Shown: positions 1-64,000 of the stretch, one piece after another
Layout of the letters: each line of letters opens with the position of its first letter
Numbering within the stretch: the first letter of the stretch is position 1
Origin: Limimaricola cinnabarinus
GTDB lineage: Bacteria; Pseudomonadota; Alphaproteobacteria; Rhodobacterales; Rhodobacteraceae
Assembly: GCF_002723615.1 (NCBI RefSeq)
Contig: NZ_KZ304951.1
Coordinates: 269,344-333,343 of the forward strand
Direction of reading: 5' to 3'
Length of the DNA: 64,000 bases
Program-made: the position numbers and the translations under genes
Notes under the pieces: generated by a model
The model's input: only the letters and a program-made list of their open reading frames with translations
Databases searched by the model: none
What the model was told of the DNA's origin: nothing

Positions 1-276
1 GAAGTTGCGGTAGCCGCGCCGGTAAAGGTCTAGGATCAGCGCCGCCATCAGCACCGTCTTGCCGCTGCCCGTGGCCATGTGGAACAGCAGGTGCGGCGCC
101 TTGGGGCGTGCCTTGTATTTGTCCATGTAGATCAGCCAGCGCTCTAATGCCGTTCGCTGGTAGGGCCTTAGAGAGATATTGCTCGCCAGATTGTCTGTGA
201 TTGCATCCGGGATAGCAGACTCAAGATCTGCAAACTCAATAGCGGCGTCGATGCGTTCGGTAAGGGTCTGACTCAT
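1..276 (-). CDS. Type III restriction enzyme, Res (helicase/nuclease) subunit, 5' end only
   Basis: Only the first 92 codons lie in the window; the gene runs off its left edge. A DEAD/DEAH-type ATPase start is visible: a Q-motif-like RPYQ at residues 37-40 and a Walker A motif MATGSGKT at 67-74. Res subunits of type III systems use ATP for translocation and cut DNA when complexed with Mod. The ATG at 276-274 overlaps the TGA of the upstream mod gene in an ATGA, so the two are translationally coupled and surely belong to one system. The nuclease domain is outside the window, so the subunit's integrity cannot be judged. Confidence 0.8.
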   Translation of the reverse strand, partial: MSQTLTERIDAAIEFADLESAIPDAITDNLASNISLRPYQRTALERWLIYMDKYKARPKAPHLLFHMATGSGKTVLMAALILDLYRRGYRNF

Positions 277-2165
277 GCGTCCAGCCCATAGAAAGAGCGT
301 GTAGCTCGGGCGTCTTCGTCGGAGATGTCAAAGTCCGCATCGCCAAGGGAGCCGAGATTGACATAAAGGTGGTTGGCATCAAGGCAGTCCATCAACACAC
401 GCTTAGCCTCGTCCAGCGGAAGTGCTGCGAAGTCATCGGTATCGAAGGCGCTCAGGTCCACGTCATAGCGTAGATAGCCGGTGGCCTGCATGTCGGCATG
501 GATGGTTTGCAGCGCGGCCATATCCGGGGCTGCTTCGATCCGGTCGGCAAAGGCAGAGTTTGAAGCCGCGAGTTCGGCATAAACAAACGATCCGCCGCCC
601 TGCCACTCGATGGCTTTGGAAATGCCGCCCTGTTCGCCTTCGATGACTTTCTTAAGGCGTTCTGCGGTCAACTTGCGAACATAGTCCATTTGCTCAATAG
701 CGAGCCATCGACGCTGCATCTTTGCCGCGACAGCGGCGAAAGTCCCGGAACCAACAAAGAAGTCAAGCACAAGGTCGCCCGGCGATGTAGTAACCTCAAT
801 AATCCGCTGCATGAGTTTTTCAGGCTTGGGTGTCGGAAATGTGTCCCCTAACCCAAATGCCATTGCCTCACGCTTCGCATCTTGATTGTCGCCAGCAAAA
901 CTTCGAAGCCAAAGCGTCTCAGGTACAATACCACTCTTTACTTCAGACAAGAACGACTTCTTCCTGGGCTTTTCCATCTCGTGATTTGGCCCCCACCACA
1001 ACCGCCCATCTTCAATGTTTTTCATTGTAGTTTCACGTTCGCTAGCCCACACTCTCGATCTTTCCGGCCAGACTTCTTTGCCAGTGCGAGGATGGGTGAT
1101 CGGATAGAAAAGATTGGGGCGCTCATCGGCGGTCTTGTTGCATGTGTAGACCACAGATTGCCAAGGTCCGCGCGGGTCGTTGTCAGGATTCTTGTAGTTC
1201 GAGAGTTGCCCCTCATCTCGCTCGACAGGGTTAAACCCCACTGACTGGATGTCTTTCACGAATACTAAGAGGTGATCGTGGCTTTGACTAAAACCAGTCG
1301 CATCATTTTGCTTTGCATATTTCTTCTGCCAGATAACATTCCCTATGAAGTTATCCCGGCCAAACAGCTCATCCATCAACACTTTAGCATAGTGTGCTTC
1401 GCCATCGTCCAAGTTGACGAATACTGTGCCATCGCGACTTAGCAACTCCTTCGCCACTTCCAGCCGGTTTCGCATGAAGGTCAGCCACGCTGAATGGTTG
1501 AAGCGATCATTATATCGGAAGCCGTCATTGCCGGTGTTATAGGGTGGGTCGATATAGATCAGCTTCACCTCACCCGAATACCGCTTCTTCAGCGAGTGCA
1601 GCGCCAGCAGGTTGTTGCCCTTGATAAGCAGGTTGTCATCCTGAGACACGTCCCCTACGGGCTTGGCCTTGCCCTCCGCCACGGCCTCGGCATCCCAGCG
1701 TTGCCACCCTGTCAGCACCTTGGGTTCGAACAGCCGCGTGATGTCGTCCGGGGCCAGCGTCGTGTTCCAGAACACTTCGTTGCGGCCCCGGTCCTCTTTC
1801 GTCATGCCGCCTTCCAGCACGCAATCCTTGTAGGGCCACGCCAGCACCACGTCACGCGACTGGCTCAGGTAGTCGCCGCGCCCGTCCGTCAGGCCGATGC
1901 GGTTCTTGAAGGCGGTGTAGCTGTCGGGAAGGAACGCCTTGTTGGACACGAAATCCTGAAACTTCACCTTGTCGAAGACCAGCGCGTCCGCCACCTCGGT
2001 GAAGAAATGCGCCTTGATCGTGTCGGACTGCATCAGCAGTTCCAGCAACCGTGCGTCCATGTTCAGCGCCGCCTCGATCACAGCATTCTTGAGGATCGCC
2101 CCGTCCGAGATGAACGCCTGTTCGGCTTGGAGAAGCTCCGTGAGGTCATCGAGAAGGTTCTGCAT
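273..2165 (-). CDS. Type III restriction-modification DNA adenine methyltransferase (Mod)
   Basis: This 630-residue site-specific DNA methyltransferase is the modification and recognition subunit of a type III R-M system. The catalytic motif DPPY is at residues 206-209 inside LIYIDPPYNTGND, and the AdoMet motif DFFVGSG is at 468-474. That order (catalytic before AdoMet motif) is the beta-class arrangement of Mod proteins. The 250 residues between them should hold the target-recognition domain. The first ~180 residues are a long helical extension of the size usual in this family. The stop overlaps the start of the Res gene (ATGA). GC content here is clearly lower than in genes beyond 4.2 kb, suggesting an acquired module. 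The recognition sequence cannot be read from the protein. Confidence 0.9.
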   Translation of the reverse strand: MQNLLDDLTELLQAEQAFISDGAILKNAVIEAALNMDARLLELLMQSDTIKAHFFTEVADALVFDKVKFQDFVSNKAFLPDSYTAFKNRIGLTDGRGDYLSQSRDVVLAWPYKDCVLEGGMTKEDRGRNEVFWNTTLAPDDITRLFEPKVLTGWQRWDAEAVAEGKAKPVGDVSQDDNLLIKGNNLLALHSLKKRYSGEVKLIYIDPPYNTGNDGFRYNDRFNHSAWLTFMRNRLEVAKELLSRDGTVFVNLDDGEAHYAKVLMDELFGRDNFIGNVIWQKKYAKQNDATGFSQSHDHLLVFVKDIQSVGFNPVERDEGQLSNYKNPDNDPRGPWQSVVYTCNKTADERPNLFYPITHPRTGKEVWPERSRVWASERETTMKNIEDGRLWWGPNHEMEKPRKKSFLSEVKSGIVPETLWLRSFAGDNQDAKREAMAFGLGDTFPTPKPEKLMQRIIEVTTSPGDLVLDFFVGSGTFAAVAAKMQRRWLAIEQMDYVRKLTAERLKKVIEGEQGGISKAIEWQGGGSFVYAELAASNSAFADRIEAAPDMAALQTIHADMQATGYLRYDVDLSAFDTDDFAALPLDEAKRVLMDCLDANHLYVNLGSLGDADFDISDEDARATRSFYGLDA

Positions 2166-2289
2166 GGATGGTTGCCCCCGTGTTCGTTTTTTCGCACTTT
2201 GTGCCTGACGGGACAGGGAAAATCCAGACGCGACGAACCACGAGCCTTATTTGCCCCAGTAATGGGAACATTGGGTTTACAGGGGCAGG

Positions 2290-3669
2290 TCAGCGCAGGG
2301 CATAGGACCGGGTGACTTTAACTGGGGGAACCTGCCCTAGCCTTGCCTTGAAGGTGTCCTTCATCACCTGCACCAGTTCCCCTTCCAGATGGGCCTGCAC
2401 AATGAAGGCGTCATGTATGGGCAGGATCGCATGGCCCTGCCTGACAAAGTGCAGCATGATCTCTTCCGCCAAATCGCTTTCCAGCCGTTGCAGCGTCATG
2501 CCCTTGTCGGTGCCCAGCATGGCGGACACCATCGGAAAGGCGTCCAGTACCTTGTTACGGAAGTCCTCTGCCGTCATTCCCCATCGAGTGCTGTTGAAGT
2601 CGCGGGGTTCTTCTGTCGAGCCCGACTTGGAGTTGAGAAGGGCGGCAAGCGTAGCCTTGGCATGGTCCCGCAGCTCCTTGGGTGCATTCGCCCCCACGAT
2701 GGGAGAATAAGGGTCTTCCGGTATAGACTGGCCCGCCTCAGCTAACAGCACCGCCGGGTTGAAGCCCCGGAAGTCTGCTTCGATGGTGTGCTGTCCGTCT
2801 ATAGTGATCTTGGCCCGTGCATTGCTTTTGACGTTCTGCCACCACCCGCCGTAGAACCTGCCACCGTGGTCGAAGTTGCCCCGATTGAATACACGGTGCA
2901 GGCGAACCTTGCGGCCTTGGTATTCGGATTTTCGGTCATGGATAGTAAGGGGGCGGGTCGTTGCTATGTCGATCGTATCCAACTTCGCGTTGATTTCGTC
3001 CAGTCTCGCCCGAAGGTCGTCAATCTCGGGTGTGTCGTCATAGCCGCACAGACGGTCATTATGATCTTTCAATCGAACGGCTTCCCTCCCCCGGTACACT
3101 TTGAAATCGTCAAAGGTCCAGTCTTTGACTTCCAGTTCCTTTGCGCCTGCCTCCGTCAAGGCAAAGCGGCTTGTCTGACTGTCGCCCGGAAGATTATAAC
3201 CTTTTTTGACCAATTCGATATGGCCACATTTGACAAGCCAGTCTTGCACGGTCCTGAACCGGTCAGCGGTCATATACATGGGCCGGTATCGCCTTTCCCG
3301 GTCCAATGCCCCCTTGCTACGGTACATACCTATTGTAGTGGGCCATTTGTTGCACTTGGCCCGCATCAGGTTCGCAAGAATTGCACTACCACAGTCCCAA
3401 AACTTCTGTTGCGTGTCGGTGCTTGGTTTGCGCACGGAAAAAGTCGCCATCCACGCTGCGCATACGTCATCCATCAGTAGGTCTATGAGGTTTTGCGCAT
3501 CCGGGTTTGATGCAGACAGATACGGTTCAAACGCCCATGAGTTGTCCCCAATTTGGTTGGGCAACTTTGCGGCCAATGCCTGGGCTTTCAAAGCAAGTGC
3601 AGACTTAGGTTCATCAGTCATCGTAAAATTTTGACACAGTTTTTCGTGGCCCGATACATATAATAGCAC
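2290..3669 (-). CDS. Uncharacterised protein: winged-helix-like N-terminus plus family-A-polymerase-like palm
   Basis: I do not recognise a named gene. The 459-residue frame starts at GTG 3669, preceded by GGGGGAAG about 8 nt upstream; an internal ATG at residue 17 is the alternative. Residues about 105-180 look like a winged helix. Residues 200-235 are charged and possibly coiled-coil. Residues 256-312 (RVFNRGNFDHGGRFYGGWWQ, then EADFRGFNPAVLLAEAG) resemble polymerase motif A, with Asp299 as the candidate catalytic acid. RDHAKATLAALL (334-345) sits where the O-helix R...K would be. LPIHDAFIV (416-424) resembles motif C, with His419-Asp420. No exonuclease or thumb of normal size is present. 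A plasmid or phage-type replication protein or defence-associated polymerase is possible. The polymerase reading is by eye only. Confidence 0.55.
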   Translation of the reverse strand: MLLYVSGHEKLCQNFTMTDEPKSALALKAQALAAKLPNQIGDNSWAFEPYLSASNPDAQNLIDLLMDDVCAAWMATFSVRKPSTDTQQKFWDCGSAILANLMRAKCNKWPTTIGMYRSKGALDRERRYRPMYMTADRFRTVQDWLVKCGHIELVKKGYNLPGDSQTSRFALTEAGAKELEVKDWTFDDFKVYRGREAVRLKDHNDRLCGYDDTPEIDDLRARLDEINAKLDTIDIATTRPLTIHDRKSEYQGRKVRLHRVFNRGNFDHGGRFYGGWWQNVKSNARAKITIDGQHTIEADFRGFNPAVLLAEAGQSIPEDPYSPIVGANAPKELRDHAKATLAALLNSKSGSTEEPRDFNSTRWGMTAEDFRNKVLDAFPMVSAMLGTDKGMTLQRLESDLAEEIMLHFVRQGHAILPIHDAFIVQAHLEGELVQVMKDTFKARLGQVPPVKVTRSYALR

Positions 3670-3730
3670 GCGTTAACTTCCCCCATACCCCGCCCGCGCG
3701 GCAGGGGTACGCCCCGCCTTGCAACCCGGC

Positions 3731-3868
3731 AACACTATAGGACAGAAGAAGCGCCAAGTGGGTCGGCATCCGGGCCACGCATAAAGGCAAAGACGCGCTG
3801 AGGCGCGACCCGCCCCCCACTATAGGACGAATGGATAACCAAGGCGGCATCCGTCCCACCTATAGGCG
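3731..3868. repeat. Three CACTATAGGAC-like repeats upstream of the polymerase-like gene
   Basis: Copies centre on TATAGG at 3736-3741, 3821-3826 and 3861-3866. The first two share CACTATAGGAC exactly; the third reads CACCTATAGGC. Spacing is 85 and 40 bp. They lie directly behind the start of the polymerase-like gene. They could be binding sites (iterons) for its product, or minus-strand -10 elements (TATAGT). The likeness to the 3' half of T7-class phage promoters is noted but unproven. Confidence 0.45.
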
Positions 3869-4101
3869 GATAGAGAGCCACCCGATACGACACCCGCCGG
3901 TTGACAGAAACAGTACTTGCGATCAATAAGTGGGGCGTCATGTGAGACACCAAAGCAACCTTCGCGCTTGGATGTCCAGTTAAGTCAACGACTTAGAAAA
4001 ATGGTGGATTGTCCCTGTCTCTCCGCCACTACCCCCCTGAATATCCTCACGGCTTTGGAGATGCTCGGGTGTGGTGCGCCTGCTTGGACACTCCGATAGA
4101 T

Positions 4102-4136
4102 GCCTGAAAAGCGTCATGCCATGACCCCTTTCAGGC
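4102..4136 (-). terminator. Hairpin downstream of the MDR oxidoreductase gene
   Basis: GCCTGAAA and TTTCAGGC form an 8-bp outer stem, with an inner TCATG/CATGA stem. It lies about 40 nt past the stop of the minus-strand oxidoreductase gene. There is no long T-tract, so termination strength is uncertain. Confidence 0.5.
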
Positions 4137-4174
4137 CTCCGGATGGCCTGGCCCCGATCCCATCCTCGTGATGG

Positions 4175-5245
4175 TCAGCCTGCGACCGCCACCCCGATCT
4201 TGCCCATGTGCGACTTTTCCAGGAATGCCGTCTGCGCCGCGTGCAAGTCGCGCAATGGATAGGTTTCGGCGATCACGGGCTTGATCTCGCCCGCCTCAAT
4301 GTAGCTGATCAGATCAGTGAACACGCGCGGGTCCTGCCGAGTGCTGCCAATCAGTGTCAGATCTTTGAGGTAGAGCGTCCGCAGATCAAGCTCGACAATC
4401 GGCCCTGCAATAGCGCCCGATGTCACGTAGCGACCGCGTGGGACCAACGTATCGAGCAGTTCGGGCCAGCGCGGCCCACCCACCAGGTCGAGCACCACGT
4501 CGAAGGTTTCATCCGGATAAGCGTCGTCGCGGTCCATCACCGCATCGGCGCCGAGCGTTTTCAGCGCTTCCATCTTGGCCGGGCTGGTCGAAGCCGTGAC
4601 ATGCGCGCCTCGCCGCTTGGCGAGTTGCACCGCCGCCGAGCCGACGCCGCCAGATGCCCCGGTGATCAGCACATGCTCGGCGCCCAGTCCGGCGCGCTGG
4701 ATCATGCCTTCGGCAGTGGAGAACGCACAAGGAAATGACGCAAGTTCGATGTCCGTGAGCGGGCTGTCGATCCGCAGCGCGTGTTCGTCGTCCATGGTGG
4801 CATATTCGGCAAAGCCGCCATCGCGCTCCGAGCCGAAGGTGACAAGCGCATCCGGTCCTGCGCCGGTTGGACGATGCATAGGCCGTACCAGCACGCGCTG
4901 GCCAATCCGCGCAGCCTCCACACCGTCACCAACCGCAACGATCTCACCGCAGCAGTCCGCGCCCTGGATGCGCGGAAAGCTGAGCGCACCGGACCATGCG
5001 CCGTCGGCATCGGAGGCGCCCGCATAGCCCTCCGCGGCGGCCGAACCGGTGTCGCCCCGCACCGCTTTCGAATACCAGCCCGTTCGGGTGTTGACGTCGG
5101 TGTTGTTCACCGCCGACGCGCCCACACGGATCAGTACCTCGCCAGCTTCCGGTCGCGGAACCGGCACGTCCTCGCGCCATTCGAGCTTGTCCAACCCGCC
5201 ATGGCCCGTGAGGATGACGGCTTTCATCGTTTCAGGCAGTGTCAC
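4175..5245 (-). CDS. Zinc-independent MDR-family alcohol dehydrogenase / quinone oxidoreductase
   Basis: This is a medium-chain dehydrogenase/reductase of about 356 residues. The N-terminal GroES-like fold begins MKAVILTGHGGLDKLEW, and the NAD(P)-binding Rossmann fold carries ITGASGGVGSAAVQLAKRRG. Such proteins are usually NADPH-dependent quinone or enone reductases in the cytosol. Structural-zinc cysteines are not evident. The open frame reaches a TTG at 5260 inside the divergent operator. GGAG at 5255-5258 is spaced best for the GTG at 5245, while homologues typically begin at the ATG at 5227, so the start is uncertain by up to 11 codons. A TetR gene is divergent across a large inverted repeat, making this its probable target. 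The substrate is unknown. Confidence 0.85.
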   Translation of the reverse strand: MTLPETMKAVILTGHGGLDKLEWREDVPVPRPEAGEVLIRVGASAVNNTDVNTRTGWYSKAVRGDTGSAAAEGYAGASDADGAWSGALSFPRIQGADCCGEIVAVGDGVEAARIGQRVLVRPMHRPTGAGPDALVTFGSERDGGFAEYATMDDEHALRIDSPLTDIELASFPCAFSTAEGMIQRAGLGAEHVLITGASGGVGSAAVQLAKRRGAHVTASTSPAKMEALKTLGADAVMDRDDAYPDETFDVVLDLVGGPRWPELLDTLVPRGRYVTSGAIAGPIVELDLRTLYLKDLTLIGSTRQDPRVFTDLISYIEAGEIKPVIAETYPLRDLHAAQTAFLEKSHMGKIGVAVAG

Positions 5246-5261
5246 TTGGGGATGCTCCAAT

Positions 5262-5305
5262 GTAGAATGATTGCTCTACTTGCGTAGGTAGAGAGGTCAT
5301 TCTAC
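5262..5305. promoter_or_regulatory. Large inverted repeat, probable TetR operator
   Basis: The 18-nt arms GTAGAATGATTGCTCTAC (5262-5279) and GTAGAGAGGTCATTCTAC (5288-5305) are near-perfect reverse complements around an 8-nt centre. The element occupies almost the whole gap between the divergent oxidoreductase and TetR genes. Local-regulator control of both genes is the simplest reading. Confidence 0.75.
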
Positions 5306-5315
5306 ATCGTCAAGC

Positions 5316-5840
5316 ATGAGTGATATGATGAGCAAGATAGCCGCGGGGCTTGAGCGCGCCTTTGCCAGCCGAGGCTTCGCCGAGCCCAGCGTCGAAGACC
5401 TGCGGGATGCTGCGGATGTAAGCCTCCGCACGCTCTACAAATACACGCCTTCCCGGGCGGAGATGGTGCTGGCGGCGCTGGAGAACCGGCACCAGCGCTA
5501 TCTCGCCCGTGTCTTCGATGACCTGCCAAAGGAGCCAGGAGAGGCGCTCGATACGATCCTGACCCGCATCGGCAACTGGATGGCGACCGAGGCTTCGCAT
5601 GGCTGCCTCTTTCATGCCGCCGTGGCCGCCGAACCCGGAAGTCAGCCTCTCCGCGCTCTTCTCGAGCGCCACAAGGCAGAAGTCGCGGCAAGAGCCGCAG
5701 CAGCGACCGATCTGCACGGGGCCGATACCGCGCTCTTGGTGATCATCGAAGGACTGACGCAAGCATGGCCGCTGCGCGGCGAGGCCGCGCTCGATGCGGC
5801 CAAGCGGTTAGGTGTTGCGCTGCGGCCACCGGACAATTGA
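5316..5840 (+). CDS. TetR/AcrR family transcriptional regulator
   Basis: This 174-residue one-component repressor has an N-terminal TetR helix-turn-helix at about residues 15-50 (FAEPSVEDLRDAADVSLRTLYKY, quoted in part as SVEDLRDAADVSLRTLYKYT). The C-terminal ligand domain is short. The start MSDMMSK lies 10 nt after the inverted repeat. It is divergent from the MDR oxidoreductase gene and probably represses it and itself until an unknown small molecule binds. The last residues run directly into the stop, with no truncation visible. Confidence 0.88.
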   Translation: MSDMMSKIAAGLERAFASRGFAEPSVEDLRDAADVSLRTLYKYTPSRAEMVLAALENRHQRYLARVFDDLPKEPGEALDTILTRIGNWMATEASHGCLFHAAVAAEPGSQPLRALLERHKAEVAARAAAATDLHGADTALLVIIEGLTQAWPLRGEAALDAAKRLGVALRPPDN

Positions 5841-5999
5841 CGGAGGCAAAGCCGGATCTCGCAGCTTGATCCGCTTCCCGACCGAAGCGCCCTTCAAACC
5901 CGCGGGGAAAGAACGTCAGCTCCCCGCTGCCCCGAGGCTGCGTCCTGAAACGCGTTCCGGCATAGGTCTTCGGCATTCGATCCCTGATCGAGCGGCCCC

Positions 6000-6555
6000 A
6001 TGCCGCTTGTTCCCGTTTCCCTTTTCGCCCGCCTGATCCTGCTGGCCGCCCCGGCCTGGTTCGCCCGCAGGCATGACCCGTCCCAGAAGGCCCATCAGCT
6101 GTTCTTCGCGGTGATCGCGCTCCATGCCATGCAATCGCTGCTGCTGACGCTGCGATGGGGCCATGGGATCGAGCCTGCCGGGCGCTTCGCCGGGTTCACG
6201 GCGCCGGTCCTGCCGGTCATTGCCTACATGTCCTGCAGGGCCCTCTCCGCTCCACTCCGCTGCGCGGCGGGCGCCTTTGGCCGCTCGCGGTCATTTTGGT
6301 GAACTGGATGGCCGTGGCCACGGTGCCGGAGGCCGGAAGTGCCTTCATTCCCGTCACCTATCCCGGCTTCGGCGGGTTGCCGATCGGGCTCGCCCGGCGG
6401 GGACCGGACCGGCTCGCTCTCTCGCCGCGACATCATCTTCGATTTCATCAGGCATGAGGGGCGGAATGTCGGGCTGATCGTCGGCGTGCTCCAATCCGCC
6501 CTCGTGCTGATCATCGGCCTTTGCGCGGCGTTCGGCCCCGACCAGGGCGATACAG
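6000..6555 (+). pseudogene. Remnant of a membrane-domain AraC-type regulator
   Basis: Three frames in succession each hold part of one protein. At 6000-6245: MPLVPVSLFARLILLAAP and ALHAMQSLLLTLRWGHG. At about 6250-6420: RLWPLAVILVNWMAVATVPEAG and LPIGLARRGPDRLALS. At about 6430-6540: RHEGRNVGLIVGVLQSALVL. Together these resemble the N-terminal multi-helix membrane domain seen in one class of AraC regulators (LRWGYG and LARRGPD segments). At least two frameshifts and some deletion are needed to join them. The AraC DNA-binding domain is absent. The convergent L,D-transpeptidase gene begins right after the remnant, so this is a decayed gene. Confidence 0.6.
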
Positions 6556-6600
6556 GTTGCCCCCCGTCAGCACCCGTGGGGTGTTGGCCGGGGGCCGTGT

Positions 6601-7221
6601 TCAGCTGTGGTGATCCATCCCGTGCTGGTCCGGGCTGTAGGGGTTTCCCGCCTTCGGATGGAGATAGACCTTCGTGCCCATGGGGACCTTCTCGTAGAGC
6701 TCGATGATGTGGTCGTTCACCAGCCGCGCGCAGCCATTCGACACCGCCTGACCGATCGTCGAGGGCTGGTTGGTGCCGTGGATGCGCAGATATGTGTCCC
6801 GACCATCGACGAAGAGATAGAGCGCCCGCGCCCCGAGCGGGTTGTCGAGACCGCCGGGCATGCCGTCCTCGGCGTATTTCTCGTATTTCTCGGGCGCCCG
6901 CCGCACCATGGCCGGGGTCGGCTTCCAGCTTGGCCATTCCCTCTTCATCTGCACGACGAAACTGCCCGCGTGATAGAGGTCGTCGCGTCCGACGCCGACG
7001 CTGTAGCGGATCGCCCGGCCTTCGGGCAGCGTCCAGTAGAGCGCGAACTCGTCCGGCATGACGTGGATCTCCCCGGCGGGGATGCCCGGCGCGATGTCGA
7101 CTTCGCGCGGCAGGAACCGCTCCGGCAGTTCGCCTCCCGCATGCGCCCGCACCAGACCGGGGGCCCATGCCCCGGCCGCACCGAACCCCGCCAGTCGTGT
7201 CAGAAACCGTCTTCTCTGCAT
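6601..7221 (-). CDS. L,D-transpeptidase (YkuD family), Tat-exported
   Basis: The 206-residue protein has a twin-arginine-type leader (RRRFLTRLAGFGAAGAW). The YkuD catalytic block is HGTNQPSTIG with His148, then SNGCARL with Cys164 as nucleophile. It makes or edits meso-DAP cross-links in the periplasm, or attaches proteins to peptidoglycan. The size is normal for the single-domain family. It lies alone, convergent with the AraC remnant and upstream of the ion-channel gene on the same strand with a 113-bp gap. The specific role is unknown. Confidence 0.9.
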   Translation of the reverse strand: MQRRRFLTRLAGFGAAGAWAPGLVRAHAGGELPERFLPREVDIAPGIPAGEIHVMPDEFALYWTLPEGRAIRYSVGVGRDDLYHAGSFVVQMKREWPSWKPTPAMVRRAPEKYEKYAEDGMPGGLDNPLGARALYLFVDGRDTYLRIHGTNQPSTIGQAVSNGCARLVNDHIIELYEKVPMGTKVYLHPKAGNPYSPDQHGMDHHS

Positions 7222-7334
7222 GTCATTCGCCTCATGATTGACCGGTTACAATGACCCAAGCAGTCTTTGGCTCTTTCGGTTCACACCGGGGCTGCCAAGA
7301 CGGAGGGCCCGCCCCCGGGCCGGGCAGGACCGGG

Positions 7335-7784
7335 TCAGCCGTCATCGGAGAGGGGCGCCTTGCCGCCCATCACCTGAAGCATGAAGGAGCCCGAAGCGGT
7401 GATCATCAGGAAGCCATGGAACGCCTCGATCCCGGTGATGAAGCGCAGATGACCGTCAGGGTTCAGATCGCCGCGGCCCAGCGTGGTGAAATTGACCAGC
7501 GAGAAATAGAAGTAGTCCATGAGGGTCGGGTCCGGTGCGCCGGAGGCAGCCGGCCTCAGATCGCCGATCTGCAATCCCCGCACCGCCCAGACGAAGGCGA
7601 AGGTGTAGATCAGCGCCTCGATCACATGCGCCACGGTGATCGCGCCGATCGTCATGGAAAGATGACGCCCCCGGGCATTGGCCGGGCCGGACGCGATCGC
7701 ATCAGAAACCCGTTTCAGCATGAAATAATGGATGGCGCTGCACAGCGCCACGACGACGGCTGATATGAGGATGGCCGGGATCAT
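7335..7784 (-). CDS. Two-helix pore-domain ion channel protein
   Basis: This 149-residue membrane protein has helices at about residues 3-24, 48-70 and 116-140. A P-loop precedes the last helix with FTTLGRGD, close to the TTxGYGD potassium selectivity filter but with Arg in place of Tyr. No cytoplasmic TrkA-type domain follows. It belongs with the small Ion_trans_2-type channels. Ion selectivity should not be assumed given the filter change. It sits next to the CsoR copper sensor and ends the minus-strand run. Confidence 0.75.
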   Translation of the reverse strand: MIPAILISAVVVALCSAIHYFMLKRVSDAIASGPANARGRHLSMTIGAITVAHVIEALIYTFAFVWAVRGLQIGDLRPAASGAPDPTLMDYFYFSLVNFTTLGRGDLNPDGHLRFITGIEAFHGFLMITASGSFMLQVMGGKAPLSDDG

Positions 7785-7823
7785 GCGGCCCCGACGACAT
7801 GAGCCACCGGATCGTTTCGCGGA

Positions 7824-8102
7824 TCAGTCACGCGCCTTCTCCAGCAGCGCGACCATCTCGCGGAACTTGGTGCGCTGCTCGTTCGGATCGCCCGAGAGGA
7901 TCGCCGCTTCGAGGCAGTGATTGGTGTGATCCTCGATCAGGAGCCGCTCGACCGCCTTCAGCGCCGAGCGCACGGCCGCGGTCTGGGCCAGCATGTCGAC
8001 GCAGTAGCGGTCGTCCTCGACCATGCGCGAGATCCCCCGGATCTGCCCCTCGAGCCGCGCCAGCCGCTTCTGGATCGCCGCCTTGTTCTGCTTTTCCTGC
8101 AT
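7824..8102 (-). CDS. csoR: CsoR/RcnR-type metal-responsive repressor, probably copper-sensing
   Basis: This 92-residue all-helical repressor starts at ATG 8102, with GGAGG eight nt upstream; the longer open frame is not needed. The three Cu(I) ligands of CsoR fall at the expected spacing: Cys34, His59 and Cys63 (W-X-Y pattern Cys-His-Cys). In the family, Cu(I) binding releases DNA. It diverges from the DUF305 gene, which is followed by convergent copper-related genes. The ATACCGGGTGAGGGTAT element upstream is a candidate operator. RcnR-type Ni/Co sensing is less likely because the N-terminal His ligand is absent. Confidence 0.88.
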   Translation of the reverse strand: MQEKQNKAAIQKRLARLEGQIRGISRMVEDDRYCVDMLAQTAAVRSALKAVERLLIEDHTNHCLEAAILSGDPNEQRTKFREMVALLEKARD

Positions 8103-8152
8103 GTCATTCGCCTCCGACTTCGGAACCCTACGCTTGAACGGTGGTTCCCGCC

Positions 8153-8169
8153 ATACCGGGTGAGGGTAT
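8153..8169. promoter_or_regulatory. Candidate CsoR operator
   Basis: ATACCGGGTGAGGGTAT is an imperfect inverted repeat (ATACC and GGTAT arms with G-rich centre). It lies between csoR and the divergent DUF305 gene. Known CsoR operators are GC-rich with TACC/GGTA-type ends. The assignment rests on pattern and position only. Confidence 0.45.
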
Positions 8170-8310
8170 TTCGCCCCCTGCCCCACGGGGCCGTGATCGG
8201 GCAGCGCGGCATGCGAGACCGTTTCCGGCACCGCCACCTGCCGGCCCCAGGCCGCCCCTGAATGGCCCGGAGGGTCGACCGCCGGCCCTGATACGAAAAG
8301 GAGAGTATCC

Positions 8311-9207
8311 ATGTCCTACTGGCGCTTCGCCGCGATGATCGCGACCTCGACGGTGGTGATGTTCGGGCTGATGTACATCAACACCTATGCCTTCGAGCAC
8401 GTCTTCTTCAGCGAGACGCGAACCTACATGGCGCTCTTGATGGGTGCCGCGATGGCGGTGATCATGCTCAGCTTCATGCTGTCGATGTATGCCAGCAAGG
8501 CGATCAACATCGCGATCTACGCGGGCGCCGTCGTGGTGTTCGGCCTGACGCTGTGGCTCATTCGCAGCCAGGAGACGGTGGACGACACCAGCTACATGGC
8601 GGCGATGATCCCGCACCATTCGATCGCCATCATGACCTCCGAGCGCGCGCAGATCGACGACCCGCGCGTGCGCAAGCTCGCCGACGAGATCATCGCCGCG
8701 CAGCGCAAGGAGATCGGCGAGATGCGCCACCTGATCGCCGATATCGAGGAAAACGGCATCGCCACCGATCCGGCTCTGGGCGAATCCGAAGCGCCAGCCG
8801 AGACGGGCACCATCGAGGAGGCGCTGGGCTCGGCGCAGCTGGCCGGGCTCGACGTGGCGGGGCTGAAACCCGGGGAGATCGAGACCGCTCTGGGAAACAA
8901 CGCGACCTGCGAGTTTCGCCGCACCAATGAAGGCGAGCCGGTGCTGGCCATGGCCGGCGAGAGCGGTGCGATCAAGCTGTCGGGCGTGCTGATCCCGCTC
9001 GCTGCCGGTTCGCCTGTCGCCGCAGGGGCGCTGGATGACGGCGCGCGGTTCGCAGCCGAAGGCGTCGACATCTCCGTCATGCCCGACCCCGGCGCCGACT
9101 GGACCGACACAGACGACAGCCTGCGCCGCGCCGAGGCCGAGATGGTGTTTCACCTCGAAGAAGGCCTGCGCGTCGGCTATCGCGGCTTTCTCGACTGCGC
9201 CGCCTGA
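8311..9207 (+). CDS. DUF305 membrane protein with extra C-terminal domain
   Basis: The 298-residue protein starts after AAAAGGAGAG. Three hydrophobic helices span about residues 5-26, 38-58 and 63-84. The DUF305 domain follows, with MIPHHSIAIMTSERAQ at about 99-114 (His102, His103), then helices to about 150. The remaining ~140 residues (ATCEFRRTNEGEPVLAMAGE through FLDCAA) form a separate domain I do not recognise, with two cysteines. DUF305 proteins are often found beside copper-export genes. This one diverges from csoR, so copper-controlled expression is likely. A stand-alone DUF305 protein is usually shorter, so this is a fusion or a longer subfamily. Confidence 0.8.
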   Translation: MSYWRFAAMIATSTVVMFGLMYINTYAFEHVFFSETRTYMALLMGAAMAVIMLSFMLSMYASKAINIAIYAGAVVVFGLTLWLIRSQETVDDTSYMAAMIPHHSIAIMTSERAQIDDPRVRKLADEIIAAQRKEIGEMRHLIADIEENGIATDPALGESEAPAETGTIEEALGSAQLAGLDVAGLKPGEIETALGNNATCEFRRTNEGEPVLAMAGESGAIKLSGVLIPLAAGSPVAAGALDDGARFAAEGVDISVMPDPGADWTDTDDSLRRAEAEMVFHLEEGLRVGYRGFLDCAA

Positions 9208-9334
9208 GCTCGGCGCGCCCCTGCCGCCCCGCGTTCTGCCCCTGCCGGCAGGCCGCCCGCGCGGGGCAGCATGGGCCTCGCGAAGGGCAGGATCGACGCC
9301 GAGGACCGCGCTTTCCGCCGGACACTGCCGGGCC

Positions 9335-9360
9335 ACGGCCGCCCCCTGAAGGGCGGCCGT
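9335..9360. terminator. Hairpin between convergent DUF305 and multicopper oxidase genes
   Basis: ACGGCCGCCC and GGGCGGCCGT form a perfect 10-bp stem with a 6-nt loop. It sits between the DUF305 stop and the oxidase stop. Without a T-run on either side it may act as a bidirectional or Rho-assisted end. Confidence 0.55.
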
Positions 9361-9367
9361 TACACGC

Positions 9368-10792
9368 TCACCCTGCGGTGACCGCGAACTCGGTCATCAT
9401 CCCCGAGGCCAGATGCGGCATCTGGTGGCAATGCAGCATCCAGCGCGCCGCCTCGCCCGCGTCGAGCGCGACCGTGACGGAGGCCATCGGCGGGACGTAG
9501 ACCGTGTCGCGCACCGCGCCCGAAAAGCGCTGGCCAGCCGCCTCCACCACCTGGAACACATGCCCGTGCAGGTGCATCGGGTGGCCCATGGGTGACATGT
9601 TGTGGAAGGTCAGCTCGACCCTTTCGCCCGAGATGGCCGGGACCGGCTGGTGCTCGCTCCAGAGCTTGCCATCAATGGTCCAGACATAGGGCTGCATCTG
9701 CCCGCCCAGCATCACCATCTGCCGCCGATCCACGGCTCGCTCCGGCAACGGCTCGACGGCGCAGAGCGACCGCTCCTGCGCCATGTCGAGATCGAAAGCC
9801 GGCGCCGCGGTGGGGGCGATGCCGGGTATCTTGTCGATCACCGCACCAAAGCTCGCCAACACGATCCCGGTGCGCTCGCGCGCGCCCTCGCGCAGCGCGA
9901 GGATCGGGAAGGCTCCGCCCGAGGGCAGATCGACCTCGATGTCGAGCCGCTGCGCCATCGCCGCACCGAAGCGACGCCCGGCAACCGGCTGCACGGCATG
10001 GCCGTCGACCGCCACCAGCCGCGCCTCGACCGCGCCGGTCTCGATCCAGAAACTCGTCGCGGCGGCGGCGTTGATCACCCGCAGGAGGATCCGCCCGCCC
10101 GGTTCGACCTGCACCACCTCGGGGTCCGACAGCGTGCGGTCGTTCGCGAGGTAGGCGTCGAAGTCGTAATCATTGAGATCGGCAGTCATCGCCATGCCAC
10201 CGTGGTCCATGCCGCCATGGCCCATGCCGCCATGATCCATCCCTTGCATGGCCGTGCCGGAGACGATCCGTTCCATCACCTCCTCGGGCGAGGTGAAGGA
10301 GAAGTCCTGCAGGAACAGCACCACCTCCTGCCGGTCGGCGGCGAGATCCTCGGCGCGCCGCACGATCAGCGGCGCGGCAAGCATGCCGAGTTCCTGAGTC
10401 GGAATGTGGCTATGCATCCAATGCGTGCCGGCAAGCGGTGCGAAGTCGTAGCCGCGGCTCTCGCCCGGTGCGAGCGGCGGCATCGGCAGGTGCGGAATGC
10501 CGTCCTGCGCGTTGGGCGGGATCTGCCCGTGCCAGTGGATCAGCGTCTCGACATCGAGCTGGTTTTCGAGCCGGACCGCAAAGCGCTGGCCGGGATCGAG
10601 GGTCAGGCCGGGACGGCCATCGGGGCCGAGAAGCCCCATGACGGTGGCGGCGCGCCCGTCGATGTCGAGCGTGCGGCTCGCGGCGCGCAGGGCAAGCGGC
10701 GCGTTCTGGGCGCGCACGGCCCCGGGCATGGAAAGGGTCGCGGCCATGGCCGCGCTGGCGGCAAGAAAGCCGCGGCGTGAAATCTGGGTCAT
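9368..10792 (-). CDS. Tat-exported multicopper oxidase with Met/His-rich insert
   Basis: This 474-residue three-cupredoxin-domain oxidase is probably a periplasmic Cu(I) oxidase of the CopA/CueO type. The start is the ATG at 10792, with AAGGA upstream. A twin-arginine leader RRGFLAASAAMAATLS exports the folded protein. Copper ligands: HWHG at 86-89, HSH at 127-129, HPMHLHG from 404, and HCHQMPHLASGMM from 454. The insert MDHGGMGHGGMDHGGMAM (about 185-202) is a methionine/histidine copper-binding segment. It is the last gene of a minus-strand run behind cytochromes and a small Cys protein. Substrate may be Cu(I) or phenols; Cu(I) is favoured by the insert and the nearby csoR. Confidence 0.9.
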   Translation of the reverse strand: MTQISRRGFLAASAAMAATLSMPGAVRAQNAPLALRAASRTLDIDGRAATVMGLLGPDGRPGLTLDPGQRFAVRLENQLDVETLIHWHGQIPPNAQDGIPHLPMPPLAPGESRGYDFAPLAGTHWMHSHIPTQELGMLAAPLIVRRAEDLAADRQEVVLFLQDFSFTSPEEVMERIVSGTAMQGMDHGGMGHGGMDHGGMAMTADLNDYDFDAYLANDRTLSDPEVVQVEPGGRILLRVINAAAATSFWIETGAVEARLVAVDGHAVQPVAGRRFGAAMAQRLDIEVDLPSGGAFPILALREGARERTGIVLASFGAVIDKIPGIAPTAAPAFDLDMAQERSLCAVEPLPERAVDRRQMVMLGGQMQPYVWTIDGKLWSEHQPVPAISGERVELTFHNMSPMGHPMHLHGHVFQVVEAAGQRFSGAVRDTVYVPPMASVTVALDAGEAARWMLHCHQMPHLASGMMTEFAVTAG

Positions 10793-10862
10793 CTGTCTGT
10801 CATCCTTGCGGCGTGGCGCGCCGCGCTTGAAAGGTCCCGGCAGGCCGGGGGGAACAAGGGCG

Positions 10863-11192
10863 TCAGACGAAGTTGGGTGGCCTCTGGGGCGGCGCAGGCG
10901 CGCAGCCGCCAAGCAGGAGACAGGCGGTGATCGACGGGCTGTCGGCGACGCGCGCCAGCTTGCGGTAGCCCTCGGGGCCACCGAAGACCGGGCGTTGCGC
11001 CAGACACATCAGGGCACAGGCCGCGTCGGTGGAGGTGTCGTGGGGAATCATTGGTTCGGCATGTTCGGCGTGGTGCGCCGTGACCGGCGTCCGGCCTGTC
11101 ATGTCACCGTCGAGGCCCCAGCCCGCAAGCAGCAGCAGCACCACCCCGATCAGGGCAGGCAAGGCAGAGAGAGGGTGGATTCGAGGGCTCAT
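10863..11192 (-). CDS. Small membrane-anchored His/Cys protein, copy 2
   Basis: The 109-residue hypothetical protein has a hydrophobic segment at about residues 7-24, then a periplasmic-looking tail containing HAEHA, a cluster CALMC, a later CLLLGGC pair, and a Pro-rich end PPQRPPNFV. I chose the ATG at 11192; the longer frame upstream lacks support. The gene resembles the one at 13464-13790 in having a membrane segment, HAEHA and a proline/arginine end. Both lie in the same run of cytochrome and multicopper-oxidase genes. A metal-binding or periplasmic delivery role is possible but not shown. Confidence 0.6.
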   Translation of the reverse strand: MSPRIHPLSALPALIGVVLLLLAGWGLDGDMTGRTPVTAHHAEHAEPMIPHDTSTDAACALMCLAQRPVFGGPEGYRKLARVADSPSITACLLLGGCAPAPPQRPPNFV

Positions 11193-11292
11193 GTCGCCGC
11201 CACAGATGGCATGTCCCGCGCCCGGCGCAAGTGGCTGCGCGCAGGACCTCGATCGCATCGGCGCCAAACCGCGCCCCGATCGTGGCGCGACC

Positions 11293-11752
11293 TCAGTCGA
11301 TGCCGTTCTCGCGTTGCAGCGCGCGAACATAGGCCACGATGTTGGTGACATCGGCATCCGTCAGCCCGGTGACCGGGGGCATGTCGCCGAAGTCCCAGTG
11401 ATGCGACCGCACGCCGTTCCGCACGGCAGCGAGAAAGGCGTAATCGCCGTGATGGCCCGGCTCGTAGGTCTTGTGCACCAGCGGCGGCGCCACGCCGTTC
11501 TTTCCGGCCGCGTTCGCCCCGTGACAATCGGCGCAGACCGCCTCGAAGGCGCGCTTGCCCATCTGCGCCTGCTCGTCGAGCCCGGTGGGCAGCGCCACCT
11601 GCACGATCGCCGCGCCCTGCGGGATCTCGCTGGTGTCGGGTGGGGTCATGGAGTGGCCCGCCATGCCGCCTTCATCGGGCGTCGAGGCGACCCAGAGCAG
11701 GCCGCCCGCAAGAAGAAGGCCAGTGACCCCCGAGAATGATCGTCTTGTTCAT
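11293..11752 (-). CDS. Monohaem c-type cytochrome with frameshifted N-terminal anchor
   Basis: The intact frame from ATG 11664 (123 residues) carries the haem motif CADCH and a distal Met in DMPPVTGL, so the haem domain is complete. In the next frame, an ATG at 11752 with GGAAAG upstream begins MNKTIILG. Removing one base from the G5 run (C5 on the plus strand, 11727-11731) gives MNKTIILGVTGLLLAGGLLW and then STPDEGG joined in frame to MAGHSM. That is a perfect uncleaved anchor or signal. As written, the export signal is out of frame. This is either a real phase change, a sequencing error in a homopolymer, or programmed slippage. It would serve as an electron carrier beside the diheme cytochrome. 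Confidence 0.8.
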
Positions 11753-11820
11753 ATGTCCGTCTTTCCAATGGATTGACCCCGGCGCAGCAGGAGCGGCGCC
11801 GGGACGTTCGTCAGAAGCGA

Positions 11821-12744
11821 TCAGCGGAGCTGCGCCAGCGCGTCGATTTCGGAGAGTTCCGTTTCGGGATCGAGCAGATAGGCCGCGATGGCCCGCCTGT
11901 CGGCCTCGTCGAGAAAGCTCGTCCCCTGCTCCACCACCTCGGTCATGGAGCCACCGAAGACGTCGCCCGCGGGCGTGATCCCGGTCTCCAGCGCATAGGC
12001 CAGCGCATTCGCGGTCCAGCCGGCGTCCTTCAGGGCGGCGGCGCGGATCGATGGCGCGACGGACCCGCCCGGCAGATCGTCATTGCCACCGAAGCTCGTG
12101 GCGTCGAGCCCGCCCAGCAATCCGCGCCCGGTATGGCAGGCGCCGCAATGCGCCGCCCCCTCCACCAGCTCGCGCCCCCTGTTCCATTCCTTCGAGCGGC
12201 CGAGCACAGGCGCGCTCTCGGCCTCGAGGAGCGCCGTCGCGCGCCAGAGCTTCAGGCCGGAACGCATGCTGAACGGAAAGCGCATGTCGGTCTCGCCGCG
12301 CGTCTCGGCCACCGGCGGCACCGTCGCCAGCGCCGCCCAGAGATCGGCGATGTCCTGGTCCGAGAACCCGGCATAGAACTCGAAGGGAAAGGCCGGGTAA
12401 TAGGGTTCGCCATCGGGCGAAATGCCTTCCCGCAATGCCCGGCCGAGGTCCTCCGGGGTCCAGCTGCCGATACCATGCTCGAAATCGGGTGTGATGTTCG
12501 GCGGCACGAAGCTGCCGAATGGCGTGTCTAGCGCCGCGCCGCCCGCCAGCGCCGGGCCTTCGGCCGCCGTGTCGGTGTGGCAGGCCACGCAGCCCGCGGC
12601 CCGCGCCAGATAGGCCCCGCGCCGGGCATCGCCATCGAGCGTGATCCTCGCACCCTCCTTGCCGATCGGCCAGGCGCGCAGCCCGGCATAGCCGCCTCCG
12701 GCCAGGGCGGCCACCAGCAGGACGCCTCTGAGCAAACCACGCAT
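11821..12744 (-). CDS. Diheme c-type cytochrome
   Basis: This 307-residue exported protein has a hydrophobic signal or anchor at residues 4-20 and two haem-binding motifs, CVACH near residue 52 and CGACH near 198. Conserved Gly/Pro-rich segments (NITPDFEHGIGSW, PFEFYAGFSDQD) match the c-type cytochrome subunits that pass electrons from periplasmic dehydrogenases to oxidases. No dehydrogenase large subunit is next to it. Instead it is flanked by a monohaem cytochrome and a cytochrome c' in one minus-strand run, only 2 bp from the latter's stop. The electron donor is unknown. Confidence 0.87.
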   Translation of the reverse strand: MRGLLRGVLLVAALAGGGYAGLRAWPIGKEGARITLDGDARRGAYLARAAGCVACHTDTAAEGPALAGGAALDTPFGSFVPPNITPDFEHGIGSWTPEDLGRALREGISPDGEPYYPAFPFEFYAGFSDQDIADLWAALATVPPVAETRGETDMRFPFSMRSGLKLWRATALLEAESAPVLGRSKEWNRGRELVEGAAHCGACHTGRGLLGGLDATSFGGNDDLPGGSVAPSIRAAALKDAGWTANALAYALETGITPAGDVFGGSMTEVVEQGTSFLDEADRRAIAAYLLDPETELSEIDALAQLR

Positions 12745-12746
12745 GC

Positions 12747-13430
12747 TCAGCTCCCCGCCCGGTAGCGGCCATGGCAGGCCGCGCAGGTTTCGCCGATCCG
12801 CCGGAAGACCTGTGGCGCGGCGAGCGTCGCGTAGCCGGGCGCGGTGGCACTCCCGTCCGCCGCGGATGTGGAGGCCATCCCCGCCTGCTCCGCTCTTCGC
12901 CGCGGCTCGACGCCGAGGAGCTGCGCCACCGAGAACCCGGCGCCGGGGCCGGACCGGGCCGGAGCGTCACCCGGCATCGTCATGCCCTCGTGCCCCTCCA
13001 TGGAACCGCCCGTGGAACCGCCCGTCGCCATTCCGGCATGAGGATCTGGCGCCGCAAGCCCGTTCGGGGCGGCTTTCACGAGGCCTTCGGCATGGCGGCG
13101 CAACTCTTCGGCCAGGGCGTCGAACGTCTCACGCTCCTGCCAGATCGCCTCTTTTGCATAGGAGACCCCGCCCGCGCTGCCCTCCGGGAAAAGCCCGGTC
13201 ATCTCGCTTCCGGCATGCGCCGCGATCGCGCGACCGGCCTCGGCCACGCGGGCCGCGTCATAGGGCATCTCGCCCCGCATCATCGGGGTCACGTCGCGCA
13301 GGGCGTCGCGCATCGCGACCATCCCCTCCATGCGTTCGCGCACCACGCCCGTCGCGCCACTATGCGCGACCACGGTCCCCGCGGCGATCCAGATCGCCAG
13401 CGTGGCCACCGCCATCTTCTTGCTTGTCAT
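12747..13430 (-). CDS. Cytochrome c' (class II) with Met/His-rich insertion
   Basis: The 227-residue protein has a cleavable signal (to about VVAHSG). A four-helix region begins VVRERMEGMVAMRDALRDV, and the C-terminal haem motif is CAACHGRYR, the class II cytochrome c' pattern. Typical cytochrome c' is about 130-150 residues. The excess is a low-complexity insertion between helices, about residues 128-205, including HAGMATGGSTGGSMEGHEG and MTMPG, which look like soft-metal ligands. Cytochromes c' bind NO or handle nitrosative stress. In this copper-rich setting the insertion may bind Cu(I). It is encoded first among the cytochromes of the run. Confidence 0.85.
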   Translation of the reverse strand: MTSKKMAVATLAIWIAAGTVVAHSGATGVVRERMEGMVAMRDALRDVTPMMRGEMPYDAARVAEAGRAIAAHAGSEMTGLFPEGSAGGVSYAKEAIWQERETFDALAEELRRHAEGLVKAAPNGLAAPDPHAGMATGGSTGGSMEGHEGMTMPGDAPARSGPGAGFSVAQLLGVEPRRRAEQAGMASTSAADGSATAPGYATLAAPQVFRRIGETCAACHGRYRAGS

Positions 13431-13463
13431 ACTGCCCTCGTCGACTGAGTCCGATTGTTCAGA

Positions 13464-13790
13464 TCAGACCCTTCGACGGGGGGGCGGCAGGGCGATGTCA
13501 GGCTGCCGGGACGCCGGTTCCGCCCCCCCGGCGCTGATGGTCATCCGGTCCGACAGCCGCAGCGGCGGCCTGAGAAACGCGCCCTCATCCACCGGAACGA
13601 TGATGCACCGCACGCTGGGATGGCAGGCCGCGGACGGGGGCACCGGGCCGGAGACCACGGAAGGGACGACGGATGCGTGTTCCGCATGGCCGTCCGCCGC
13701 ATGCGCATGCTCCGGGCCGGCAACGTCCCACAGGCTTCCGAGAAGCAGAAGCCAGCACAGGGACAACCCGACGATTTGCCTCAGCAGCAT
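13464..13790 (-). CDS. Small membrane-anchored His/Cys protein, copy 1
   Basis: The 108-residue protein begins at ATG 13790 (MLLRQIVGLSLCWLLLLGSL), preceded by GGAAGG. A TTG nine codons upstream is possible. A hydrophobic N-terminus is followed by EHAHAADGHAEHAS, a CHPSVRC pair, and a PPPRRRV end. It shares the HAEHA element, a cysteine pair and the proline/arginine tail with the gene at 10863-11192. It precedes the cytochrome c' gene with a 33-bp gap and probably opens the minus-strand copper/cytochrome operon. Function is unknown. Confidence 0.6.
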   Translation of the reverse strand: MLLRQIVGLSLCWLLLLGSLWDVAGPEHAHAADGHAEHASVVPSVVSGPVPPSAACHPSVRCIIVPVDEGAFLRPPLRLSDRMTISAGGAEPASRQPDIALPPPRRRV

Positions 13791-13997
13791 GGGAGACGAT
13801 GCCTTCCGCACATCCAACTTGTGGCCACCCTATGGCACCCGCCCCCCGGGGGGAAGCTGGCCCCCTGCCAAACGCGAGAAAGGGCGGAAGCGTGCCGAAC
13901 CGACACGGTCGGCCAGACCCGAAGGCCGCTCGCCCTCCCCGAAAACAGGAACCGGACCAATGGTATCCTGCGTTCCCTGCCCAAAGGAGGACCAGCC

Positions 13998-15395
13998 ATG
14001 ACCCTGCGCTTCGAACAGATCCTGGCCGACGGTGTCGCCGAATGCTCCTACCTACTGGGCGACGACGCCGCGCATGTCTGCGCCATCGTCGATCCGCGCC
14101 CCGACGTCGAGATCTATCTCGCGGCGGCGCGGCGCTTCGGCCTCGCCATCACCCATGTCTTCGAGACCCACATCCACGCCGATTTCATGAGCGGCGCGCG
14201 CGAGCTGGTCGACCGGCTCGGCGGTCAGGCCAAACTCTGCGTCAGCACCGAGGGCGGCGCCGAATACGGCTTCGAGCACGCGCCGGTCCGCGATGGCGAT
14301 GAGTTCGTCTTCGGCGGGCTGCGGATGAAGGCGCGCTTCACCCCCGGCCACACGCCCGAGCACATGTCCTACTTCCTCCATGACGGCGACACCGAGACGC
14401 CCTGGGGCGTGCTTTCGGGCGATGCCTTCTTCGTCGACAGCGTCGGCCGCCCCGACCTGATGGGCGACGACCGGACCGAGGAGCTCACCGAAAAGCTGTT
14501 CCACACCGTGCGCGACGTGTTCATGGCGCTGCCCGACGACGTGATCATCTATCCCTGCCACGGCGCGGGATCGGCCTGCGGGCCGGATATCGGCGACCGC
14601 ATGTCGAGCACGATCGGCTATGAGCGGCGCTTCAACGACTACGCCAGGATCGAGAGCCTCGAGGAGTTCAAGAAGGTGATGCAGGCGGATGCCCCGCCGG
14701 TGCCGACGCATTATCCGCGGCTGAAGAAGGTGAACGCCAAGGGCCCCGAGGTGCTGCGCAACCTGCCGCGCGTGCCGCCGCTGACGGTCGAGCAGTTTGC
14801 CGAAGCTGCCGAGAACGGCGCGCAGATCCTCGACGTGCGCGACATGATGGGCTTCGGCGCGGGCCATGTGAAGGGCGCGCTCAACATCGGCGCGCGGCCC
14901 GAACTGTCGGTCTGGGCCGGCTGGCTGCTCGACCCGGAACGCCCGATCCACCTCGTGCTGAACGAGGATGCCGAGCTGCCCGAGGTGGTCAGGCTGCTGT
15001 GGCGCACCGGCTTCGACCGGTTCGGCGGCTATCTCGCCGGCGGCATGAGCGCGTGGCGCGAGGCGGGGCGGGAGTTCGCGCAGATCCCGCAGATCTCGGT
15101 GCATGAGCTGAAGGAGGCGCGCGGCATCACCCCGCTCGACGTGCGCAAGCCCGAGGAATGGGAGGGCGGCCACGTGCCGGGCGCGACGCATGCCTTCCTC
15201 GGCGAGCTGCGCGAGAAGCTGCACGATCTTGACCGCACAAGGACCTACGCCACCTATTGCGCCAGCGGCTTTCGCGCCAGCATCGCGTCGAGCCTGCTTG
15301 CTGCCAATGGCTTCGAGACCATCCGCAACGTGCCGGGCAGCTGGAAGGCATGGAGCGCCGCCGGCTACCCGGTCGAAACCCCCGAGAAGACATGA
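13998..15395 (+). CDS. MBL-fold / double-rhodanese protein, persulfide dioxygenase-like
   Basis: The 465-residue start at 13998 follows a strong AAAGGAGG. Residues 1-240 form a metallo-beta-lactamase fold with the ETHE1-type iron site pattern (THIHADF, His58-x-His60-x-Asp62; later FTPGHTPEH and YPCHGAGSACG). Two rhodanese domains follow. The first (about 265-355) has no catalytic Cys. The second carries the active loop CASGFRAS with Cys421. Such fusions oxidise glutathione or protein persulfide to sulfite, or transfer the sulfane sulfur. The gene heads a plus-strand pair with the DUF442-like phosphatase 8 bp downstream, next to the SqrR-like repressor. Confidence 0.9.
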   Translation: MTLRFEQILADGVAECSYLLGDDAAHVCAIVDPRPDVEIYLAAARRFGLAITHVFETHIHADFMSGARELVDRLGGQAKLCVSTEGGAEYGFEHAPVRDGDEFVFGGLRMKARFTPGHTPEHMSYFLHDGDTETPWGVLSGDAFFVDSVGRPDLMGDDRTEELTEKLFHTVRDVFMALPDDVIIYPCHGAGSACGPDIGDRMSSTIGYERRFNDYARIESLEEFKKVMQADAPPVPTHYPRLKKVNAKGPEVLRNLPRVPPLTVEQFAEAAENGAQILDVRDMMGFGAGHVKGALNIGARPELSVWAGWLLDPERPIHLVLNEDAELPEVVRLLWRTGFDRFGGYLAGGMSAWREAGREFAQIPQISVHELKEARGITPLDVRKPEEWEGGHVPGATHAFLGELREKLHDLDRTRTYATYCASGFRASIASSLLAANGFETIRNVPGSWKAWSAAGYPVETPEKT

Positions 15396-15403
15396 GGACC
15401 CCT

Positions 15404-15856
15404 ATGGACAACACCGTTACCATCGACCGCAATTACAGCATCGCCCGCTTCGCCCCCGACGAGGCCGGATTGCGGCAGGCCGCCGAAGAGGGCTTTCGCA
15501 GCGTGGTGAACTTCCGCACCTCCGAGGAGAAGCAGGAGGTCACACCCGAGGAGGAGCGGCGCATCGCCGAGGAGGCCGGGCTCGCCTACCTGCATCACCC
15601 GGTCTCGCCCGACGCGCTCGATGACGCGCTGGTCGATGATTTCCGCCGGAAGATGCCGGAGCTGCCGCAGCCCGTCCTGCTGCACTGCGCTTCGGGCAAG
15701 CGCGCCGGCGCGATGACGCTGATGGCGCTGGCGGCCGATCGGGGCCTCGATGGCGAGGCCGCCCTTGCGATGGGCCGCGAGAACGGCCTCGACCTCACCC
15801 AAGAACAGATCGGCCGGTTCGTGAAAGACTATGCCGACCGCAAATCCGGGGCCTGA
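15404..15856 (+). CDS. DUF442 / Blh-N-like phosphatase-fold protein of sulfide loci
   Basis: This 150-residue cytosolic protein has a tyrosine-phosphatase-like P-loop HCASGKRAG (Cys-x5-Arg). Its N-terminus is of the NFRTSEE type found in beta-lactamase-hydrolase-like (Blh/DUF442) proteins. In persulfide operons this domain is often fused to, or encoded beside, the ETHE1-type MBL protein, and a thiol or sulfurtransferase function has been proposed for it. Here it is a separate gene, 8 bp after the MBL-rhodanese gene, with GAGG before the ATG at 15404. The substrate is not known. Confidence 0.8.
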   Translation: MDNTVTIDRNYSIARFAPDEAGLRQAAEEGFRSVVNFRTSEEKQEVTPEEERRIAEEAGLAYLHHPVSPDALDDALVDDFRRKMPELPQPVLLHCASGKRAGAMTLMALAADRGLDGEAALAMGRENGLDLTQEQIGRFVKDYADRKSGA

Positions 15857-15864
15857 CCCCCGCC

Positions 15865-15889
15865 CCGCGCCCGGACGCCCCGGGCGCGG
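15865..15889. terminator. GC-rich hairpin between convergent genes
   Basis: CCGCGCCCGG and CCGGGCGCGG make a 10-bp stem with a 5-nt loop. It lies between the phosphatase-like gene (plus) and the SqrR-like gene (minus). There is no T-tract. Confidence 0.5.
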
Positions 15890-15893
15890 GCGC

Positions 15894-16205
15894 TCACTGC
15901 GCGTCGCGCGCGCAATAGAGCTTGTGCAGCGTCTCCAGCACGGCGGCGACCTCGTCGCCCATCACGCTGTAATAGATCGTCTGCCCGTCGCGGCGGCCTT
16001 CGACGAGGCCCGCCTCCTTCAGCCTTTTCAGCTGCTGCGACATGGTGGGCTGCGACATGCCGCAGATCCGCGCCAGATCGCCGACCGAGCGCTCGCCCTC
16101 GACCAGACGGCACAGGATCCGCAGCCGCGCCTCCGAGGCCAGCATTCCCATCAGCGCCGCGGCGCCCGCGATGTCGCCGTCGAGAAAGTCATCGGTGATC
16201 TTCAT
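15894..16205 (-). CDS. ArsR-family persulfide-responsive repressor, SqrR/BigR type
   Basis: This 103-residue winged-helix repressor starts at ATG 16205 with AGG upstream. The recognition region is VGDLARICGMSQPTMSQQLK, and the wing GRRDGQTIYYS. Cys32 (RILCRL) and Cys98 (KLYCAR) are 66 residues apart. That is exactly the spacing of the two cysteines that form the polysulfide bridge in SqrR (Cys41/Cys107), so it should sense sulfane sulfur rather than metals. Cys48 is extra. It diverges from the YeeE/YedE-MBL genes and converges on the MBL-rhodanese pair, so it probably represses both. The symbol is left blank because sqrR and bigR cannot be told apart here. Confidence 0.87.
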   Translation of the reverse strand: MKITDDFLDGDIAGAAALMGMLASEARLRILCRLVEGERSVGDLARICGMSQPTMSQQLKRLKEAGLVEGRRDGQTIYYSVMGDEVAAVLETLHKLYCARDAQ

Positions 16206-16300
16206 ATGCGACCTATTGAATATGCCATGTGAGTAATATATAGATGTCCTGAAACAAGGCAAGCGCGTCAGCGCCCGCCGTCGTATCACGGAGTCGAGAG
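16206..16300. promoter_or_regulatory. AT-rich divergent promoter region of the sulfur operon
   Basis: This is the only strongly AT-rich patch in the area, with TTGAATATGCC followed by GAGTAATATATAG around 16213-16243. It separates the repressor from the transporter genes it most likely controls. The AT-rich segment is where a BigR/SqrR operator and promoter would be expected. No exact palindrome was assigned. Confidence 0.5.
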
Positions 16301-16735
16301 ATGGAAACAGAGTTCACCCCATGGCTGTCGCTCGGAGGCGGCATGATGATCGGGGCTTCGGCGGTGCTGCTGATGGCCACCAATGGTCGCATCGCCGGGA
16401 TCAGCGGCCTCACCTCGCGGATCTTCGCGCGCTCCACCGATGGCGAGGCGCGCGGCGTCTCGGCGCTGTTCGTGCTCGGCCTGCTCATGGCCGCGCCGAT
16501 CTGGATGCTGGTGTCCGGCGACTGGCCGCAGCAATGGGTGCCGTCGAGCCCGGCGCTGATGGCGGTGGCGGGCCTTCTGGTGGGCTTCGGCGCGACCTAT
16601 GGCAATGGCTGCACCTCGGGCCATGGCGTCTGCGGCATCAGTCGCGGCTCGATGCGCTCGATCGTCGCCACCCTCACCTTCATGGCCGCGGCCTTCGTCA
16701 CGGTCTTCGTCACCCGCCATCTGATCGGAGGCTGA
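16301..16735 (+). CDS. YeeE/YedE-family sulfur transporter subunit A
   Basis: The 144-residue membrane protein has four helices and the family motif GNGCTSGHGVCG (about residues 105-116). Its cysteines are thought to relay thiosulfate or sulfane sulfur across the membrane in TsuA-type channels. Half-size pairs such as this one and its neighbour (PmpA/PmpB) lie in SqrR/BigR-controlled operons. It starts 95 bp after the divergent repressor, and its stop is followed at once by the second half-gene. Transport direction is not evident from sequence. Confidence 0.88.
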   Translation: METEFTPWLSLGGGMMIGASAVLLMATNGRIAGISGLTSRIFARSTDGEARGVSALFVLGLLMAAPIWMLVSGDWPQQWVPSSPALMAVAGLLVGFGATYGNGCTSGHGVCGISRGSMRSIVATLTFMAAAFVTVFVTRHLIGG

Positions 16736-16736
16736 G

Positions 16737-17180
16737 ATGAAACAGATCTTCGCGCTGCTCTCCGGCCTGGTCTTCGGCCTCGGCCTGATCGTCTCGGGCA
16801 TGGCCGACCCGGCCAAGGTGCTCAATTTCCTCGACGTCTTCGGCACCTGGGACCCGAGCCTCGCCTTCGTCATGGGCGGTGCCATCGCGGTGACCGCACC
16901 GGGCTTCGCGCTTCTCACCCGCCGCCGGTCGCGTCCCTTCTTCGACAGCCAGTTCCGCATCCCGACCCGGACCGACCTCGACCCCAGGCTTCTGACCGGC
17001 GCGGTTCTGTTCGGCATCGGCTGGGGGCTTGGCGGCTTCTGCCCCGGCCCGGCGCTCACCGCGCTGCCGATCGCGACGACCGGCGCGCTGATCTTCGTGC
17101 CCTTCATGCTGGGCGGCATGTGGCTTGCCCGGCACACCCCCGACCTCTCCCTGCCCATTCGCAAAGGAGCCCCCCAATGA
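16737..17180 (+). CDS. YeeE/YedE-family sulfur transporter subunit B
   Basis: This 147-residue membrane protein is the partner of the preceding gene. It begins MKQIFALLSGLVFGLGLIVS, with the signature SGMADPAKVLNFLDVFG and the cysteine motif GLGGFCPGPAL in a later helix. Together the two halves would form a full thiosulfate/persulfide permease. Start and stop abut its neighbours: the ATG begins one base after the previous TGA, and its own stop overlaps the MBL start (ATGA). Coordinated synthesis is therefore certain. Confidence 0.88.
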   Translation: MKQIFALLSGLVFGLGLIVSGMADPAKVLNFLDVFGTWDPSLAFVMGGAIAVTAPGFALLTRRRSRPFFDSQFRIPTRTDLDPRLLTGAVLFGIGWGLGGFCPGPALTALPIATTGALIFVPFMLGGMWLARHTPDLSLPIRKGAPQ

Positions 17181-18094
17181 CCGATCCCCTGAAGAGCCGC
17201 GTCGTGCGCCATTCGCCTTCGACCGGCGCGAACAGCCCCGATGTCTGGGGCATCTACGAGCCCGATACCGGGTCGATCCAGTATATCTGTGCCGATCCCA
17301 AGACCCGTCAGGCGGCGCTGATCGACGTGGTGTGGAACTTCGACCCGAAGAATTACCGCTTTTCCACCGAGAGCATGGACCAGGTGCTCGATATCGTGCG
17401 CGAGAACGACCTGAAGGTGCAGTGGGTGCTCGACACCCACCCCCATGCCGACCACGTCATGGCCTCGGCGCATCTCAAGGAGCGCACCGGCGCGCCCAAC
17501 GCCATCGGCGCGCTGGTGCCCGAGATCGCGAAGATCTGGGCCGATCTCTACAACCTGCCCGATGCCTTCGATGCCAATCGCGATTTCGACCACCTGTTCG
17601 AGGAGGGCGAGAGCTTCAAGATCGGCGATCTGGAGGCGAAGGTGATGCTGTCGCCCGGCCACACGCTGGGCTCGATCACCTATGTCTGCGGCGATGCGGC
17701 CTTCGTGCATGACACGCTGATGCAGCCCGATGCCGGCACCTCGCGCTCGGACTTTCCGGGCGGCAGGACCGCCGAGCTGTGGGACTCGATCCAGGACATC
17801 CTCGCCCTGCCCGGCAACACCCGCCTCAATGTCGGCCACGACTACGGCACCAAGGAGCGGAAGGAGCCTGCGTGGGAGGCGACGGTGGACGAACACCGCG
17901 CCAACAACATCCACGTCAAGGACGGCACCAAGCGCGAGGATTTCATCGAACGCCGCCAGAGCCGCGACGCGACGCTGGCGCTGCCCAACCGCATCCTCGC
18001 CGCATTGCAGATCAACCTGCGCGGCGGGCGGCTGCCCCCGGCCGAGGATGACGGCCACCACTATCTGAAACTGCCGGTGAACCGCTTCGACTGA
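17177..18094 (+). CDS. MBL-fold persulfide dioxygenase-like hydrolase (Blh/ETHE1 group)
   Basis: The 305-residue cytosolic metallo-beta-lactamase-fold protein has a metal site DTHPHADHVMAS (His88, His90, Asp92, His93), LSPGHTLGS, and a conserved late NVGHDYGTKER. This is the glyoxalase-II/ETHE1-like branch found in BigR/SqrR operons, which oxidises persulfide with O2 to sulfite. AAAGGAG precedes the ATG, which overlaps the previous stop. It is the second such enzyme in 3 kb (the other is fused to rhodaneses), suggesting separate substrates or compartments of the pathway. Confidence 0.88.
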   Translation: MTDPLKSRVVRHSPSTGANSPDVWGIYEPDTGSIQYICADPKTRQAALIDVVWNFDPKNYRFSTESMDQVLDIVRENDLKVQWVLDTHPHADHVMASAHLKERTGAPNAIGALVPEIAKIWADLYNLPDAFDANRDFDHLFEEGESFKIGDLEAKVMLSPGHTLGSITYVCGDAAFVHDTLMQPDAGTSRSDFPGGRTAELWDSIQDILALPGNTRLNVGHDYGTKERKEPAWEATVDEHRANNIHVKDGTKREDFIERRQSRDATLALPNRILAALQINLRGGRLPPAEDDGHHYLKLPVNRFD

Positions 18095-18100
18095 TCGCCC

Positions 18101-18137
18101 GGGCGGCCCGTCCTCCCGACTAGGGCCGCCCTTTTCC
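18101..18137 (+). terminator. Rho-independent terminator or attenuator between MBL gene and sulP
   Basis: GGGCGGCCC (18101-18109) and GGGCCGCCC (18123-18131) form a perfect 9-bp stem followed by TTTT. It is only about 30 bp before the sulP start, so it should either end the SqrR operon or lower read-through into sulP. Confidence 0.75.
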
Positions 18138-18164
18138 CTTCCTTCTCATGCCGGACAAACCGAG

Positions 18165-19904
18165 ATGACCATGCCCTCGCTGTCGCGCTACCTGCCGATC
18201 CTCGACTGGGGGCGGCGCTACGACCGCTCCGCCTTCACCGGCGACGCGGTCGCGGCGGTGATCGTCACGATCATGCTGATCCCGCAATCCCTGGCCTATG
18301 CGCTGCTCGCGGGCCTGCCGCCCGAGGCCGGGATCTATGCCTCGATCGCGCCGATCCTGCTCTATGCGATCTTCGGCACCAGCCGCACGCTGGCGGTGGG
18401 CCCGGTCGCGGTGGTGTCGCTGATGACGGCCGCCGCGGTGGGCGAGGTCGCCGCAAGCGGCACGGCGGGCTATGTCGCCGCGGCGCTGACGCTCGCCTTC
18501 CTGTCGGGCGCGATGCTGCTGGCGCTGGGGCTGCTGCGGCTCGGCTTTCTCGCCAATTTCCTGTCGCACCCGGTGATCGCGGGCTTCATCACCGCGAGCG
18601 GCATCCTGATCGCGGCGAGCCAGTTGAGCCACATCCTCGGCATCGAGGGCGAGGGCCACACGCTGATCGAGATCGGCGCCGGCCTCGTCGCGCAACTGGA
18701 CGAGATCAACCCGATCACCGTCGCTTTGGGCGTCTCGGCCACCGCCTTCCTGTTCTGGGTGCGCGGCGGGCTGAAGCCGCTCTTGCGCCGAATGGGCCTT
18801 GGCCCGCGCATGGCCGATATCGGCGCCAAGACCGGCCCGGTGCTGGCCATCCTCGCCACCACGCTTGCCGTCTGGGCCTTCGATCTGGGCGCGCGCGGCG
18901 TCGCCATCGTCGGCGAGGTGCCGCAAAGCCTGCCGCCGCTGACCCTGCCCTCATTCTCGCCCGAACTGCTGTCGCAGCTCTTCGTGCCCGCCCTGCTCAT
19001 CTCGATCATCGGCTTCGTCGAAAGCATCTCGGTCGCGCAGACGCTGGCCGCAAAGAAGCGCCAGCGCATCGACCCCGACCAGGAGCTGATCGGCCTCGGC
19101 GCCGCCAACATGAGTGCGGCCTTCTCGGGCGGCTTTCCGGTCACGGGCGGCTTTTCGCGCTCGGTGGTGAACTACGACGCCGGCGCCGAGACCCCCGCCG
19201 CAGGCGCCTTCACCGCCCTCGGCCTCGCGCTGGCCGCGCTGTTCCTGACGCCGCTGATCCACTACCTGCCGAAAGCCACGCTGGCGGCCACGATCATCGT
19301 CGCGGTCCTCAGCCTCGTCGATTTCTCGATCCTCAAGCGCGCCTGGCGCTTCAGCCGCGCCGATTTCGCCGCCGTCTCGGCGACGATCCTGCTGACGCTC
19401 CTTTTCGGCGTCGAGACCGGCGTGACGGCGGGCGTGGTCACCTCGATCCTCGTGCATCTCTACAAGACCTCGCGCCCGCACATGGCGGTGGTGGGCCGGG
19501 TGCCCGGCACCGAGCATTTCCGCAACGTGCTGCGCCACGAGGTCGAGACCCAGCCGCATGTGCTGTCGTTGCGGGTCGACGAAAGCCTCTACTTTCCCAA
19601 CGCCCGTTATCTCGAGGACCGGCTCTCGGCCTATGCCGCCGAGAAGCCCGAGCTCACGGACGTGGTGCTGATGTTCCCGGCGGTGAACGAGATCGACCTT
19701 TCGGCGCTGGAGTCGCTCGAAGCGATCAACACAAGGCTCAAGGATGCCGGCATCCGGCTGCATTTGAGCGAGGTGAAGGGCCCGGTGATGGACCGGCTGA
19801 AGCGCAGCCATCTCCTCGAAGAGCTGACCGGCGAGGTCTTCCTAAGCCAGCACGAGGCGGCGTGCAGGCTGGGGAGCCCTGCAAACCTCGAAGGAACGGC
19901 TTGA
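18165..19904 (+). CDS. SulP-family anion transporter with STAS domain
   Basis: This 579-residue inner-membrane carrier has about 12-14 hydrophobic segments (residues 20-410). The N-terminal SulP signature includes IMLIPQSLAYALLAGLPPE, and the C-terminal cytosolic STAS domain (about 440-560) carries LRVDESLYFPNARYLEDRL. SulP proteins move sulfate, bicarbonate or other oxyanions. Here the neighbourhood favours sulfate or sulfite, the end-product of persulfide oxidation. Its stop overlaps the ATG of the multicopper oxidase (TGATG), an unusual partner. An alternative start is two codons downstream. Confidence 0.92.
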   Translation: MTMPSLSRYLPILDWGRRYDRSAFTGDAVAAVIVTIMLIPQSLAYALLAGLPPEAGIYASIAPILLYAIFGTSRTLAVGPVAVVSLMTAAAVGEVAASGTAGYVAAALTLAFLSGAMLLALGLLRLGFLANFLSHPVIAGFITASGILIAASQLSHILGIEGEGHTLIEIGAGLVAQLDEINPITVALGVSATAFLFWVRGGLKPLLRRMGLGPRMADIGAKTGPVLAILATTLAVWAFDLGARGVAIVGEVPQSLPPLTLPSFSPELLSQLFVPALLISIIGFVESISVAQTLAAKKRQRIDPDQELIGLGAANMSAAFSGGFPVTGGFSRSVVNYDAGAETPAAGAFTALGLALAALFLTPLIHYLPKATLAATIIVAVLSLVDFSILKRAWRFSRADFAAVSATILLTLLFGVETGVTAGVVTSILVHLYKTSRPHMAVVGRVPGTEHFRNVLRHEVETQPHVLSLRVDESLYFPNARYLEDRLSAYAAEKPELTDVVLMFPAVNEIDLSALESLEAINTRLKDAGIRLHLSEVKGPVMDRLKRSHLLEELTGEVFLSQHEAACRLGSPANLEGTA

Positions 19905-21403
19905 TGCGACGCAGGAGTTTTCTGAGTGGGGCGCTGGCCAGCCTTGCGGTTCCGGCGCTCGTCGGTCGTGCGTCGGCGCAGGCCGTGGCAGGGCAACCGC
20001 TGCCCATTCCGGCCTTGATCGATATCGGCGAAGAAGCCGGAAACCGGATCGATGCGATCGCCGGGCGAAAGGCCTTTCTCGATGGCGCTGAGACACAGGT
20101 GCTGGGCTGGTCGCAGGATTATCTCGGCCCGACATTGAGGATGCGGCGGGGACGAGGCGCCCGGATCACGGTCGGCAACAGGCTGGAGCAAGGTATCACG
20201 GCGCATTGGCATGGGCTGCATGTGCCCGGCTGGCAGGATGGCGGGCCACATTCCGTGATCGCGCCGGGGCGGGAACTCGAACAGACGCTCGAGATCGACC
20301 AGCCTGCGGGCACCTACTGGTATCACTCGCATGTCCATGGACGCACCGGAGAGCAGGTCTATCACGGGCTGGCAGGTCTGCTGCTCATCGATGACTCCGA
20401 AGCGGCGGATGCGGGACTGCCTTCGGATTACGGCGTGGACGATATTCCCATGATCGTTCAGGATCGCAGTTTCTCGCGCCGCGGCGAACTGCGCTACGAC
20501 GATGACGGCATGGCGCTCATGCAAGGATTCCGGGGCGACAGGGTCCTCGTGAACGGGGCGCCGACCCCGGTCGCCGGGGTTCCCGCGGGGATGGTCCGCC
20601 TGCGCCTGCTCAACGGTTCGAACTCGCGGGTCTACCGCTTCCGCTTCGCGGATGGCCGCGCGTTCCATCATGTCGCCGGCGATGCCGGGCTTCTGCCGGC
20701 GCCGCTACGGCGGACCGAAATCCAACTGGCCCCCGCCGAGCGGGCCGAGATCGTCGTTGATTTCGCGAACGGACACCCCGCCCGGCTCGTCTCGGCCGAT
20801 GTGCCGATGCCGATGATGGGCGGCGGCATGATGGGCCGCGGTGGCATGATGGGCGGCATGATGAGCGGTAACTCCGAGGCCTCCGATGGCAGCGATGTCT
20901 TCGAGGTGGCGCGGTTCGAGGTCGACCCTGGCCGCGCGGCCAGGGTCGCGACCTTGCCTGCCACTTTGGCAGGCGCGCCGCGCCCCGATTTCGGGGAACC
21001 CTTGCGCCGCCGAAGCTTCCGGCTCGACATGATGATGGGCATGGGGATGATGGGCGCGATGTTCGGCGGCAAGCCGGATCTCGGCATCAACGGCAAGTCC
21101 TACGAGATGGACCGGATCGACCAGCAGCTGCGCCTGGGCGAGACCGAGATCTGGGAAATTTCGGCCGACATGATGGCCCACCCGTTCCACGTCCACGGCA
21201 CCTCGTTCCAGGTGATGAGCCGCAATGGCCGCGCGGTAGATCATGCCGAAACCGGGCTGAAGGACGTGGTCTGGGTCGATGGCACCGCCGAAATCCTGAT
21301 CCGTTTTGACCAGCCCGCCCGCCCCGACGCGCCCTACATGTATCACTGTCATATCCTCGAACACGAGGACGCAGGCATGATGGGCCAGTTTACCGTTTCC
21401 TGA
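19904..21403 (+). CDS. Tat-exported multicopper oxidase with Met-rich loops (CueO/FtsP-like)
   Basis: The 499-residue protein starts at ATG 19904, overlapping the sulP TGA and preceded by AAGGAA. The twin-arginine leader is RRRSFLSGALASLAVPAL. Copper ligands: HWHGLHVPGW at 101, HSHVH at 141-145, HPFHVHG from 426, and HCHILEHEDAGMM from 481. Two methionine-rich loops (MPMMGGGMMGRGGMMGGMM near 303 and MMMGMGMMGAM near 365) match the Cu(I)-binding inserts of CueO. It probably oxidises Cu(I) in the periplasm. It differs from the oxidase at 9.4 kb in sequence and insert type, so the two are not recent duplicates. Confidence 0.92.
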   Translation: MRRRSFLSGALASLAVPALVGRASAQAVAGQPLPIPALIDIGEEAGNRIDAIAGRKAFLDGAETQVLGWSQDYLGPTLRMRRGRGARITVGNRLEQGITAHWHGLHVPGWQDGGPHSVIAPGRELEQTLEIDQPAGTYWYHSHVHGRTGEQVYHGLAGLLLIDDSEAADAGLPSDYGVDDIPMIVQDRSFSRRGELRYDDDGMALMQGFRGDRVLVNGAPTPVAGVPAGMVRLRLLNGSNSRVYRFRFADGRAFHHVAGDAGLLPAPLRRTEIQLAPAERAEIVVDFANGHPARLVSADVPMPMMGGGMMGRGGMMGGMMSGNSEASDGSDVFEVARFEVDPGRAARVATLPATLAGAPRPDFGEPLRRRSFRLDMMMGMGMMGAMFGGKPDLGINGKSYEMDRIDQQLRLGETEIWEISADMMAHPFHVHGTSFQVMSRNGRAVDHAETGLKDVVWVDGTAEILIRFDQPARPDAPYMYHCHILEHEDAGMMGQFTVS

Positions 21404-22189
21404 GCGAAACTTGGAGGCTTCAGCCCTCTGTTCGGGAGGGTCCGACCATGGTGGGGCGGAACGGCGGCCTCTTGAGTTGCTCCTCCCGAAGGCAGACCGA
21501 CCCCTTTCCCCCCTGCTCGACAAGCGCGAATGGCCGAAGGGCTTTACCTCGACATCTGCCTCATCAGCTGCCTGCGCAAGCACCGGCACTGCATCATGAT
21601 CCCGCAAGGAGCCGGTGCCGGTGACTTCACGCCCTTGCTCGATCTCGACGAGGTGGAGACGGTCGTGGTCACCGTCGTCGCGGCCACGGCAGCGCGGAGG
21701 GCTCTCGTCGGGATCAGCGGCAGTTCGCGCTGGAATGCGATGGCAAGGATCGCTCACGGCGCGCCCGAGCCGAGCATCAATCGAAGCACCCTGCCCGTCG
21801 ACACCAGCTTGAACAGATGCCTCCGGCGTCACCCCTGCGCGGACGGACATCTGGCCCCGACATGACCGCCTCCCTGCCTTCGGCCATGAGGTCGAAACCG
21901 ATCCGCCATGGCGCGGGCCATGGTCCCGTAGCCGTCGCGGCGAGGCTTCTCACGGCGATCCAGTCGGGAATCGCAAAGAGCCGCGGCGACGGCGCCGCCG
22001 ATGGCCCTGGGCGCCCCCTGCGCCGAGATCCGCGGCCGAGCGGAATGCTGGTCCTCGCAAGACCCGTCGCGGCCGACAATTTTCCACGTCCGTCCTCGCC
22101 TGCCGAACATTCGCCCTTATCTGGTCTGACACGTTGAACCTGGCCCGCTCAGGCGGCACGTCGGGTGTCCAGGACAAAGGAGCTGCATC
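21404..22189. other. Gene-free stretch of 786 bp
   Basis: No frame here has a recognisable product, a convincing ribosome site, or the expected codon pattern. Short frames on both strands (for example plus 21530-21865 and minus 21829-22110) look like chance or decayed sequence. The last 25 bp hold AAAGGAG, the ribosome site of the ABC transporter's binding-protein gene. The stretch may hold its promoter and remnants of a lost gene. Confidence 0.6.
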
Positions 22190-22966
22190 ATGCTGAAAAC
22201 CTTCATCACCGCCGCGATCGCGACGGCCGGGCTGTCGACCGCCGCCGTGGCGCAGGAAAACGATACGCTGGTCGTCGGCATGTCGGGCGGCTATTTCCCC
22301 TTCACCTTCGTGCGCCAGGACGAGCTGCAGGGCTTCGAGGTCGACGTGATGAACGCCGTCGGCGAAGAGGCCGGGCTCGACATCGAGTTCCAGACCATGA
22401 GCTTTTCGGGCCTGATCGGCGCGCTCGAAGCCGGGCGGATCGACACGATCGCCAACCAGATCACCATCACCCCCGAGCGCGAGGCGGCCTTCGTCTTCAC
22501 CCAGCCCTATGTCATCGACGGCGCGCAGGTGGTGACGCAGGAGGGCAATGACGAGATCGGAAGCGTCGAGGATCTGCGCGGCCGGACCGTCGCGGTCAAT
22601 CTCGGCTCGAACTTCGAGCAGCTGCTGCGCGAGCTGCCCTTTGCCGACGAGATCGACATCCGCACCTATGAATCGAACATCGAGCAGGACACCGCTTTGG
22701 GCCGCGTCGATGCCTTCGTGATGGACCGCGTCTCCTCGGCGCAGGTGATCAAGGAAAGCCCGCTGCCGCTGCAGCTCGCCGGGCAGCCCTTTTCCGAAAT
22801 CCGCAACGCCCTGCCCTTCCGCGACACCGAGGAAGACCGCGCCATGCGCGACCGCGTCGATGCGGCGCTGAGCGCGCTCAAGGAAGACGGCAGGCTGGCC
22901 GAGATCTCGCAGGAATGGTTCGACAGCGACATCACCTCCGTTGCCGCCGAAACCGAAACCGAGTGA
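22190..22966 (+). CDS. Polar amino-acid ABC transporter, periplasmic binding protein
   Basis: This 258-residue family-3 solute-binding protein has a signal peptide ending at about AVAQ (residue 22), then the two-lobe fold: VVGMSGGYFPFTF near the N-terminus, GFEVDVMNAV, and TPEREAAFVFTQPY. These are typical of the FliY/TcyJ/HisJ group that bind polar amino acids or cystine. Ligand identity cannot be read out. AAAGGAG lies upstream. It heads a three-gene operon with the permease 8 bp downstream. Confidence 0.92.
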   Translation: MLKTFITAAIATAGLSTAAVAQENDTLVVGMSGGYFPFTFVRQDELQGFEVDVMNAVGEEAGLDIEFQTMSFSGLIGALEAGRIDTIANQITITPEREAAFVFTQPYVIDGAQVVTQEGNDEIGSVEDLRGRTVAVNLGSNFEQLLRELPFADEIDIRTYESNIEQDTALGRVDAFVMDRVSSAQVIKESPLPLQLAGQPFSEIRNALPFRDTEEDRAMRDRVDAALSALKEDGRLAEISQEWFDSDITSVAAETETE

Positions 22967-22974
22967 GCTGAACC

Positions 22975-23649
22975 ATGCGGGCGCTCGACCTCGATTACAT
23001 GCTGGGGCTGGTGCCCGTCATTCTCGGTTACGTGCCGCTGACGCTCTTCATGGCGGCGGTGGCGATGCTCTGCGCGCTGGTGCTGGCTTCGCTGCTCGCG
23101 GTGGAGCGCGTGATCCGCGTGCCGGGGCTCGACTGGCTGGTGGTGCTGTTCATCAGCTTCTTTCGCGGCACGCCGCTGCTGGTGCAGCTGTTCCTCTTTT
23201 ATTACGGCCTGCCGCAGGTGCTGTCCTTCCTGACGCAGATCAACGGCGTGACCGCCGCGATCATGGGGCTGACGCTGCATTTCTCGGCCTACATGGCCGA
23301 GGCGATCCGCGCCGCGATCACCGGCGTCGATCGCAGCCAGTGGGAGGCGGCGCAGTCGATCGGCATGACGCAGGCCCAGATGATGCGGCGGATCGTGCTG
23401 CCGCAGGCGGGCCGGATCGCGGCGCCGACGCTGGTCAACTACTTCATCGACATGATCAAGGGCACCTCACTGGCCTTCACGCTCGGGGTGACCGAGATGA
23501 TGGGCGCCACGCAGAAGGAGGCGTCTGGCAGCTTTCTCTACTTCGAGGCCTTCCTCGTGGTGGCGATCCTCTACTGGATCATCGTGGAGGTGCTGAGCCA
23601 GGGGCAGAAGCAGCTCGAAACCCATCTCAACAAGGCCTATGCGCGATGA
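22975..23649 (+). CDS. Polar amino-acid ABC transporter, permease
   Basis: This 224-residue HisM/TcyL-type permease has about five helices. The loop that docks the ATPase is EAAQSIGMTQAQMMRRIVLP (EAA motif, about residues 123-142). The protein begins with a periplasmic/TM segment LDYMLGLVPVILGYVPLTL. As only one permease gene is present, it should work as a homodimer, as in cystine systems. Its TGA overlaps the ATG of the ATPase gene (ATGA), so the subunits are co-translated. Confidence 0.92.
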   Translation: MRALDLDYMLGLVPVILGYVPLTLFMAAVAMLCALVLASLLAVERVIRVPGLDWLVVLFISFFRGTPLLVQLFLFYYGLPQVLSFLTQINGVTAAIMGLTLHFSAYMAEAIRAAITGVDRSQWEAAQSIGMTQAQMMRRIVLPQAGRIAAPTLVNYFIDMIKGTSLAFTLGVTEMMGATQKEASGSFLYFEAFLVVAILYWIIVEVLSQGQKQLETHLNKAYAR

Positions 23650-24377
23650 TCTCGATACGTGGACTGACCAAGCGGTTCGGCAGCACGGCGGTGCTCGACG
23701 GCATCGACCTCGACATCGCCGAGGGCGAGCGGGTCGTGGTGATCGGCCCTTCGGGGACCGGCAAGTCGACGCTGCTGCGCTGCCTCAACTTCCTCGACCG
23801 GCCCGATGCCGGGACGATCGCGATTGGCGATGTCTCGGTCGATGTCGCCCGGGCCACGAAGCGCGACATCCTGGCGCTGCGCCGGGCCACGGCCTTCGTG
23901 TTCCAGAACTACGCGCTTTTCGCCAACAAGACGGCGAAGGAGAACATCATGGAGGCGCTGGTCACCGTGCAGGGCCGCCCGCGCGAGGAGGCAGAGCGCC
24001 GCGCGCGCGAGGTGCTGGCCGAGACCGGGCTTGCCGAAAAGGCCGACAGCTACCCCGCGGCCCTGTCCGGCGGCCAGCAGCAGCGCGTCGGGATCGGCCG
24101 GGCGATGGCGATCGGCGCGGAGCTGATGCTTTTCGACGAGCCGACCTCGGCGCTCGACCCCGAATGGGTGGGCGAGGTGCTCGACCTGATGCGCCGCGTC
24201 GCCGCCCAGCGCCAGACGATGCTGATCGTCACCCACGAAATGCAGTTCGCCCGCGAGATCGCCGACCGCGTGATCTTCATGGAGGGCGGGCGCATCGTCG
24301 AGCAGGGCCCGCCGGGCCAGGTGCTCGAAGCGCCGCATGACGCGCGGCTGCGCCGCTTCCTGCGCCGCGTCGCCTGA
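23646..24377 (+). CDS. Polar amino-acid ABC transporter, ATP-binding protein
   Basis: This 243-residue ABC ATPase of the GlnQ/HisP/TcyN class has Walker A GPSGTGKST (about 33-41), a Q-loop FVFQNYALF, signature LSGGQQQRV (about 138-146), Walker B LMLFDEPTSALD, and H-loop VTHEM. The start ATG 23646 overlaps the permease stop. It powers import by the two preceding products. No regulator is adjacent. Confidence 0.93.
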   Translation: MISIRGLTKRFGSTAVLDGIDLDIAEGERVVVIGPSGTGKSTLLRCLNFLDRPDAGTIAIGDVSVDVARATKRDILALRRATAFVFQNYALFANKTAKENIMEALVTVQGRPREEAERRAREVLAETGLAEKADSYPAALSGGQQQRVGIGRAMAIGAELMLFDEPTSALDPEWVGEVLDLMRRVAAQRQTMLIVTHEMQFAREIADRVIFMEGGRIVEQGPPGQVLEAPHDARLRRFLRRVA

Positions 24378-24523
24378 TCGGGCGCGGCACCGGCGGTCAG
24401 CCATGCAAGAGCGCCCCCTTGCGGGAAAAATTCGCGCATGATGCGACCCATTCTGGGCATGGGGGGTTGGACCGCGGTAAGCCTTGGCAACGCGCAACAA
24501 ACCAACCCAGTATCGGCAGGCCC

Positions 24524-25453
24524 ATGAGTTCCGGATTATTCGCACTTCTCGACGACGTCGCCCTGATCGCCAGAACCGCCGCGGCATCGCTCGATGACGT
24601 GGCCGCGGCCACCATGAAGGCGGGCTCGAAATCCATGGGCATCATCATCGACGATGCCGCCGTCACGCCGAAATACGTGCTGGGCTTCATGGCCGACCGC
24701 GAGCTGCCGATCATCCGCAAGATCGGCATCGGCTCGCTGCGCAACAAGATCCTGGTCCTGCTGCCGGCGGCGCTGGCGCTGAGCTTTCTCGCGCCATGGG
24801 CGATCACGCCGCTCCTGATGCTGGGCGGGCTCTATCTCGCCTATGAGGGGGCGGAAAAGATCGTCGAGGTGGTGCTGGGCCATGGGCACGAGGCCAAGAA
24901 GAAGGTCGTGCTCGATGAGGAAAGCACGGTCAGGGGCGCGATCCGCACCGATTTCATCCTCTCGGCCGAGATCATGGCGCTGACCCTGTCGAGCGTGTCC
25001 GAGCTGCCCTTCGTCACACAGGCCGCCGTGCTCGGCGTGGTGGGCGTGTTCATAACCTTCATCGTCTATGGCGCGGTGGCGATCATCGTGAAGGCCGATG
25101 ATTTCGGCGCGGCGCTGGCCGCGCGCGGGCCGGACGGCTTCGTTCCCGGCTTCGGGCGGGCGCTGGTCAAGGGCATGCCCTATGTGCTCAAGCTGCTCTC
25201 CATCGTCGGCACGGCGGCGATGCTGTGGGTGAGCGGCGGCATTCTCGTGCACGGGCTGGAGAACTACCACATCTCCCGGCCCGAGCATGTGGTGGAGGAG
25301 GCGCGACATTGGGTTCTCGCCCATGCGCCGGTTCTGCAAGACGCGCTGGGCTGGCTGACGGGGGCCACGATCATGGGGGTGATCGGACTCGCCGTGGGGG
25401 TCATTCTCGTCGCGATACTCTCGGTCCTGCCGCTGAAATCGCGCGCCCATTGA
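24524..25453 (+). CDS. DUF808 (YedI-like) inner-membrane protein
   Basis: The 309-residue membrane protein starts MSSGLFALLDDVALIARTAA, the diagnostic N-terminus of the DUF808/YedI family. Helices follow at about 75-105, 155-200, 225-250 and 280-305. A conserved acidic DDIA/IIDDAAVTPKYV segment and TDFILSAEIMALTLS are visible. The molecular function of the family is unknown. The gene stands alone with 146 bp upstream and 227 bp downstream, in which I see nothing else. Confidence 0.88.
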   Translation: MSSGLFALLDDVALIARTAAASLDDVAAATMKAGSKSMGIIIDDAAVTPKYVLGFMADRELPIIRKIGIGSLRNKILVLLPAALALSFLAPWAITPLLMLGGLYLAYEGAEKIVEVVLGHGHEAKKKVVLDEESTVRGAIRTDFILSAEIMALTLSSVSELPFVTQAAVLGVVGVFITFIVYGAVAIIVKADDFGAALAARGPDGFVPGFGRALVKGMPYVLKLLSIVGTAAMLWVSGGILVHGLENYHISRPEHVVEEARHWVLAHAPVLQDALGWLTGATIMGVIGLAVGVILVAILSVLPLKSRAH

Positions 25454-25680
25454 GCGCAGATGGCCGGGCGGCACCGCCCGGCCACGGGACGCGCGCGGCC
25501 CCTGTTGCGCCACGCCCCGGCGGAGGCGCAAAAAGAACGGGCCGAGCCGATGCGCAGCGCGAATCCCGGAACCCCGGCGCAGGGTTGCGGTTGTGGCGCC
25601 ATGGGCAGAGCTAAGACAGCCGGGCGCGCGACGCCGCCAGAGAGGGACACGGGCGCGAAAGCGGCGCGGTCCCTTCCCCG

Positions 25681-26394
25681 ATGCGGGCACCGCGCATGAT
25701 CTTCAGGCGGCGCGATGCCCCCCGGCCTTCGACCGATGGCGCTTTCCTGCGCGCCGCCGATGGCGCGCTCTCGACCACGGCCGCGCGGATCATGTCGGGC
25801 GCTTCGCGGCTGGCCGTCATCGTCGCGCGCGCGGGCGACGAGACGCTGTGCTGCGGCGCGCTGATCCATGCGGCGGCGCGCGGCGGCGCACGGGTCGACG
25901 TCATCTGCCTGACCCAAGGCGAAGAGACCATGCGAGCCCGCCATGACGAGACGGCGGACGCGCTGGCCTGCCTTGCCCCCGATGCGACACTGCACTGGAT
26001 CGGCGAGCCCGAGAAGACGCTGCCCGCGCGGGGGCGGCATTTCGACATGCTGGCACGGCGGTTGCAGCCGCTCATCGCCCCCGAAGCGACGGTGCTGCTG
26101 CCATGGCCGGGCGAGCCCTGCGTCGATCTTGCGCGCGGCCATGCGCTGGGGCGCGCGGCGATGGCCGCTGACCGGGCGGCGCTATGCTACCTGGCCGAGG
26201 CGCGCTTTCTCCCCAAGGCGCAGGTGCCGCATGGCCTGCGGCTTCTGACCGCGCCGCCCGCCTCGATCGCGGCCAAGCGGCGTGCGATGAGCCAACATTC
26301 CGGGCGATGCGGAGAATTGGCCGCATCGGGCCGGACACCACCCGCGATGCTGGAGCATTTCCTGCAACACCCGGAGCTTTACCTGCCCGGCTAG
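25681..26394 (+). CDS. PIG-L (GlcNAc deacetylase-like) family protein with altered metal site
   Basis: The 237-residue protein has the PIG-L/LmbE fold: VIVARAGDETLCCGALIHAA corresponds to the family block AHPDDETLGCGG. The usual His-Pro-Asp-Asp-Glu is here Arg-Ala-Gly-Asp-Glu, so the first His and one Asp are lost while the Asp-Glu remains. Catalytic zinc binding as in the family is therefore doubtful. Later parts (RHDETADALACL, LPARGRHFDMLARRLQPLI, RAAMAADRAALCYLAEARFL) fit the fold. The start may be the ATG 15 bp downstream. It converges on bioC. The substrate is unknown. Confidence 0.7.
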   Translation: MRAPRMIFRRRDAPRPSTDGAFLRAADGALSTTAARIMSGASRLAVIVARAGDETLCCGALIHAAARGGARVDVICLTQGEETMRARHDETADALACLAPDATLHWIGEPEKTLPARGRHFDMLARRLQPLIAPEATVLLPWPGEPCVDLARGHALGRAAMAADRAALCYLAEARFLPKAQVPHGLRLLTAPPASIAAKRRAMSQHSGRCGELAASGRTPPAMLEHFLQHPELYLPG

Positions 26395-27161
26395 GCCTGT
26401 CCCTGTGGCGCGACGCCGATGACGAGATGCACCGAGACATAGCTCAGCCCCAGCCGGCCATCGGCAAGCCCATGCTCCGCACGCCAGCGCCGCTCGGCCT
26501 CGCGCATCGCGCCTCGGCCCCAACCGGCGCGCGCATTGCCGGTGACGCCGGTGGCCCGCAGATGGCGCAGCAGCTGCGGAAGATCGTCGAATCCCAGCAC
26601 CTCGCGTCGCCGCTCCGCCGCGCGCAGCACGAGCCCCGGCGGCAGCAGCGCGGGCCAGTCGGCGGGATCGGCATAGAAAAGCGGCGCGGGCGCAGCCAAC
26701 GCCGCCAGCTCCGCGAAATGCCCCCGCCCGAAGCCGCCGATCAGCAGCCGCCCCCCCGGCGCGAGATGGCGCGACAGCCGCGCCAGCAGCGCCGCCGGAT
26801 CGGCGATCCATTGGATCGTCGCGCCGGAGGCGATGAGATCGTAGGCGCCGTGCAGCGGCAACCCCTCGATCGGGCCGGAGCGGAAGGCGGGCCGCAGGTC
26901 GCCGGGCAGGTGATCGCGCGCCTCGTCGAGCAGGTCATTGCTCTCGAAAGCCCCGAAGTCGAAGCGGCGATGCAGCGCCCGGGTCAGCAGACCGGTGCCG
27001 CAGCCGAACTCCAGCGCCCGGCCGATCCGCGGCCCGGCCCCGTCCACCGCCAGCATCTCGGCCAGGCGCTGCGCGCTCATGGCCTGCACCCGCGCCGCGT
27101 CGTGATAGCTCGGCAGGCCACGGCGAAAGGCACGGGCGACGCGCGCATGAGGCAGGCTCAT
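26391..27161 (-). CDS. bioC: Malonyl-ACP O-methyltransferase
   Basis: This 256-residue class I AdoMet methyltransferase has motif I ALEFGCGTGLLTRAL (about 50-64) and the BioC-like start LPHARVARAFRRGLPSYHDAARVQ. BioC methylates malonyl-ACP so that fatty acid synthase can extend it to pimeloyl-ACP methyl ester. Position supports the call: last gene of the biotin operon, its ATG overlapping the bioG stop (ATGA). Its own stop region overlaps the end of the convergent PIG-L gene by 4 bp. Confidence 0.88.
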   Translation of the reverse strand: MSLPHARVARAFRRGLPSYHDAARVQAMSAQRLAEMLAVDGAGPRIGRALEFGCGTGLLTRALHRRFDFGAFESNDLLDEARDHLPGDLRPAFRSGPIEGLPLHGAYDLIASGATIQWIADPAALLARLSRHLAPGGRLLIGGFGRGHFAELAALAAPAPLFYADPADWPALLPPGLVLRAAERRREVLGFDDLPQLLRHLRATGVTGNARAGWGRGAMREAERRWRAEHGLADGRLGLSYVSVHLVIGVAPQGQA

Positions 27162-27772
27162 CGCAGCACCTCGTCCCAGTCGCGCCAGAGACCGAACGGC
27201 GCATGCGGCGCATCGACCATGCGCGTCGGCGTTTGCGCAAAGACGCGTTGCAGGTTGGCGGCGGGAAAGACATGGTCGCCCGCCGCGATCACCGCGGCAT
27301 CCCAATCGCAGGACGGCGCGGCCCCCCGCGCGGCCACGGCGTCGAGTTCCGCGCGCAAGGCCGCGATGTCGGGCGCATCGATCGGCGGCACCCCGGCCCG
27401 GTCGAGAAACGCCGCGAGCACCGCTTGGCTCAGCCTGTCGCGGGTCCGGGCGAAGACGGCGGGCGGAATGCCGAGGCGGCGATCGACCGGCGCCGGGCTG
27501 CCGCAGATCGCCACGCGGCGGTCGAAGCCGAGCGCGCGCCCCTCCTGCCAATGCGCATAAGCGGCGACGCCGAAGGACCAGGCGACGAGGTGGCGCCTGC
27601 GGTAGCCCGACAGCGGCGGCAGATCGGCATCGAGATCGCGCCAATCCCAGACGAAAAGCACGTCGCGACCCCCGCAAAGATGCGCCAATGGCGCGGCGCC
27701 CGCGGCCCAGCCGCCGAACACCACCACGACCTCCCCGGCCCCGCCCGGCCCGGCCAGCCAGCGCCACCGCAT
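27158..27772 (-). CDS. bioG: Pimeloyl-ACP methyl ester esterase, BioG type
   Basis: The 204-residue alpha/beta-hydrolase (DUF452) has an early oxyanion segment VVVVFGGWAAG, nucleophile elbow AWSFGVAAY (Ser in WSFG), Asp near SCDWDAAV, and His in DAPHAPFGLW. BioG removes the methyl group that BioC added and ends pimelate extension. BioG replaces BioH in many alphaproteobacteria. It starts at ATG 27772, 4 bp after the bioA stop, and overlaps bioC. Longer upstream frame is overlap with bioA. Confidence 0.88.
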   Translation of the reverse strand: MRWRWLAGPGGAGEVVVVFGGWAAGAAPLAHLCGGRDVLFVWDWRDLDADLPPLSGYRRRHLVAWSFGVAAYAHWQEGRALGFDRRVAICGSPAPVDRRLGIPPAVFARTRDRLSQAVLAAFLDRAGVPPIDAPDIAALRAELDAVAARGAAPSCDWDAAVIAAGDHVFPAANLQRVFAQTPTRMVDAPHAPFGLWRDWDEVLR

Positions 27773-27776
27773 GATC

Positions 27777-29060
27777 CTAGAGCTCGCGCGCGAGGCGCAG
27801 CATCGCGGCGCAGACCCGGTCGATCTCGTGGGGCGCGAGGATGAAGGGCGGCATGGCGTAGATGTTGCATCCGAAGGGCCGCAGCCAGACGCCCGTCTCG
27901 CGCGAGATCGGGTGCGCGGCATCGGCGCTGACCACGTGATCCATCTCGATCACCGCGATCGCGCCGAGCACGCGGACATCGGCCACGCCGGGCATCTCGC
28001 GCGCGGGCGCGAGCCCCGCCTCCATTCGCTGCGCAATCGCGCCCACCCGGTCGCGCCAAGTGCCATCGGCGAGCAGGTCAAGGCTGGCGCAGGCCGCGGC
28101 GCAGGCCAGCGGGTTGCCCATGAAGGTCGGCCCGTGCATGAAGAGCCCCGGCTCGCCGCCGCCGATGGTGCGCGCGACATGCCCCGAGGCCATGACGGCG
28201 GCGAAGGAGAGATGCCCGCCGGTCAGCGCCTTGCCCAGGCACATGATGTCGGGCGTCACGCCCGCGAGATCGGCGGCGAACATCTCGCCGGTGCGGCCAA
28301 AGCCGGTTGCGATCTCGTCGAAGATCATCAGGATGCCGAGCTCGTCGCAGAGCTTGCGCGCCCGGCGCAGGTATTCGGGGTGATAAAAGCGCATGCCCCC
28401 CGCGCCCTGCACCATCGGCTCGAGGATCAGGCCCGCGATCTGGTCGCCATGCTCGTGCAGGAGCCGCGACAGCGCGGCGATGCCGTTCTCCTCGTCGTCT
28501 TCGGGCCAGTCCTCGTCCAGAGTGATCGGCGGGCGCGGCGCGAAATACTGGATGTTGAGCGCGCCCTCGAACAGGTGATGCATGCCGTTGACCGGGTCGC
28601 AGACGCTCATCGCCTTCCATGTGTCGCCGTGATAGCCGCCGCGCGGCGTGGCAAAGCGGGTGCGGCCCGGGTTGCCGGCGGCGATCTGGTGCTGCACCGC
28701 CATCTTCATCGCCACTTCGACCGCGACCGAGCCGCTGTCGCAGTAGAACACGTGGTCGAGCCCCTCGGGCGTCATCGCCACGAGGCGGCGGCCCAGCTCG
28801 ACCGCCGGGCGATGCGTGAGCCCGCCGAACATGACATGCGGCAGCCTGTCGATCTGGGCATGCATCGCCGCGGTGATCGCCGGGTGGCGGTGGCCGTGGA
28901 TCATGCACCACCAGGACGACATCGCGTCGATCATCTCCGTCCCGTCCTGAAGCGTGATCCACGCGCCCTCGGCCCGCTCGACCAGGAAGGTCGGCCCCGG
29001 CGCCATGACGTTGGTATAGGGGTGCCAGAGGTGATCCCGGTCGAACGCGGCGTCGGTCAT
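27777..29060 (-). CDS. bioA: Adenosylmethionine-8-amino-7-oxononanoate aminotransferase
   Basis: This 427-residue fold-type I PLP enzyme transfers an amino group from AdoMet to KAPA to give DAPA in biotin synthesis. The N-terminus [13 protein letters not shown] and the [14 protein letters not shown] block are BioA signatures. [11 protein letters not shown] holds the cofactor Asp, and Lys277 in CLGKALTGG is the PLP lysine. It overlaps bioD by 4 bp at its start. Length is normal. Confidence 0.95.
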
Positions 29061-29686
29061 GCGGCCTCCATCGCGGCGCGGATCGCGGCCATGTCGATGC
29101 TTTCGAAGCCCGAACGCAGGGTCTCGGGCGTCAGCGGATCGAGGCGGCCGAGCCGCCCCAGATGCGCCACGTCGCCCATCTCGGCGATGGTGCGCTCGAC
29201 ACGCGGCGCGGCCTCGCCCGAAAAGATCACGCCCGCCACCGGCACGCCCCGCGCGCGCAGCGCCGAGAGCGACAGCAGCGAATGGTTGATCGTCCCCAGC
29301 GCGGTCCGCGCCACGAGCACCACCGGCGCGCCCCAGCGGGCGAAGAGGTCGAGGAAGGTGGTCTCGTCATCGAGCGGCACCATCAGCCCGCCCGCCCCCT
29401 CGACCACCAGCGGCCGGGGGCTTTCGGGCAGGTCGAGGGCGGCGAGGTCGATCCGCACGCCCTCGGCCTCGGCCGAGATATGCGGGCTGGCGGGCAGCTC
29501 GAGGCGCACCGCCTCGGGCAGCACCGGGCTGCCCGCGAGGCGCGCCACGATCTCGCTGTCGGTTTCCTCCTCCAGCCCCGACTGCACCGGCTTCCAGTAG
29601 CTTGCGCCGAGGGCTTGGGCGAGGCCCGCCGAAACGATGGTCTTGCCGATGCCGGTATCGGTGCCGGTGACGATGATGGGCTTCAT
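29057..29686 (-). CDS. bioD: Dethiobiotin synthetase
   Basis: The 209-residue ATP-dependent carboxylase closes the ureido ring of dethiobiotin. The P-loop GTDTGIGKT is at residues 7-15, the substrate-binding YWKPVQSG at about 31-38, and the second signature [12 protein letters not shown] near 114. The stop overlaps the bioA start, and the ATG overlaps the bioF stop, both as ATGA. Confidence 0.95.
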
Positions 29687-30840
29687 GCGGCCACCTTTCG
29701 GATATCGCCGAGATCCGCGAAAAGCGCGTCGATCTCGGCCGTGGAAACATTGGGGGTGATCGAAACGCGCAGCCGCGCCGTGCCGCGTGGCACGGTGGGC
29801 GGGCGGATGGCGCGCACGTCGTGGCCGCGCGCCTGAAGCGCCGAGGCCAGCGCCAGCGCCTCGGCGTCCTCGCCGATGAGGATGGGCAGGATCTGCGTCT
29901 CGAAATCGCCGAAGCCCGCCCGCCGCGCCGCCTCATGGGCGTGGCGAATGGCGTCCCACGCCGCATCGCGCAGGCCGGGCCGCTCGGCCAGAAGCCGCAG
30001 GCTCGCCCGCGTGATCGCCGCATCGAGCGGCGAGGGCGCGGTGGAGAAGACGAAGTTGCGCGCGCGGTTGACCAGCGTGTCGATCAGCACCGGGTCGGCG
30101 CAGACCAGACCGCCCGCGGAGCCCAGCGCCTTGCCGCAGGTGTGCAGGGTGACGAGATCGACGGAAGCATCGAGCCCATGCGCCCGGCCCTGCCCGCGGT
30201 CGCCGTAAAGCCCGGTGGCATGCGCCTCGTCGACCACCAGCACCGCGCCGTCCTCCGCCGCGACGGCGGCAAGGTCGGTCAGCGGCGCGAGGTCGCCCTC
30301 CATGGAATAGAGGCTTTCGCAGGCGATCCAGACGCGGCCCATGCCGCCTTTCGCGCGCCAGCCCTTCAGCGCATCGCGCGCGGCACCGGCATCGTTATGG
30401 GCGAAGGACGCGGTATCGGCCCGCCCGAGCCGCATGCCGTCATGCGCGCTGGCATGGACGAGCACGTCGAACAGCACGAGGTCGCCCTGCATCGGCAGGC
30501 CTGAGAAGATCGCGACATTGCCGGGAAAGCCCGCGCCCATGTAGAGCGCGGCGGGTGCCTCGAAGAAGGCCGCCGCCTCGGCCTCCAGCGCCTCGTGCTC
30601 GGCATCGTTGCCGCGCAGCAGTCGCGAGCCGCCCGAGCCCGTGGCCACGCCGCGGTCGAGTGCTTCGCGCGCGGCGTCGCGCAGCCATTCCGACGCCGCC
30701 AGCCCGAGATAATCATTCGATGCGAAATCCCGCCCCGCGCGCGGGCTCAGCGCCCGCCTGCGGCCACGCGCGCCGAGCGCGTCGAGCGCCTCGGCGTGGC
30801 GCGCAAATCCGGGGCGGCCCTGTCCGGCCGCCGGGCTCAT
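29683..30840 (-). CDS. bioF: 8-amino-7-oxononanoate synthase
   Basis: This 385-residue PLP enzyme condenses pimeloyl-ACP/CoA with alanine. ASNDYLGLA (about 40-48), [10 protein letters not shown] (Asp204), and the PLP lysine in [13 protein letters not shown] (Lys237) are all present. The frame extends far upstream over bioB, but the ATG at 30840 overlaps the bioB stop (ATGA) and gives the family length. Confidence 0.95.
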
Positions 30841-31814
30841 CGCGCCCCGGTCTCGCCAAGCTCCATCGACTCCAGCCCGAGCCGCCCGAACAGCACGGAA
30901 TCGCGGTCCTCGCCGGGGTTCTCGGCGGTGAGCAGCACGTCGCCCGAGAAGATCGAGTTCGCGCCCGCGAAGAAGCACAGCGCCTGCGTCTCCTCGCTCA
31001 TCGAGGTGCGGCCCGCCGAAAGCCGCAGATGCGCCTTGGGCATCAGGATGCGCGCCAGCGCGATCACGCGGACGAAGTCGATCCCGTCGACCGGTTCCGC
31101 ATCGGCGAGCGGCGTGTCGGGCATCGGCATCAGCTGGTTGATCGGCACGCTGTCGGGATGCTCTTCGAGATTGGCAAGCGCGAGCAGCATGTCGATCCGG
31201 TCCATCTCGGTCTCGCCCATGCCCAGGATGCCGCCCGAGCAGACCTTGATCCCGGCCTCGCGCACGCGGTTGAGCGTGTCGATCCGGTCGGCAAAGGTGC
31301 GGGTGGTGATCACTTCGGGGTAGTAGCGCTCCGAGGTGTCGATGTTGTGGTTGTAATAGTCGAGCCCCGCGCCCTTGAGCCGGATCACCTGGTCGTCCTC
31401 GAGCATGCCCAGCGTCATGCAGGTCTCCATGCCGAGCGCGCGCACACCCTCGACCATGGCGACGAGCTGATCCATGTCGCGCTCCTTGGGCGAGCGCCAG
31501 GCGGCACCCATGCAAAAGCGGGTCGAGCCCTGCTCCTTGGCGCGGCGCGCCTCCGAAAGCACGCGCTCGACCTCGATCAGCTTGGAGGCCGGGAGATGCG
31601 AGCCGTTGCGCGCCGACTGGCTGCAATAGGCGCAATCCTCGGCGCAGCCGCCGGTCTTGATGTTCGACAGCCGGCTGCGCTGGACCTTGTTGGGGTCGAA
31701 GTTCTGCCGGTGCACGGTCTGCGCCTGGAACAGCAGGTCGTTGAACGGCTGATCGAAAAGCGCCTGCGCCTCGGCGCGGGTCCAGTCGTGGCGGATGATG
31801 CTTGCGTCGGTCAA
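30837..31814 (-). CDS. bioB: Biotin synthase (radical SAM)
   Basis: The 325-residue enzyme inserts sulfur into dethiobiotin. The radical-SAM motif CAEDCAYC (Cys57, Cys61, Cys64) binds the 4Fe-4S cluster. Cys in [15 protein letters not shown] and KVCSGG are the ligands of the sacrificial 2Fe-2S cluster, with the conserved Arg in HLRLSAGR. The start is a TTG at 31814; no ATG occurs in the right place. It opens the operon bioB-F-D-A-G-C. A promoter-like TTGACC-17-TAGAAG is just upstream. Confidence 0.95.
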
Positions 31815-31846
31815 GGCGTGTCCCGCTGTCTCGGAAATGTTGCCGA

Positions 31847-31875
31847 CTTCTAAGCCGCCGACGCCGAGGGGTCAA
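31847..31875 (-). promoter_or_regulatory. Candidate promoter of the biotin operon
   Basis: Read on the minus strand, TTGACC (31875-31870) and TAGAAG (31852-31847) are separated by exactly 17 bp, about 33 bp before the bioB start. No BioR-like TTATAGATAA palindrome was seen between bioB and the divergent transporter gene. Confidence 0.5.
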
Positions 31876-31991
31876 ACGGCTTCGCTCGCCCGCCCCATCC
31901 GCCCGCCCCTCCATGCGCCCCTTGCACGGCAGGCATGGGCAATCCCGCGATGCCGCGATAGCACTTGGCGCACAACGTGGGGAGGAGCGGC

Positions 31992-32888
31992 ATGGGCGCA
32001 CGGATCGAGACGGAAACAGGATCGGAGGCGATCCGGGCCGCGGGCTGGATGATGGGCGCCGTCGCCGCGCTGACCTCCATGGCGGTGGCCGGGCGCGAGG
32101 TGTCCTTCGCGCTCGATACCTTCGAGATCATGGCCTATCGCTCGATCGCCGGGGTTGCCCTGCTCGCCGTCATATTGCGCGCGCGCGGCGCGCCCGCCTG
32201 GCCCCGCCTGCGCCGGCCGGGGCTGCACCTGTCGCGCAACCTCGCGCATTTCACCGCGCAGAACCTGTGGTTCTACGCCATCATCTCGCTGCCGCTGGCG
32301 CAGGTCTTCGCGCTGGAATTCACCGCGCCGCTCTGGGTGCTGGTGCTGTCGCCGCTGATCCTGGGCGAAAGGCTGACCCGGCCCCGCGCGCTCGCCGCTC
32401 TCCTGGGCTTTGCGGGCATCCTCCTGGTGGCGCAACCCGGCGCGGCGCCGCTGTCGCCCGCGCTTCTGGCGGCGGCGGGCTGCGCGCTGGGCTTCGCCTT
32501 CACCTACATCTTCACCAAGCGGCTCACGGCACAGGTCGATACCATCGAAATCCTGTGGTGGATGACCGTGAGCCAGACGGTCTTCGGCCTCGTCTGCGCG
32601 CTGATCGACGGCGAGATGGCCCTGCCCTCGGCCCAAAGCCTGCCCTGGATCGCGGTGATCGCGGCGGCGGGGCTTTCGGCGCATTACTGCATCACCAACG
32701 CGCTGCGCCGCGCTTCGGCGATGGTGGTCATGCCCTTCGATTTCCTGCGCCTGCCGCTGATCGCCCTCATTGGCTATCTCGCCTATGACGAGCCCGTGGG
32801 GCTCGCCGTCGTCGTCGGGGCGGCGCTGATCCTCGGGGGCAACTACATCAGCCTGCGCGCCGATGCGCGCCGGTCGCCCCGCGCTTGA
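31992..32888 (+). CDS. EamA/DMT-superfamily transporter
   Basis: This 298-residue inner-membrane protein has about ten helices in two EamA repeats. Conserved segments include NLAHFTAQNLWFYAIISLPL and AQVFALEFTAPLWVLVLSP in the first half and FDFLRLPLIALIGYLAYDE in the second. It starts at ATG 31992 after GGAGGAG. It diverges from bioB across about 180 bp. Drug/metabolite exporters of this family cannot be assigned a substrate by sequence. Biotin or precursor transport is only a positional guess. Confidence 0.88.
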   Translation: MGARIETETGSEAIRAAGWMMGAVAALTSMAVAGREVSFALDTFEIMAYRSIAGVALLAVILRARGAPAWPRLRRPGLHLSRNLAHFTAQNLWFYAIISLPLAQVFALEFTAPLWVLVLSPLILGERLTRPRALAALLGFAGILLVAQPGAAPLSPALLAAAGCALGFAFTYIFTKRLTAQVDTIEILWWMTVSQTVFGLVCALIDGEMALPSAQSLPWIAVIAAAGLSAHYCITNALRRASAMVVMPFDFLRLPLIALIGYLAYDEPVGLAVVVGAALILGGNYISLRADARRSPRA

Positions 32889-32894
32889 GGCGGA

Positions 32895-33653
32895 TCACGC
32901 CTCGGGGCGCGCCTCCTCGTCCCGGCCCTTGTAGCCGGTGGCGACCACGAATTTCTCCGAGCTGTCGGAGCGCGAGGCGGGCGGCTTGACGTTCTGCACC
33001 TTCTCGAACTTCTGCTTGAGCAGCTGCTGCAGGCTGCCCTCGGCCCCGCCCGCGAGCACCTTGGCCACGAAGGTGCCGCCCGGCTCCAGCACGTCGAAGG
33101 CGAAATACGCCGCCGCCTCGCACAGCGCGATGATGCGCAGGTGGTCGGTCTGCTTGTGGCCCGAGGCCGAGGCGGCCATGTCCGACATCACCACCTCCGC
33201 GCCGCCGCCGAGCCAGTCCTTGACCTTGAGATCGGCGTCGTCCTCCATGAAATCGAGCTGGTGGATCTCGGCACCGGCGATGGGCTCGACCTCCTGCAGG
33301 TCGACGCCGAGCACCGAGCCCTGCGCCTTGCCCGATTTCGCGCCGAGCGCGTTGACCCGCGCCACCGCGACCTGGCACCAGCCGCCGGGCGCGCAGCCCA
33401 GATCGACCACCCGCGCCCCGGGCACGAGAAAGCGGAACTTGTCATCGAGCTCGATGATCTTGTAGGCGGCGCGGCCGCGATAGCCCTCGGCCTTGGCGCG
33501 CTTCACGTAAGGGTCGTTGAGCTGGCGCTCCAGCCAGAGCTTGGAGCTCATCTTGCGGCCCCGCGCGGTCTTGACCTTGACGGTCAGGTCGCGCTGCCCG
33601 CGCCCCGAGGTGTTGCCGCTGCCCGCGCCGGGCTTCTTGGGTGTCTTGGCCAT
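32895..33653 (-). CDS. rlmE: 23S rRNA (uridine-2'-O)-methyltransferase
   Basis: This 252-residue RlmE/FtsJ enzyme 2'-O-methylates U2552 of the 23S A-loop. A basic N-terminal extension ([18 protein letters not shown]) precedes the core [19 protein letters not shown]. AdoMet motif [15 protein letters not shown] is at about 91-105, and the K-D-K-E tetrad includes Lys in GYRGRAAYK, Asp in VVMSDMAA, and Lys in [10 protein letters not shown]. It starts at ATG 33653. The end is convergent with the EamA gene, 6 bp apart. Confidence 0.92.
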
Positions 33654-33760
33654 GCCGGGCTCTCCTGATCCGAAGACCCCGACTATGCCAAGCGGGGGTG
33701 ACGGGGCAAGCCCCGCCGCCCATCTCGCGTCACGATCGTTCGACCGCCGCGCGCCGCGGC

Positions 33761-34816
33761 TCAGGCCCGGCGCCGCCGACGCCCGCCATCGCGCCCGCCG
33801 CGCCCCTCGCCGGGCACGCCGGGGGGACGGTTGAAGCGGATCCATTCGCCGCCCGAGGGGTCGTTGTCGGTCAGGAAGTTCGCCGCGCGGATCGCGCTCA
33901 TCTCCCCGCCCGGGCGCGCCTCGCGGCTGCCCAGCCCCATCAGCCGGCAGAAGGTCTCGTCATCCATGCCCTCGGGGATCACGATGCCCGCGGCCTCAAG
34001 CTCGGCCTTCTTCTCGGCGATCTTCGACAAGGGCGTCGGCAGGGCACAGGGATTCATGATCGCGCTGGTCATGCCCGAGGCGATCGCCATCGGCAAAAAG
34101 GCGTTGTTGATGCCGTGCCGGTTGGGCAGGCCGAAGGAGATGTTCGACGCGCCGCAGGTGGTGTTGACGCCCAGCTCGTCGCGCAGGCGGCGGACGAGCG
34201 AAAAGACCTGCAGGCCGGCCGTCGCCATCGCGCCGATCGGCATCACCAGCGGGTCGACCACGATGTCATGCGCGGGGATGCCGAAATCGGCGGCGCGCTC
34301 GACGATCTTCTTGGCGACGGCAAAGCGCACGTCGGGGTCTTCGGAGATGCCGGTGTCGTCATTCGAGATCGCCACCACCGGCACGTTGTATTTCTTGACC
34401 AGCGGCAGGACGAGTTCGAGCCGGTCCTCCTCACCCGTCACGGAGTTCAGCAGCGGGCGGCCTTCGGCCGCGGCGAGACCCGCTTCGAGCGCGGCGGGCA
34501 CCGAGCTGTCGATGCACAAGGGCACGTCGACGAGGCCCTGCACCAGCTCGATCATCCTGGTCATGAGCGGCGGCTCGGTCTCGTTGGGGTTGGGGTTGGA
34601 GTTGTAGACCACGCCCGCATTGACATCGAGCATGGTCGCGCCGCAGGCGACCTGCGCGATGGCGTCCTTTTCCACGGTCGAGAAATCGCCCGCCTCCAGC
34701 TCGGCGGCGAGCTTCTTGCGGCCCGTGGGGTTGATCCGCTCACCGATCACGCAGAACGGCTGGTCAAAGCCGATGATCGCGGTTTTCGTTTTCGATTCGA
34801 CGATCGTACGGGTCAT
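33761..34816 (-). CDS. Pterin-binding (methyl-THF:corrinoid) part of a split methionine synthase
   Basis: The 351-residue protein is a DHPS-like TIM barrel that moves the methyl group of 5-methyl-THF to a corrinoid. Hallmarks are [39 protein letters not shown], and the NDDTG loop. It has no homocysteine or B12 domain. In Phaeobacter a three-part MetH with such a free pterin subunit is known; the other two parts are not in this window. It follows a MetF-like gene in one operon. The C-terminus ends in a glycine/arginine tail ([16 protein letters not shown]) shared with the corrinoid activator at 53 kb. A catabolic corrinoid methyltransferase role is the alternative. Confidence 0.85.
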
Positions 34817-34854
34817 TCTTCATCCTTGTCATTGGCCTTGGGAGGCCGGAAATC

Positions 34855-35763
34855 TCAGTTGGCGGCGGCGCGCTGCGAGAGGTGCCGCGCGGCCAGCCAT
34901 TCGGCGCTGGCCTTGATGCCGCCCAGCGGGAAGAGATGCGCCTGCTCCAGCCCGAGCGCGGGCTCGGCCAGGCGGGCGCGCTCAAGTTCGGCGGCGACCT
35001 CGTCGGGCGCATAGGGCACGAGAAGCTTGCTGACGTCCATCGCCCGCTTCTGCAAGACCTTGAGCGAAGGCCCGACGCCGCAGGCCATCGCGTATTTGAT
35101 CAGCGTCTGCAGCTTGGCGGGCCCCGCAAGGCCGACATGCACCGGCAGCTCGATCCCCGCCGCGCGGATCGTGCGCGCCCAGTCGATCACCGGCGCGGCG
35201 TCGAAGACGAACTGCGTGACCAGCGCCATCTGCGCATCCGAGCGGTTGGCGAAATCCTGTTTCCAGCGCAGCGCGTCGCGCACCACCGCATCGCCGCCAT
35301 CGGGGTCGATGTCGCGATTGCCTTCGGGGTGGCCCGCCACGTGCAGCCGGGTGAAGCCCGCGGCATCGAAGAGCCCCGTCTTTAGAAGCTGCATGGAGGA
35401 GTGGAATTCGCCGCGCGGTTGCGCGATGCCGCCCGCCAGCACCAGCGCCTCGCGCACGCCCGCCTCGCCCTGGTAGCGCGCGATCCAGTCGGAAAGCTGC
35501 GCGCGGCTCTCGATGCTGCGGGCCGGGAAATGCGGCATGACCGTAAAGCCCTCGGCGGCGATGCGCGCCGCCGTCGCCACCATCTCCTCGATCGGCGTGC
35601 CGTCGATATGGGCGATGTAGACGCGGGTGCCCGCGGGCAGGATCGCGGCGAAACTGTCGACCTTGGCCGCGGTGCGCGGCATCACCTCGATCGAGGCTCG
35701 GGCGGTGAGCGCACCGCCCAGGACAGGCGCGGGGGCCGCGCGGCGGAAGGTCAACAGGGACAT
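34855..35763 (-). CDS. MetF-like methylenetetrahydrofolate reductase
   Basis: This 302-residue flavoenzyme-type TIM barrel starts at ATG 35763 after a perfect AAGGAGGTG. The early ASIEVMPRTAAKVDSF segment holds the catalytic Glu position (Glu26), with divergence from the classical EFFPPK. RLHVAGHPEGNRDIDPDGG and VTQFVFDAAPVIDW (folate/FAD-binding Gln-Phe-x-Phe-Asp) are clear MetF marks. It would make the 5-methyl-THF used by the pterin subunit encoded 38 bp downstream. Divergence from MetF and the operon suggest a dedicated partner. Confidence 0.87.
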   Translation of the reverse strand: MSLLTFRRAAPAPVLGGALTARASIEVMPRTAAKVDSFAAILPAGTRVYIAHIDGTPIEEMVATAARIAAEGFTVMPHFPARSIESRAQLSDWIARYQGEAGVREALVLAGGIAQPRGEFHSSMQLLKTGLFDAAGFTRLHVAGHPEGNRDIDPDGGDAVVRDALRWKQDFANRSDAQMALVTQFVFDAAPVIDWARTIRAAGIELPVHVGLAGPAKLQTLIKYAMACGVGPSLKVLQKRAMDVSKLLVPYAPDEVAAELERARLAEPALGLEQAHLFPLGGIKASAEWLAARHLSQRAAAN

Positions 35764-35786
35764 CAGCACCTCCTTGAGGGCGCGGT

Positions 35787-36083
35787 TCATTCGCGCCCGT
35801 GATTGTCGATCAGCGCCATCAGGCGCGCCTTGTCGTATTCGGCCTCGATCCGCTCTGCGGCAAGGCGCGCGGCCTCTTCCGGCGCGCCCTCGATCTCGCC
35901 CCATGGCTGCTTGCGCCATTCGGCGAGGTAGTCATCCGTGCCCGCCGCGCCCGATTTCATCGCCGCACGGTCGATCGCCTGCTCGAACCGCTCGGAGAGC
36001 TGCAGCTTGGTGCCGCGCCGACCGCGGCCGACGATCACCTGCGCCGGCATGTCGCGCCAGAGAACGAGCGTGATTTCGGGCAT
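35787..36083 (-). CDS. Small conserved 'virulence factor' family protein of MetF/MetH loci
   Basis: The 98-residue soluble protein starts at ATG 36083 (MPEITLVLWRDMPAQVIVG), preceded by AGGAAAGGA. It is mainly basic/helical, with RFEQAIDRAAMKSGAAG and DDYLAEWRKQPW. It resembles the short family annotated as virulence factor that accompanies corrinoid and MetF genes in Rhodobacterales. The name is historical; a role in methyl transfer or cofactor handling is inferred only from co-transcription with the MetF-like and pterin-binding genes, 23 bp upstream of the former. Confidence 0.75.
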   Translation of the reverse strand: MPEITLVLWRDMPAQVIVGRGRRGTKLQLSERFEQAIDRAAMKSGAAGTDDYLAEWRKQPWGEIEGAPEEAARLAAERIEAEYDKARLMALIDNHGRE

Positions 36084-36331
36084 TGCGGATCCTTTCCTCG
36101 ACATCGCTGATAGCGCGCCGCACCACGGGCGCAGGGTCGAAATTCGACATATTGTCCGCGTGGCGCGACGCCAGCCCTTTTCGCAGCCGCGTGGCCGGGC
36201 GACCAGTGCCGCGAATCCTCAAAATAACCAAGATCGTGATGAGTTGCGTAAAGATACGGTACGTCGCGATGCTTGCGCCGCATCCGCGCAACCCCTACCC
36301 TGAGAGCAACTCGATATTGGAGGGCGTATTC

Positions 36332-37441
36332 ATGGCGCCCATGCGTCCCGACGGTGCGGGCGCGTTCCCCAAAGCGGTGAGATCCCCCGCGCCAGGCCCG
36401 GATCAAGCGACGCTCTATGCCGCGCTTGATCTCGGTACAAACAGCTGTCGAATGCTGATTGCCCAGCCCAAGGGCAGCCAGTTTCACGTGGTCGACAGCT
36501 TTTCCAAGACGGTCCAGCTGGGCCACGGGCTCGAACAATCGGGCCGGCTTTCGCGTGCCTCGATGAATCGCACCATCGGCGCGATCCGCATCTGCCGCCA
36601 GAAGCTGCAGAAACATGGCGTCAGCCGGATGCGGCTGGTCGCGACCGAGGCCTGCAGGCGGGCCAAGAACGGCCGCGCCTTTCTCGCGCAGGTGCAGCGC
36701 GACACCGGGCTGAGGCTCGACGTGATCCGCCCCGAGGAAGAGGCGCGGCTCGCGGTGATCTCCTGCGCGCCGCTGGTCTCCACGAGGACCGAGCAGCTGC
36801 TCGTCGTCGATATCGGCGGCGGCTCGACCGAGCTGGTCTGGATCGACCTGACCAACGTGCCCCGGCGCGAGCGCCCGCGCGCGATCATGCGGCTGCATTC
36901 GGGCTTCCAGCAGGACCCCGGCCCCTTCGCCGCCGCCAAGGTGGTCGACTGGATCTCGGTGCCGCTCGGCGTGGCGACGCTGCGCGACCAATTCCACGAC
37001 GTGGAAGACGACGCGGCCCGCTTCGCGCTGATGAGCTGGTTCTTCGAGGAGAACCTCTCGGGCTTCGCCCCTTCGGCCGCCGAGCAGGCGCGCGAGGGCT
37101 TCCAGATCATCGGCACCTCGGGCACGGTCACCACCGTCGCGGCGAGCCATCTGGGGCTCAGGCGCTACGACCGCAACAAGGTCGACGGGCTGCGCATGAC
37201 CTCCGACCAGATCGACGCGGTGATCCGCGACTACCTCGCGCTCGGCCCCGAAGGGCGGCGCGAGGACCCGCGCATCGGCCGCGACCGGCAGGCGCTGATC
37301 ATGTCGGGCTCGGCGATCCTGCAGGCGCTGATGCGGCTGTGGCCGACCGACCGGCTCTCGGTCGCCGACCGGGGCCTGCGCGAGGGGCTGCTCTACGCGC
37401 AGATGAGCGCCGACGGCGTGCTGGAGGACGGGCCCTACTGA
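36332..37441 (+). CDS. Ppx/GppA family phosphatase (exopolyphosphatase-like)
   Basis: This 369-residue ASKHA-fold phosphatase starts at ATG 36332 after GGAGGG. The phosphate-1 loop ALDLGTNSCRMLIA is at about 31-44, the catalytic Glu region VIRPEEEARLAVI near 134, and the phosphate-2 loop VVDIGGGSTELVW near 165. Ppx/GppA enzymes split polyphosphate or pppGpp. Length matches the short single-module form without the C-terminal HD-like domain. The gene diverges from the MetF operon. Substrate preference cannot be told. Confidence 0.9.
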   Translation: MAPMRPDGAGAFPKAVRSPAPGPDQATLYAALDLGTNSCRMLIAQPKGSQFHVVDSFSKTVQLGHGLEQSGRLSRASMNRTIGAIRICRQKLQKHGVSRMRLVATEACRRAKNGRAFLAQVQRDTGLRLDVIRPEEEARLAVISCAPLVSTRTEQLLVVDIGGGSTELVWIDLTNVPRRERPRAIMRLHSGFQQDPGPFAAAKVVDWISVPLGVATLRDQFHDVEDDAARFALMSWFFEENLSGFAPSAAEQAREGFQIIGTSGTVTTVAASHLGLRRYDRNKVDGLRMTSDQIDAVIRDYLALGPEGRREDPRIGRDRQALIMSGSAILQALMRLWPTDRLSVADRGLREGLLYAQMSADGVLEDGPY

Positions 37442-37458
37442 GGCCCGCCCCGCTTGGC

Positions 37459-38556
37459 TCAGCGGTAGTAGAGCGAGCGCCCGTCGAGGAAGACCTGCAC
37501 CTTTTCGGGCGCGGCCGAGAGGCGGACATTGCGGCCGCGCAGATCCGAATGGATGCCCGGCAGCTTGGCGATCACCGGATCGGCGCCGCCCACCTTCTCG
37601 AAATAGAGGATCGTCACCTCGCCGAGCGACTCGGTGAAATCGACCTTGCCCTCGAAGATGTAGGCGTCGCCCTCGCTCGTCGTCTCCAGCAGATCCTCGG
37701 GACGCGCGCCGAGCTTGACCGCGCGGCCCATGTCGGCCTCGGTCGAGGGCGCGTTCGAGACCGCCACGCCGCCGCCGTCGAGCGTCACGGTGGTCTGCGC
37801 GCCGGTGCCGGTGATCTTGCCGGGCAGCAGGTTCATCGCCGGAGAGCCGATGAACTGCGCCACGAACTCGTTCTCGGGGCGCTCGTAAAGTTCGAGCGGC
37901 GTGCCGACCTGCGCGATGCCCTTGTTGGCCAGCACCACGATCCGGGTCGCCAGCGTCATCGCCTCGACCTGGTCATGGGTGACGTAGATCATCGTCGAAT
38001 CGGGCATCGATTCCTTGAGCTGCGCGATCTCGATCCGGGTGGCGACGCGCAGCGCCGCGTCGAGATTCGAGAGCGGCTCGTCGAAGAGATAGACCTTGGG
38101 ATCGCGCACGATCGAGCGGCCGATCGCCACACGCTGCCGCTGCCCGCCCGAAAGCGCCTTGGGCAGGCGGTCGAGATAGGGTTCGAGCTGCAGGATGCGC
38201 GCCGCCTTGGTGATCGCGGCGTCGATCTCCTCCTTCGACTTCTTGGCGAGCTTCAGCGCGAAGGCCATGTTGTCGCGCACCGTCATGTGCGGGTAGAGCG
38301 CGTAGGACTGGAACACCATGGCAATGCCACGCTGCGCGGGCGGCACGTCGTTGACCACCTGCCCGTCGATCTCGAGCGTGCCGCCCGAGATCTCCTCGAG
38401 CCCCGCGATCATGCGCAGAAGCGTGGACTTGCCGCAGCCCGAGGGGCCGACAAAGACGACGAGCTCGCCCTTGCCGATCTCCAGATCGATGTTCTTGAGA
38501 ACCTCGACCGACCCGCCATAGGTCTTGGCCACATCCTTGAGTTTCAGCTCTGCCAT
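37459..38556 (-). CDS. aglK: Alpha-glucoside ABC transporter, ATP-binding protein
   Basis: The 365-residue MalK/MsmK-class ATPase has Walker A GPSGCGKST, signature LSGGQRQRVAIGRS, Walker B VYLFDEPLSNLDA, H-loop VTHDQ, and a C-terminal OB/TOBE regulatory domain (about 240-365). It starts at ATG 38556; the much longer open frame is antisense-free overlap with aglA. Gene order aglE-F-G-A-K and the adjacent alpha-glucosidase identify the system as alpha-glucoside uptake (sucrose, maltose, trehalose class). Confidence 0.9.
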   Translation of the reverse strand: MAELKLKDVAKTYGGSVEVLKNIDLEIGKGELVVFVGPSGCGKSTLLRMIAGLEEISGGTLEIDGQVVNDVPPAQRGIAMVFQSYALYPHMTVRDNMAFALKLAKKSKEEIDAAITKAARILQLEPYLDRLPKALSGGQRQRVAIGRSIVRDPKVYLFDEPLSNLDAALRVATRIEIAQLKESMPDSTMIYVTHDQVEAMTLATRIVVLANKGIAQVGTPLELYERPENEFVAQFIGSPAMNLLPGKITGTGAQTTVTLDGGGVAVSNAPSTEADMGRAVKLGARPEDLLETTSEGDAYIFEGKVDFTESLGEVTILYFEKVGGADPVIAKLPGIHSDLRGRNVRLSAAPEKVQVFLDGRSLYYR

Positions 38557-38579
38557 GGGGGTCCCTTCCCTGCTCCGTC

Positions 38580-40250
38580 TCAGTCCGTCGGTCGCTTCAG
38601 CACCAGGCAGCATTGCCATGGCTCGAGACGGACCAGCCCGTTCTCGGCCTTCGTCACCGAGCCCAGATCGGTGCCGATCGGGGCCCAGGCGCCCTGGGGC
38701 AGCGGCACCTCGGCCGGCTCCTCCCCCAGATTGAAGGCGCAGAAGATCGTCTCGTTCTCGTCGTGGCGCACGAAATGCACCACGTCGCCGCGCGAATGCA
38801 CGCCGTGATCCGCGCCGGTGGCCAGCACCGGATGCGCGTGGCGCAGCGCGATGGCGCGGCGGTAATGATGCAGCATCGCCTCCGGGTCGGCCTCCTGCTC
38901 GGCCACCGCCAGCGGCAGATGCGCAGGCGAGACCGGCAGCCAGGGGCGGCCCTCTGAAAAGCCGCCATTGGGCGCGGAGCCATTCCACGCGATCGGCGTG
39001 CGGCAGCCGTCGCGGCCCTTGTATTCGGGCCAGAACTCGATCCCGTAGGGGTCCTGCAGATCCTCGAAGGCGACCTCGGCCTCCGGCAGGCCCAGCTCCT
39101 CGCCCTGATAGATGCAGACCGAGCCGCGCAGGCACATCAGCATCGTGGTATAGGCCCGCGCCGCCGCGTCGGAGAGCTTCCAGCGGGTGACGTGGCGCTC
39201 CACGTCGTGGTTGGAATAGGACCAGCAGGGCCAGGCGTCGGGGGCGGCGTGGCTCAGCCGGTAGAAGGTGTCGGCAGCGGCGGCGGCGGTGAGGCGCGGC
39301 GGCTGCAGCATCTCGAACGGGTAGCACATCTGCACCTTGTCGCCGCCCGAGGTGTATTCGGCCATGATCTCGAGCCCGCGCTGCGCATCGCCCACCTCGC
39401 CCACGGCGGCGGCGCCGTAGGGTTCGAGCTCGGCGCGGAACCGGCGCAGGAATTCGAGGTTCTCGGGCTGGTTCTTGGAGTAGAGATGCTCCTGCCAGTT
39501 ATAGGGGTTCACGCCGGGCGCGATGGAATCGTTGCGCCGCTCGGGCGGCAGCGCCGGGTTGTCGCGCAGCTGAGCGTCGGCGAAGTAGAAATTGATCGTG
39601 TCGAGGCGGAAGCCGTCGACCCCGCGCTTGAGCCAGAACCGCTCCACGTCGAGCAGCGCCTCCTGGACCTCGGCGTTGTGAAAGTTCAGGTCCGGCTGGC
39701 TGGTCAGGAAGTTGTGCAGGTAATACTGCATCCGCCGCCCGTCCCACTGCCAGGCCGAGCCGCCGAAGATCGACAGCCAGTTGTTGGGCGGGGTGCCGTC
39801 GGGCTTGGCGTTGGCCCAGACATACCAGTCGGCCTTGGGATTGTCGCGGTTCGACCGGCTCTCGACGAACCAGGGATGCGCCTCGGCGGTGTGCGACAGC
39901 ACCAGGTCGATCATCACCCGAATGCCCAGACCATGCGCCGTCTCGATCACCGCGTCGAAATCCGCCAGCGTGCCGAACATCGGATCGACATCGCAGTAAT
40001 CCGAGACGTCGTAGCCGAAATCCTTCATCGGCGAGGTGAAGAAGGGTGAGATCCAGATCGCGTCCACGCCCAAGGAGGCGATATGCGGCAGCCGCTTCAC
40101 GATGCCCTTGAGGTCACCGATCCCGTCTCCGTCCATGTCCTGGTAGCTGCGCGGATAGATCTGGTAGATCACCGCGCCGCGCCACCAGTCGGGGTTTTTC
40201 GGCATGCGGGTCCTGTCGGCCGAAGCCGGGGCGGAGACGGGTCGTATCAT
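38580..40250 (-). CDS. aglA: Alpha-glucosidase, GH13
   Basis: This 556-residue GH13 TIM-barrel enzyme hydrolyses imported alpha-glucosides in the cytosol. The catalytic triad is Asp217 (nucleophile, GFRLDTINF), Glu285 (acid/base, AAVGEVGD), and Asp349 (SNHDVERH). QIYPRSYQDMDGDGIGDLKG near the N-terminus is typical of GH13 alpha-glucosidases. ATG 40250 has GAGGA upstream; a second possible start is 15 codons on. It sits inside the transporter operon between aglG and aglK. Confidence 0.94.
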   Translation of the reverse strand: MIRPVSAPASADRTRMPKNPDWWRGAVIYQIYPRSYQDMDGDGIGDLKGIVKRLPHIASLGVDAIWISPFFTSPMKDFGYDVSDYCDVDPMFGTLADFDAVIETAHGLGIRVMIDLVLSHTAEAHPWFVESRSNRDNPKADWYVWANAKPDGTPPNNWLSIFGGSAWQWDGRRMQYYLHNFLTSQPDLNFHNAEVQEALLDVERFWLKRGVDGFRLDTINFYFADAQLRDNPALPPERRNDSIAPGVNPYNWQEHLYSKNQPENLEFLRRFRAELEPYGAAAVGEVGDAQRGLEIMAEYTSGGDKVQMCYPFEMLQPPRLTAAAAADTFYRLSHAAPDAWPCWSYSNHDVERHVTRWKLSDAAARAYTTMLMCLRGSVCIYQGEELGLPEAEVAFEDLQDPYGIEFWPEYKGRDGCRTPIAWNGSAPNGGFSEGRPWLPVSPAHLPLAVAEQEADPEAMLHHYRRAIALRHAHPVLATGADHGVHSRGDVVHFVRHDENETIFCAFNLGEEPAEVPLPQGAWAPIGTDLGSVTKAENGLVRLEPWQCCLVLKRPTD

Positions 40251-40263
40251 CGCAAAGCAGTCC

Positions 40264-41415
40264 TCATTTCACGGAGCCCGCAAGCAGGCCGCGCACGAGG
40301 TATTTCTGCATGGCGAAAAACACAACAAGCGGAACCGCGATCGAGACGAAAGCTGCCGTCGCGAGAATTTCCCAATTGCCGCCGCGCGTGCCCAGAAGCT
40401 CGATGATCTGCTTGGTCATCACCGTGGTCTCGCCCGAGCTGTCGATCAGGAAGACGATCGCCACCAGCAGGTCGTTCCAGGTCCACAGGAACTGGAAGAT
40501 CGCGAAGGAGGCCAGCGCCGGAAAGCTCAGCGGCAGGATGATCTTGGTGAAGATCTGGAAATCGGTCGCGCCATCGACCTTGGCGTTCTCGATGATGTCG
40601 CGCGGCAGGCCGACCATGTAGTTGCGCAGAATGTAGATCGCGAGTGGCAGGCCGAAGCCGGTATGCGCCAGCCAGACCCCGAGATAGCCCTTGCCGATGC
40701 CGATCTCGTTATGCAGCTTCAGCAGCGGGATCAGCGCCAGCTGCAACGGCACCACGAGCAGGCCGACGATCGCCGCGATCAGCAGCGCCCGGCCCGGAAA
40801 ATCCATCCATGCCAGCGCATAGGCGGCGAAGGCCGCCACCAGGATCGGGATGATCGTCGCCGGGATCGACACCGTCAGCGTGTTGAAGAAGGCCTTCGAC
40901 ATGCCCTCGATGTTGTTGGGGTCGAACAGCATGTTGTCGTAGTTTTCGAGCGTGAACTCGGGCGCCACCTCGGCTGTGACGAAGACCCGCTGGCCGCGCC
41001 CCGACATCTCGGCTTCGGAGGTGTAGACGTAATCGCCATCGGCCTCGACGGCGATGATCTCGCCATCGCCCATATCGACCGTCTCGCCGGGGGCGTAGGC
41101 GCCGACATCGCGCGAGGAGGTGCCATAGGCGGAAATGTCGAGTTGCTCGATGCCCTCATGCGCAAAGAGGTTGCCCGAAACGGTGTAGAGCCCGTCGATC
41201 AGCTCGGCCTCGTCGCCGCCCGCGGTCCGAAGCGTCAGGTTCTGCTCGGTGGGCAGCATGGATTTCCACCAGCCCGACGAGGCGATCTGGTCGCCGGTGC
41301 GGAAGGAGGAGACCAGCAGGCCCACGGTCGGGAACACCCAAAGCGCCACCAGCGCCAGGACCGCGATGTTGACCGCCCAGCTCAGCGCGGATTTCTTGCC
41401 GGCGATGTTGTCCAT
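40264..41415 (-). CDS. aglG: Alpha-glucoside ABC transporter, permease AglG
   Basis: The 383-residue MalG-type permease has an N-terminal helix (ALSWAVNIAVLALVALWVFP), a large periplasmic insert at about 40-160, then five helices. The EAA-type docking loop (GLPRDIIENAKVDGATDFQI) is near residue 290. The enlarged periplasmic loop is normal for AglG. Its first codon overlaps the aglF stop. It pairs with AglF to form the channel. Confidence 0.92.
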   Translation of the reverse strand: MDNIAGKKSALSWAVNIAVLALVALWVFPTVGLLVSSFRTGDQIASSGWWKSMLPTEQNLTLRTAGGDEAELIDGLYTVSGNLFAHEGIEQLDISAYGTSSRDVGAYAPGETVDMGDGEIIAVEADGDYVYTSEAEMSGRGQRVFVTAEVAPEFTLENYDNMLFDPNNIEGMSKAFFNTLTVSIPATIIPILVAAFAAYALAWMDFPGRALLIAAIVGLLVVPLQLALIPLLKLHNEIGIGKGYLGVWLAHTGFGLPLAIYILRNYMVGLPRDIIENAKVDGATDFQIFTKIILPLSFPALASFAIFQFLWTWNDLLVAIVFLIDSSGETTVMTKQIIELLGTRGGNWEILATAAFVSIAVPLVVFFAMQKYLVRGLLAGSVK

Positions 41416-42656
41416 CAGCGCATCTCCTTGCGGGCGTTGTAGACGTTCCAGATCAGGATCGGCGTGACCATCAGCATGATGACCATCGCGCCCGCCGAGC
41501 CCACGCCCCAGTCATTGGCGCGAAACAGCTTGTCATACATGTAGTTGGCCAGCACCTGCGTCTCCCACTGGCCGTTGGTCATGGCAAAGACGATGTCGAA
41601 GACCTTGAGCACGATGATGGTGATGGTGGTCCAGACCACGACGATGGTGCCGACGATCTGCGGCATCTTGATCTTGAAGAAGATCTGGAACGGGTTGGCG
41701 CCGTCGACGATGGCGGCCTCGACCGTCTCCTCGGGGATGCCCCTGAGCGCCGCCGAGAGCAGCACCATGGCAAAGCCGGTCTGGATCCAGATCAGCACGA
41801 TCATCAGGAAGAAGTTGTTCCAGAAGGGGATGGTGAGCCAGGTCTGCGGCTGGCCATAGGGAAACTCGGCGGTGAAGACCGCGAGCGTCTGGCGCAGCAT
41901 CAGGAAAACGACCGCCGCCATCAGCACCGCGCCCAGGATGCGCAGCGCGCCGAAGATCACGCCGGGGCTGCGCCCCTCGCGGCCCAGGACCGGCTTGATC
42001 AGCGACCAGGCGAGCGCGCCCGCGCCCGCGGCCAGCGCCAGAAGCAGCAGCCCCGGCACGAGGCGCAGCCAGATGAAGGAGCCCACGCCCCCGTCGAAGC
42101 CGAGCCAGACGGCGTTGAGCACGCCGATCTGCTCCTGGCCCGCGGGGCGGGTGTCGTAGATCAGCTTGAAGATCACCGCCGCGCCGACGAAGGAGATCGC
42201 CATCGGCATGAAGATCAGCGACTTGGCGATGGAGCCCCATTTTATGCGATCGGTGAGCTGCGCGGCCAGAAGGCCGAAGGCGGTCGAGGCGGCGGGCACC
42301 ACGATCAGCCACAGGATATTGTTGGAAAAGCCTTCCCAGAATTTCGGCTCGCGCAGCATCTGCTGGTAATTGGCGAGCCCGACGAATTCGTAGCCGCCGC
42401 CACGCACCCTTTGGGTCAGCGACAGGCGCAGCGTCTCGAACACCGGGTAGGCGAGATAGAGGCCCAGCGCGAGAAGCGCGGGCAGCAGGAAAAGCCAGGG
42501 CCGGATCATGTTGGCGCGGTTGATGTTGCGCCCGGCATTGGGCCCGCGCGGCGGAAACAGCACCTTGTCGAGGACGATGTTGGAAAAATAGAAATAGGCG
42601 ACGCAGCCGCCGACGCCGATCACGATGGTCAGCAAGCCCTGTAGTGCCGGATTCAT
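41415..42656 (-). CDS. aglF: Alpha-glucoside ABC transporter, permease AglF
   Basis: This 413-residue MalF-type permease has about eight helices. The docking loop GIPEETVEAAIVDGANPFQ lies about residues 307-325, and another conserved segment is PWLFLLPALLALGLYLAYPV. It follows aglE after a 76-bp gap that contains a hairpin, so its level is probably lower than that of the binding protein. Length is typical for AglF. Confidence 0.92.
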   Translation of the reverse strand: MNPALQGLLTIVIGVGGCVAYFYFSNIVLDKVLFPPRGPNAGRNINRANMIRPWLFLLPALLALGLYLAYPVFETLRLSLTQRVRGGGYEFVGLANYQQMLREPKFWEGFSNNILWLIVVPAASTAFGLLAAQLTDRIKWGSIAKSLIFMPMAISFVGAAVIFKLIYDTRPAGQEQIGVLNAVWLGFDGGVGSFIWLRLVPGLLLLALAAGAGALAWSLIKPVLGREGRSPGVIFGALRILGAVLMAAVVFLMLRQTLAVFTAEFPYGQPQTWLTIPFWNNFFLMIVLIWIQTGFAMVLLSAALRGIPEETVEAAIVDGANPFQIFFKIKMPQIVGTIVVVWTTITIIVLKVFDIVFAMTNGQWETQVLANYMYDKLFRANDWGVGSAGAMVIMLMVTPILIWNVYNARKEMR

Positions 42657-42684
42657 TGCGCCCTCCCCGATCCTCGATGCAAAG

Positions 42685-42714
42685 AAGCGGCCGCGAGCCG
42701 AGTCGCGACCGCTT
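42685..42714 (-). terminator. Intra-operon hairpin between aglE and aglF
   Basis: AAGCGGCCGCGA and TCGCGACCGCTT form a 12-bp stem with one G-U pair and a 6-nt loop. It lies just behind the aglE stop in the direction of transcription. Such hairpins protect the binding-protein mRNA and dampen read-through to the permeases. Confidence 0.65.
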
Positions 42715-42732
42715 GGTCTTATGGTTACACGC

Positions 42733-44079
42733 TTATTTCAGGGCGTCCCAAGAATCTTGGATCTCGGAGGCGACGCTCTGGGCGTCTTCGCCGCCGGCAT
42801 AATCGACCATGCCGGTCCAGAACGAGCCCGCGCCGACGCCGCCGGGCATCAGGTCCGAGCCGTCGAAGCGGAAGGTGGTCGCCTCGAGCAGGATGTCGTT
42901 CATCTTCTTGAGCGTCGGATCGCCGAACACCTCGGTGTTGACCGTGGTCAGCGGCGTCAGGAAGCCGCGCTGCGCCATCCAGACCTCGTGGGCGATCGGC
43001 GTCTGCAGCCACTGCATGAAGACGTCGGCCGCCTCCGAGGCCTCGGTGATGCCGAACATCGTGCCAGCGCCGAGCACCGGCTGGCCGAGATCCTTTTCCT
43101 CATAGGCGGGGAAATAGAAGAAGTCGGCATCGAGGCCCACTTCGGTGCCTTCGGGGAAAAAGCTCGGGATGAAGGAGGCCTGGCGGTGCATGTAGCACTG
43201 CGGCGGGCTGTCGAAGAGGCCCTTGGGGCTGTCGCGGAAATCGGTCGAGGCCACCGCCTCGCGGCCACCGGCGACGCGGTCGCCCTCGATGAAATAGCCG
43301 AACTCCTCGATCGCCGCGACCACCTCGGGCGCGTCGAAGGGCATCTCGTTGCTGACCCACTGGTCATAGACCTCGGGCGGCTGGGTGCGCAGCATCAGGT
43401 CCTCGACCCAGTCGGTGGCGGGCCAGCCGGTCGCGCCGCCCGAACCGAGGCCGATGCACCAGGGCGTCTCGCCCTCCTCGACCATCTGCTCGGTGAGCGC
43501 CTTCAGCTCCTCCATCGTCTCGGGCACCTCGTAGCCCGCATCCTCGAAGTTCTCGGGCACGTACCACACGAGGCTCTTCACGTCGGCCTTGTAGAAGAAG
43601 CCGTAGAGATCCTCTTCGCCCTCGGGGCCCTCGAAGGTCGCCAGATCGACCCAGGACTGGCCCGCGGCGTAGTTCTCGGCGACCCAGTCGCCGGTGCCCT
43701 CGGGCATCGGTTCGAGATAGCCCAGAGCGGCGAGATCGCGCGCGAGGCCCGGCTGCGGGAAGACGGCGATGTTGGGGGCCGAGCCCGCCTCGGTGTCGAT
43801 GCGGATCTGCGTCTCGAAGCCGTCCGAGCCGGTATATTGCACGTCGGCGCCGGTCGCTTCCTCGAAATAGGCGAGCATCGATTCAAACAGCTCCTGGTCG
43901 GCGCTGAGCCAGGGGCCGAAGACGGTCAGCGTCTCGCCCGACAGGTCATGCGCCTCGGCGAACTGGTTGTAGCTGTCCCAGTCGAATCCGCCTTCGCCCA
44001 CGGGGAATTTCAGATCCTGCGCTGCAGCCGCCGATGCCAGCGCAATGCCTGCGACGCCCGCGAGAAAGATGGTCTTCAT
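42733..44079 (-). CDS. aglE: Alpha-glucoside ABC transporter, periplasmic binding protein
   Basis: The 448-residue family-1 solute-binding protein has a signal peptide MKTIFLAGVAGIALASAAAA cleaved near AQD. The long mature protein is rich in aromatic sugar-stacking residues (KSLVWYVPENF, GSGGATGWPATDWVEDLML). It delivers alpha-glucosides to AglFG. It is the first gene of the minus-strand operon, and an AglR-type operator lies about 80 bp before its start. Confidence 0.92.
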   Translation of the reverse strand: MKTIFLAGVAGIALASAAAAQDLKFPVGEGGFDWDSYNQFAEAHDLSGETLTVFGPWLSADQELFESMLAYFEEATGADVQYTGSDGFETQIRIDTEAGSAPNIAVFPQPGLARDLAALGYLEPMPEGTGDWVAENYAAGQSWVDLATFEGPEGEEDLYGFFYKADVKSLVWYVPENFEDAGYEVPETMEELKALTEQMVEEGETPWCIGLGSGGATGWPATDWVEDLMLRTQPPEVYDQWVSNEMPFDAPEVVAAIEEFGYFIEGDRVAGGREAVASTDFRDSPKGLFDSPPQCYMHRQASFIPSFFPEGTEVGLDADFFYFPAYEEKDLGQPVLGAGTMFGITEASEAADVFMQWLQTPIAHEVWMAQRGFLTPLTTVNTEVFGDPTLKKMNDILLEATTFRFDGSDLMPGGVGAGSFWTGMVDYAGGEDAQSVASEIQDSWDALK

Positions 44080-44158
44080 GCGTTACCCTCCCGTAACCGC
44101 GCCCCCACGCGCGGGAGGCGCTTATGAATGGCCAGTGCCCCGGACGCGACAATGCACG

Positions 44159-44172
44159 CCAAAGCGCTTTGG
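44159..44172. promoter_or_regulatory. LacI-type operator 1 (aglE side)
   Basis: CCAAAGCGCTTTGG is a perfect 14-bp palindrome of the LacI-family type. A TTGACC hexamer pointing toward aglE lies 4 bp outside it (44182-44177), so bound AglR would block the operon promoter. Confidence 0.85.
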
Positions 44173-44318
44173 ACATGGTCAACCTGTCTGAGCCCTCGGG
44201 CGCTGTCAATGGGCTCTTCCATTCCTCCACCGATGAATCCCAAGGCATTTCCGGCTCGGTCCGTCTTGAAACTGCGCTTTGACGCGCGCCGGATCGTGGC
44301 CTAGGGTAACGCCAGTTT

Positions 44319-44332
44319 CAAAAGCGCTTTGG
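44319..44332. promoter_or_regulatory. LacI-type operator 2 (aglR side)
   Basis: CAAAAGCGCTTTGG matches operator 1 except one end base. It lies 12 bp before the aglR start, next to or over its ribosome site, pointing to autoregulation. The centres of the two operators are exactly 160 bp apart. Confidence 0.85.
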
Positions 44333-44344
44333 AAAGCTCTCGGA

Positions 44345-45370
44345 ATGAATCTCAAGCAGCTTTCGGCCCTGCTCGGCTTGAGCCAGACGACGGTCAGCCG
44401 GGCGTTGAACGGCTATGCGGATGTCAGCGCGGCGACGCGCGCGCGCGTTCTGGCCGCGGCCGAGGCGCATGACTACCGCCCCAACACGCGGGCGCGGGCG
44501 CTGGCCACCGGGCGCAGCGGCGTGATCGGCCATGTCATTCCGCGAATCAACACCCACGCCATGGTCAACCCGATCTTCGCCGATTTCATCGCCGGGGCGG
44601 GCGAGACCTATTCCCAGGCGGGCTACGAGATGCTGATCTCGGTGGTCGATGACGGCGAGGAAGAAAAGGCCTACCGGTCGATGAAGCGGCGCGGACTGGT
44701 CGACGGGCTGGTCGTCTCGGCGCCGCGGATGAACGATCCGCGCATCGCGCTGCTCGACGAGATCGGCCTGCCCTATGCCGTGCATGGAAGGGCGACCGGC
44801 GCCGACCGGCCCTATTGCTGGGTCGACGTCAACAACCGCCGCGCCTTTGCCCGCGCCACCGATTTCCTGATCGATCTCGGTCACAGGCGGATCGGTTTGA
44901 TCAACGGCATGGAGACGATGGATTTCGCCCACCGCCGGCGCAGGGGCTACGAGGAGGCGCTGCGCGCGCGCGGGCTGGCGGTGGATGCGGCGCTGACCCG
45001 GCAGGACGAGATGACCGAGGGCTATGGCTGGCGCGCCGCGCGCGAGCTGCTCGCCCTGCCCGATCCGCCGACCGCCTTTCTCGTCTCCTCGGTGATCTGC
45101 ATGCTCGGCGTGCGCCGCGCGATCGAGGAGGCCGGGCTGATGCTCGGGCGCGACGTCTCCGCGATCACCCATGACGACCAGCTCTCCTACCTGCGCGATG
45201 ACGGCCCCGTGCCCACCTTCACCGCGACCCGGTCTTCGGTGCGCGAGGCTGGACAGCGGCTTGCCCGGATGGTCATAGACCGCATCGACACACCGCAGGT
45301 TCCGCATGCCCACGAATTGCTCGAGGCCGAACTGATCATCGGCCGCTCGACCGGACCGGCTCCAAGATAA
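44345..45370 (+). CDS. aglR: LacI-family repressor of alpha-glucoside genes
   Basis: The 341-residue repressor starts at ATG 44345 (MNLKQLSALLGLSQTTVSRA); the longer frame runs through the operator and is rejected. The helix-turn-helix is at 1-25, with LNGYADVSAATRARVLAAAE next and the hinge helix near 50-58. The sugar-binding domain follows (PYCWVDVNNRRAFARATDF, GLINGMETMDFAHRRRRGY). Divergent position and two matching palindromes support control of aglE-F-G-A-K. The GH1 and glucokinase genes downstream are probably co-transcribed with it. Confidence 0.92.
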   Translation: MNLKQLSALLGLSQTTVSRALNGYADVSAATRARVLAAAEAHDYRPNTRARALATGRSGVIGHVIPRINTHAMVNPIFADFIAGAGETYSQAGYEMLISVVDDGEEEKAYRSMKRRGLVDGLVVSAPRMNDPRIALLDEIGLPYAVHGRATGADRPYCWVDVNNRRAFARATDFLIDLGHRRIGLINGMETMDFAHRRRRGYEEALRARGLAVDAALTRQDEMTEGYGWRAARELLALPDPPTAFLVSSVICMLGVRRAIEEAGLMLGRDVSAITHDDQLSYLRDDGPVPTFTATRSSVREAGQRLARMVIDRIDTPQVPHAHELLEAELIIGRSTGPAPR

Positions 45371-45374
45371 GGCG

Positions 45375-46700
45375 ATGAAGATGCATCCGACCCGCAAGGA
45401 TTTCCCGCAAGGCTTCGTGTTCGGAGCGGCAACGGCCGCCTACCAGATCGAGGGGCACCGTTTCGGCGGCGCAGGCCCCACCCATTGGGACAGCTTCGCC
45501 AAGGGCCCCGGCAACGTGGTGCGGGCCGAGGACGGCGCGACCGCCTGCGACCATTACCATCGCTACGAGGCGGATCTCGACCTGCTGCGCGAGGGCGGCT
45601 TCGACGCCTATCGCTTCTCGACCTCCTGGGCGCGGGTCATGCCCGATGGCCGGACGGTGAACCCCGAGGGGCTCGATTTCTACGACCGGCTGGTCGACGC
45701 GGTGCTGGAGCGCGGGCTGAAGCCCTTCCAGACGCTCTATCATTGGGAGCTGCCCTCCGCGCTCGCCGATCGCGGCGGCTGGGCCAACCGCGACACGGCG
45801 CTCGCCTTCGCCGATTTTTCCGAAACCATCAGCGCCCGCATCGGCGACCGCGTCGCCTCGACCGCGACCATCAACGAGCCCTGGTGCGTCGCCTGGCTGT
45901 CGCATTACCTCGGCCATCACGCGCCGGGGCTGCGCGACATCCGCGCCGCGGCGCGGGCCATGCACCACATCCTGCTGGCGCATGGCCTCGCGGTCGAGCG
46001 GCTGCGCGGCATGGGGCGCGAGGAGCTGGGCATCGTGCTCAATTTCGAGCGCGCGATGCCCGCCACGGAAGCACCCGCCGATGCCGCCGCCGCCGACATA
46101 CAGGACCAGATCTACAATCGCTGGTTCCTCGAGGCGATCGCGCATGGCCGCTATCCCGAGGGCGCGCTGGCGGGCCTTGCGCCGCACATGCCCGAGGGCT
46201 GGCAAGAGGACATGGCCCTGATCTCGCAGCCGCTCGACTGGCTCGGCGTGAATTACTACACCCGCGCGATGATGCAGGCCGCCCCCGATCAGCCCTGGCC
46301 GTCGGTCACGGCGGTCGAAGGCCCCCTGCCCAAGACGCAGATGGGATGGGAGATCCACCCCGAGGGCCTGCATCATTTCCTGCTGCGCGCGCGCGACGCG
46401 TTGGGCGCGGTGCCGGTCTATGTCACCGAAAACGGCATGGCCCGCGCCGACACGCTCGAAGACGGCGCCGTCAAGGACCCCGAGCGCACGGCCTTCATCT
46501 TCGACCATCTCGACGCCATGCGCCGCGCCATCGCCGATGGCGTCGATCTGCGCGGCTTCTTCTACTGGTCGCTGCTCGACAATTACGAATGGGCCTTCGG
46601 CTATGAGAAGCGCTTCGGCCTCGTCCATGTCGATTTCGAAACCCAGGCGCGCACGCCGAAGTCCTCGTTTCACGCCCTCTGCGCCGCGCTCGCCCGCTAA
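45375..46700 (+). CDS. Beta-glucosidase, GH1
   Basis: This 441-residue GH1 TIM-barrel enzyme acts on cytosolic beta-glucosides. Acid/base Glu168 is in TINEPW and nucleophile Glu352 in VTENGMA. The N-terminal signature FVFGAATAAYQIEG is intact. It starts 5 bp after the aglR stop. A beta-specific enzyme inside an alpha-glucoside regulon means the regulon serves both linkages or shares an inducer. Length is typical. Confidence 0.93.
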   Translation: MKMHPTRKDFPQGFVFGAATAAYQIEGHRFGGAGPTHWDSFAKGPGNVVRAEDGATACDHYHRYEADLDLLREGGFDAYRFSTSWARVMPDGRTVNPEGLDFYDRLVDAVLERGLKPFQTLYHWELPSALADRGGWANRDTALAFADFSETISARIGDRVASTATINEPWCVAWLSHYLGHHAPGLRDIRAAARAMHHILLAHGLAVERLRGMGREELGIVLNFERAMPATEAPADAAAADIQDQIYNRWFLEAIAHGRYPEGALAGLAPHMPEGWQEDMALISQPLDWLGVNYYTRAMMQAAPDQPWPSVTAVEGPLPKTQMGWEIHPEGLHHFLLRARDALGAVPVYVTENGMARADTLEDGAVKDPERTAFIFDHLDAMRRAIADGVDLRGFFYWSLLDNYEWAFGYEKRFGLVHVDFETQARTPKSSFHALCAALAR

Positions 46701-46716
46701 GTCCGAAGGAAACCGC

Positions 46717-47703
46717 ATGTCCCACCCCGACAACGCCTATTCCCTGGTCGCCGATATCGGCGGCACCAACACGCGCGTCGCGCTCGCCCGCGGGCTCGAG
46801 ATCCTCGAAACCAGCATCCGCCGCTATTCGAACGCCGATTACGCCGGGCTCGAGACGGTGCTGAAACGCTATGTCGCCGAAGAAGGCGGGGTCGATTGCA
46901 TCGGCGCCTGCGTCGCCGTGGCCGGCCCGGTGCGCGACGGGCGCGCGACGATGACCAATCTCGACTGGACCATCGACAAGACCACGCTGAGCCGGGCCAC
47001 CGGCGCCGAAACGGTGGCGATCCTCAACGACCTGCAGGCGCAGGGCCACGCGCTGGGCCATGTGCCGGCCGACAATCTGCGCGAAATCATCCCCTTCCCG
47101 GAGGCGTCGCCCCATGCGGCAAAGCTGGTGATCGGCGTCGGCACCGGCTTCAACGCGACGCCGGTCTTCGACACCGAGGATGGCCGCTACGTCACCCCTT
47201 CGGAATCGGGGCATGTCAACCTGCCGGTCAACAGCGAAGAGGAGCTGCGCCTGGCGCAGTTCGTCTCGACGGCGCATGGCTTTCCGGCGGTCGAGGACGT
47301 GCTGTCGGGCCGCGGGCTCGAACGGATCTATGCCTGGCTCGGCGTCGAGGCGGGCGATCCGGCCGAGAAGACGGCGGCCGAGATCATGACCGGCTGCGCC
47401 GAGAAGAGCGATCCACGCGCGATCGAGGCCGCCCGCGTCTTCACCCGCTTTCTCGGCACGACGGCGGGCAATCTCGCGCTGATCCAGCTTCCCTTCGGCG
47501 GGGTCTACCTCGTGGGCGGCGTCTCGCGCGCCATCGCGCCCTATCTGCGCGAATTCGGCTTTGCCGATGCCTTCCGCGACAAGGGGCGCTTTGCCGGCTT
47601 CATGGGCAATTTCGGCGTCTCGGTGATCGAGGATGATTACGCCGCCCTGACCGGCTGCGCAGCGCATCTCAACGGGCTGCTCCTGCCCGGCACCGCGAGC
47701 TGA
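46717..47703 (+). CDS. glk: Glucokinase (ROK-unrelated Glk family)
   Basis: The 328-residue ATP-dependent glucokinase starts at ATG 46717 after GAAGGAAA. The ATP-binding loop VADIGGTNTRVALA is at about 11-24, AGPVRDGRATMTNLDW near 68, and the glucose-binding NDLQAQGHAL and PSESGHVNLP are present. It phosphorylates the glucose freed by AglA and the GH1 enzyme. It ends the plus-strand run aglR-GH1-glk and converges on cckA. Confidence 0.93.
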   Translation: MSHPDNAYSLVADIGGTNTRVALARGLEILETSIRRYSNADYAGLETVLKRYVAEEGGVDCIGACVAVAGPVRDGRATMTNLDWTIDKTTLSRATGAETVAILNDLQAQGHALGHVPADNLREIIPFPEASPHAAKLVIGVGTGFNATPVFDTEDGRYVTPSESGHVNLPVNSEEELRLAQFVSTAHGFPAVEDVLSGRGLERIYAWLGVEAGDPAEKTAAEIMTGCAEKSDPRAIEAARVFTRFLGTTAGNLALIQLPFGGVYLVGGVSRAIAPYLREFGFADAFRDKGRFAGFMGNFGVSVIEDDYAALTGCAAHLNGLLLPGTAS

Positions 47704-47758
47704 CGCCCCGCGGCCCCGCGATGCCTGCGCGTCGCGAGGCCGCGCATCGCCCTATGGT

Positions 47759-50089
47759 TCAGCAGGCGATCCGCGATTGCACCGTGGTCGCGAGATCGGT
47801 CAGCGAGAAGGGCTTGGGCAGGAAGACCGAATTCGGGATGCCCGCCTGCTGCTCGGCGAAGGCATCCTCGGCATAGCCCGACACGAAGACGACCTGCGTC
47901 TGCGGCCGGTCGACCAGGGCCTCGCGCACCCAGGTCGGCCCGTCCTTGCCCGGCATGATGACATCGGTCACGAAAATGTCGACCTTCAGCTCCGGGTCCG
48001 CCAGCAGCGCCAGAGCCGCCTCCGCATCCTCGGCCTCGAGAACCGTGAGCCCCCGCAGCCGCAGGGCTCGCGCGGCAAAGGCCCGCACCGGAGCCTCGTC
48101 CTCCACCAGCAGCACGACGCCCTCGGCATGACGGGCCAGCGGCCCGGGCTCCGCCGGCCGGGCGGGGCGTTCGGGCTCGGCCAGGGGGGCGCGATGCGGC
48201 AGCATGAGCGTGAAGCAGCTGCCTTCCCCAGGCGCACTGTCGACGAAGACATAGCCTCCGCTCTGCTTGACGATGCCATAGACGGTGGAGAGGCCCAGCC
48301 CGGTGCCCTCTCCGGGCCGCTTCGTCGTGTAGAAGGGTTCGAATATCTTGTGCAGCTTCTCGGGCGGTATGCCGCAGCCGTGATCCATGACCCGGATCCT
48401 GACCCATTCGCCCGCGGGCACGATGGCGCGGTCGCGATGCATCGGGGCGTCGAGCCAGAGATTGTCGGTTTCGACCACGATCTCCCCGCCCTGGGCCATG
48501 GCGTCGCGGGCATTGACCACGAGGTTCATCAGCACCTGTTCGAGCTGGCGGCGATCGGCGCGGACCTGTTTGAGGTCGGGGTCGTGGTTGAGCGTGAGCC
48601 TGACCTTCTCGCCGACGAGCCGGTTGAGCAGATGGGTGAGGTCGGACAGCGTGTCGCGCAGATCGAGCTGTTCGAGCCTGAGGTTCTGCTTGCGCGAATA
48701 GGCCAGGAGCTGGCCGACGAGGCTGGCGGCGCGGTTCGCGTTCTGGTGGATCTGCGTCAGGTCGCCGAAATCCTGATCGTCCTTGTCGTGCCGCAGCAGC
48801 AAGAGGTCGCAATGGCCGGAAATGGCCGTGAGCAGGTTGTTGAAATCATGGGCGATGCCGCCTGCGAGCTGGCCGATCGCCTGCATCTTCTGGGCCTGCA
48901 CGAACTGCGCTTCGAGCGATTTGTGCTCCGTCGCGTCATAGAGCACGGCGACGAGGCAGCCCGACGCGTCGGCCTTGCCGAGCGTGACCTGCAGCACCGT
49001 GTCCCGCCCCGGCCCGCGCAGCTTGAGAAACTGCGGCCCCGGCACGGCCCGGCCCTCGGCCGCCTCGGCGAGCCAGTCGCCCAGCGGCCGGCCGAGCCCC
49101 TCGAGCAGGTCCGACAGCCGGGCGCCCGGCCCCGGCGGCTCCGGCAGCAGGGTCTGGGCCGCCTGGTTCGCATCGAGGATGATCCCGGCCCGGTCCAGCC
49201 GCAAGAGCGGCACAGGAAACCCGTCGATCCCGGTGCTTTCGGGGTCGCGCGGCACGCTGTCGGGCGGCAGTAGGTAGATCTCGCGCCGCCCCGCGGCGGC
49301 GGGGATCTCGGCCATGATGGCTTCGGTCGGCTCGGGCGTTCCATGCAGGAGCTGCACCTGCCCCGGCCGGGGCGGCTCGGGCCCGAATATGGCTTCGAGC
49401 GTGCTTGCGCGCCCGCCGGTCAGGGCGCGGCAGGCCTCGTTCATGTAAAGGATCGTCCCCGTCGGGCCGGCGGTCAGCATCGGCAGGCCGAGCGCATCGG
49501 CGGCCCTGCCGGTGCCGGTCCGCTCCGTCAGATCGTCGATGCGCCACAGCAGCGCCCCCGCCCCCAGCCGGGTCACGGTCAGGCGCAGATGGCCGCGCCG
49601 GGTCGCGATCATGTCCTGGGCCGAGCCTTCGATGGCGGCGCGCTGGCGCAGGCGCGACAGGGTGGCGGAGGGCGTCGCGAAATGGCGCGAAAGCGCGGCA
49701 GCGAGCGTGCCGCAGCGCGCACCGAACCGCTGGGACGCGGCCAGGTTGCAATCCAGTATCGTGCCCTGCATGTCGCTGAGCAGACCGGGCACGGTATCGC
49801 GCTCGATGATCCGCGCGCCGAGCCGCACGAGATCGCGGCGCAGCCGCGCCCGGCGCAGGCGGCGTATCCCGAACAGCCCGGCCACGCAGGCCAGCGTCGA
49901 GCCGAGCAGCAGCAGCGCGAGCGCCGCGTGGCCATCGGGCGACAGGGCCGCCGCCGCCAGCGCCATCGAGGCCATGCCGAGAATGGCCGCCAGATGCGCA
50001 GCGCCCGGGAGAGCATCTCCGTCGTCGGCCGCCATGGCCGGCAGATCGAGTTCGACCACCTCTGCCTCCTTCGATGTCCTCTCAGACAA
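47759..50089 (-). CDS. cckA: Hybrid histidine kinase CckA
   Basis: This 776-residue cell-cycle kinase feeds phosphate through ChpT to CtrA. Order of parts: two membrane helices (about 30-50 and 54-74), PAS-like regions (about 95-190, 195-280, 290-390), HisKA with His414 in [10 protein letters not shown], HATPase with [19 protein letters not shown] and [16 protein letters not shown], and a C-terminal receiver (658-776) with Asp709 in FVTDVIMPG. Domain order and HDFNNLL motif are diagnostic. In Rhodobacterales the CckA-ChpT-CtrA path mainly controls motility, gene-transfer-agent and related traits. It is transcribed alone. Confidence 0.93.
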
Positions 50090-50129
50090 GGAAGGCCAAA
50101 AACACTAACACCGGGTTAAGGAATACGGC

Positions 50130-51287
50130 TCAGCCCTGCTCGAACCTTGCCAGAAAGAAGCCGTCGCCCGCCTCGTCGGGCCATCTCTGCATCCGGTCGC
50201 ACAGGCGCCAATGGGGGTGGCGCTCCAGAAAACCGGTGACGATCGCGTCGTTTTCCTCGTGCAGCACCGAGCAGGTCGCATAGCTCAGGCTGCCGCCCGG
50301 CGCGACATGCGCGAGCGCTTCATCGAGCAGCCGCGCCTGCAGCTGCGCGAGATCGCGCAGCGCCTCCGGGGTCAGCCGCCACTTGCCATCCGGGTCGCGG
50401 CGCCATGTGCCGCTGCCCGAGCATGGCGCATCGACGAGCACATGGTCGTAGCGCGCCGCCCCGGGATCTTCGGCCAGCTCGATCCGCACGCCTGCGCGCG
50501 CCGCGCGGGCGGGGATGTCGCGCATGCGCGCGGCGCTGATGTCATGCGCCGTCACCGCGACCTCTGCCCGCCCGGCCAGCGCCAGCGCCTTGCCGCCGCC
50601 ACCGGCGCAATAGTCAAGCACACTCTGGCCATCGCGCAGCGGCAGGCGCAGCATCGCGGCCTGCGACGAGGCGTCCTGCAGCTCGACAGGGCCATCGGTG
50701 AAGGCGCGGCTGCGCGACAGCGCCCTTTCGCCCGAGATCACCCGCAGGGCGCCCTCGACCGTCTCATGCGCGGCGGCAGCAATGCCCTCCTGCGCAAGGG
50801 CCTCGATCGCGGTGGCGGCATCGGCGCGGCGCGGATTGACGCGCAGATAGACCGGCGCCCGTCTGCGCAGCGCAAGGGCGGCAGGCCCGGCCCGGGGGCC
50901 GAGATCGGCCTCGAAGCGCTGCCAGAGCCAATCGGGCAGGTCATGCGCCACCGCCGCCGGGGGCGGATCGGTGGGGGCCGCCTCTTCCGCCGATGACAGC
51001 GCGGCGGGCGCGTGCCCCTGCCCGGTGAAGACGAGATCGAGATCCGCGCCATCCTCGCGCAGCAACCCGATCATGATCCCCCGGCCCGTCTGCGCTCCGC
51101 CGGCATGGGCGGCCGACCGCCTGCGCCGCCAGCCGTCGAAGACGTGATCGCGCACCGCGGCCCGATCCTTGGAGCCCGCGTAGCGGCTGCCGCGCGACCA
51201 GCGCAGCAACGCCTTTTCGACCGGCATCCCGGCAAGGCAATCATCGATAACCCCGATCGCGGCGGCGACGCGCGCGGCCGGGGTCAC
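50130..51287 (-). CDS. RsmB-family RNA (cytosine-C5) methyltransferase
   Basis: The 385-residue enzyme resembles 16S m5C967 methyltransferase (RsmB/Sun). A helical N-terminal RNA-binding part ends at about 150; the AdoMet fold has VLDYCAGGGGKALALAG. The two active cysteines are in DAPCSGSGTWRR and YATCSVLHEEN, the release and nucleophile Cys of m5C methyltransferases. The NusB-like N-domain looks short. The exact rRNA target is therefore uncertain. It follows guaB in the same direction after 335 bp. Confidence 0.88.
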   Translation of the reverse strand: MTPAARVAAAIGVIDDCLAGMPVEKALLRWSRGSRYAGSKDRAAVRDHVFDGWRRRRSAAHAGGAQTGRGIMIGLLREDGADLDLVFTGQGHAPAALSSAEEAAPTDPPPAAVAHDLPDWLWQRFEADLGPRAGPAALALRRRAPVYLRVNPRRADAATAIEALAQEGIAAAAHETVEGALRVISGERALSRSRAFTDGPVELQDASSQAAMLRLPLRDGQSVLDYCAGGGGKALALAGRAEVAVTAHDISAARMRDIPARAARAGVRIELAEDPGAARYDHVLVDAPCSGSGTWRRDPDGKWRLTPEALRDLAQLQARLLDEALAHVAPGGSLSYATCSVLHEENDAIVTGFLERHPHWRLCDRMQRWPDEAGDGFFLARFEQG

Positions 51288-51622
51288 CGGTCCACCCCCA
51301 AGATCGGCCCGAACGATGCCATCCTGCCCCCCGGTGCCATCTGCATTCCGTCCTGCCGCATCATCTCATGCCCATCCGCCGTTTCGGGCCATGCTCTATA
51401 CCCACGGAGGCCGGGAATGAAGGCCGCAGCTCATCGGCGGGGCGGTATGAAAAGACTACCGATCGCCAGGCTTCGGATATCTGTGCGGCGGAGAGAGCTC
51501 GCGGCGACCCTCGCATGGCCCGGATCCGAATGCCCGACGCGAACGCGACTGGCGACCGGGACGGGCAAAAGAATACGGGGTGCCGACCGGAGCAGCCTCC
51601 GGCCGGCACCCGAAAACAAGGC
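51288..51622. other. Gene-free stretch upstream of the rsmB-like gene
   Basis: Apart from the guaB terminator at its right end I see no gene here. Frames crossing it on either strand have no recognisable product. The remaining ~290 bp should hold the promoter of the rsmB-like gene; no clear -35/-10 pair was identified. Confidence 0.6.
51565..51611 (-). terminator. Rho-independent terminator of guaB
   Basis: Arms at 51578-51590 and 51599-51611 give a 13-bp stem with one G-U pair and an 8-nt loop. On the minus strand it is followed by CCGTATTCTTTT. It begins 12 bp past the guaB stop. Confidence 0.8.
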
Positions 51623-53209
<1,587 letters not shown>

Positions 53210-53250
53210 CTATGGTCCGCCCCGAGACCACGCCGCGCGAAAGGCCCGCC

Positions 53251-55296
53251 ATGACCCAGGATCCGCTCGTCATCTTCACCCCCTCGGGCAAGCGCGGCCG
53301 GGTGCCCGCCGGCACCACCGTGCTGACCGCCGCGCGCCGTCTCGGCGTCGATCTCGACAGCGTCTGCGGCGGGCGCGGCATCTGCTCGAAATGCCAGGTC
53401 AGCCCCGGCCGCGGGCAGTTCTCCAAGCACGGCGTCACCGTGGCCGAGGATGCGCTGAGCGAGGTCAACGCCGTCGAGGAGCGCTATGACCGCATCCGCG
53501 GGCTCAAGCCCGGCCGCCGCCTCGGCTGCCAGGCGCAGATCAATTCCGACATCGTGCTCGACGTGCCGCCTGAAAGCCAGGTGCATCGGCAGGTGGTGCG
53601 CAAGGCCGCCGATGCGCGGCCCATCGTCATGGACCCGGCGACGCGCAAATACTTCGTCACCGTCTCCGAGCCCGACATGCACGAGCCGCGCGGCGATCTC
53701 GAACGGCTGACGGAGGCGCTGCGCCACCAGTGGCGGATCGACAGGATCGACGTCGCGCCGCCGGTGCTGGCCAAGCTGCAGCAGGCGCTGCGCAAGGGCA
53801 ATTGGGAGGTGACCGTCGCGCTGCATCACGACGCCGAGGACGGCGCGCAGAGCATCATCGATCTGTGGCCCGGCTTTCGGTCCGAGCCGCTCTGGGGGCT
53901 CGCCATCGACCTCGGCTCGACCACCGTCGCCGCGCATCTGACCTCGCTCGAAGACGGCCATGTCGCGGCCTCGGCGGGGGTGATGAACCCGCAGATCCGC
54001 TTTGGCGAAGACCTGATGAGCCGCGTCAGCTACGCGATGATGAACGAGGGCGGCGCGGCGGAGATGACCGCCGCCGTGCGCGCGGCGATCGACGATCTCG
54101 CCCGCGAACTGGCCACCGAGGCCGGGATCGACATGCGCGACATCGTCGAGGCGGTCTTCGTCTGCAACCCGGTGATGCACCACCTGCTGCTCGGCGTCGA
54201 TCCGGTGGAGCTGGGCCAGGCGCCCTTCGCGCTCGCCACATCGGATGCCATGAGCCTGCCCGCCCGCGATCTCGATCTCGGCGCGATCAATTCGGGCGCG
54301 CAGGTCTATGTGCTGCCCTGCATCGCGGGGCATGTGGGCGCGGATGCCGCGGCCGTGGCGCTCTCCGAGCGGCCCGACCAGTCCGACGATCTGGTGCTGG
54401 TGGTCGATGTCGGCACCAATGCCGAGATCCTGCTCGGCGACCGGGCGCGGGTGCTGGCCTGCTCCTCGCCCACCGGCCCGGCCTTCGAGGGCGCGCAGAT
54501 CAGTTCCGGCCAGCGCGCCGCCCCCGGCGCGATCGAGGCGATCAGGATCGACCCCGAGACCAAGACGCCGCGCTTTCGCGTCATCGGCTGCGACACATGG
54601 TCCGACGAGCCGGGCTTCTGGGAGGAGGTCGGCCCCGGCGGGGTCACCGGGATCTGCGGCTCGGGCATCATCGAGGCGGTGGCCGAGATGCGCATCGCGG
54701 GGCTACTGGACGCGCGCGGGCTGATCGGCTCGGCCGAGCAGACCGGCACGGAACGGATGATCGCCGAAGGCCGCACCCATGCCTACCTGATCCATGACGG
54801 CACGGAGGCGGGCGGGCCGCGCATCACCGTCACGCAAGGCGACATCCGCGCGATCCAGCTCGCCAAGTCGGCGCTCTACGCCGGGGCGCGGCTCCTGATG
54901 GATGAGCGCGGGGTCGAGGCGGTCGACCGGGTGGTGCTGGCGGGCGCCTTCGGCGCGCATATCAGCCCCAAGCACGCGCTGGTTCTGGGCATGATTCCCG
55001 ACGTGGCGGTCGAAAAGGTCACCAGCGCGGGCAACGCCGCCGGCACCGGCGCGCGGATCGCTCTGTGCTCGATCGCCGCGCGGCGCGAGGTCGAGACGCT
55101 GGTGCGCGAGATCACCAAGGTCGAAACCGCGATCGAGCCGCGTTTTCAGGAGCATTTCGTCGCCGCCAACGCCATCCCCCACGCCACGGCCGGCTTCGAG
55201 GGCCTGCGCGCCGCGCAGCCCCTGCCCGAGCCGAGCTTCAACGCGGGCAGCGGCGGCGAGGGCGGCGGGCGGCGGCGCAGGCGCGCCAGACCCTGA
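53251..55296 (+). CDS. Corrinoid activation protein: 2Fe-2S ferredoxin plus ASKHA (DUF4445)
   Basis: The 681-residue protein has an N-terminal 2Fe-2S domain with Cys39, Cys45, Cys48 ([11 protein letters not shown]) and Cys93. A linker follows, then an ATP-binding ASKHA domain with DLGSTT (220-225), [23 protein letters not shown], and GAFGAH near 570. Such RACE proteins use ATP to reduce accidentally oxidised Co(II)-corrinoids. In Phaeobacter a DUF4445 protein is needed with the split MetH. Here the pterin MetH part is 18 kb away. The Gly/Arg tail [16 protein letters not shown] matches that subunit's tail. The start is ATG 53251 with AAAGG upstream. Confidence 0.9.
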
Positions 55297-55365
55297 CCCA
55301 AGGCCCCGGGGCGCGAAACCCGCTTGACGAGAGCGGGCGGCGCGGCTACCTCGGGGCCAGAGCGC

Positions 55366-55439
55366 GCGGGTATGGTGAAAAGGTATCACGAAAGCTTCCC
55401 AAGCTTCAGTTACGGGTTCGATTCCCGTTACCCGCTCCA
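55366..55439 (+). tRNA. tRNA-Gly (anticodon CCC)
   Basis: The 74-nt cloverleaf has acceptor arms GCGGGTA/TACCCGC, D stem GTGA/TCAC, anticodon loop TTCCCAA, T arm ACGGG-TTCGATT-CCCGT, discriminator T, and encoded CCA. The anticodon stem AAAGC/GCTTC has one A-C mismatch at its outer pair. It reads GGG glycine codons. It lies between the corrinoid activator and ridA. Confidence 0.95.
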
Positions 55440-55475
55440 TCTTCTCCCGCCGGTCACCACCACAGGGAGCCCTCC

Positions 55476-55823
55476 ATGACAGACATCATCCGCCACGAGA
55501 CCGACGCCCGCATGAGCCAGGTCGTCGTCCATAACGGCATCGCCTATCTCGCGGGCCAGATCGAAGGCCCGGCCAATGACGCGGGCGCGCAGACGCGCGA
55601 GACCCTGGCCGAGATCGACCGCCTGCTGGCGCTGGCGGGAACCGACAGGACCCGGCTGCTGACGGCACAGATCTGGCTCGCCGACATGACGGATTTCGAG
55701 GCGATGAACGCGGCTTGGGACGAATGGGTGCCCGAGGGCCACGCCCCCGCCCGCTACACCGGCGAATCGAAGCTCGCCGCGCCGGAATACCGCGTCGAGA
55801 TCATCGTCACCGCGGCGGTCTGA
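55476..55823 (+). CDS. RidA-family enamine/imine deaminase
   Basis: This 115-residue protein of the RidA/YjgF family has VVVHNGIAYLAGQIEG at the N-terminal strand, helices with TRETLAEIDRLLALAGTD, and the end AAPEYRVEIIVTAAV. RidA proteins hydrolyse reactive enamines from PLP enzymes. The catalytic Arg of true RidA (in the C-terminal VEI...A segment) appears to be at EYRVEI, though placement differs slightly, so it may belong to a Rid subfamily (Rid2-like). GGGAG precedes ATG 55476. Confidence 0.85.
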   Translation: MTDIIRHETDARMSQVVVHNGIAYLAGQIEGPANDAGAQTRETLAEIDRLLALAGTDRTRLLTAQIWLADMTDFEAMNAAWDEWVPEGHAPARYTGESKLAAPEYRVEIIVTAAV

Positions 55824-55848
55824 ACCGCACCTTTGTAGCGCGCGCCAT

Positions 55849-55947
55849 CCCTTTCATCTTTCTCCAAATACGCATGTCGCCCGGCCCGCCGCCGGGCGCG
55901 CGGGTGGCAGATGGGGGGATTTGCGTATTTGAAGAAAGATGAAAGGG
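55849..55947. repeat. Long inverted repeat between convergent ridA and pgi
   Basis: The 26-nt arms at 55849-55874 (core CTTTCATCTTTCTCCAAATA) and 55922-55947 differ at one base when reverse-complemented. The 47-nt centre has its own GC hairpin. It is far less GC-rich than its surroundings and lies between convergent stops, so it may end both transcripts. Similar CATCTTT...AAATAC elements are, to my recollection, scattered in Rhodobacterales. Confidence 0.75.
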
Positions 55948-56002
55948 GGCGGCGCGCATGGCGACCGCCCCCTGTTCTCATCGAAAGCGGACGGTCGCCC
56001 CG

Positions 56003-57604
56003 TCAGGTGCCGTTGGCGCGCAGGAAGCCCACGAGCTGCGCGGTGGAGCCATCCTTGCCATCGGCGCTCTCTTCTCCGTCGACGATCGGCTGCAGCGCCG
56101 TGGCCAGCTCCTTGCCCAGCTCCACGCCCCACTGATCGTAGGAGTTGATGCCCAGAACTGCGCCCTCGACGAAGACCCGGTGCTCGTAGAGCGCGATGAT
56201 CTTGCCCAGCGTCTCGGGATCGAGCTTCGGATAGGCCAGCGTGGTCGAGGGGCGGTTGCCGGGGAAGACGCGGTGCCTGGCCTGCCGCTCCAGCTCGTCG
56301 CCCTCGAACTTGCCCGCGACCTTCTCGCGCGCCTCGTCGAGATCGCGGCCCTTCATCAGCGCCTCGGACTGCGCGAGGCAGTTGGCGATGAGCAGCCGGT
56401 GCTGGTGCTCCAGCCCCTCCTCGTGGCCCTCGGCCGCAACGAGGAACTCGCACGGCACGACCCGCGTGCCCTGGTGGATCAGCTGGTAGAAGGCGTGCTG
56501 GCCATTGGTGCCCGGCTCGCCCCAGACCACGGGGCCGCTCTCATAGGGCAGCTCTTCGCCATCCATCGAGACGCGCTTGCCGTTGCTCTCCATCTCCAGC
56601 TGCTGGAGATAGGCGGGCAGCCGCGCGAGGCGGTTGTCATAGGGCAGCACCGCACGGGTGGCGTGGCCCAGAACCTGATTGTGCCACATGCCCACCAGCG
56701 CCAGCATGGCGGGCATGTTCTGCTGCCAGGGTGCTGCGCGGAAATGCCGGTCCATCGCCTCGCCGCCGCGCAGGAAGGCGCGGAACGCCTCCGGCCCGAT
56801 CGCGATCATCAGCGACAGGCCGATCGGCCCCCACATCGAGTAGCGCCCGCCGACCCAATCCTCGAAGCCGAAGACCCGCTCGGGCGCGATGCCGAAATCG
56901 GCGGTCTTGTCTGCGGCGGTCGAGAGCGCGGCGAACTGCGCGCCGGTATCCGAGACCGCCTGCCCCATCCACGCCTTGGCGGTGCGGGCATTGGTCATCG
57001 TCTCGATGGTGGTGAAGGTCTTGGAGGCGACGATCACCAGCGTCGTCTCGGGGTCGCAGGAGGCCAGCACATCGGCGATGTCGGCCGGATCGACGTTGGA
57101 GACGAAATGGCAGCGCGGCCCGTCGTGATAGGGGGCAAGCGCCGTCGCGGCCATGGCCGGGCCGAGATCGGAGCCGCCGATGCCGATATTGACCACATCG
57201 GTGATCGCGCCGCCCTGCCCGGTGAATGCGCCCGAGCGCACCTTGCGGGCGAAATCTTCCATGCGCCCCAGCGTGTCGAGCACGCCGGGCATGACATCCT
57301 GCCTCTCGACCGTCACCGCCCCGCCATCGAGATTGCGCAGCGCGGTGTGCAGCACGGCGCGGCCCTCGGTCTCGTTGATCGGCGCGCCGGAGAACATCGC
57401 CTCCCGGCGGCCTGCCACATCGGCCTTGTCGAGCAGCGCGATCAGCGCGTCGCGCGTCGGCGCGTCGATATTGGTCTTGGCATAGTCGAACAGCATGCCC
57501 AGCGCGCTGACCGAGAAATCGCGCGCGCGGCCGGCATCCTCGAACAGCGTCTCGATGCGGCGCTCGGCCACGGAATCGGCCCGGCTCTTCAGATCATCCC
57601 ACAT
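56003..57604 (-). CDS. pgi: Glucose-6-phosphate isomerase
   Basis: The 533-residue enzyme interconverts glucose-6-P and fructose-6-P. Signature 1 is near GEPGTNGQHAFYQLIHQGT (with the catalytic His), and signature 2 is GINSYDQWGVELGKELA with the active Lys. Phosphate-binding VNIGIGGSDLGPAM and VASKTFTTIET are present. It is the last of zwf-pgl-pgi, 3 bp after pgl. In organisms using Entner-Doudoroff, it returns fructose-6-P to glucose-6-P. Confidence 0.96.
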   Translation of the reverse strand: MWDDLKSRADSVAERRIETLFEDAGRARDFSVSALGMLFDYAKTNIDAPTRDALIALLDKADVAGRREAMFSGAPINETEGRAVLHTALRNLDGGAVTVERQDVMPGVLDTLGRMEDFARKVRSGAFTGQGGAITDVVNIGIGGSDLGPAMAATALAPYHDGPRCHFVSNVDPADIADVLASCDPETTLVIVASKTFTTIETMTNARTAKAWMGQAVSDTGAQFAALSTAADKTADFGIAPERVFGFEDWVGGRYSMWGPIGLSLMIAIGPEAFRAFLRGGEAMDRHFRAAPWQQNMPAMLALVGMWHNQVLGHATRAVLPYDNRLARLPAYLQQLEMESNGKRVSMDGEELPYESGPVVWGEPGTNGQHAFYQLIHQGTRVVPCEFLVAAEGHEEGLEHQHRLLIANCLAQSEALMKGRDLDEAREKVAGKFEGDELERQARHRVFPGNRPSTTLAYPKLDPETLGKIIALYEHRVFVEGAVLGINSYDQWGVELGKELATALQPIVDGEESADGKDGSTAQLVGFLRANGT

Positions 57605-57607
57605 GTC

Positions 57608-58279
57608 TCAGCTCTCCGCCCAATGCACCGTCGCCCCCTTGAGAACCGCCGCCACAGGCGCCTCCTCGGGGCTCAGGCTCTGGGCCTTTTCCAATGCGGC
57701 GCGCTTTTCGGCGCCGATGATGACGATATGACGGCGCATCGAATCCTGAAGCACCTTGGCCGACAGGGTGATGCGCGGCTCGGGCGCGCCCGGCGCGCGC
57801 ATGGCCACCAGCGTTTCGTCGCCGTTGAGCGCCGCATCGAGGCGATCGGCGCCCGGAAAGATCGAGGCGGTGTGCATGTCCGCGCCCATGCCCAAAAGCA
57901 CCACCGATAGCGGCAGATGCGGCGCGAGTTGCGCCTGCAACTCGTCGAGCTTCTCCTCGGGGCACTCGGCCTCGGCATAGAGCGGCAGGTAATGCGCACG
58001 CGCCGCCTCGCCGGTGAACAGCCGCCGCTTGAGCAGGCCGGTGTTCGAACGCTCGGAGCTTTCGGGCACCCAGCGCTCGTCGGTGAGCATCACATGCACC
58101 TTGTCCCAGTCGAGCGAGATGGCCGAGAGCGTGTCGAAGACCGGCCCCGGCGTGGTGCCGCCGGGCACCGCGAGGCTGGCGCGGCCATCCGCGGCGATCG
58201 CCGCGCGCAGCTCGCTCGCCAGCCGGTCGGCGAGATCGATCATCATCATCTCGGAGTCGGCGTATTCGACGAATTCCAT
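57608..58279 (-). CDS. pgl: 6-phosphogluconolactonase
   Basis: This 223-residue NagB-fold lactonase hydrolyses 6-phosphogluconolactone to 6-phosphogluconate. Visible are SLAVPGGTTPGPVFDTL (about 34-50), VHVMLTDERWVPESSERSN (about 60-78), and LLGMGADMHTASIFPG (about 125-140). It lies between zwf and pgi on the minus strand. Confidence 0.94.
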   Translation of the reverse strand: MEFVEYADSEMMMIDLADRLASELRAAIAADGRASLAVPGGTTPGPVFDTLSAISLDWDKVHVMLTDERWVPESSERSNTGLLKRRLFTGEAARAHYLPLYAEAECPEEKLDELQAQLAPHLPLSVVLLGMGADMHTASIFPGADRLDAALNGDETLVAMRAPGAPEPRITLSAKVLQDSMRRHIVIIGAEKRAALEKAQSLSPEEAPVAAVLKGATVHWAES

Positions 58280-58336
58280 GCCGTCGGTTCCTTTCGGTTT
58301 CGTGTTCCGGTCGCGCCGCGGGGGGCGGGCGCGATC

Positions 58337-59788
58337 TCAGCCCTTGATCTCGCGCCAGCGCCGCCCGTCGCGGTGCATCAGCATCATCGCATCCTCCGGC
58401 CCCGCGGTTCCGGCCTCGTAGAGCTTGGGCACGTCGTTGCGCGCCTCCCAGCCCTCGATGATCGGGTCGGTCCAGGCCCAGGCCGCCTCGACCTCGTCGC
58501 CGCGCATGAACAGCGTCTGGTTGCCGCGGATCACGTCCATGATCAGCCGCTCATAGGCGTCGGGCGCCTCCTGGTCGGGGCCGAGCGCATCGGCAAAGGT
58601 CATGTCGAGCGGCACATCCACGAGCCGCATGCCCCCCGGCCCCGGCTCCTTTATCGTCACCTGCAGATCCATCCCCTCGTTCGGCTGCAGCTGGATCGAC
58701 AGGATGTTGCGGTGCCGGGCGGTGTCGCCCTCGAAGATCGAATGGCCGAGATCCTTGAACACCACCGCGATCTCGGAAGAGCGCGCCTTCATGCGCTTGC
58801 CGGTGCGGATGTAGAACGGCACCTTGGCCCAGCGCCAATTGGCGATGTGGCATTTGAGCGCGAGAAAGCTCTCGGTGAAGCTGCGCGGATTCTCGGCATC
58901 CTCGCGGTAGCTCGGCCCGTCCTGCGAGGCCTCGTATTGCCCGCGCACGACCTGGTGCGGCTCCACCGGCTGCAACGCGCGGATCACCTTGAGCTTCTCG
59001 TCGCGCACCGTGTCGGCGTCATAGGTCGAGGGCGGCTCCATCGCGATCAGGCACAAAAGCTGCATCAGGTGGTTCTGCACCATGTCGCGCATCGCGCCCG
59101 ACTTGTCGTAGTAGCTGCCGCGCCCGGTGACACCGACGGTCTCGGCCACGGTGATCTGGATGTGATCGATGTAATGCGAATTCCACAGCGGCTCGAACAG
59201 CACGTTGCCGAAGCGGGTGGCCATCAGGTTCTGGACCGTTTCCTTGCCGAGGTAATGATCGATCCGGTAGATCTGGCTCTCGTCGAAATGCTCGGCCAGC
59301 GTCGCGTTGAGCGCCTTGGCGGAGGCAAGGTCGCGGCCGAAGGGCTTTTCCACCACGATCCGGCTTTCGCCGTCGGCGATGCGATGCTCGTGCAGCCGCT
59401 CGGCCAGCGCGCCGAAGAGCGAGGGCGCGACCGAGAAGTAGAAGGCGCGCACGACGCCGTCGCGCATCAGGTCGCGCAGCTGCTTCCAGCCGCCCTCGCC
59501 CATGGCGTCGATGGCGACGTAATGCAGCCGTTCGAGGAAGGCGTCGATGCCGTCGGCATCCTCCTTTTCCTCGGAGCCGAACTCGGCGATCGCCTCGCGG
59601 ATCATCTGCCGGTAGCCCGCATCGTCCATCTCCGAGCGCGCGGCGCCGATGACGCGGGCCTCGGCGGGCAGCTGGCCCGAGCGGAAGCGGCGGAACAGGC
59701 CCGGCAGGATCTTGCGTCGCGCAAGATCGCCGGTACCGCCGAAGATGACGAGGTCGAAATTGTCGACCGGAATGACGCGCGATACCAT
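58337..59788 (-). CDS. zwf: Glucose-6-phosphate 1-dehydrogenase
   Basis: The 483-residue NADP-dependent enzyme starts the Entner-Doudoroff/pentose-phosphate branch. The coenzyme loop IFGGTGDLARRKILPGLF is at about 14-31, the substrate signature RIDHYLGKETVQNLM near 178, and VEKPFGRDL near 145. It heads the operon zwf-pgl-pgi. A perfect LacI-type palindrome lies 36 bp before the ATG. Confidence 0.96.
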   Translation of the reverse strand: MVSRVIPVDNFDLVIFGGTGDLARRKILPGLFRRFRSGQLPAEARVIGAARSEMDDAGYRQMIREAIAEFGSEEKEDADGIDAFLERLHYVAIDAMGEGGWKQLRDLMRDGVVRAFYFSVAPSLFGALAERLHEHRIADGESRIVVEKPFGRDLASAKALNATLAEHFDESQIYRIDHYLGKETVQNLMATRFGNVLFEPLWNSHYIDHIQITVAETVGVTGRGSYYDKSGAMRDMVQNHLMQLLCLIAMEPPSTYDADTVRDEKLKVIRALQPVEPHQVVRGQYEASQDGPSYREDAENPRSFTESFLALKCHIANWRWAKVPFYIRTGKRMKARSSEIAVVFKDLGHSIFEGDTARHRNILSIQLQPNEGMDLQVTIKEPGPGGMRLVDVPLDMTFADALGPDQEAPDAYERLIMDVIRGNQTLFMRGDEVEAAWAWTDPIIEGWEARNDVPKLYEAGTAGPEDAMMLMHRDGRRWREIKG

Positions 59789-59823
59789 GGCTGTCTCCGT
59801 CTGGGCGGCCCCAAAAGCCGCCA

Positions 59824-59835
59824 GTTAGCGCTAAC
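59824..59835. promoter_or_regulatory. LacI-type palindrome upstream of zwf
   Basis: GTTAGCGCTAAC is a perfect 12-bp palindrome with the AGCGCT core of LacI-family operators, 36 bp from the zwf start. It differs from the agl operator (AAAGCGCTTT) in the flanks, so a different LacI paralogue not present here probably binds it. Confidence 0.7.
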
Positions 59836-59925
59836 GCCGCCCTCATAACGACGTGTTTCGCCGCAGTCTAGGCATCGCCAGCCGAGCCGCAACCCGATCC
59901 CCGAGGCCGCGCAACCAACGCGCGA

Positions 59926-60510
59926 TCAGGCTTCGAGTTCGGCGTCCCAATAGAGGAAATCGACCCAGCTGTCATGCAGGTGGTTGGGCGGAAAGCTGCG
60001 CCCGCGGTCGCGCAATTCTTCGGCGCCGGGGCGGCGCGGCGCGCGGCGCAGGCTCAGCCCCGAGCGGCGCAGGCTCTTGGAGCCTTTGCGCAGATTGCAC
60101 GGTGCGCAAGCCGCGACGACATTCTCCCAGCTCGTCACCCCGCCACGGGCGCGCGGGATCACGTGGTCGAAGGTCAGATCGCCCTTCGAGCCGCAATACT
60201 GGCAGCGGAAACCATCCCTCAGAAAAAGATTGAAGCGCGTGAAAGCCACGCGCTTCTGAGGTCTTACATAATCTCTGAGAACCACCACCGAGGGTATTCG
60301 GATCACCGTGGAGGGCGAATGCACCTCCGCCTCGTATTCGGCGACGATGTCGACCCGGTCGAGAAACACCGCCTTCACCGCCTCCTGCCAGGGCCAGAGC
60401 GACAGCGGATAATAGGACAAGGGGCGGTAATCGGCGTTGAGCACCAGCGCGGGATGCTGCCTGAGCCCCACCGGATCGCGTACGAATTCGGTTCTGAAGT
60501 CGCCTTGCAT
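59926..60510 (-). CDS. HNH endonuclease family protein
   Basis: This 194-residue protein has a C-terminal HNH domain: zinc cysteines CQYC (103-106) and a second CAPC pair near 135, catalytic DHVIPRARGG with Asp115-His116, and NVVAACAPCN. The conserved N-terminal VLNADYRPLSYYPLSLWPW is the form common as a housekeeping-like single-copy gene in alphaproteobacteria. Its cellular job is not established. It starts at ATG 60510. The upstream continuation of the frame is not supported. Confidence 0.88.
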   Translation of the reverse strand: MQGDFRTEFVRDPVGLRQHPALVLNADYRPLSYYPLSLWPWQEAVKAVFLDRVDIVAEYEAEVHSPSTVIRIPSVVVLRDYVRPQKRVAFTRFNLFLRDGFRCQYCGSKGDLTFDHVIPRARGGVTSWENVVAACAPCNLRKGSKSLRRSGLSLRRAPRRPGAEELRDRGRSFPPNHLHDSWVDFLYWDAELEA

Positions 60511-60691
60511 TGTTGAGTCCGTCCTCGCTCTCGCAGCCCTATCCGGACGACCAGAGCGGGAGCCCCGCTCCTGCCGTACATCGACTATATCTGGCGGCGA
60601 GAAGCTGGCAAGTGCCAAGGTCGTGTCCCCGCCACGTCGAAGATGACAGCGGCGGATGACACCGGGATGACGGCTGCGGCGGGCGGTGCGC

Positions 60692-61363
60692 TCAGCGGGT
60701 GATGCCGAGGCGCTCGCGCATGAAGGCCAGCGCCACTTCGAGCCCGTCGGGTGCGATGCCATGCGCGGTGCCCTTCATCACATGGGCATAAAGATCGGTC
60801 CAGCCCGCCTCCTGCAGCGCCTGCGCCGCCTCGGGGAGCGATTGCGGCGGCACCACCTCGTCCATGTCGCCATGCACCAGCAGGATCGGCAGGCGGTTCT
60901 GCACCTCGTCGGCCAGAAGCTCGGGCTCCAAAAGCCGCCCCGAAAAGGCCACGAGCCCCGCGACCGGGTCCTCGCGGCGCGGCAGCACGTGCAGCGCCAT
61001 CATCGTGCCTTGGGAAAAGCCCACCACCATCACCTGCTCGGGCAGCAGGTCCTCGTCGACCATGACGCCGTCGAGAAAGGCGTTGAGATCGTCGGCGGCG
61101 CGCTGGAGCCCCTGACGGCTCTCCTCCTCGCTCGACCCGTCGATCCAGGGAATCGGAAACCACTGAAAGCCCATCGGCGCGCCGATGCAGGCCTCGGGCG
61201 CGTCGGGGGCGAGAAACAGCGTGTCGGGCATGTGCTCGGCCAAGGGCTCGGCGAGGCTCAGCAGATCGGCACCATTGGCGCCATAGCCATGCAGGAAGAT
61301 CACCGCCGAGCGCAACTCGCCGCTCTGCGGCTCCACCCGGCCCGATTGCAATGCGCGCGTCAT
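60692..61363 (-). CDS. Phospholipase/carboxylesterase (alpha/beta hydrolase, YpfH-like)
   Basis: The 223-residue serine esterase starts at ATG 61363 after GGAAGGA. Early SAVIFLHGYGANGADLL holds the oxyanion region; nucleophile GFSQGTMMAL (Ser near 118), Asp in VHGDMDEVVPP, and His in GTAHGIAPDGL complete the triad. The family includes lysophospholipases and acyl-protein thioesterases. The native substrate is not known. It overlaps the upstream glycosylase gene stop by 4 bp. Confidence 0.9.
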   Translation of the reverse strand: MTRALQSGRVEPQSGELRSAVIFLHGYGANGADLLSLAEPLAEHMPDTLFLAPDAPEACIGAPMGFQWFPIPWIDGSSEEESRQGLQRAADDLNAFLDGVMVDEDLLPEQVMVVGFSQGTMMALHVLPRREDPVAGLVAFSGRLLEPELLADEVQNRLPILLVHGDMDEVVPPQSLPEAAQALQEAGWTDLYAHVMKGTAHGIAPDGLEVALAFMRERLGITR

Positions 61364-61989
61364 AGGATTCCTTCCCTGCCCTTCACGTGGTGGTAGTATT
61401 CCCACAAGCCGCGTGCCGCAACCGCGCGCCAGGGCGACCATTGCCGCGCGATCTCGCGCAAGGCCCGCTCCTTGGGCCGCTCCTCCAGCCCCAGCAGATG
61501 CCGCGCCCCTTCCTGCAAGGCCAGATCACCGGGGGCGAAGACATCCGCCCGGCCCAGCGCGAACATGGCGTATATCTCGGCCGTCCAGACGCCGATGCCG
61601 GTCACGGCGGTCAGGGTCGAGACGACCTCGTCGGTGGGGGCGTCGCGCAGGCGCTCGAAATCGATGCCGGAGGCCGCGAGCGCGCGCAGGTAGCGCATCT
61701 TCTGACGGCTGAGCCCGCAGGCGCGCAAGGCCTCGTCATCGGCGCTTGCGATGGTTTCGGCGCGCATCAGGTCGGCCGCCTCCAGCCGCCCGCGGATCGC
61801 GCGGGCCGAGGCGGTGGAGACCTGCTGGCTGACGATGGCCGAGCAAAGCTGGCCGAAGCCGTCGGGCGTGCGGCGCAGCGGCAGCGGGCCGGTGATCTCC
61901 AGCAGCCGCGCGAAATGGTCGGTGTTCTGTGCCAGCCACGCCGCGCCTTCGGCGACGTGGTCCTCATGGGTGATGATGCGTTCGCTCAC
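61360..61989 (-). CDS. DNA-3-methyladenine glycosylase II, AlkA-like
   Basis: This 209-residue HhH-GPD glycosylase removes alkylated bases. The helix-hairpin-helix lies about 128-150 (LTAVTGIGVWTAEIYAMFAL), and the catalytic Asp is in PGDLALQEG about 20 residues later. LCSAIVSQQVSTASA is the family's N-terminal core. It lacks AlkA's extra N-terminal domain, as usual for the short type. It overlaps its neighbours cobK and the esterase by 4 bp each. Confidence 0.92.
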   Translation of the reverse strand: MSERIITHEDHVAEGAAWLAQNTDHFARLLEITGPLPLRRTPDGFGQLCSAIVSQQVSTASARAIRGRLEAADLMRAETIASADDEALRACGLSRQKMRYLRALAASGIDFERLRDAPTDEVVSTLTAVTGIGVWTAEIYAMFALGRADVFAPGDLALQEGARHLLGLEERPKERALREIARQWSPWRAVAARGLWEYYHHVKGREGIL

Positions 61990-62717
61990 AAATTCTCCGC
62001 CCAGTTCAATGCCGCCTCCACCGTTTCGACCATGCGCGCGCCTTCGGGCAGCGGCGGCCGGTCGAGCAGCACGACCTTCAGCCCCAGCGCGCGCGCCGCG
62101 TCGAGCTTGGCGCGCCCGTCCTCACCACCCGAATCCTTGGTCGCCAGCACGTCGACGCCCAGAAGCGAGAACAGCGCCGTTTCGTCATCCACCGAAAAGG
62201 GCGGGCGCGAGACGACCCAATCGCCGTTCTCATGGGGAAACGGCCCCGGCGCCGGATCGATCCGGCGGCACAGCACGCGGCGGCCCTCCAGCCCGGTGAA
62301 GGCCTCGAGCCGCTGCGGTCCCGTGGCCAGGAACACGGTAGCGCCGCGCGGCACGTGATCCGCGAGATCGGCCTCGCGCGCGATCCGCGTCCAATCATCC
62401 CCCGGGCCGGGCTGCCAGCCGCGGCGGCGGAGGATCACATGCGGCAGGCCGTCCTCGGCGCAGATCCGGGCGGTGCGCTCCGTGATGGCCTCCGCAAAGG
62501 GATGCGTGGCGTCGATCACCGCCTCGATGCCCTGCGCCGCCACTGTCTCGCGGAACCCTTGCGCGCCGCCGAAGCCGCCCGTGTGCAGCGGCACGCCTGC
62601 CTCCAGCGGCCGCCGCGTGCGCCCGGCGAGCGAGGCCAGCACCGGGATGGCGCGCGCCGCCAGACCGGCGGCGATCTCGCGCCCCTCGCGCGTGCCGGCG
62701 AGCACCAGCACCGTCAC
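61986..62717 (-). CDS. cobK: Precorrin-6A reductase
   Basis: The 243-residue NADPH-dependent reductase of corrin-ring synthesis begins MTVLVLAGTREGREIAAGLA (the dinucleotide-like motif). VIDATHPFAEAITERTARIC (about 71-90) and the late TKDSGGEDGRAKLDAA are diagnostic of CobK/CbiJ. It overlaps the stop of cbiD by ATGA and the start of the glycosylase gene. The repair gene is therefore embedded in the cobalamin transcript. Confidence 0.94.
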   Translation of the reverse strand: MTVLVLAGTREGREIAAGLAARAIPVLASLAGRTRRPLEAGVPLHTGGFGGAQGFRETVAAQGIEAVIDATHPFAEAITERTARICAEDGLPHVILRRRGWQPGPGDDWTRIAREADLADHVPRGATVFLATGPQRLEAFTGLEGRRVLCRRIDPAPGPFPHENGDWVVSRPPFSVDDETALFSLLGVDVLATKDSGGEDGRAKLDAARALGLKVVLLDRPPLPEGARMVETVEAALNWAENL

Positions 62718-63763
62718 GAGGCGCGCCCCAGTATCGCGCCCGCCCGGTCAATCACCACCACGTCGAAAGCGATGGGGCTGCCATCCTGCGCCGTGCCGAA
62801 GCGTTCAGCCAGCCGCGCCAGCGCCGCTCGGGCCACGCGCTGCCCCAGATCGGGGGCCATGCGGGACGCTTCCAGCGCCGTGTTGGCCCCTGCGATGCCG
62901 GGCAGGCCCGCGAGATCGGCCAATGCCTCGAAATCGATCTGTGAGCGCGCCGAATGCAGATCCACCGCGCCCTGCGCCAGCTTGGTGATCTTGCCGATGC
63001 CGCCGCCGATGGTGACGCGCGGCACCGGGTGCTTGGCGAGGTATTTCAGCATCCCGCCCGCGAAATCGCCCATGTCGAGCATCGCGTGATCGGGCAGGCC
63101 GTAGAGCCCCTGCACAACCCTCTCCGACGTCGCCCCGGTGCAGCCCGCGACATGGCCCAGCCCCGCTGCGCGCGCCACGTCGACGCCGCGATGGATCGAG
63201 GCGATCCAGGCGGCGCAGGAAAAGGGGCGCACGATGCCGGTGGTGCCGAGGATGGAGATGCCTCCCGTTATCCCCAGCCGGGGGTTCCATGTCTTTCCCG
63301 CCAGCGCCGCGCCGCCTGGCACGGAGATGGTGATCTCCACATCCGGCGCGCGGGCGAGATCGGCGGCGATCTCGGCCACCACCTCCTCCATCATGGCGCG
63401 CGGCACCGGGTTGATCGCGGGCTCGCCCGCCGGGATCGGCAGGCCGGGTTTGGTCACCATGCCCACGCCCTCGCCCGCGCGAAAGGTCACGCCGCCCGCG
63501 CCCGCCCGCACTCGCGCCACGATCAGCGCGCCATGCGTCACGTCCGGGTCGTCGCCCGCATCCTTGACGATCCCCGCCTCGGCCCAGCCCGGTCCTTCGT
63601 CGCGATGGGTTACCGCGAAGACCGGCGTCTCACCGCGCGGCAGGGTGATCGAGACCTCGCTTGGCCAGTCGCCCCCCCACAGCCGCAGAAGCGCCGCCCG
63701 CGTCGCGGCGGCGGCGCAGGCGCCGGTGGTCCAGCCGCGGCGAAGGGGGGCGGAATTGCTCAT
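62714..63763 (-). CDS. cbiD: Cobalt-precorrin-5B C1-methyltransferase
   Basis: This 349-residue CbiD-type enzyme methylates C1 in corrin synthesis. N-terminal RRGWTTGACAAAATRAAL is diagnostic; GDDPDVTHGALIVARV, GITGGISILGTTGIVRPFS, and GGIGKITKLAQG are conserved. CbiD is usually linked to the anaerobic route, while CobK is shared; its occurrence with aerobic-route genes is seen in some alphaproteobacteria. It diverges from cobA by 82 bp, in which no cobalamin riboswitch is seen. Confidence 0.93.
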   Translation of the reverse strand: MSNSAPLRRGWTTGACAAAATRAALLRLWGGDWPSEVSITLPRGETPVFAVTHRDEGPGWAEAGIVKDAGDDPDVTHGALIVARVRAGAGGVTFRAGEGVGMVTKPGLPIPAGEPAINPVPRAMMEEVVAEIAADLARAPDVEITISVPGGAALAGKTWNPRLGITGGISILGTTGIVRPFSCAAWIASIHRGVDVARAAGLGHVAGCTGATSERVVQGLYGLPDHAMLDMGDFAGGMLKYLAKHPVPRVTIGGGIGKITKLAQGAVDLHSARSQIDFEALADLAGLPGIAGANTALEASRMAPDLGQRVARAALARLAERFGTAQDGSPIAFDVVVIDRAGAILGRAS

Positions 63764-63845
63764 GGGGCGACATTAGGCGCGCTGTGCGCGGGTGGAAAGC
63801 GCATCCGGGGTTTCCTCGCGCCCGGCGCGCGGCAATAACGAGGCC

Positions 63846-64000
63846 ATGACCGACTCGATCTCCCTTCCCGCCCATCATTGGCCCGCTCTCGAACCCGGCT
63901 GGGTCTGGCTGTGCGGCGCGGGGCCCGGCGATCCGGGCCTGCTCACGCTGCACGCGCTCAACGCGCTCAGGCAGGCCGACGTGATCGTCTATGACGCGCT
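63846..64000 (+). CDS. cobA: Uroporphyrinogen-III C-methyltransferase, 5' end only
   Basis: The first 51 codons are in the window; the gene runs off the right edge. [20 protein letters not shown] is the AdoMet P-loop GxGPGDxxLLT of SUMT enzymes, followed by [12 protein letters not shown]. The enzyme makes precorrin-2 from uroporphyrinogen III. It diverges from cbiD. Partial length prevents telling a stand-alone CobA from a CysG fusion, though the N-terminus starts directly with the SUMT fold. Confidence 0.9.

Follow-up and report, generated by a model that had tools for sequence, protein, structure and literature searches.

A probable TV-Pol-type polymerase gene in a 9.3-kb tRNA-Ser(CGA) element carrying type III restriction-modification genes in Limimaricola cinnabarinus

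We analyzed a stretch of 64,000 nucleotides of Limimaricola cinnabarinus DNA (the window). A gene at 2290-3669, on the minus strand, probably encodes a minimal family-A polymerase of the TV-Pol type and, with a tyrosine integrase gene, would be one of the two recurrent genes of a 9.3-kb element that sits in tRNA-Ser(CGA) and carries a type III restriction-modification (R-M) system. Computed here were the fold prediction, the invariant catalytic residues, the purifying selection, the element limits, an empty site, and a recurrent tRNA-integrase-polymerase layout with varying cargo. The family, though little studied, is not new and fits TV-Pol (Iyer, 2008). What is new is the setting: the element is integrated in tRNA-Ser(CGA), and a 17-bp repeat of the tRNA 3' end marks its limits; the kind of enzyme was already known. 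A preliminary description had called the protein uncharacterised, which needs correcting, since TV-Pol (2008) and divPolA2 (2024) describe such proteins.

The open reading frame proposed earlier exists, and its strand, which had not been given, is the minus strand. It encodes 459 aa counted from a GTG. The codon of residue 17 (window 3621) is ATG both in the window and in seven close relatives, and the true start is therefore probably this ATG rather than the GTG, which gives 443 aa. All the motifs quoted in the preliminary description were found at their residue numbers: EADFRGFNPAVLLAEAG (D299), RDHAKATLAALL (R334...K338), LPIHDAFIV (H419-D420), and GGRFYGGWWQ (269-278). The gene is intact and under purifying selection (pN/pS of 0.20-0.34 in 28 pairs from eight close genes). 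The single protein sequence (P0001, a TV-Pol/divPolA2-like protein) had no match in Pfam (E ≤ 10), NCBIfam, PADLOC (E ≤ 1), or the PDB sequences, and matched phrog_4756, of unknown function, with an E value of 5.2e-40. The A1 profile gave weak matches against the PDB, the best of which was a MarR-type repressor (E 0.079).

A model was built from an alignment of 39 proteins, the window protein and 38 homologues with 19-82% identity; duplicates, the fragments L053, L054, and L056, ORFs shorter than 370 aa, and three phage rows were omitted. Its mean pLDDT was 85.3 and its pTM 0.72. The model predicts a winged-helix-like N-terminal half (residues 42-212; window 3034-3546, minus strand) and a family-A polymerase core (residues 250-454; 2308-2922, minus strand) formed by a hairpin with an invariant Arg, a palm, and reduced fingers. 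Strands 257-262 and 265-274 form the hairpin, and one long helix (214-231) precedes it. A Foldseek comparison of the model with the PDB, the check proposed for the PolA-like palm, gave 57 matches with E values of 0.001 or less, the lowest being 9.9e-6, and the best 50 of the 57 were all family-A DNA polymerases, with an alignment span of 222-275 columns in 40 of these 50. The palm was thus predicted as claimed, despite TM-scores that were low (0.22-0.32 by query length) and that count against the main reading. Among viral models, the best E value was 5e-23, with Aeromonas and Rheinheimera phage proteins among the top matches; the replication protein of the virophage Zamilon, which we take to be a TV-Pol, was also found (E 9.9e-4). 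The N-terminal domain modeled alone (35 sequences) reached a pLDDT of 88.6 and matched mostly MarR/PadR winged helices. The winged helix that had been proposed for this half is weakly supported by this resemblance, the E values being never better than 0.058.

Ten residues were invariant in the 39 aligned sequences: N227, G270, R285, E297, D299, Y321, R334, K338, H419, and D420. They include the motif-A Asp299 (codon at 2773-2775), the fingers RxxxK motif (Arg334-Lys338, 2656-2670), and the motif-C His419-Asp420 (2410-2415), all on the minus strand. Conservation of Asp299 and Asp420, on which the earlier proposal had been staked, thus extends to all 39 rows. In an earlier alignment of 45 rows that included three fragments, D299 was kept in 45, R334 in 44, and K338, H419, and D420 in 43 each. 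The conservation of the quoted motifs is far beyond chance. R271 was present in 38/39 rows and D319 in 35/39.

A comparison of the profile with 12 host Pol I domains gave an E value of 0.0025, but a probability of 12%. In this alignment, GRFY..WWQN pairs with GR....NLQN and HDAF with HDEL, D299 with the motif-A Asp, and R334 and K338 with the O-helix R and K. At the Pol I E710 position (residue 304, same register), 25 of the 39 sequences have H and 10 have N; at the F762 position (residue 342), 36 have N, A, or L. The position that we take to be that of Pol I Y766 is N in 31/39. Judged by the alignment, both ribonucleotide-excluding positions of Pol I (E710 and F762) are replaced in the family. 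Sugar selection is therefore likely to differ from that of the SCCmec polymerase, which keeps both. Bacterial DNA polymerase I shares motifs 1, A, B (R and K), and C in the same order; the protein studied here is far smaller, with no exonuclease recognized and with the Y766, F762, and E710 positions replaced.

The available text of the study that defined TV-Pol (Iyer, 2008; PMC2579912) describes a minimal family-A/T7-like core that occurs in many Rhodobacterales, beside integrase or resolvase genes and near R-M operons, and proposes a prim-pol function and replicative mobile elements. Our protein is alike in its core, its neighbors, and its host group. The two catalytic Asp of an RRM-like palm correspond to D299 and D420, with family-A palm matches; the β-hairpin with an absolutely conserved Arg is present, with R285 or R271 as candidates for the named Arg; the RxxxK of the fingers is R334 and K338; D319 is a candidate equivalent of the conserved fingers Asp; and no nuclease domain was matched in Pfam up to E 10. 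The setting is likewise that of a mobile element or virus. As to the two-helix antiparallel thumb described for TV-Pol, our model shows one long helix ahead of the hairpin. The N-terminal domain, with helices plus a β wing, is predicted to be winged-helix-like and not all-helical, the latter being given for the integrase-linked subset of TV-Pols only. Further differences are that the element ends are defined here in a tRNA gene, that the R-M genes lie between integrase and polymerase, and that no D5 helicase was recognized among the element ORFs searched, whereas many TV-Pols are described as paired with one (Iyer, 2008; PMC2579912). In a published TV-Pol phage, Microcystis phage LMM01, the best ORF against the core profile was MAP_030, with a weak E value of 0.041 and without motif C.

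Two other systems were compared from the accessible parts of their descriptions. CCPol-MP of SCCmec and the PolA-SSB primases (PMC7581432, PMC10061031) are likewise family-A polymerases of mobile elements that often carry R-M genes, and priming has been shown for them; CCPol requires MP for priming. CCPol keeps the E710 and F762 equivalents (PMC7581432), whereas the family studied here has mostly H/N and N/A/L, and no MP/SSB partner was recognized among the element ORFs searched. Pipolins (PMC7385651) combine their own polymerase (piPolB) with a recombinase in a tRNA gene and have very variable content. Our element has the tRNA att sites and the recombinase, but its polymerase is family A-like by fold, not a primer-independent family-B enzyme.

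The element contains genes for an integrase, an HTH protein, a type III Res, a Mod, and the polymerase. At its integrase end lies tRNA-Ser(CGA) (L062 13973-14062), followed by the tyrosine integrase (L062 14129-15694; PF00589), the small HTH protein (L062 16622-16864; PF01381), and the 876-aa Res (L062 16990-19620, its 5' end being window 1-276, minus strand; PF04851 E 4.3e-31, PADLOC REase_III E 4.8e-146). An ORF at 15804-16619 of L062 was rejected as a gene; it had no Pfam match and no match in 12 related loci. Mod (273-2165, minus strand; PF12564 E 1.2e-23, PF01555 E 7.3e-46, PADLOC MTase_III E 1.4e-179) lies downstream of the polymerase gene in the same direction and is followed by Res. 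Both subunits of the type III system noted in the preliminary description are thus present beside the gene. The element ORFs searched, which included part of the small ones, yielded neither a recognizable D5-type replicative helicase nor an SSB partner, and this counts against the main reading. Elsewhere in the window, 7824-12744 holds a metal-handling cluster with a PF02583 metal-sensitive repressor, a DUF305 protein, a multicopper oxidase, and two cytochrome c proteins.

The outer limit of the element is attR (4012-4028, plus strand), a repeat of the last 17 bases of tRNA-Ser(CGA), 342 bp beyond the polymerase GTG. The 17-bp tRNA 3' end at L062 14046-14062 (G000:C1:264045-264061) is attL, and the start-to-start distance between attL and attR is 9310 bp. 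When the two flanks of the element are joined, they can be aligned with 211 bp of G005, a genome of the same genus (79%), whose tRNA-Ser site is an empty site for the element. Other same-genus genomes have a different sequence after tRNA-Ser(CGA). Genomes G007 and G001 carry att-like copies about 10.1 kb and about 39.6 kb away at this site (loci L131 and L132-L133), which suggests other islands, and because of these copies the site is probably an integration hot spot.

The neighbors of homologues were surveyed, as had been proposed, in 60 loci: 28 genome regions (8 from best-scoring matches and 20 chosen for long contigs) and 32 loci of a species collection (from 69 pattern matches), many of which end at contig ends; the 60 are not all independent. 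An integrase-like ORF was found within 10 kb in 39 loci and a tRNA in 36. The integrase profile was built from 11 proteins, 10 of them from surveyed loci; of the remaining 50 loci, 29 scored. In 23 loci, 21 of which also had the integrase, the polymerase gene was bracketed by a direct repeat that reproduces 14 bp or more of the tRNA 3' end. In controls, the tRNA 5' end gave no case and inverted copies gave three, all at tRNA-Gln; these loci (L143, L149, and L161) have an inverted copy of 17-32 bp of the tRNA-Gln 3' end on the far side of the polymerase gene. Counting against the main reading, no integrase was found in 21 of the 60 loci and no bracketing repeat in 37, some being cut by contig ends. 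Bracketed loci spanned 5.8 to 14 kb (22 bracketed in a scan of 47 loci). The mobile-element polymerase suggested in the preliminary description is supported by the element boundaries, the empty site, and these relatives.

The order polymerase, Mod, Res, integrase was repeated in L026, L028, L030, L031, and L032, all adjoined by tRNA-Cys(GCA) or tRNA-Ser(CGA); the L026 integrase and the L030 Res each match in two pieces. Identity to relatives was 79-93% for Res, 44-82% for the polymerase, and 53-80% for the integrase, and because these values differ the element is, judged by sequence identity, a mosaic. Cargo was known from searched neighbors, and a minority of the bracketed elements were searched for cargo individually. 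Among the pooled neighbor ORFs of 23 loci, the family met most often was Phage_integrase (12/114). The cargo included type I R-M genes in L136 (MTase_I and specificity), in L138 a type II methylase together with an HNH match that fell below the curated cut-off, and an HEC-04/PtuA-like ATPase plus a resolvase in L139; L033 and L140 (NACHT under cut-off) had weak defence-like matches, and an efflux pump neighbors L048. The one ORF searched in each of L038 and L046 gave nothing recognizable. In L138, a gene resembling the type III Mod of the window stands at 13221-14933, beyond the att copy (10762) that limits the bracketed element. A defence polymerase, the other possibility raised in the preliminary description, is not favored, since integrase and polymerase recur with differing cargo.

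It is unlikely, though the best placed of the alternatives, that the polymerase serves the restriction system as a functional component or regulator, for example by fill-in or repair after cleavage or by winged-helix autoregulation, and that its gene is not a replication gene. In the window and in 10 distinct relatives (duplicates removed), Mod comes after the polymerase gene and is read the same way, an arrangement compatible with coupling of the polymerase to R-M and thus a point against the main reading; the polymerase gene also precedes HsdM-HsdS-HsdR in the type I systems beside L040 and L042. The adjacency was found in 7/7 relatives above 70% identity and in 3/5 at 44-49%. That Mod is always adjacent was ruled out by L082 and L083 (47-48% identity), both without Mod. 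A block upstream of the polymerase gene (GTATGGGGGAAGT, 3676-3688, minus strand) points the same way as the adjacency, since among 22 genes tested its core TA[TC]GGGGGAA occurred upstream only of type III-linked ones, the window gene and nine relatives; it was absent from the other 12, including L060, which is type III-linked but IS-truncated. Against a restriction role, relatives lie in elements with unlike cargo (the L139 ATPase; the L138 methylase/HNH), and no cargo was recognized in the two searched ORFs of L135 or in the single ORF tried in L034. The gene is last, not first, in L136 (and in L141 by ORF layout). Six phage regions have no annotated R-M gene alongside, most genes there being merely "hypothetical," and PADLOC has no model for the polymerase.

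Between attR and the polymerase gene lies a non-coding region (3670-4011), a candidate origin or promoter. In blocks of 40 nt it is 57-95% identical to L025, L027, L028, and L031, four of the seven relatives. The 80 bp beside attR are 95% identical in L028 and 57-60% in the three other relatives compared. L028 shares the tRNA of the window element and has the closest integrase, and for these reasons the pattern is as expected of integrase arm sites, to judge from the alignment. Further in from attR, identity was 62-90% in the four relatives compared. The region differs over most of its length in L026 and L029, a difference that counts against the main reading, and is gapped in L032. Rfam had no match within window 1-5000. 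The region contains two plus-strand repeat copies (CACTATAGGAC..., 3733-3758 and 3818-3843) that are 73% identical over 26 nt, each with an exact copy of CACTATAGGA (3733-3742 and 3818-3827); no others occur in the window at up to one mismatch.

These two exact copies, against 0.31 expected, bear on a second alternative, which we regard as quite improbable: that the protein works in the manner of T7 as a single-subunit RNA polymerase, transcribing the element or priming it with RNA, the CACTATAGG repeats being its promoters. The copies resemble the core of T7 promoters; two copies were also reached in 6/100 shuffles, and close relatives keep the repeat only in part. Mitochondrial RNA polymerase was among the weak A1-profile matches against the PDB (E 0.24, over the C-terminal part), and both sugar-gate positions are replaced (H/N in 35/39 at residue 304; N/A/L in 36/39 at residue 342). 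The available text on divPolA2 (PMC11348598) also allows an RNA polymerase. The best 50 of the 57 fold matches, however, are all DNA polymerases, and the winged helix is the sole additional domain that was recognized. That the gene is a domesticated or decaying passenger without current function is very improbable: some homologues are broken (L019/L046, L045, L090, and others) and a Thioclava copy beside IS21 lacks the N-terminal part, but the window copy is intact and its close relatives show the low pN/pS given above with all catalytic residues kept. In that Thioclava plasmid (L060 7848-15579), IS21 lies just upstream of the shortened polymerase gene, Mod is annotated as a single gene, and the Res match covers two annotated genes.

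The best reading, by analogy with pipolins, remains that the polymerase would replicate small tRNA-anchored elements, perhaps without a primer. We infer excision, DNA binding, polymerase and priming activity, and replication. The integrase would excise the element as a circle, and the winged-helix N-terminal domain would bind the repeat-bearing DNA that separates attR from the polymerase gene. There the palm domain would start and/or extend DNA synthesis, possibly without a primer, and this synthesis would let excised copies persist until transfer or re-integration. The R-M genes may stabilize the element and protect the host.

A broader proposal, which we hold tentatively and rate somewhat short of even, is that widespread self-copying elements of 6-14 kb are anchored in tRNA genes, mainly in alphaproteobacteria. 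They would combine a tyrosine integrase with a primer-independent family-A polymerase whose winged helix recognizes the origin of the element itself. Such elements would be the family-A equivalent of pipolins and would shuttle defence systems that are interchangeable. The divPolA2 of ICP1, barbaviruses, and other such phages would derive from these polymerases or from a shared source, and ribonucleotides may be accepted because the Pol I sugar gate is lost. An orphan "hypothetical protein" becomes a testable replication gene of precisely bounded 9-kb elements with an empty-site control, and two groups described separately, TV-Pol (2008) and phage divPolA2 (2024), are joined. If active, the enzyme would represent a second polymerase family for self-synthesizing bacterial elements, would be a tractable minimal member of family A in which the sugar gate is altered, and would explain the movement of restriction systems among marine Rhodobacteraceae.

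Homologues were present in 15/101 genomes and in 53/394 genomes of the family, a set that overlaps the 101 (own genome counted in both). Three of 72,556 plasmid records had one. A contig classed as viral in IMG/VR (L057) carries the element with the same score as the Oceaniovalibus element L028, and is possibly an integrative element called a virus. Among phages, 210 of 50,697 records had a homologue, 115 of them Rheinheimera and 77 Vibrio, ICP1 included. Two phages with a homologue also encode their own DNA polymerase, so the family also serves another role, which counts against the main reading.

The homologues in phages are apparently the divPolA2 described in 2024, for which the accessible text (PMC11348598) gives repair or RNA polymerase as possible functions and variable phage neighborhoods. 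Six phage proteins, barbavirus and ICP1 included, matched the bacterial profile with E values of 1e-62 to 5e-43 in a search of those six proteins, and kept D299, R334, K338, H419, and D420. The Barba1A protein, probably the one for which that paper describes a palm with an unrelated N-terminal domain, matched at E 5e-43. No link of divPolA2 to TV-Pol or to tRNA-borne elements was found in the available portions of the literature searched. In ICP1_2006_C (L166 3038-4699), the homologue is a 553-aa protein annotated as hypothetical; N227, G270, and E297 are changed in it, whereas D, R, K, H, and D of the catalytic site are kept.
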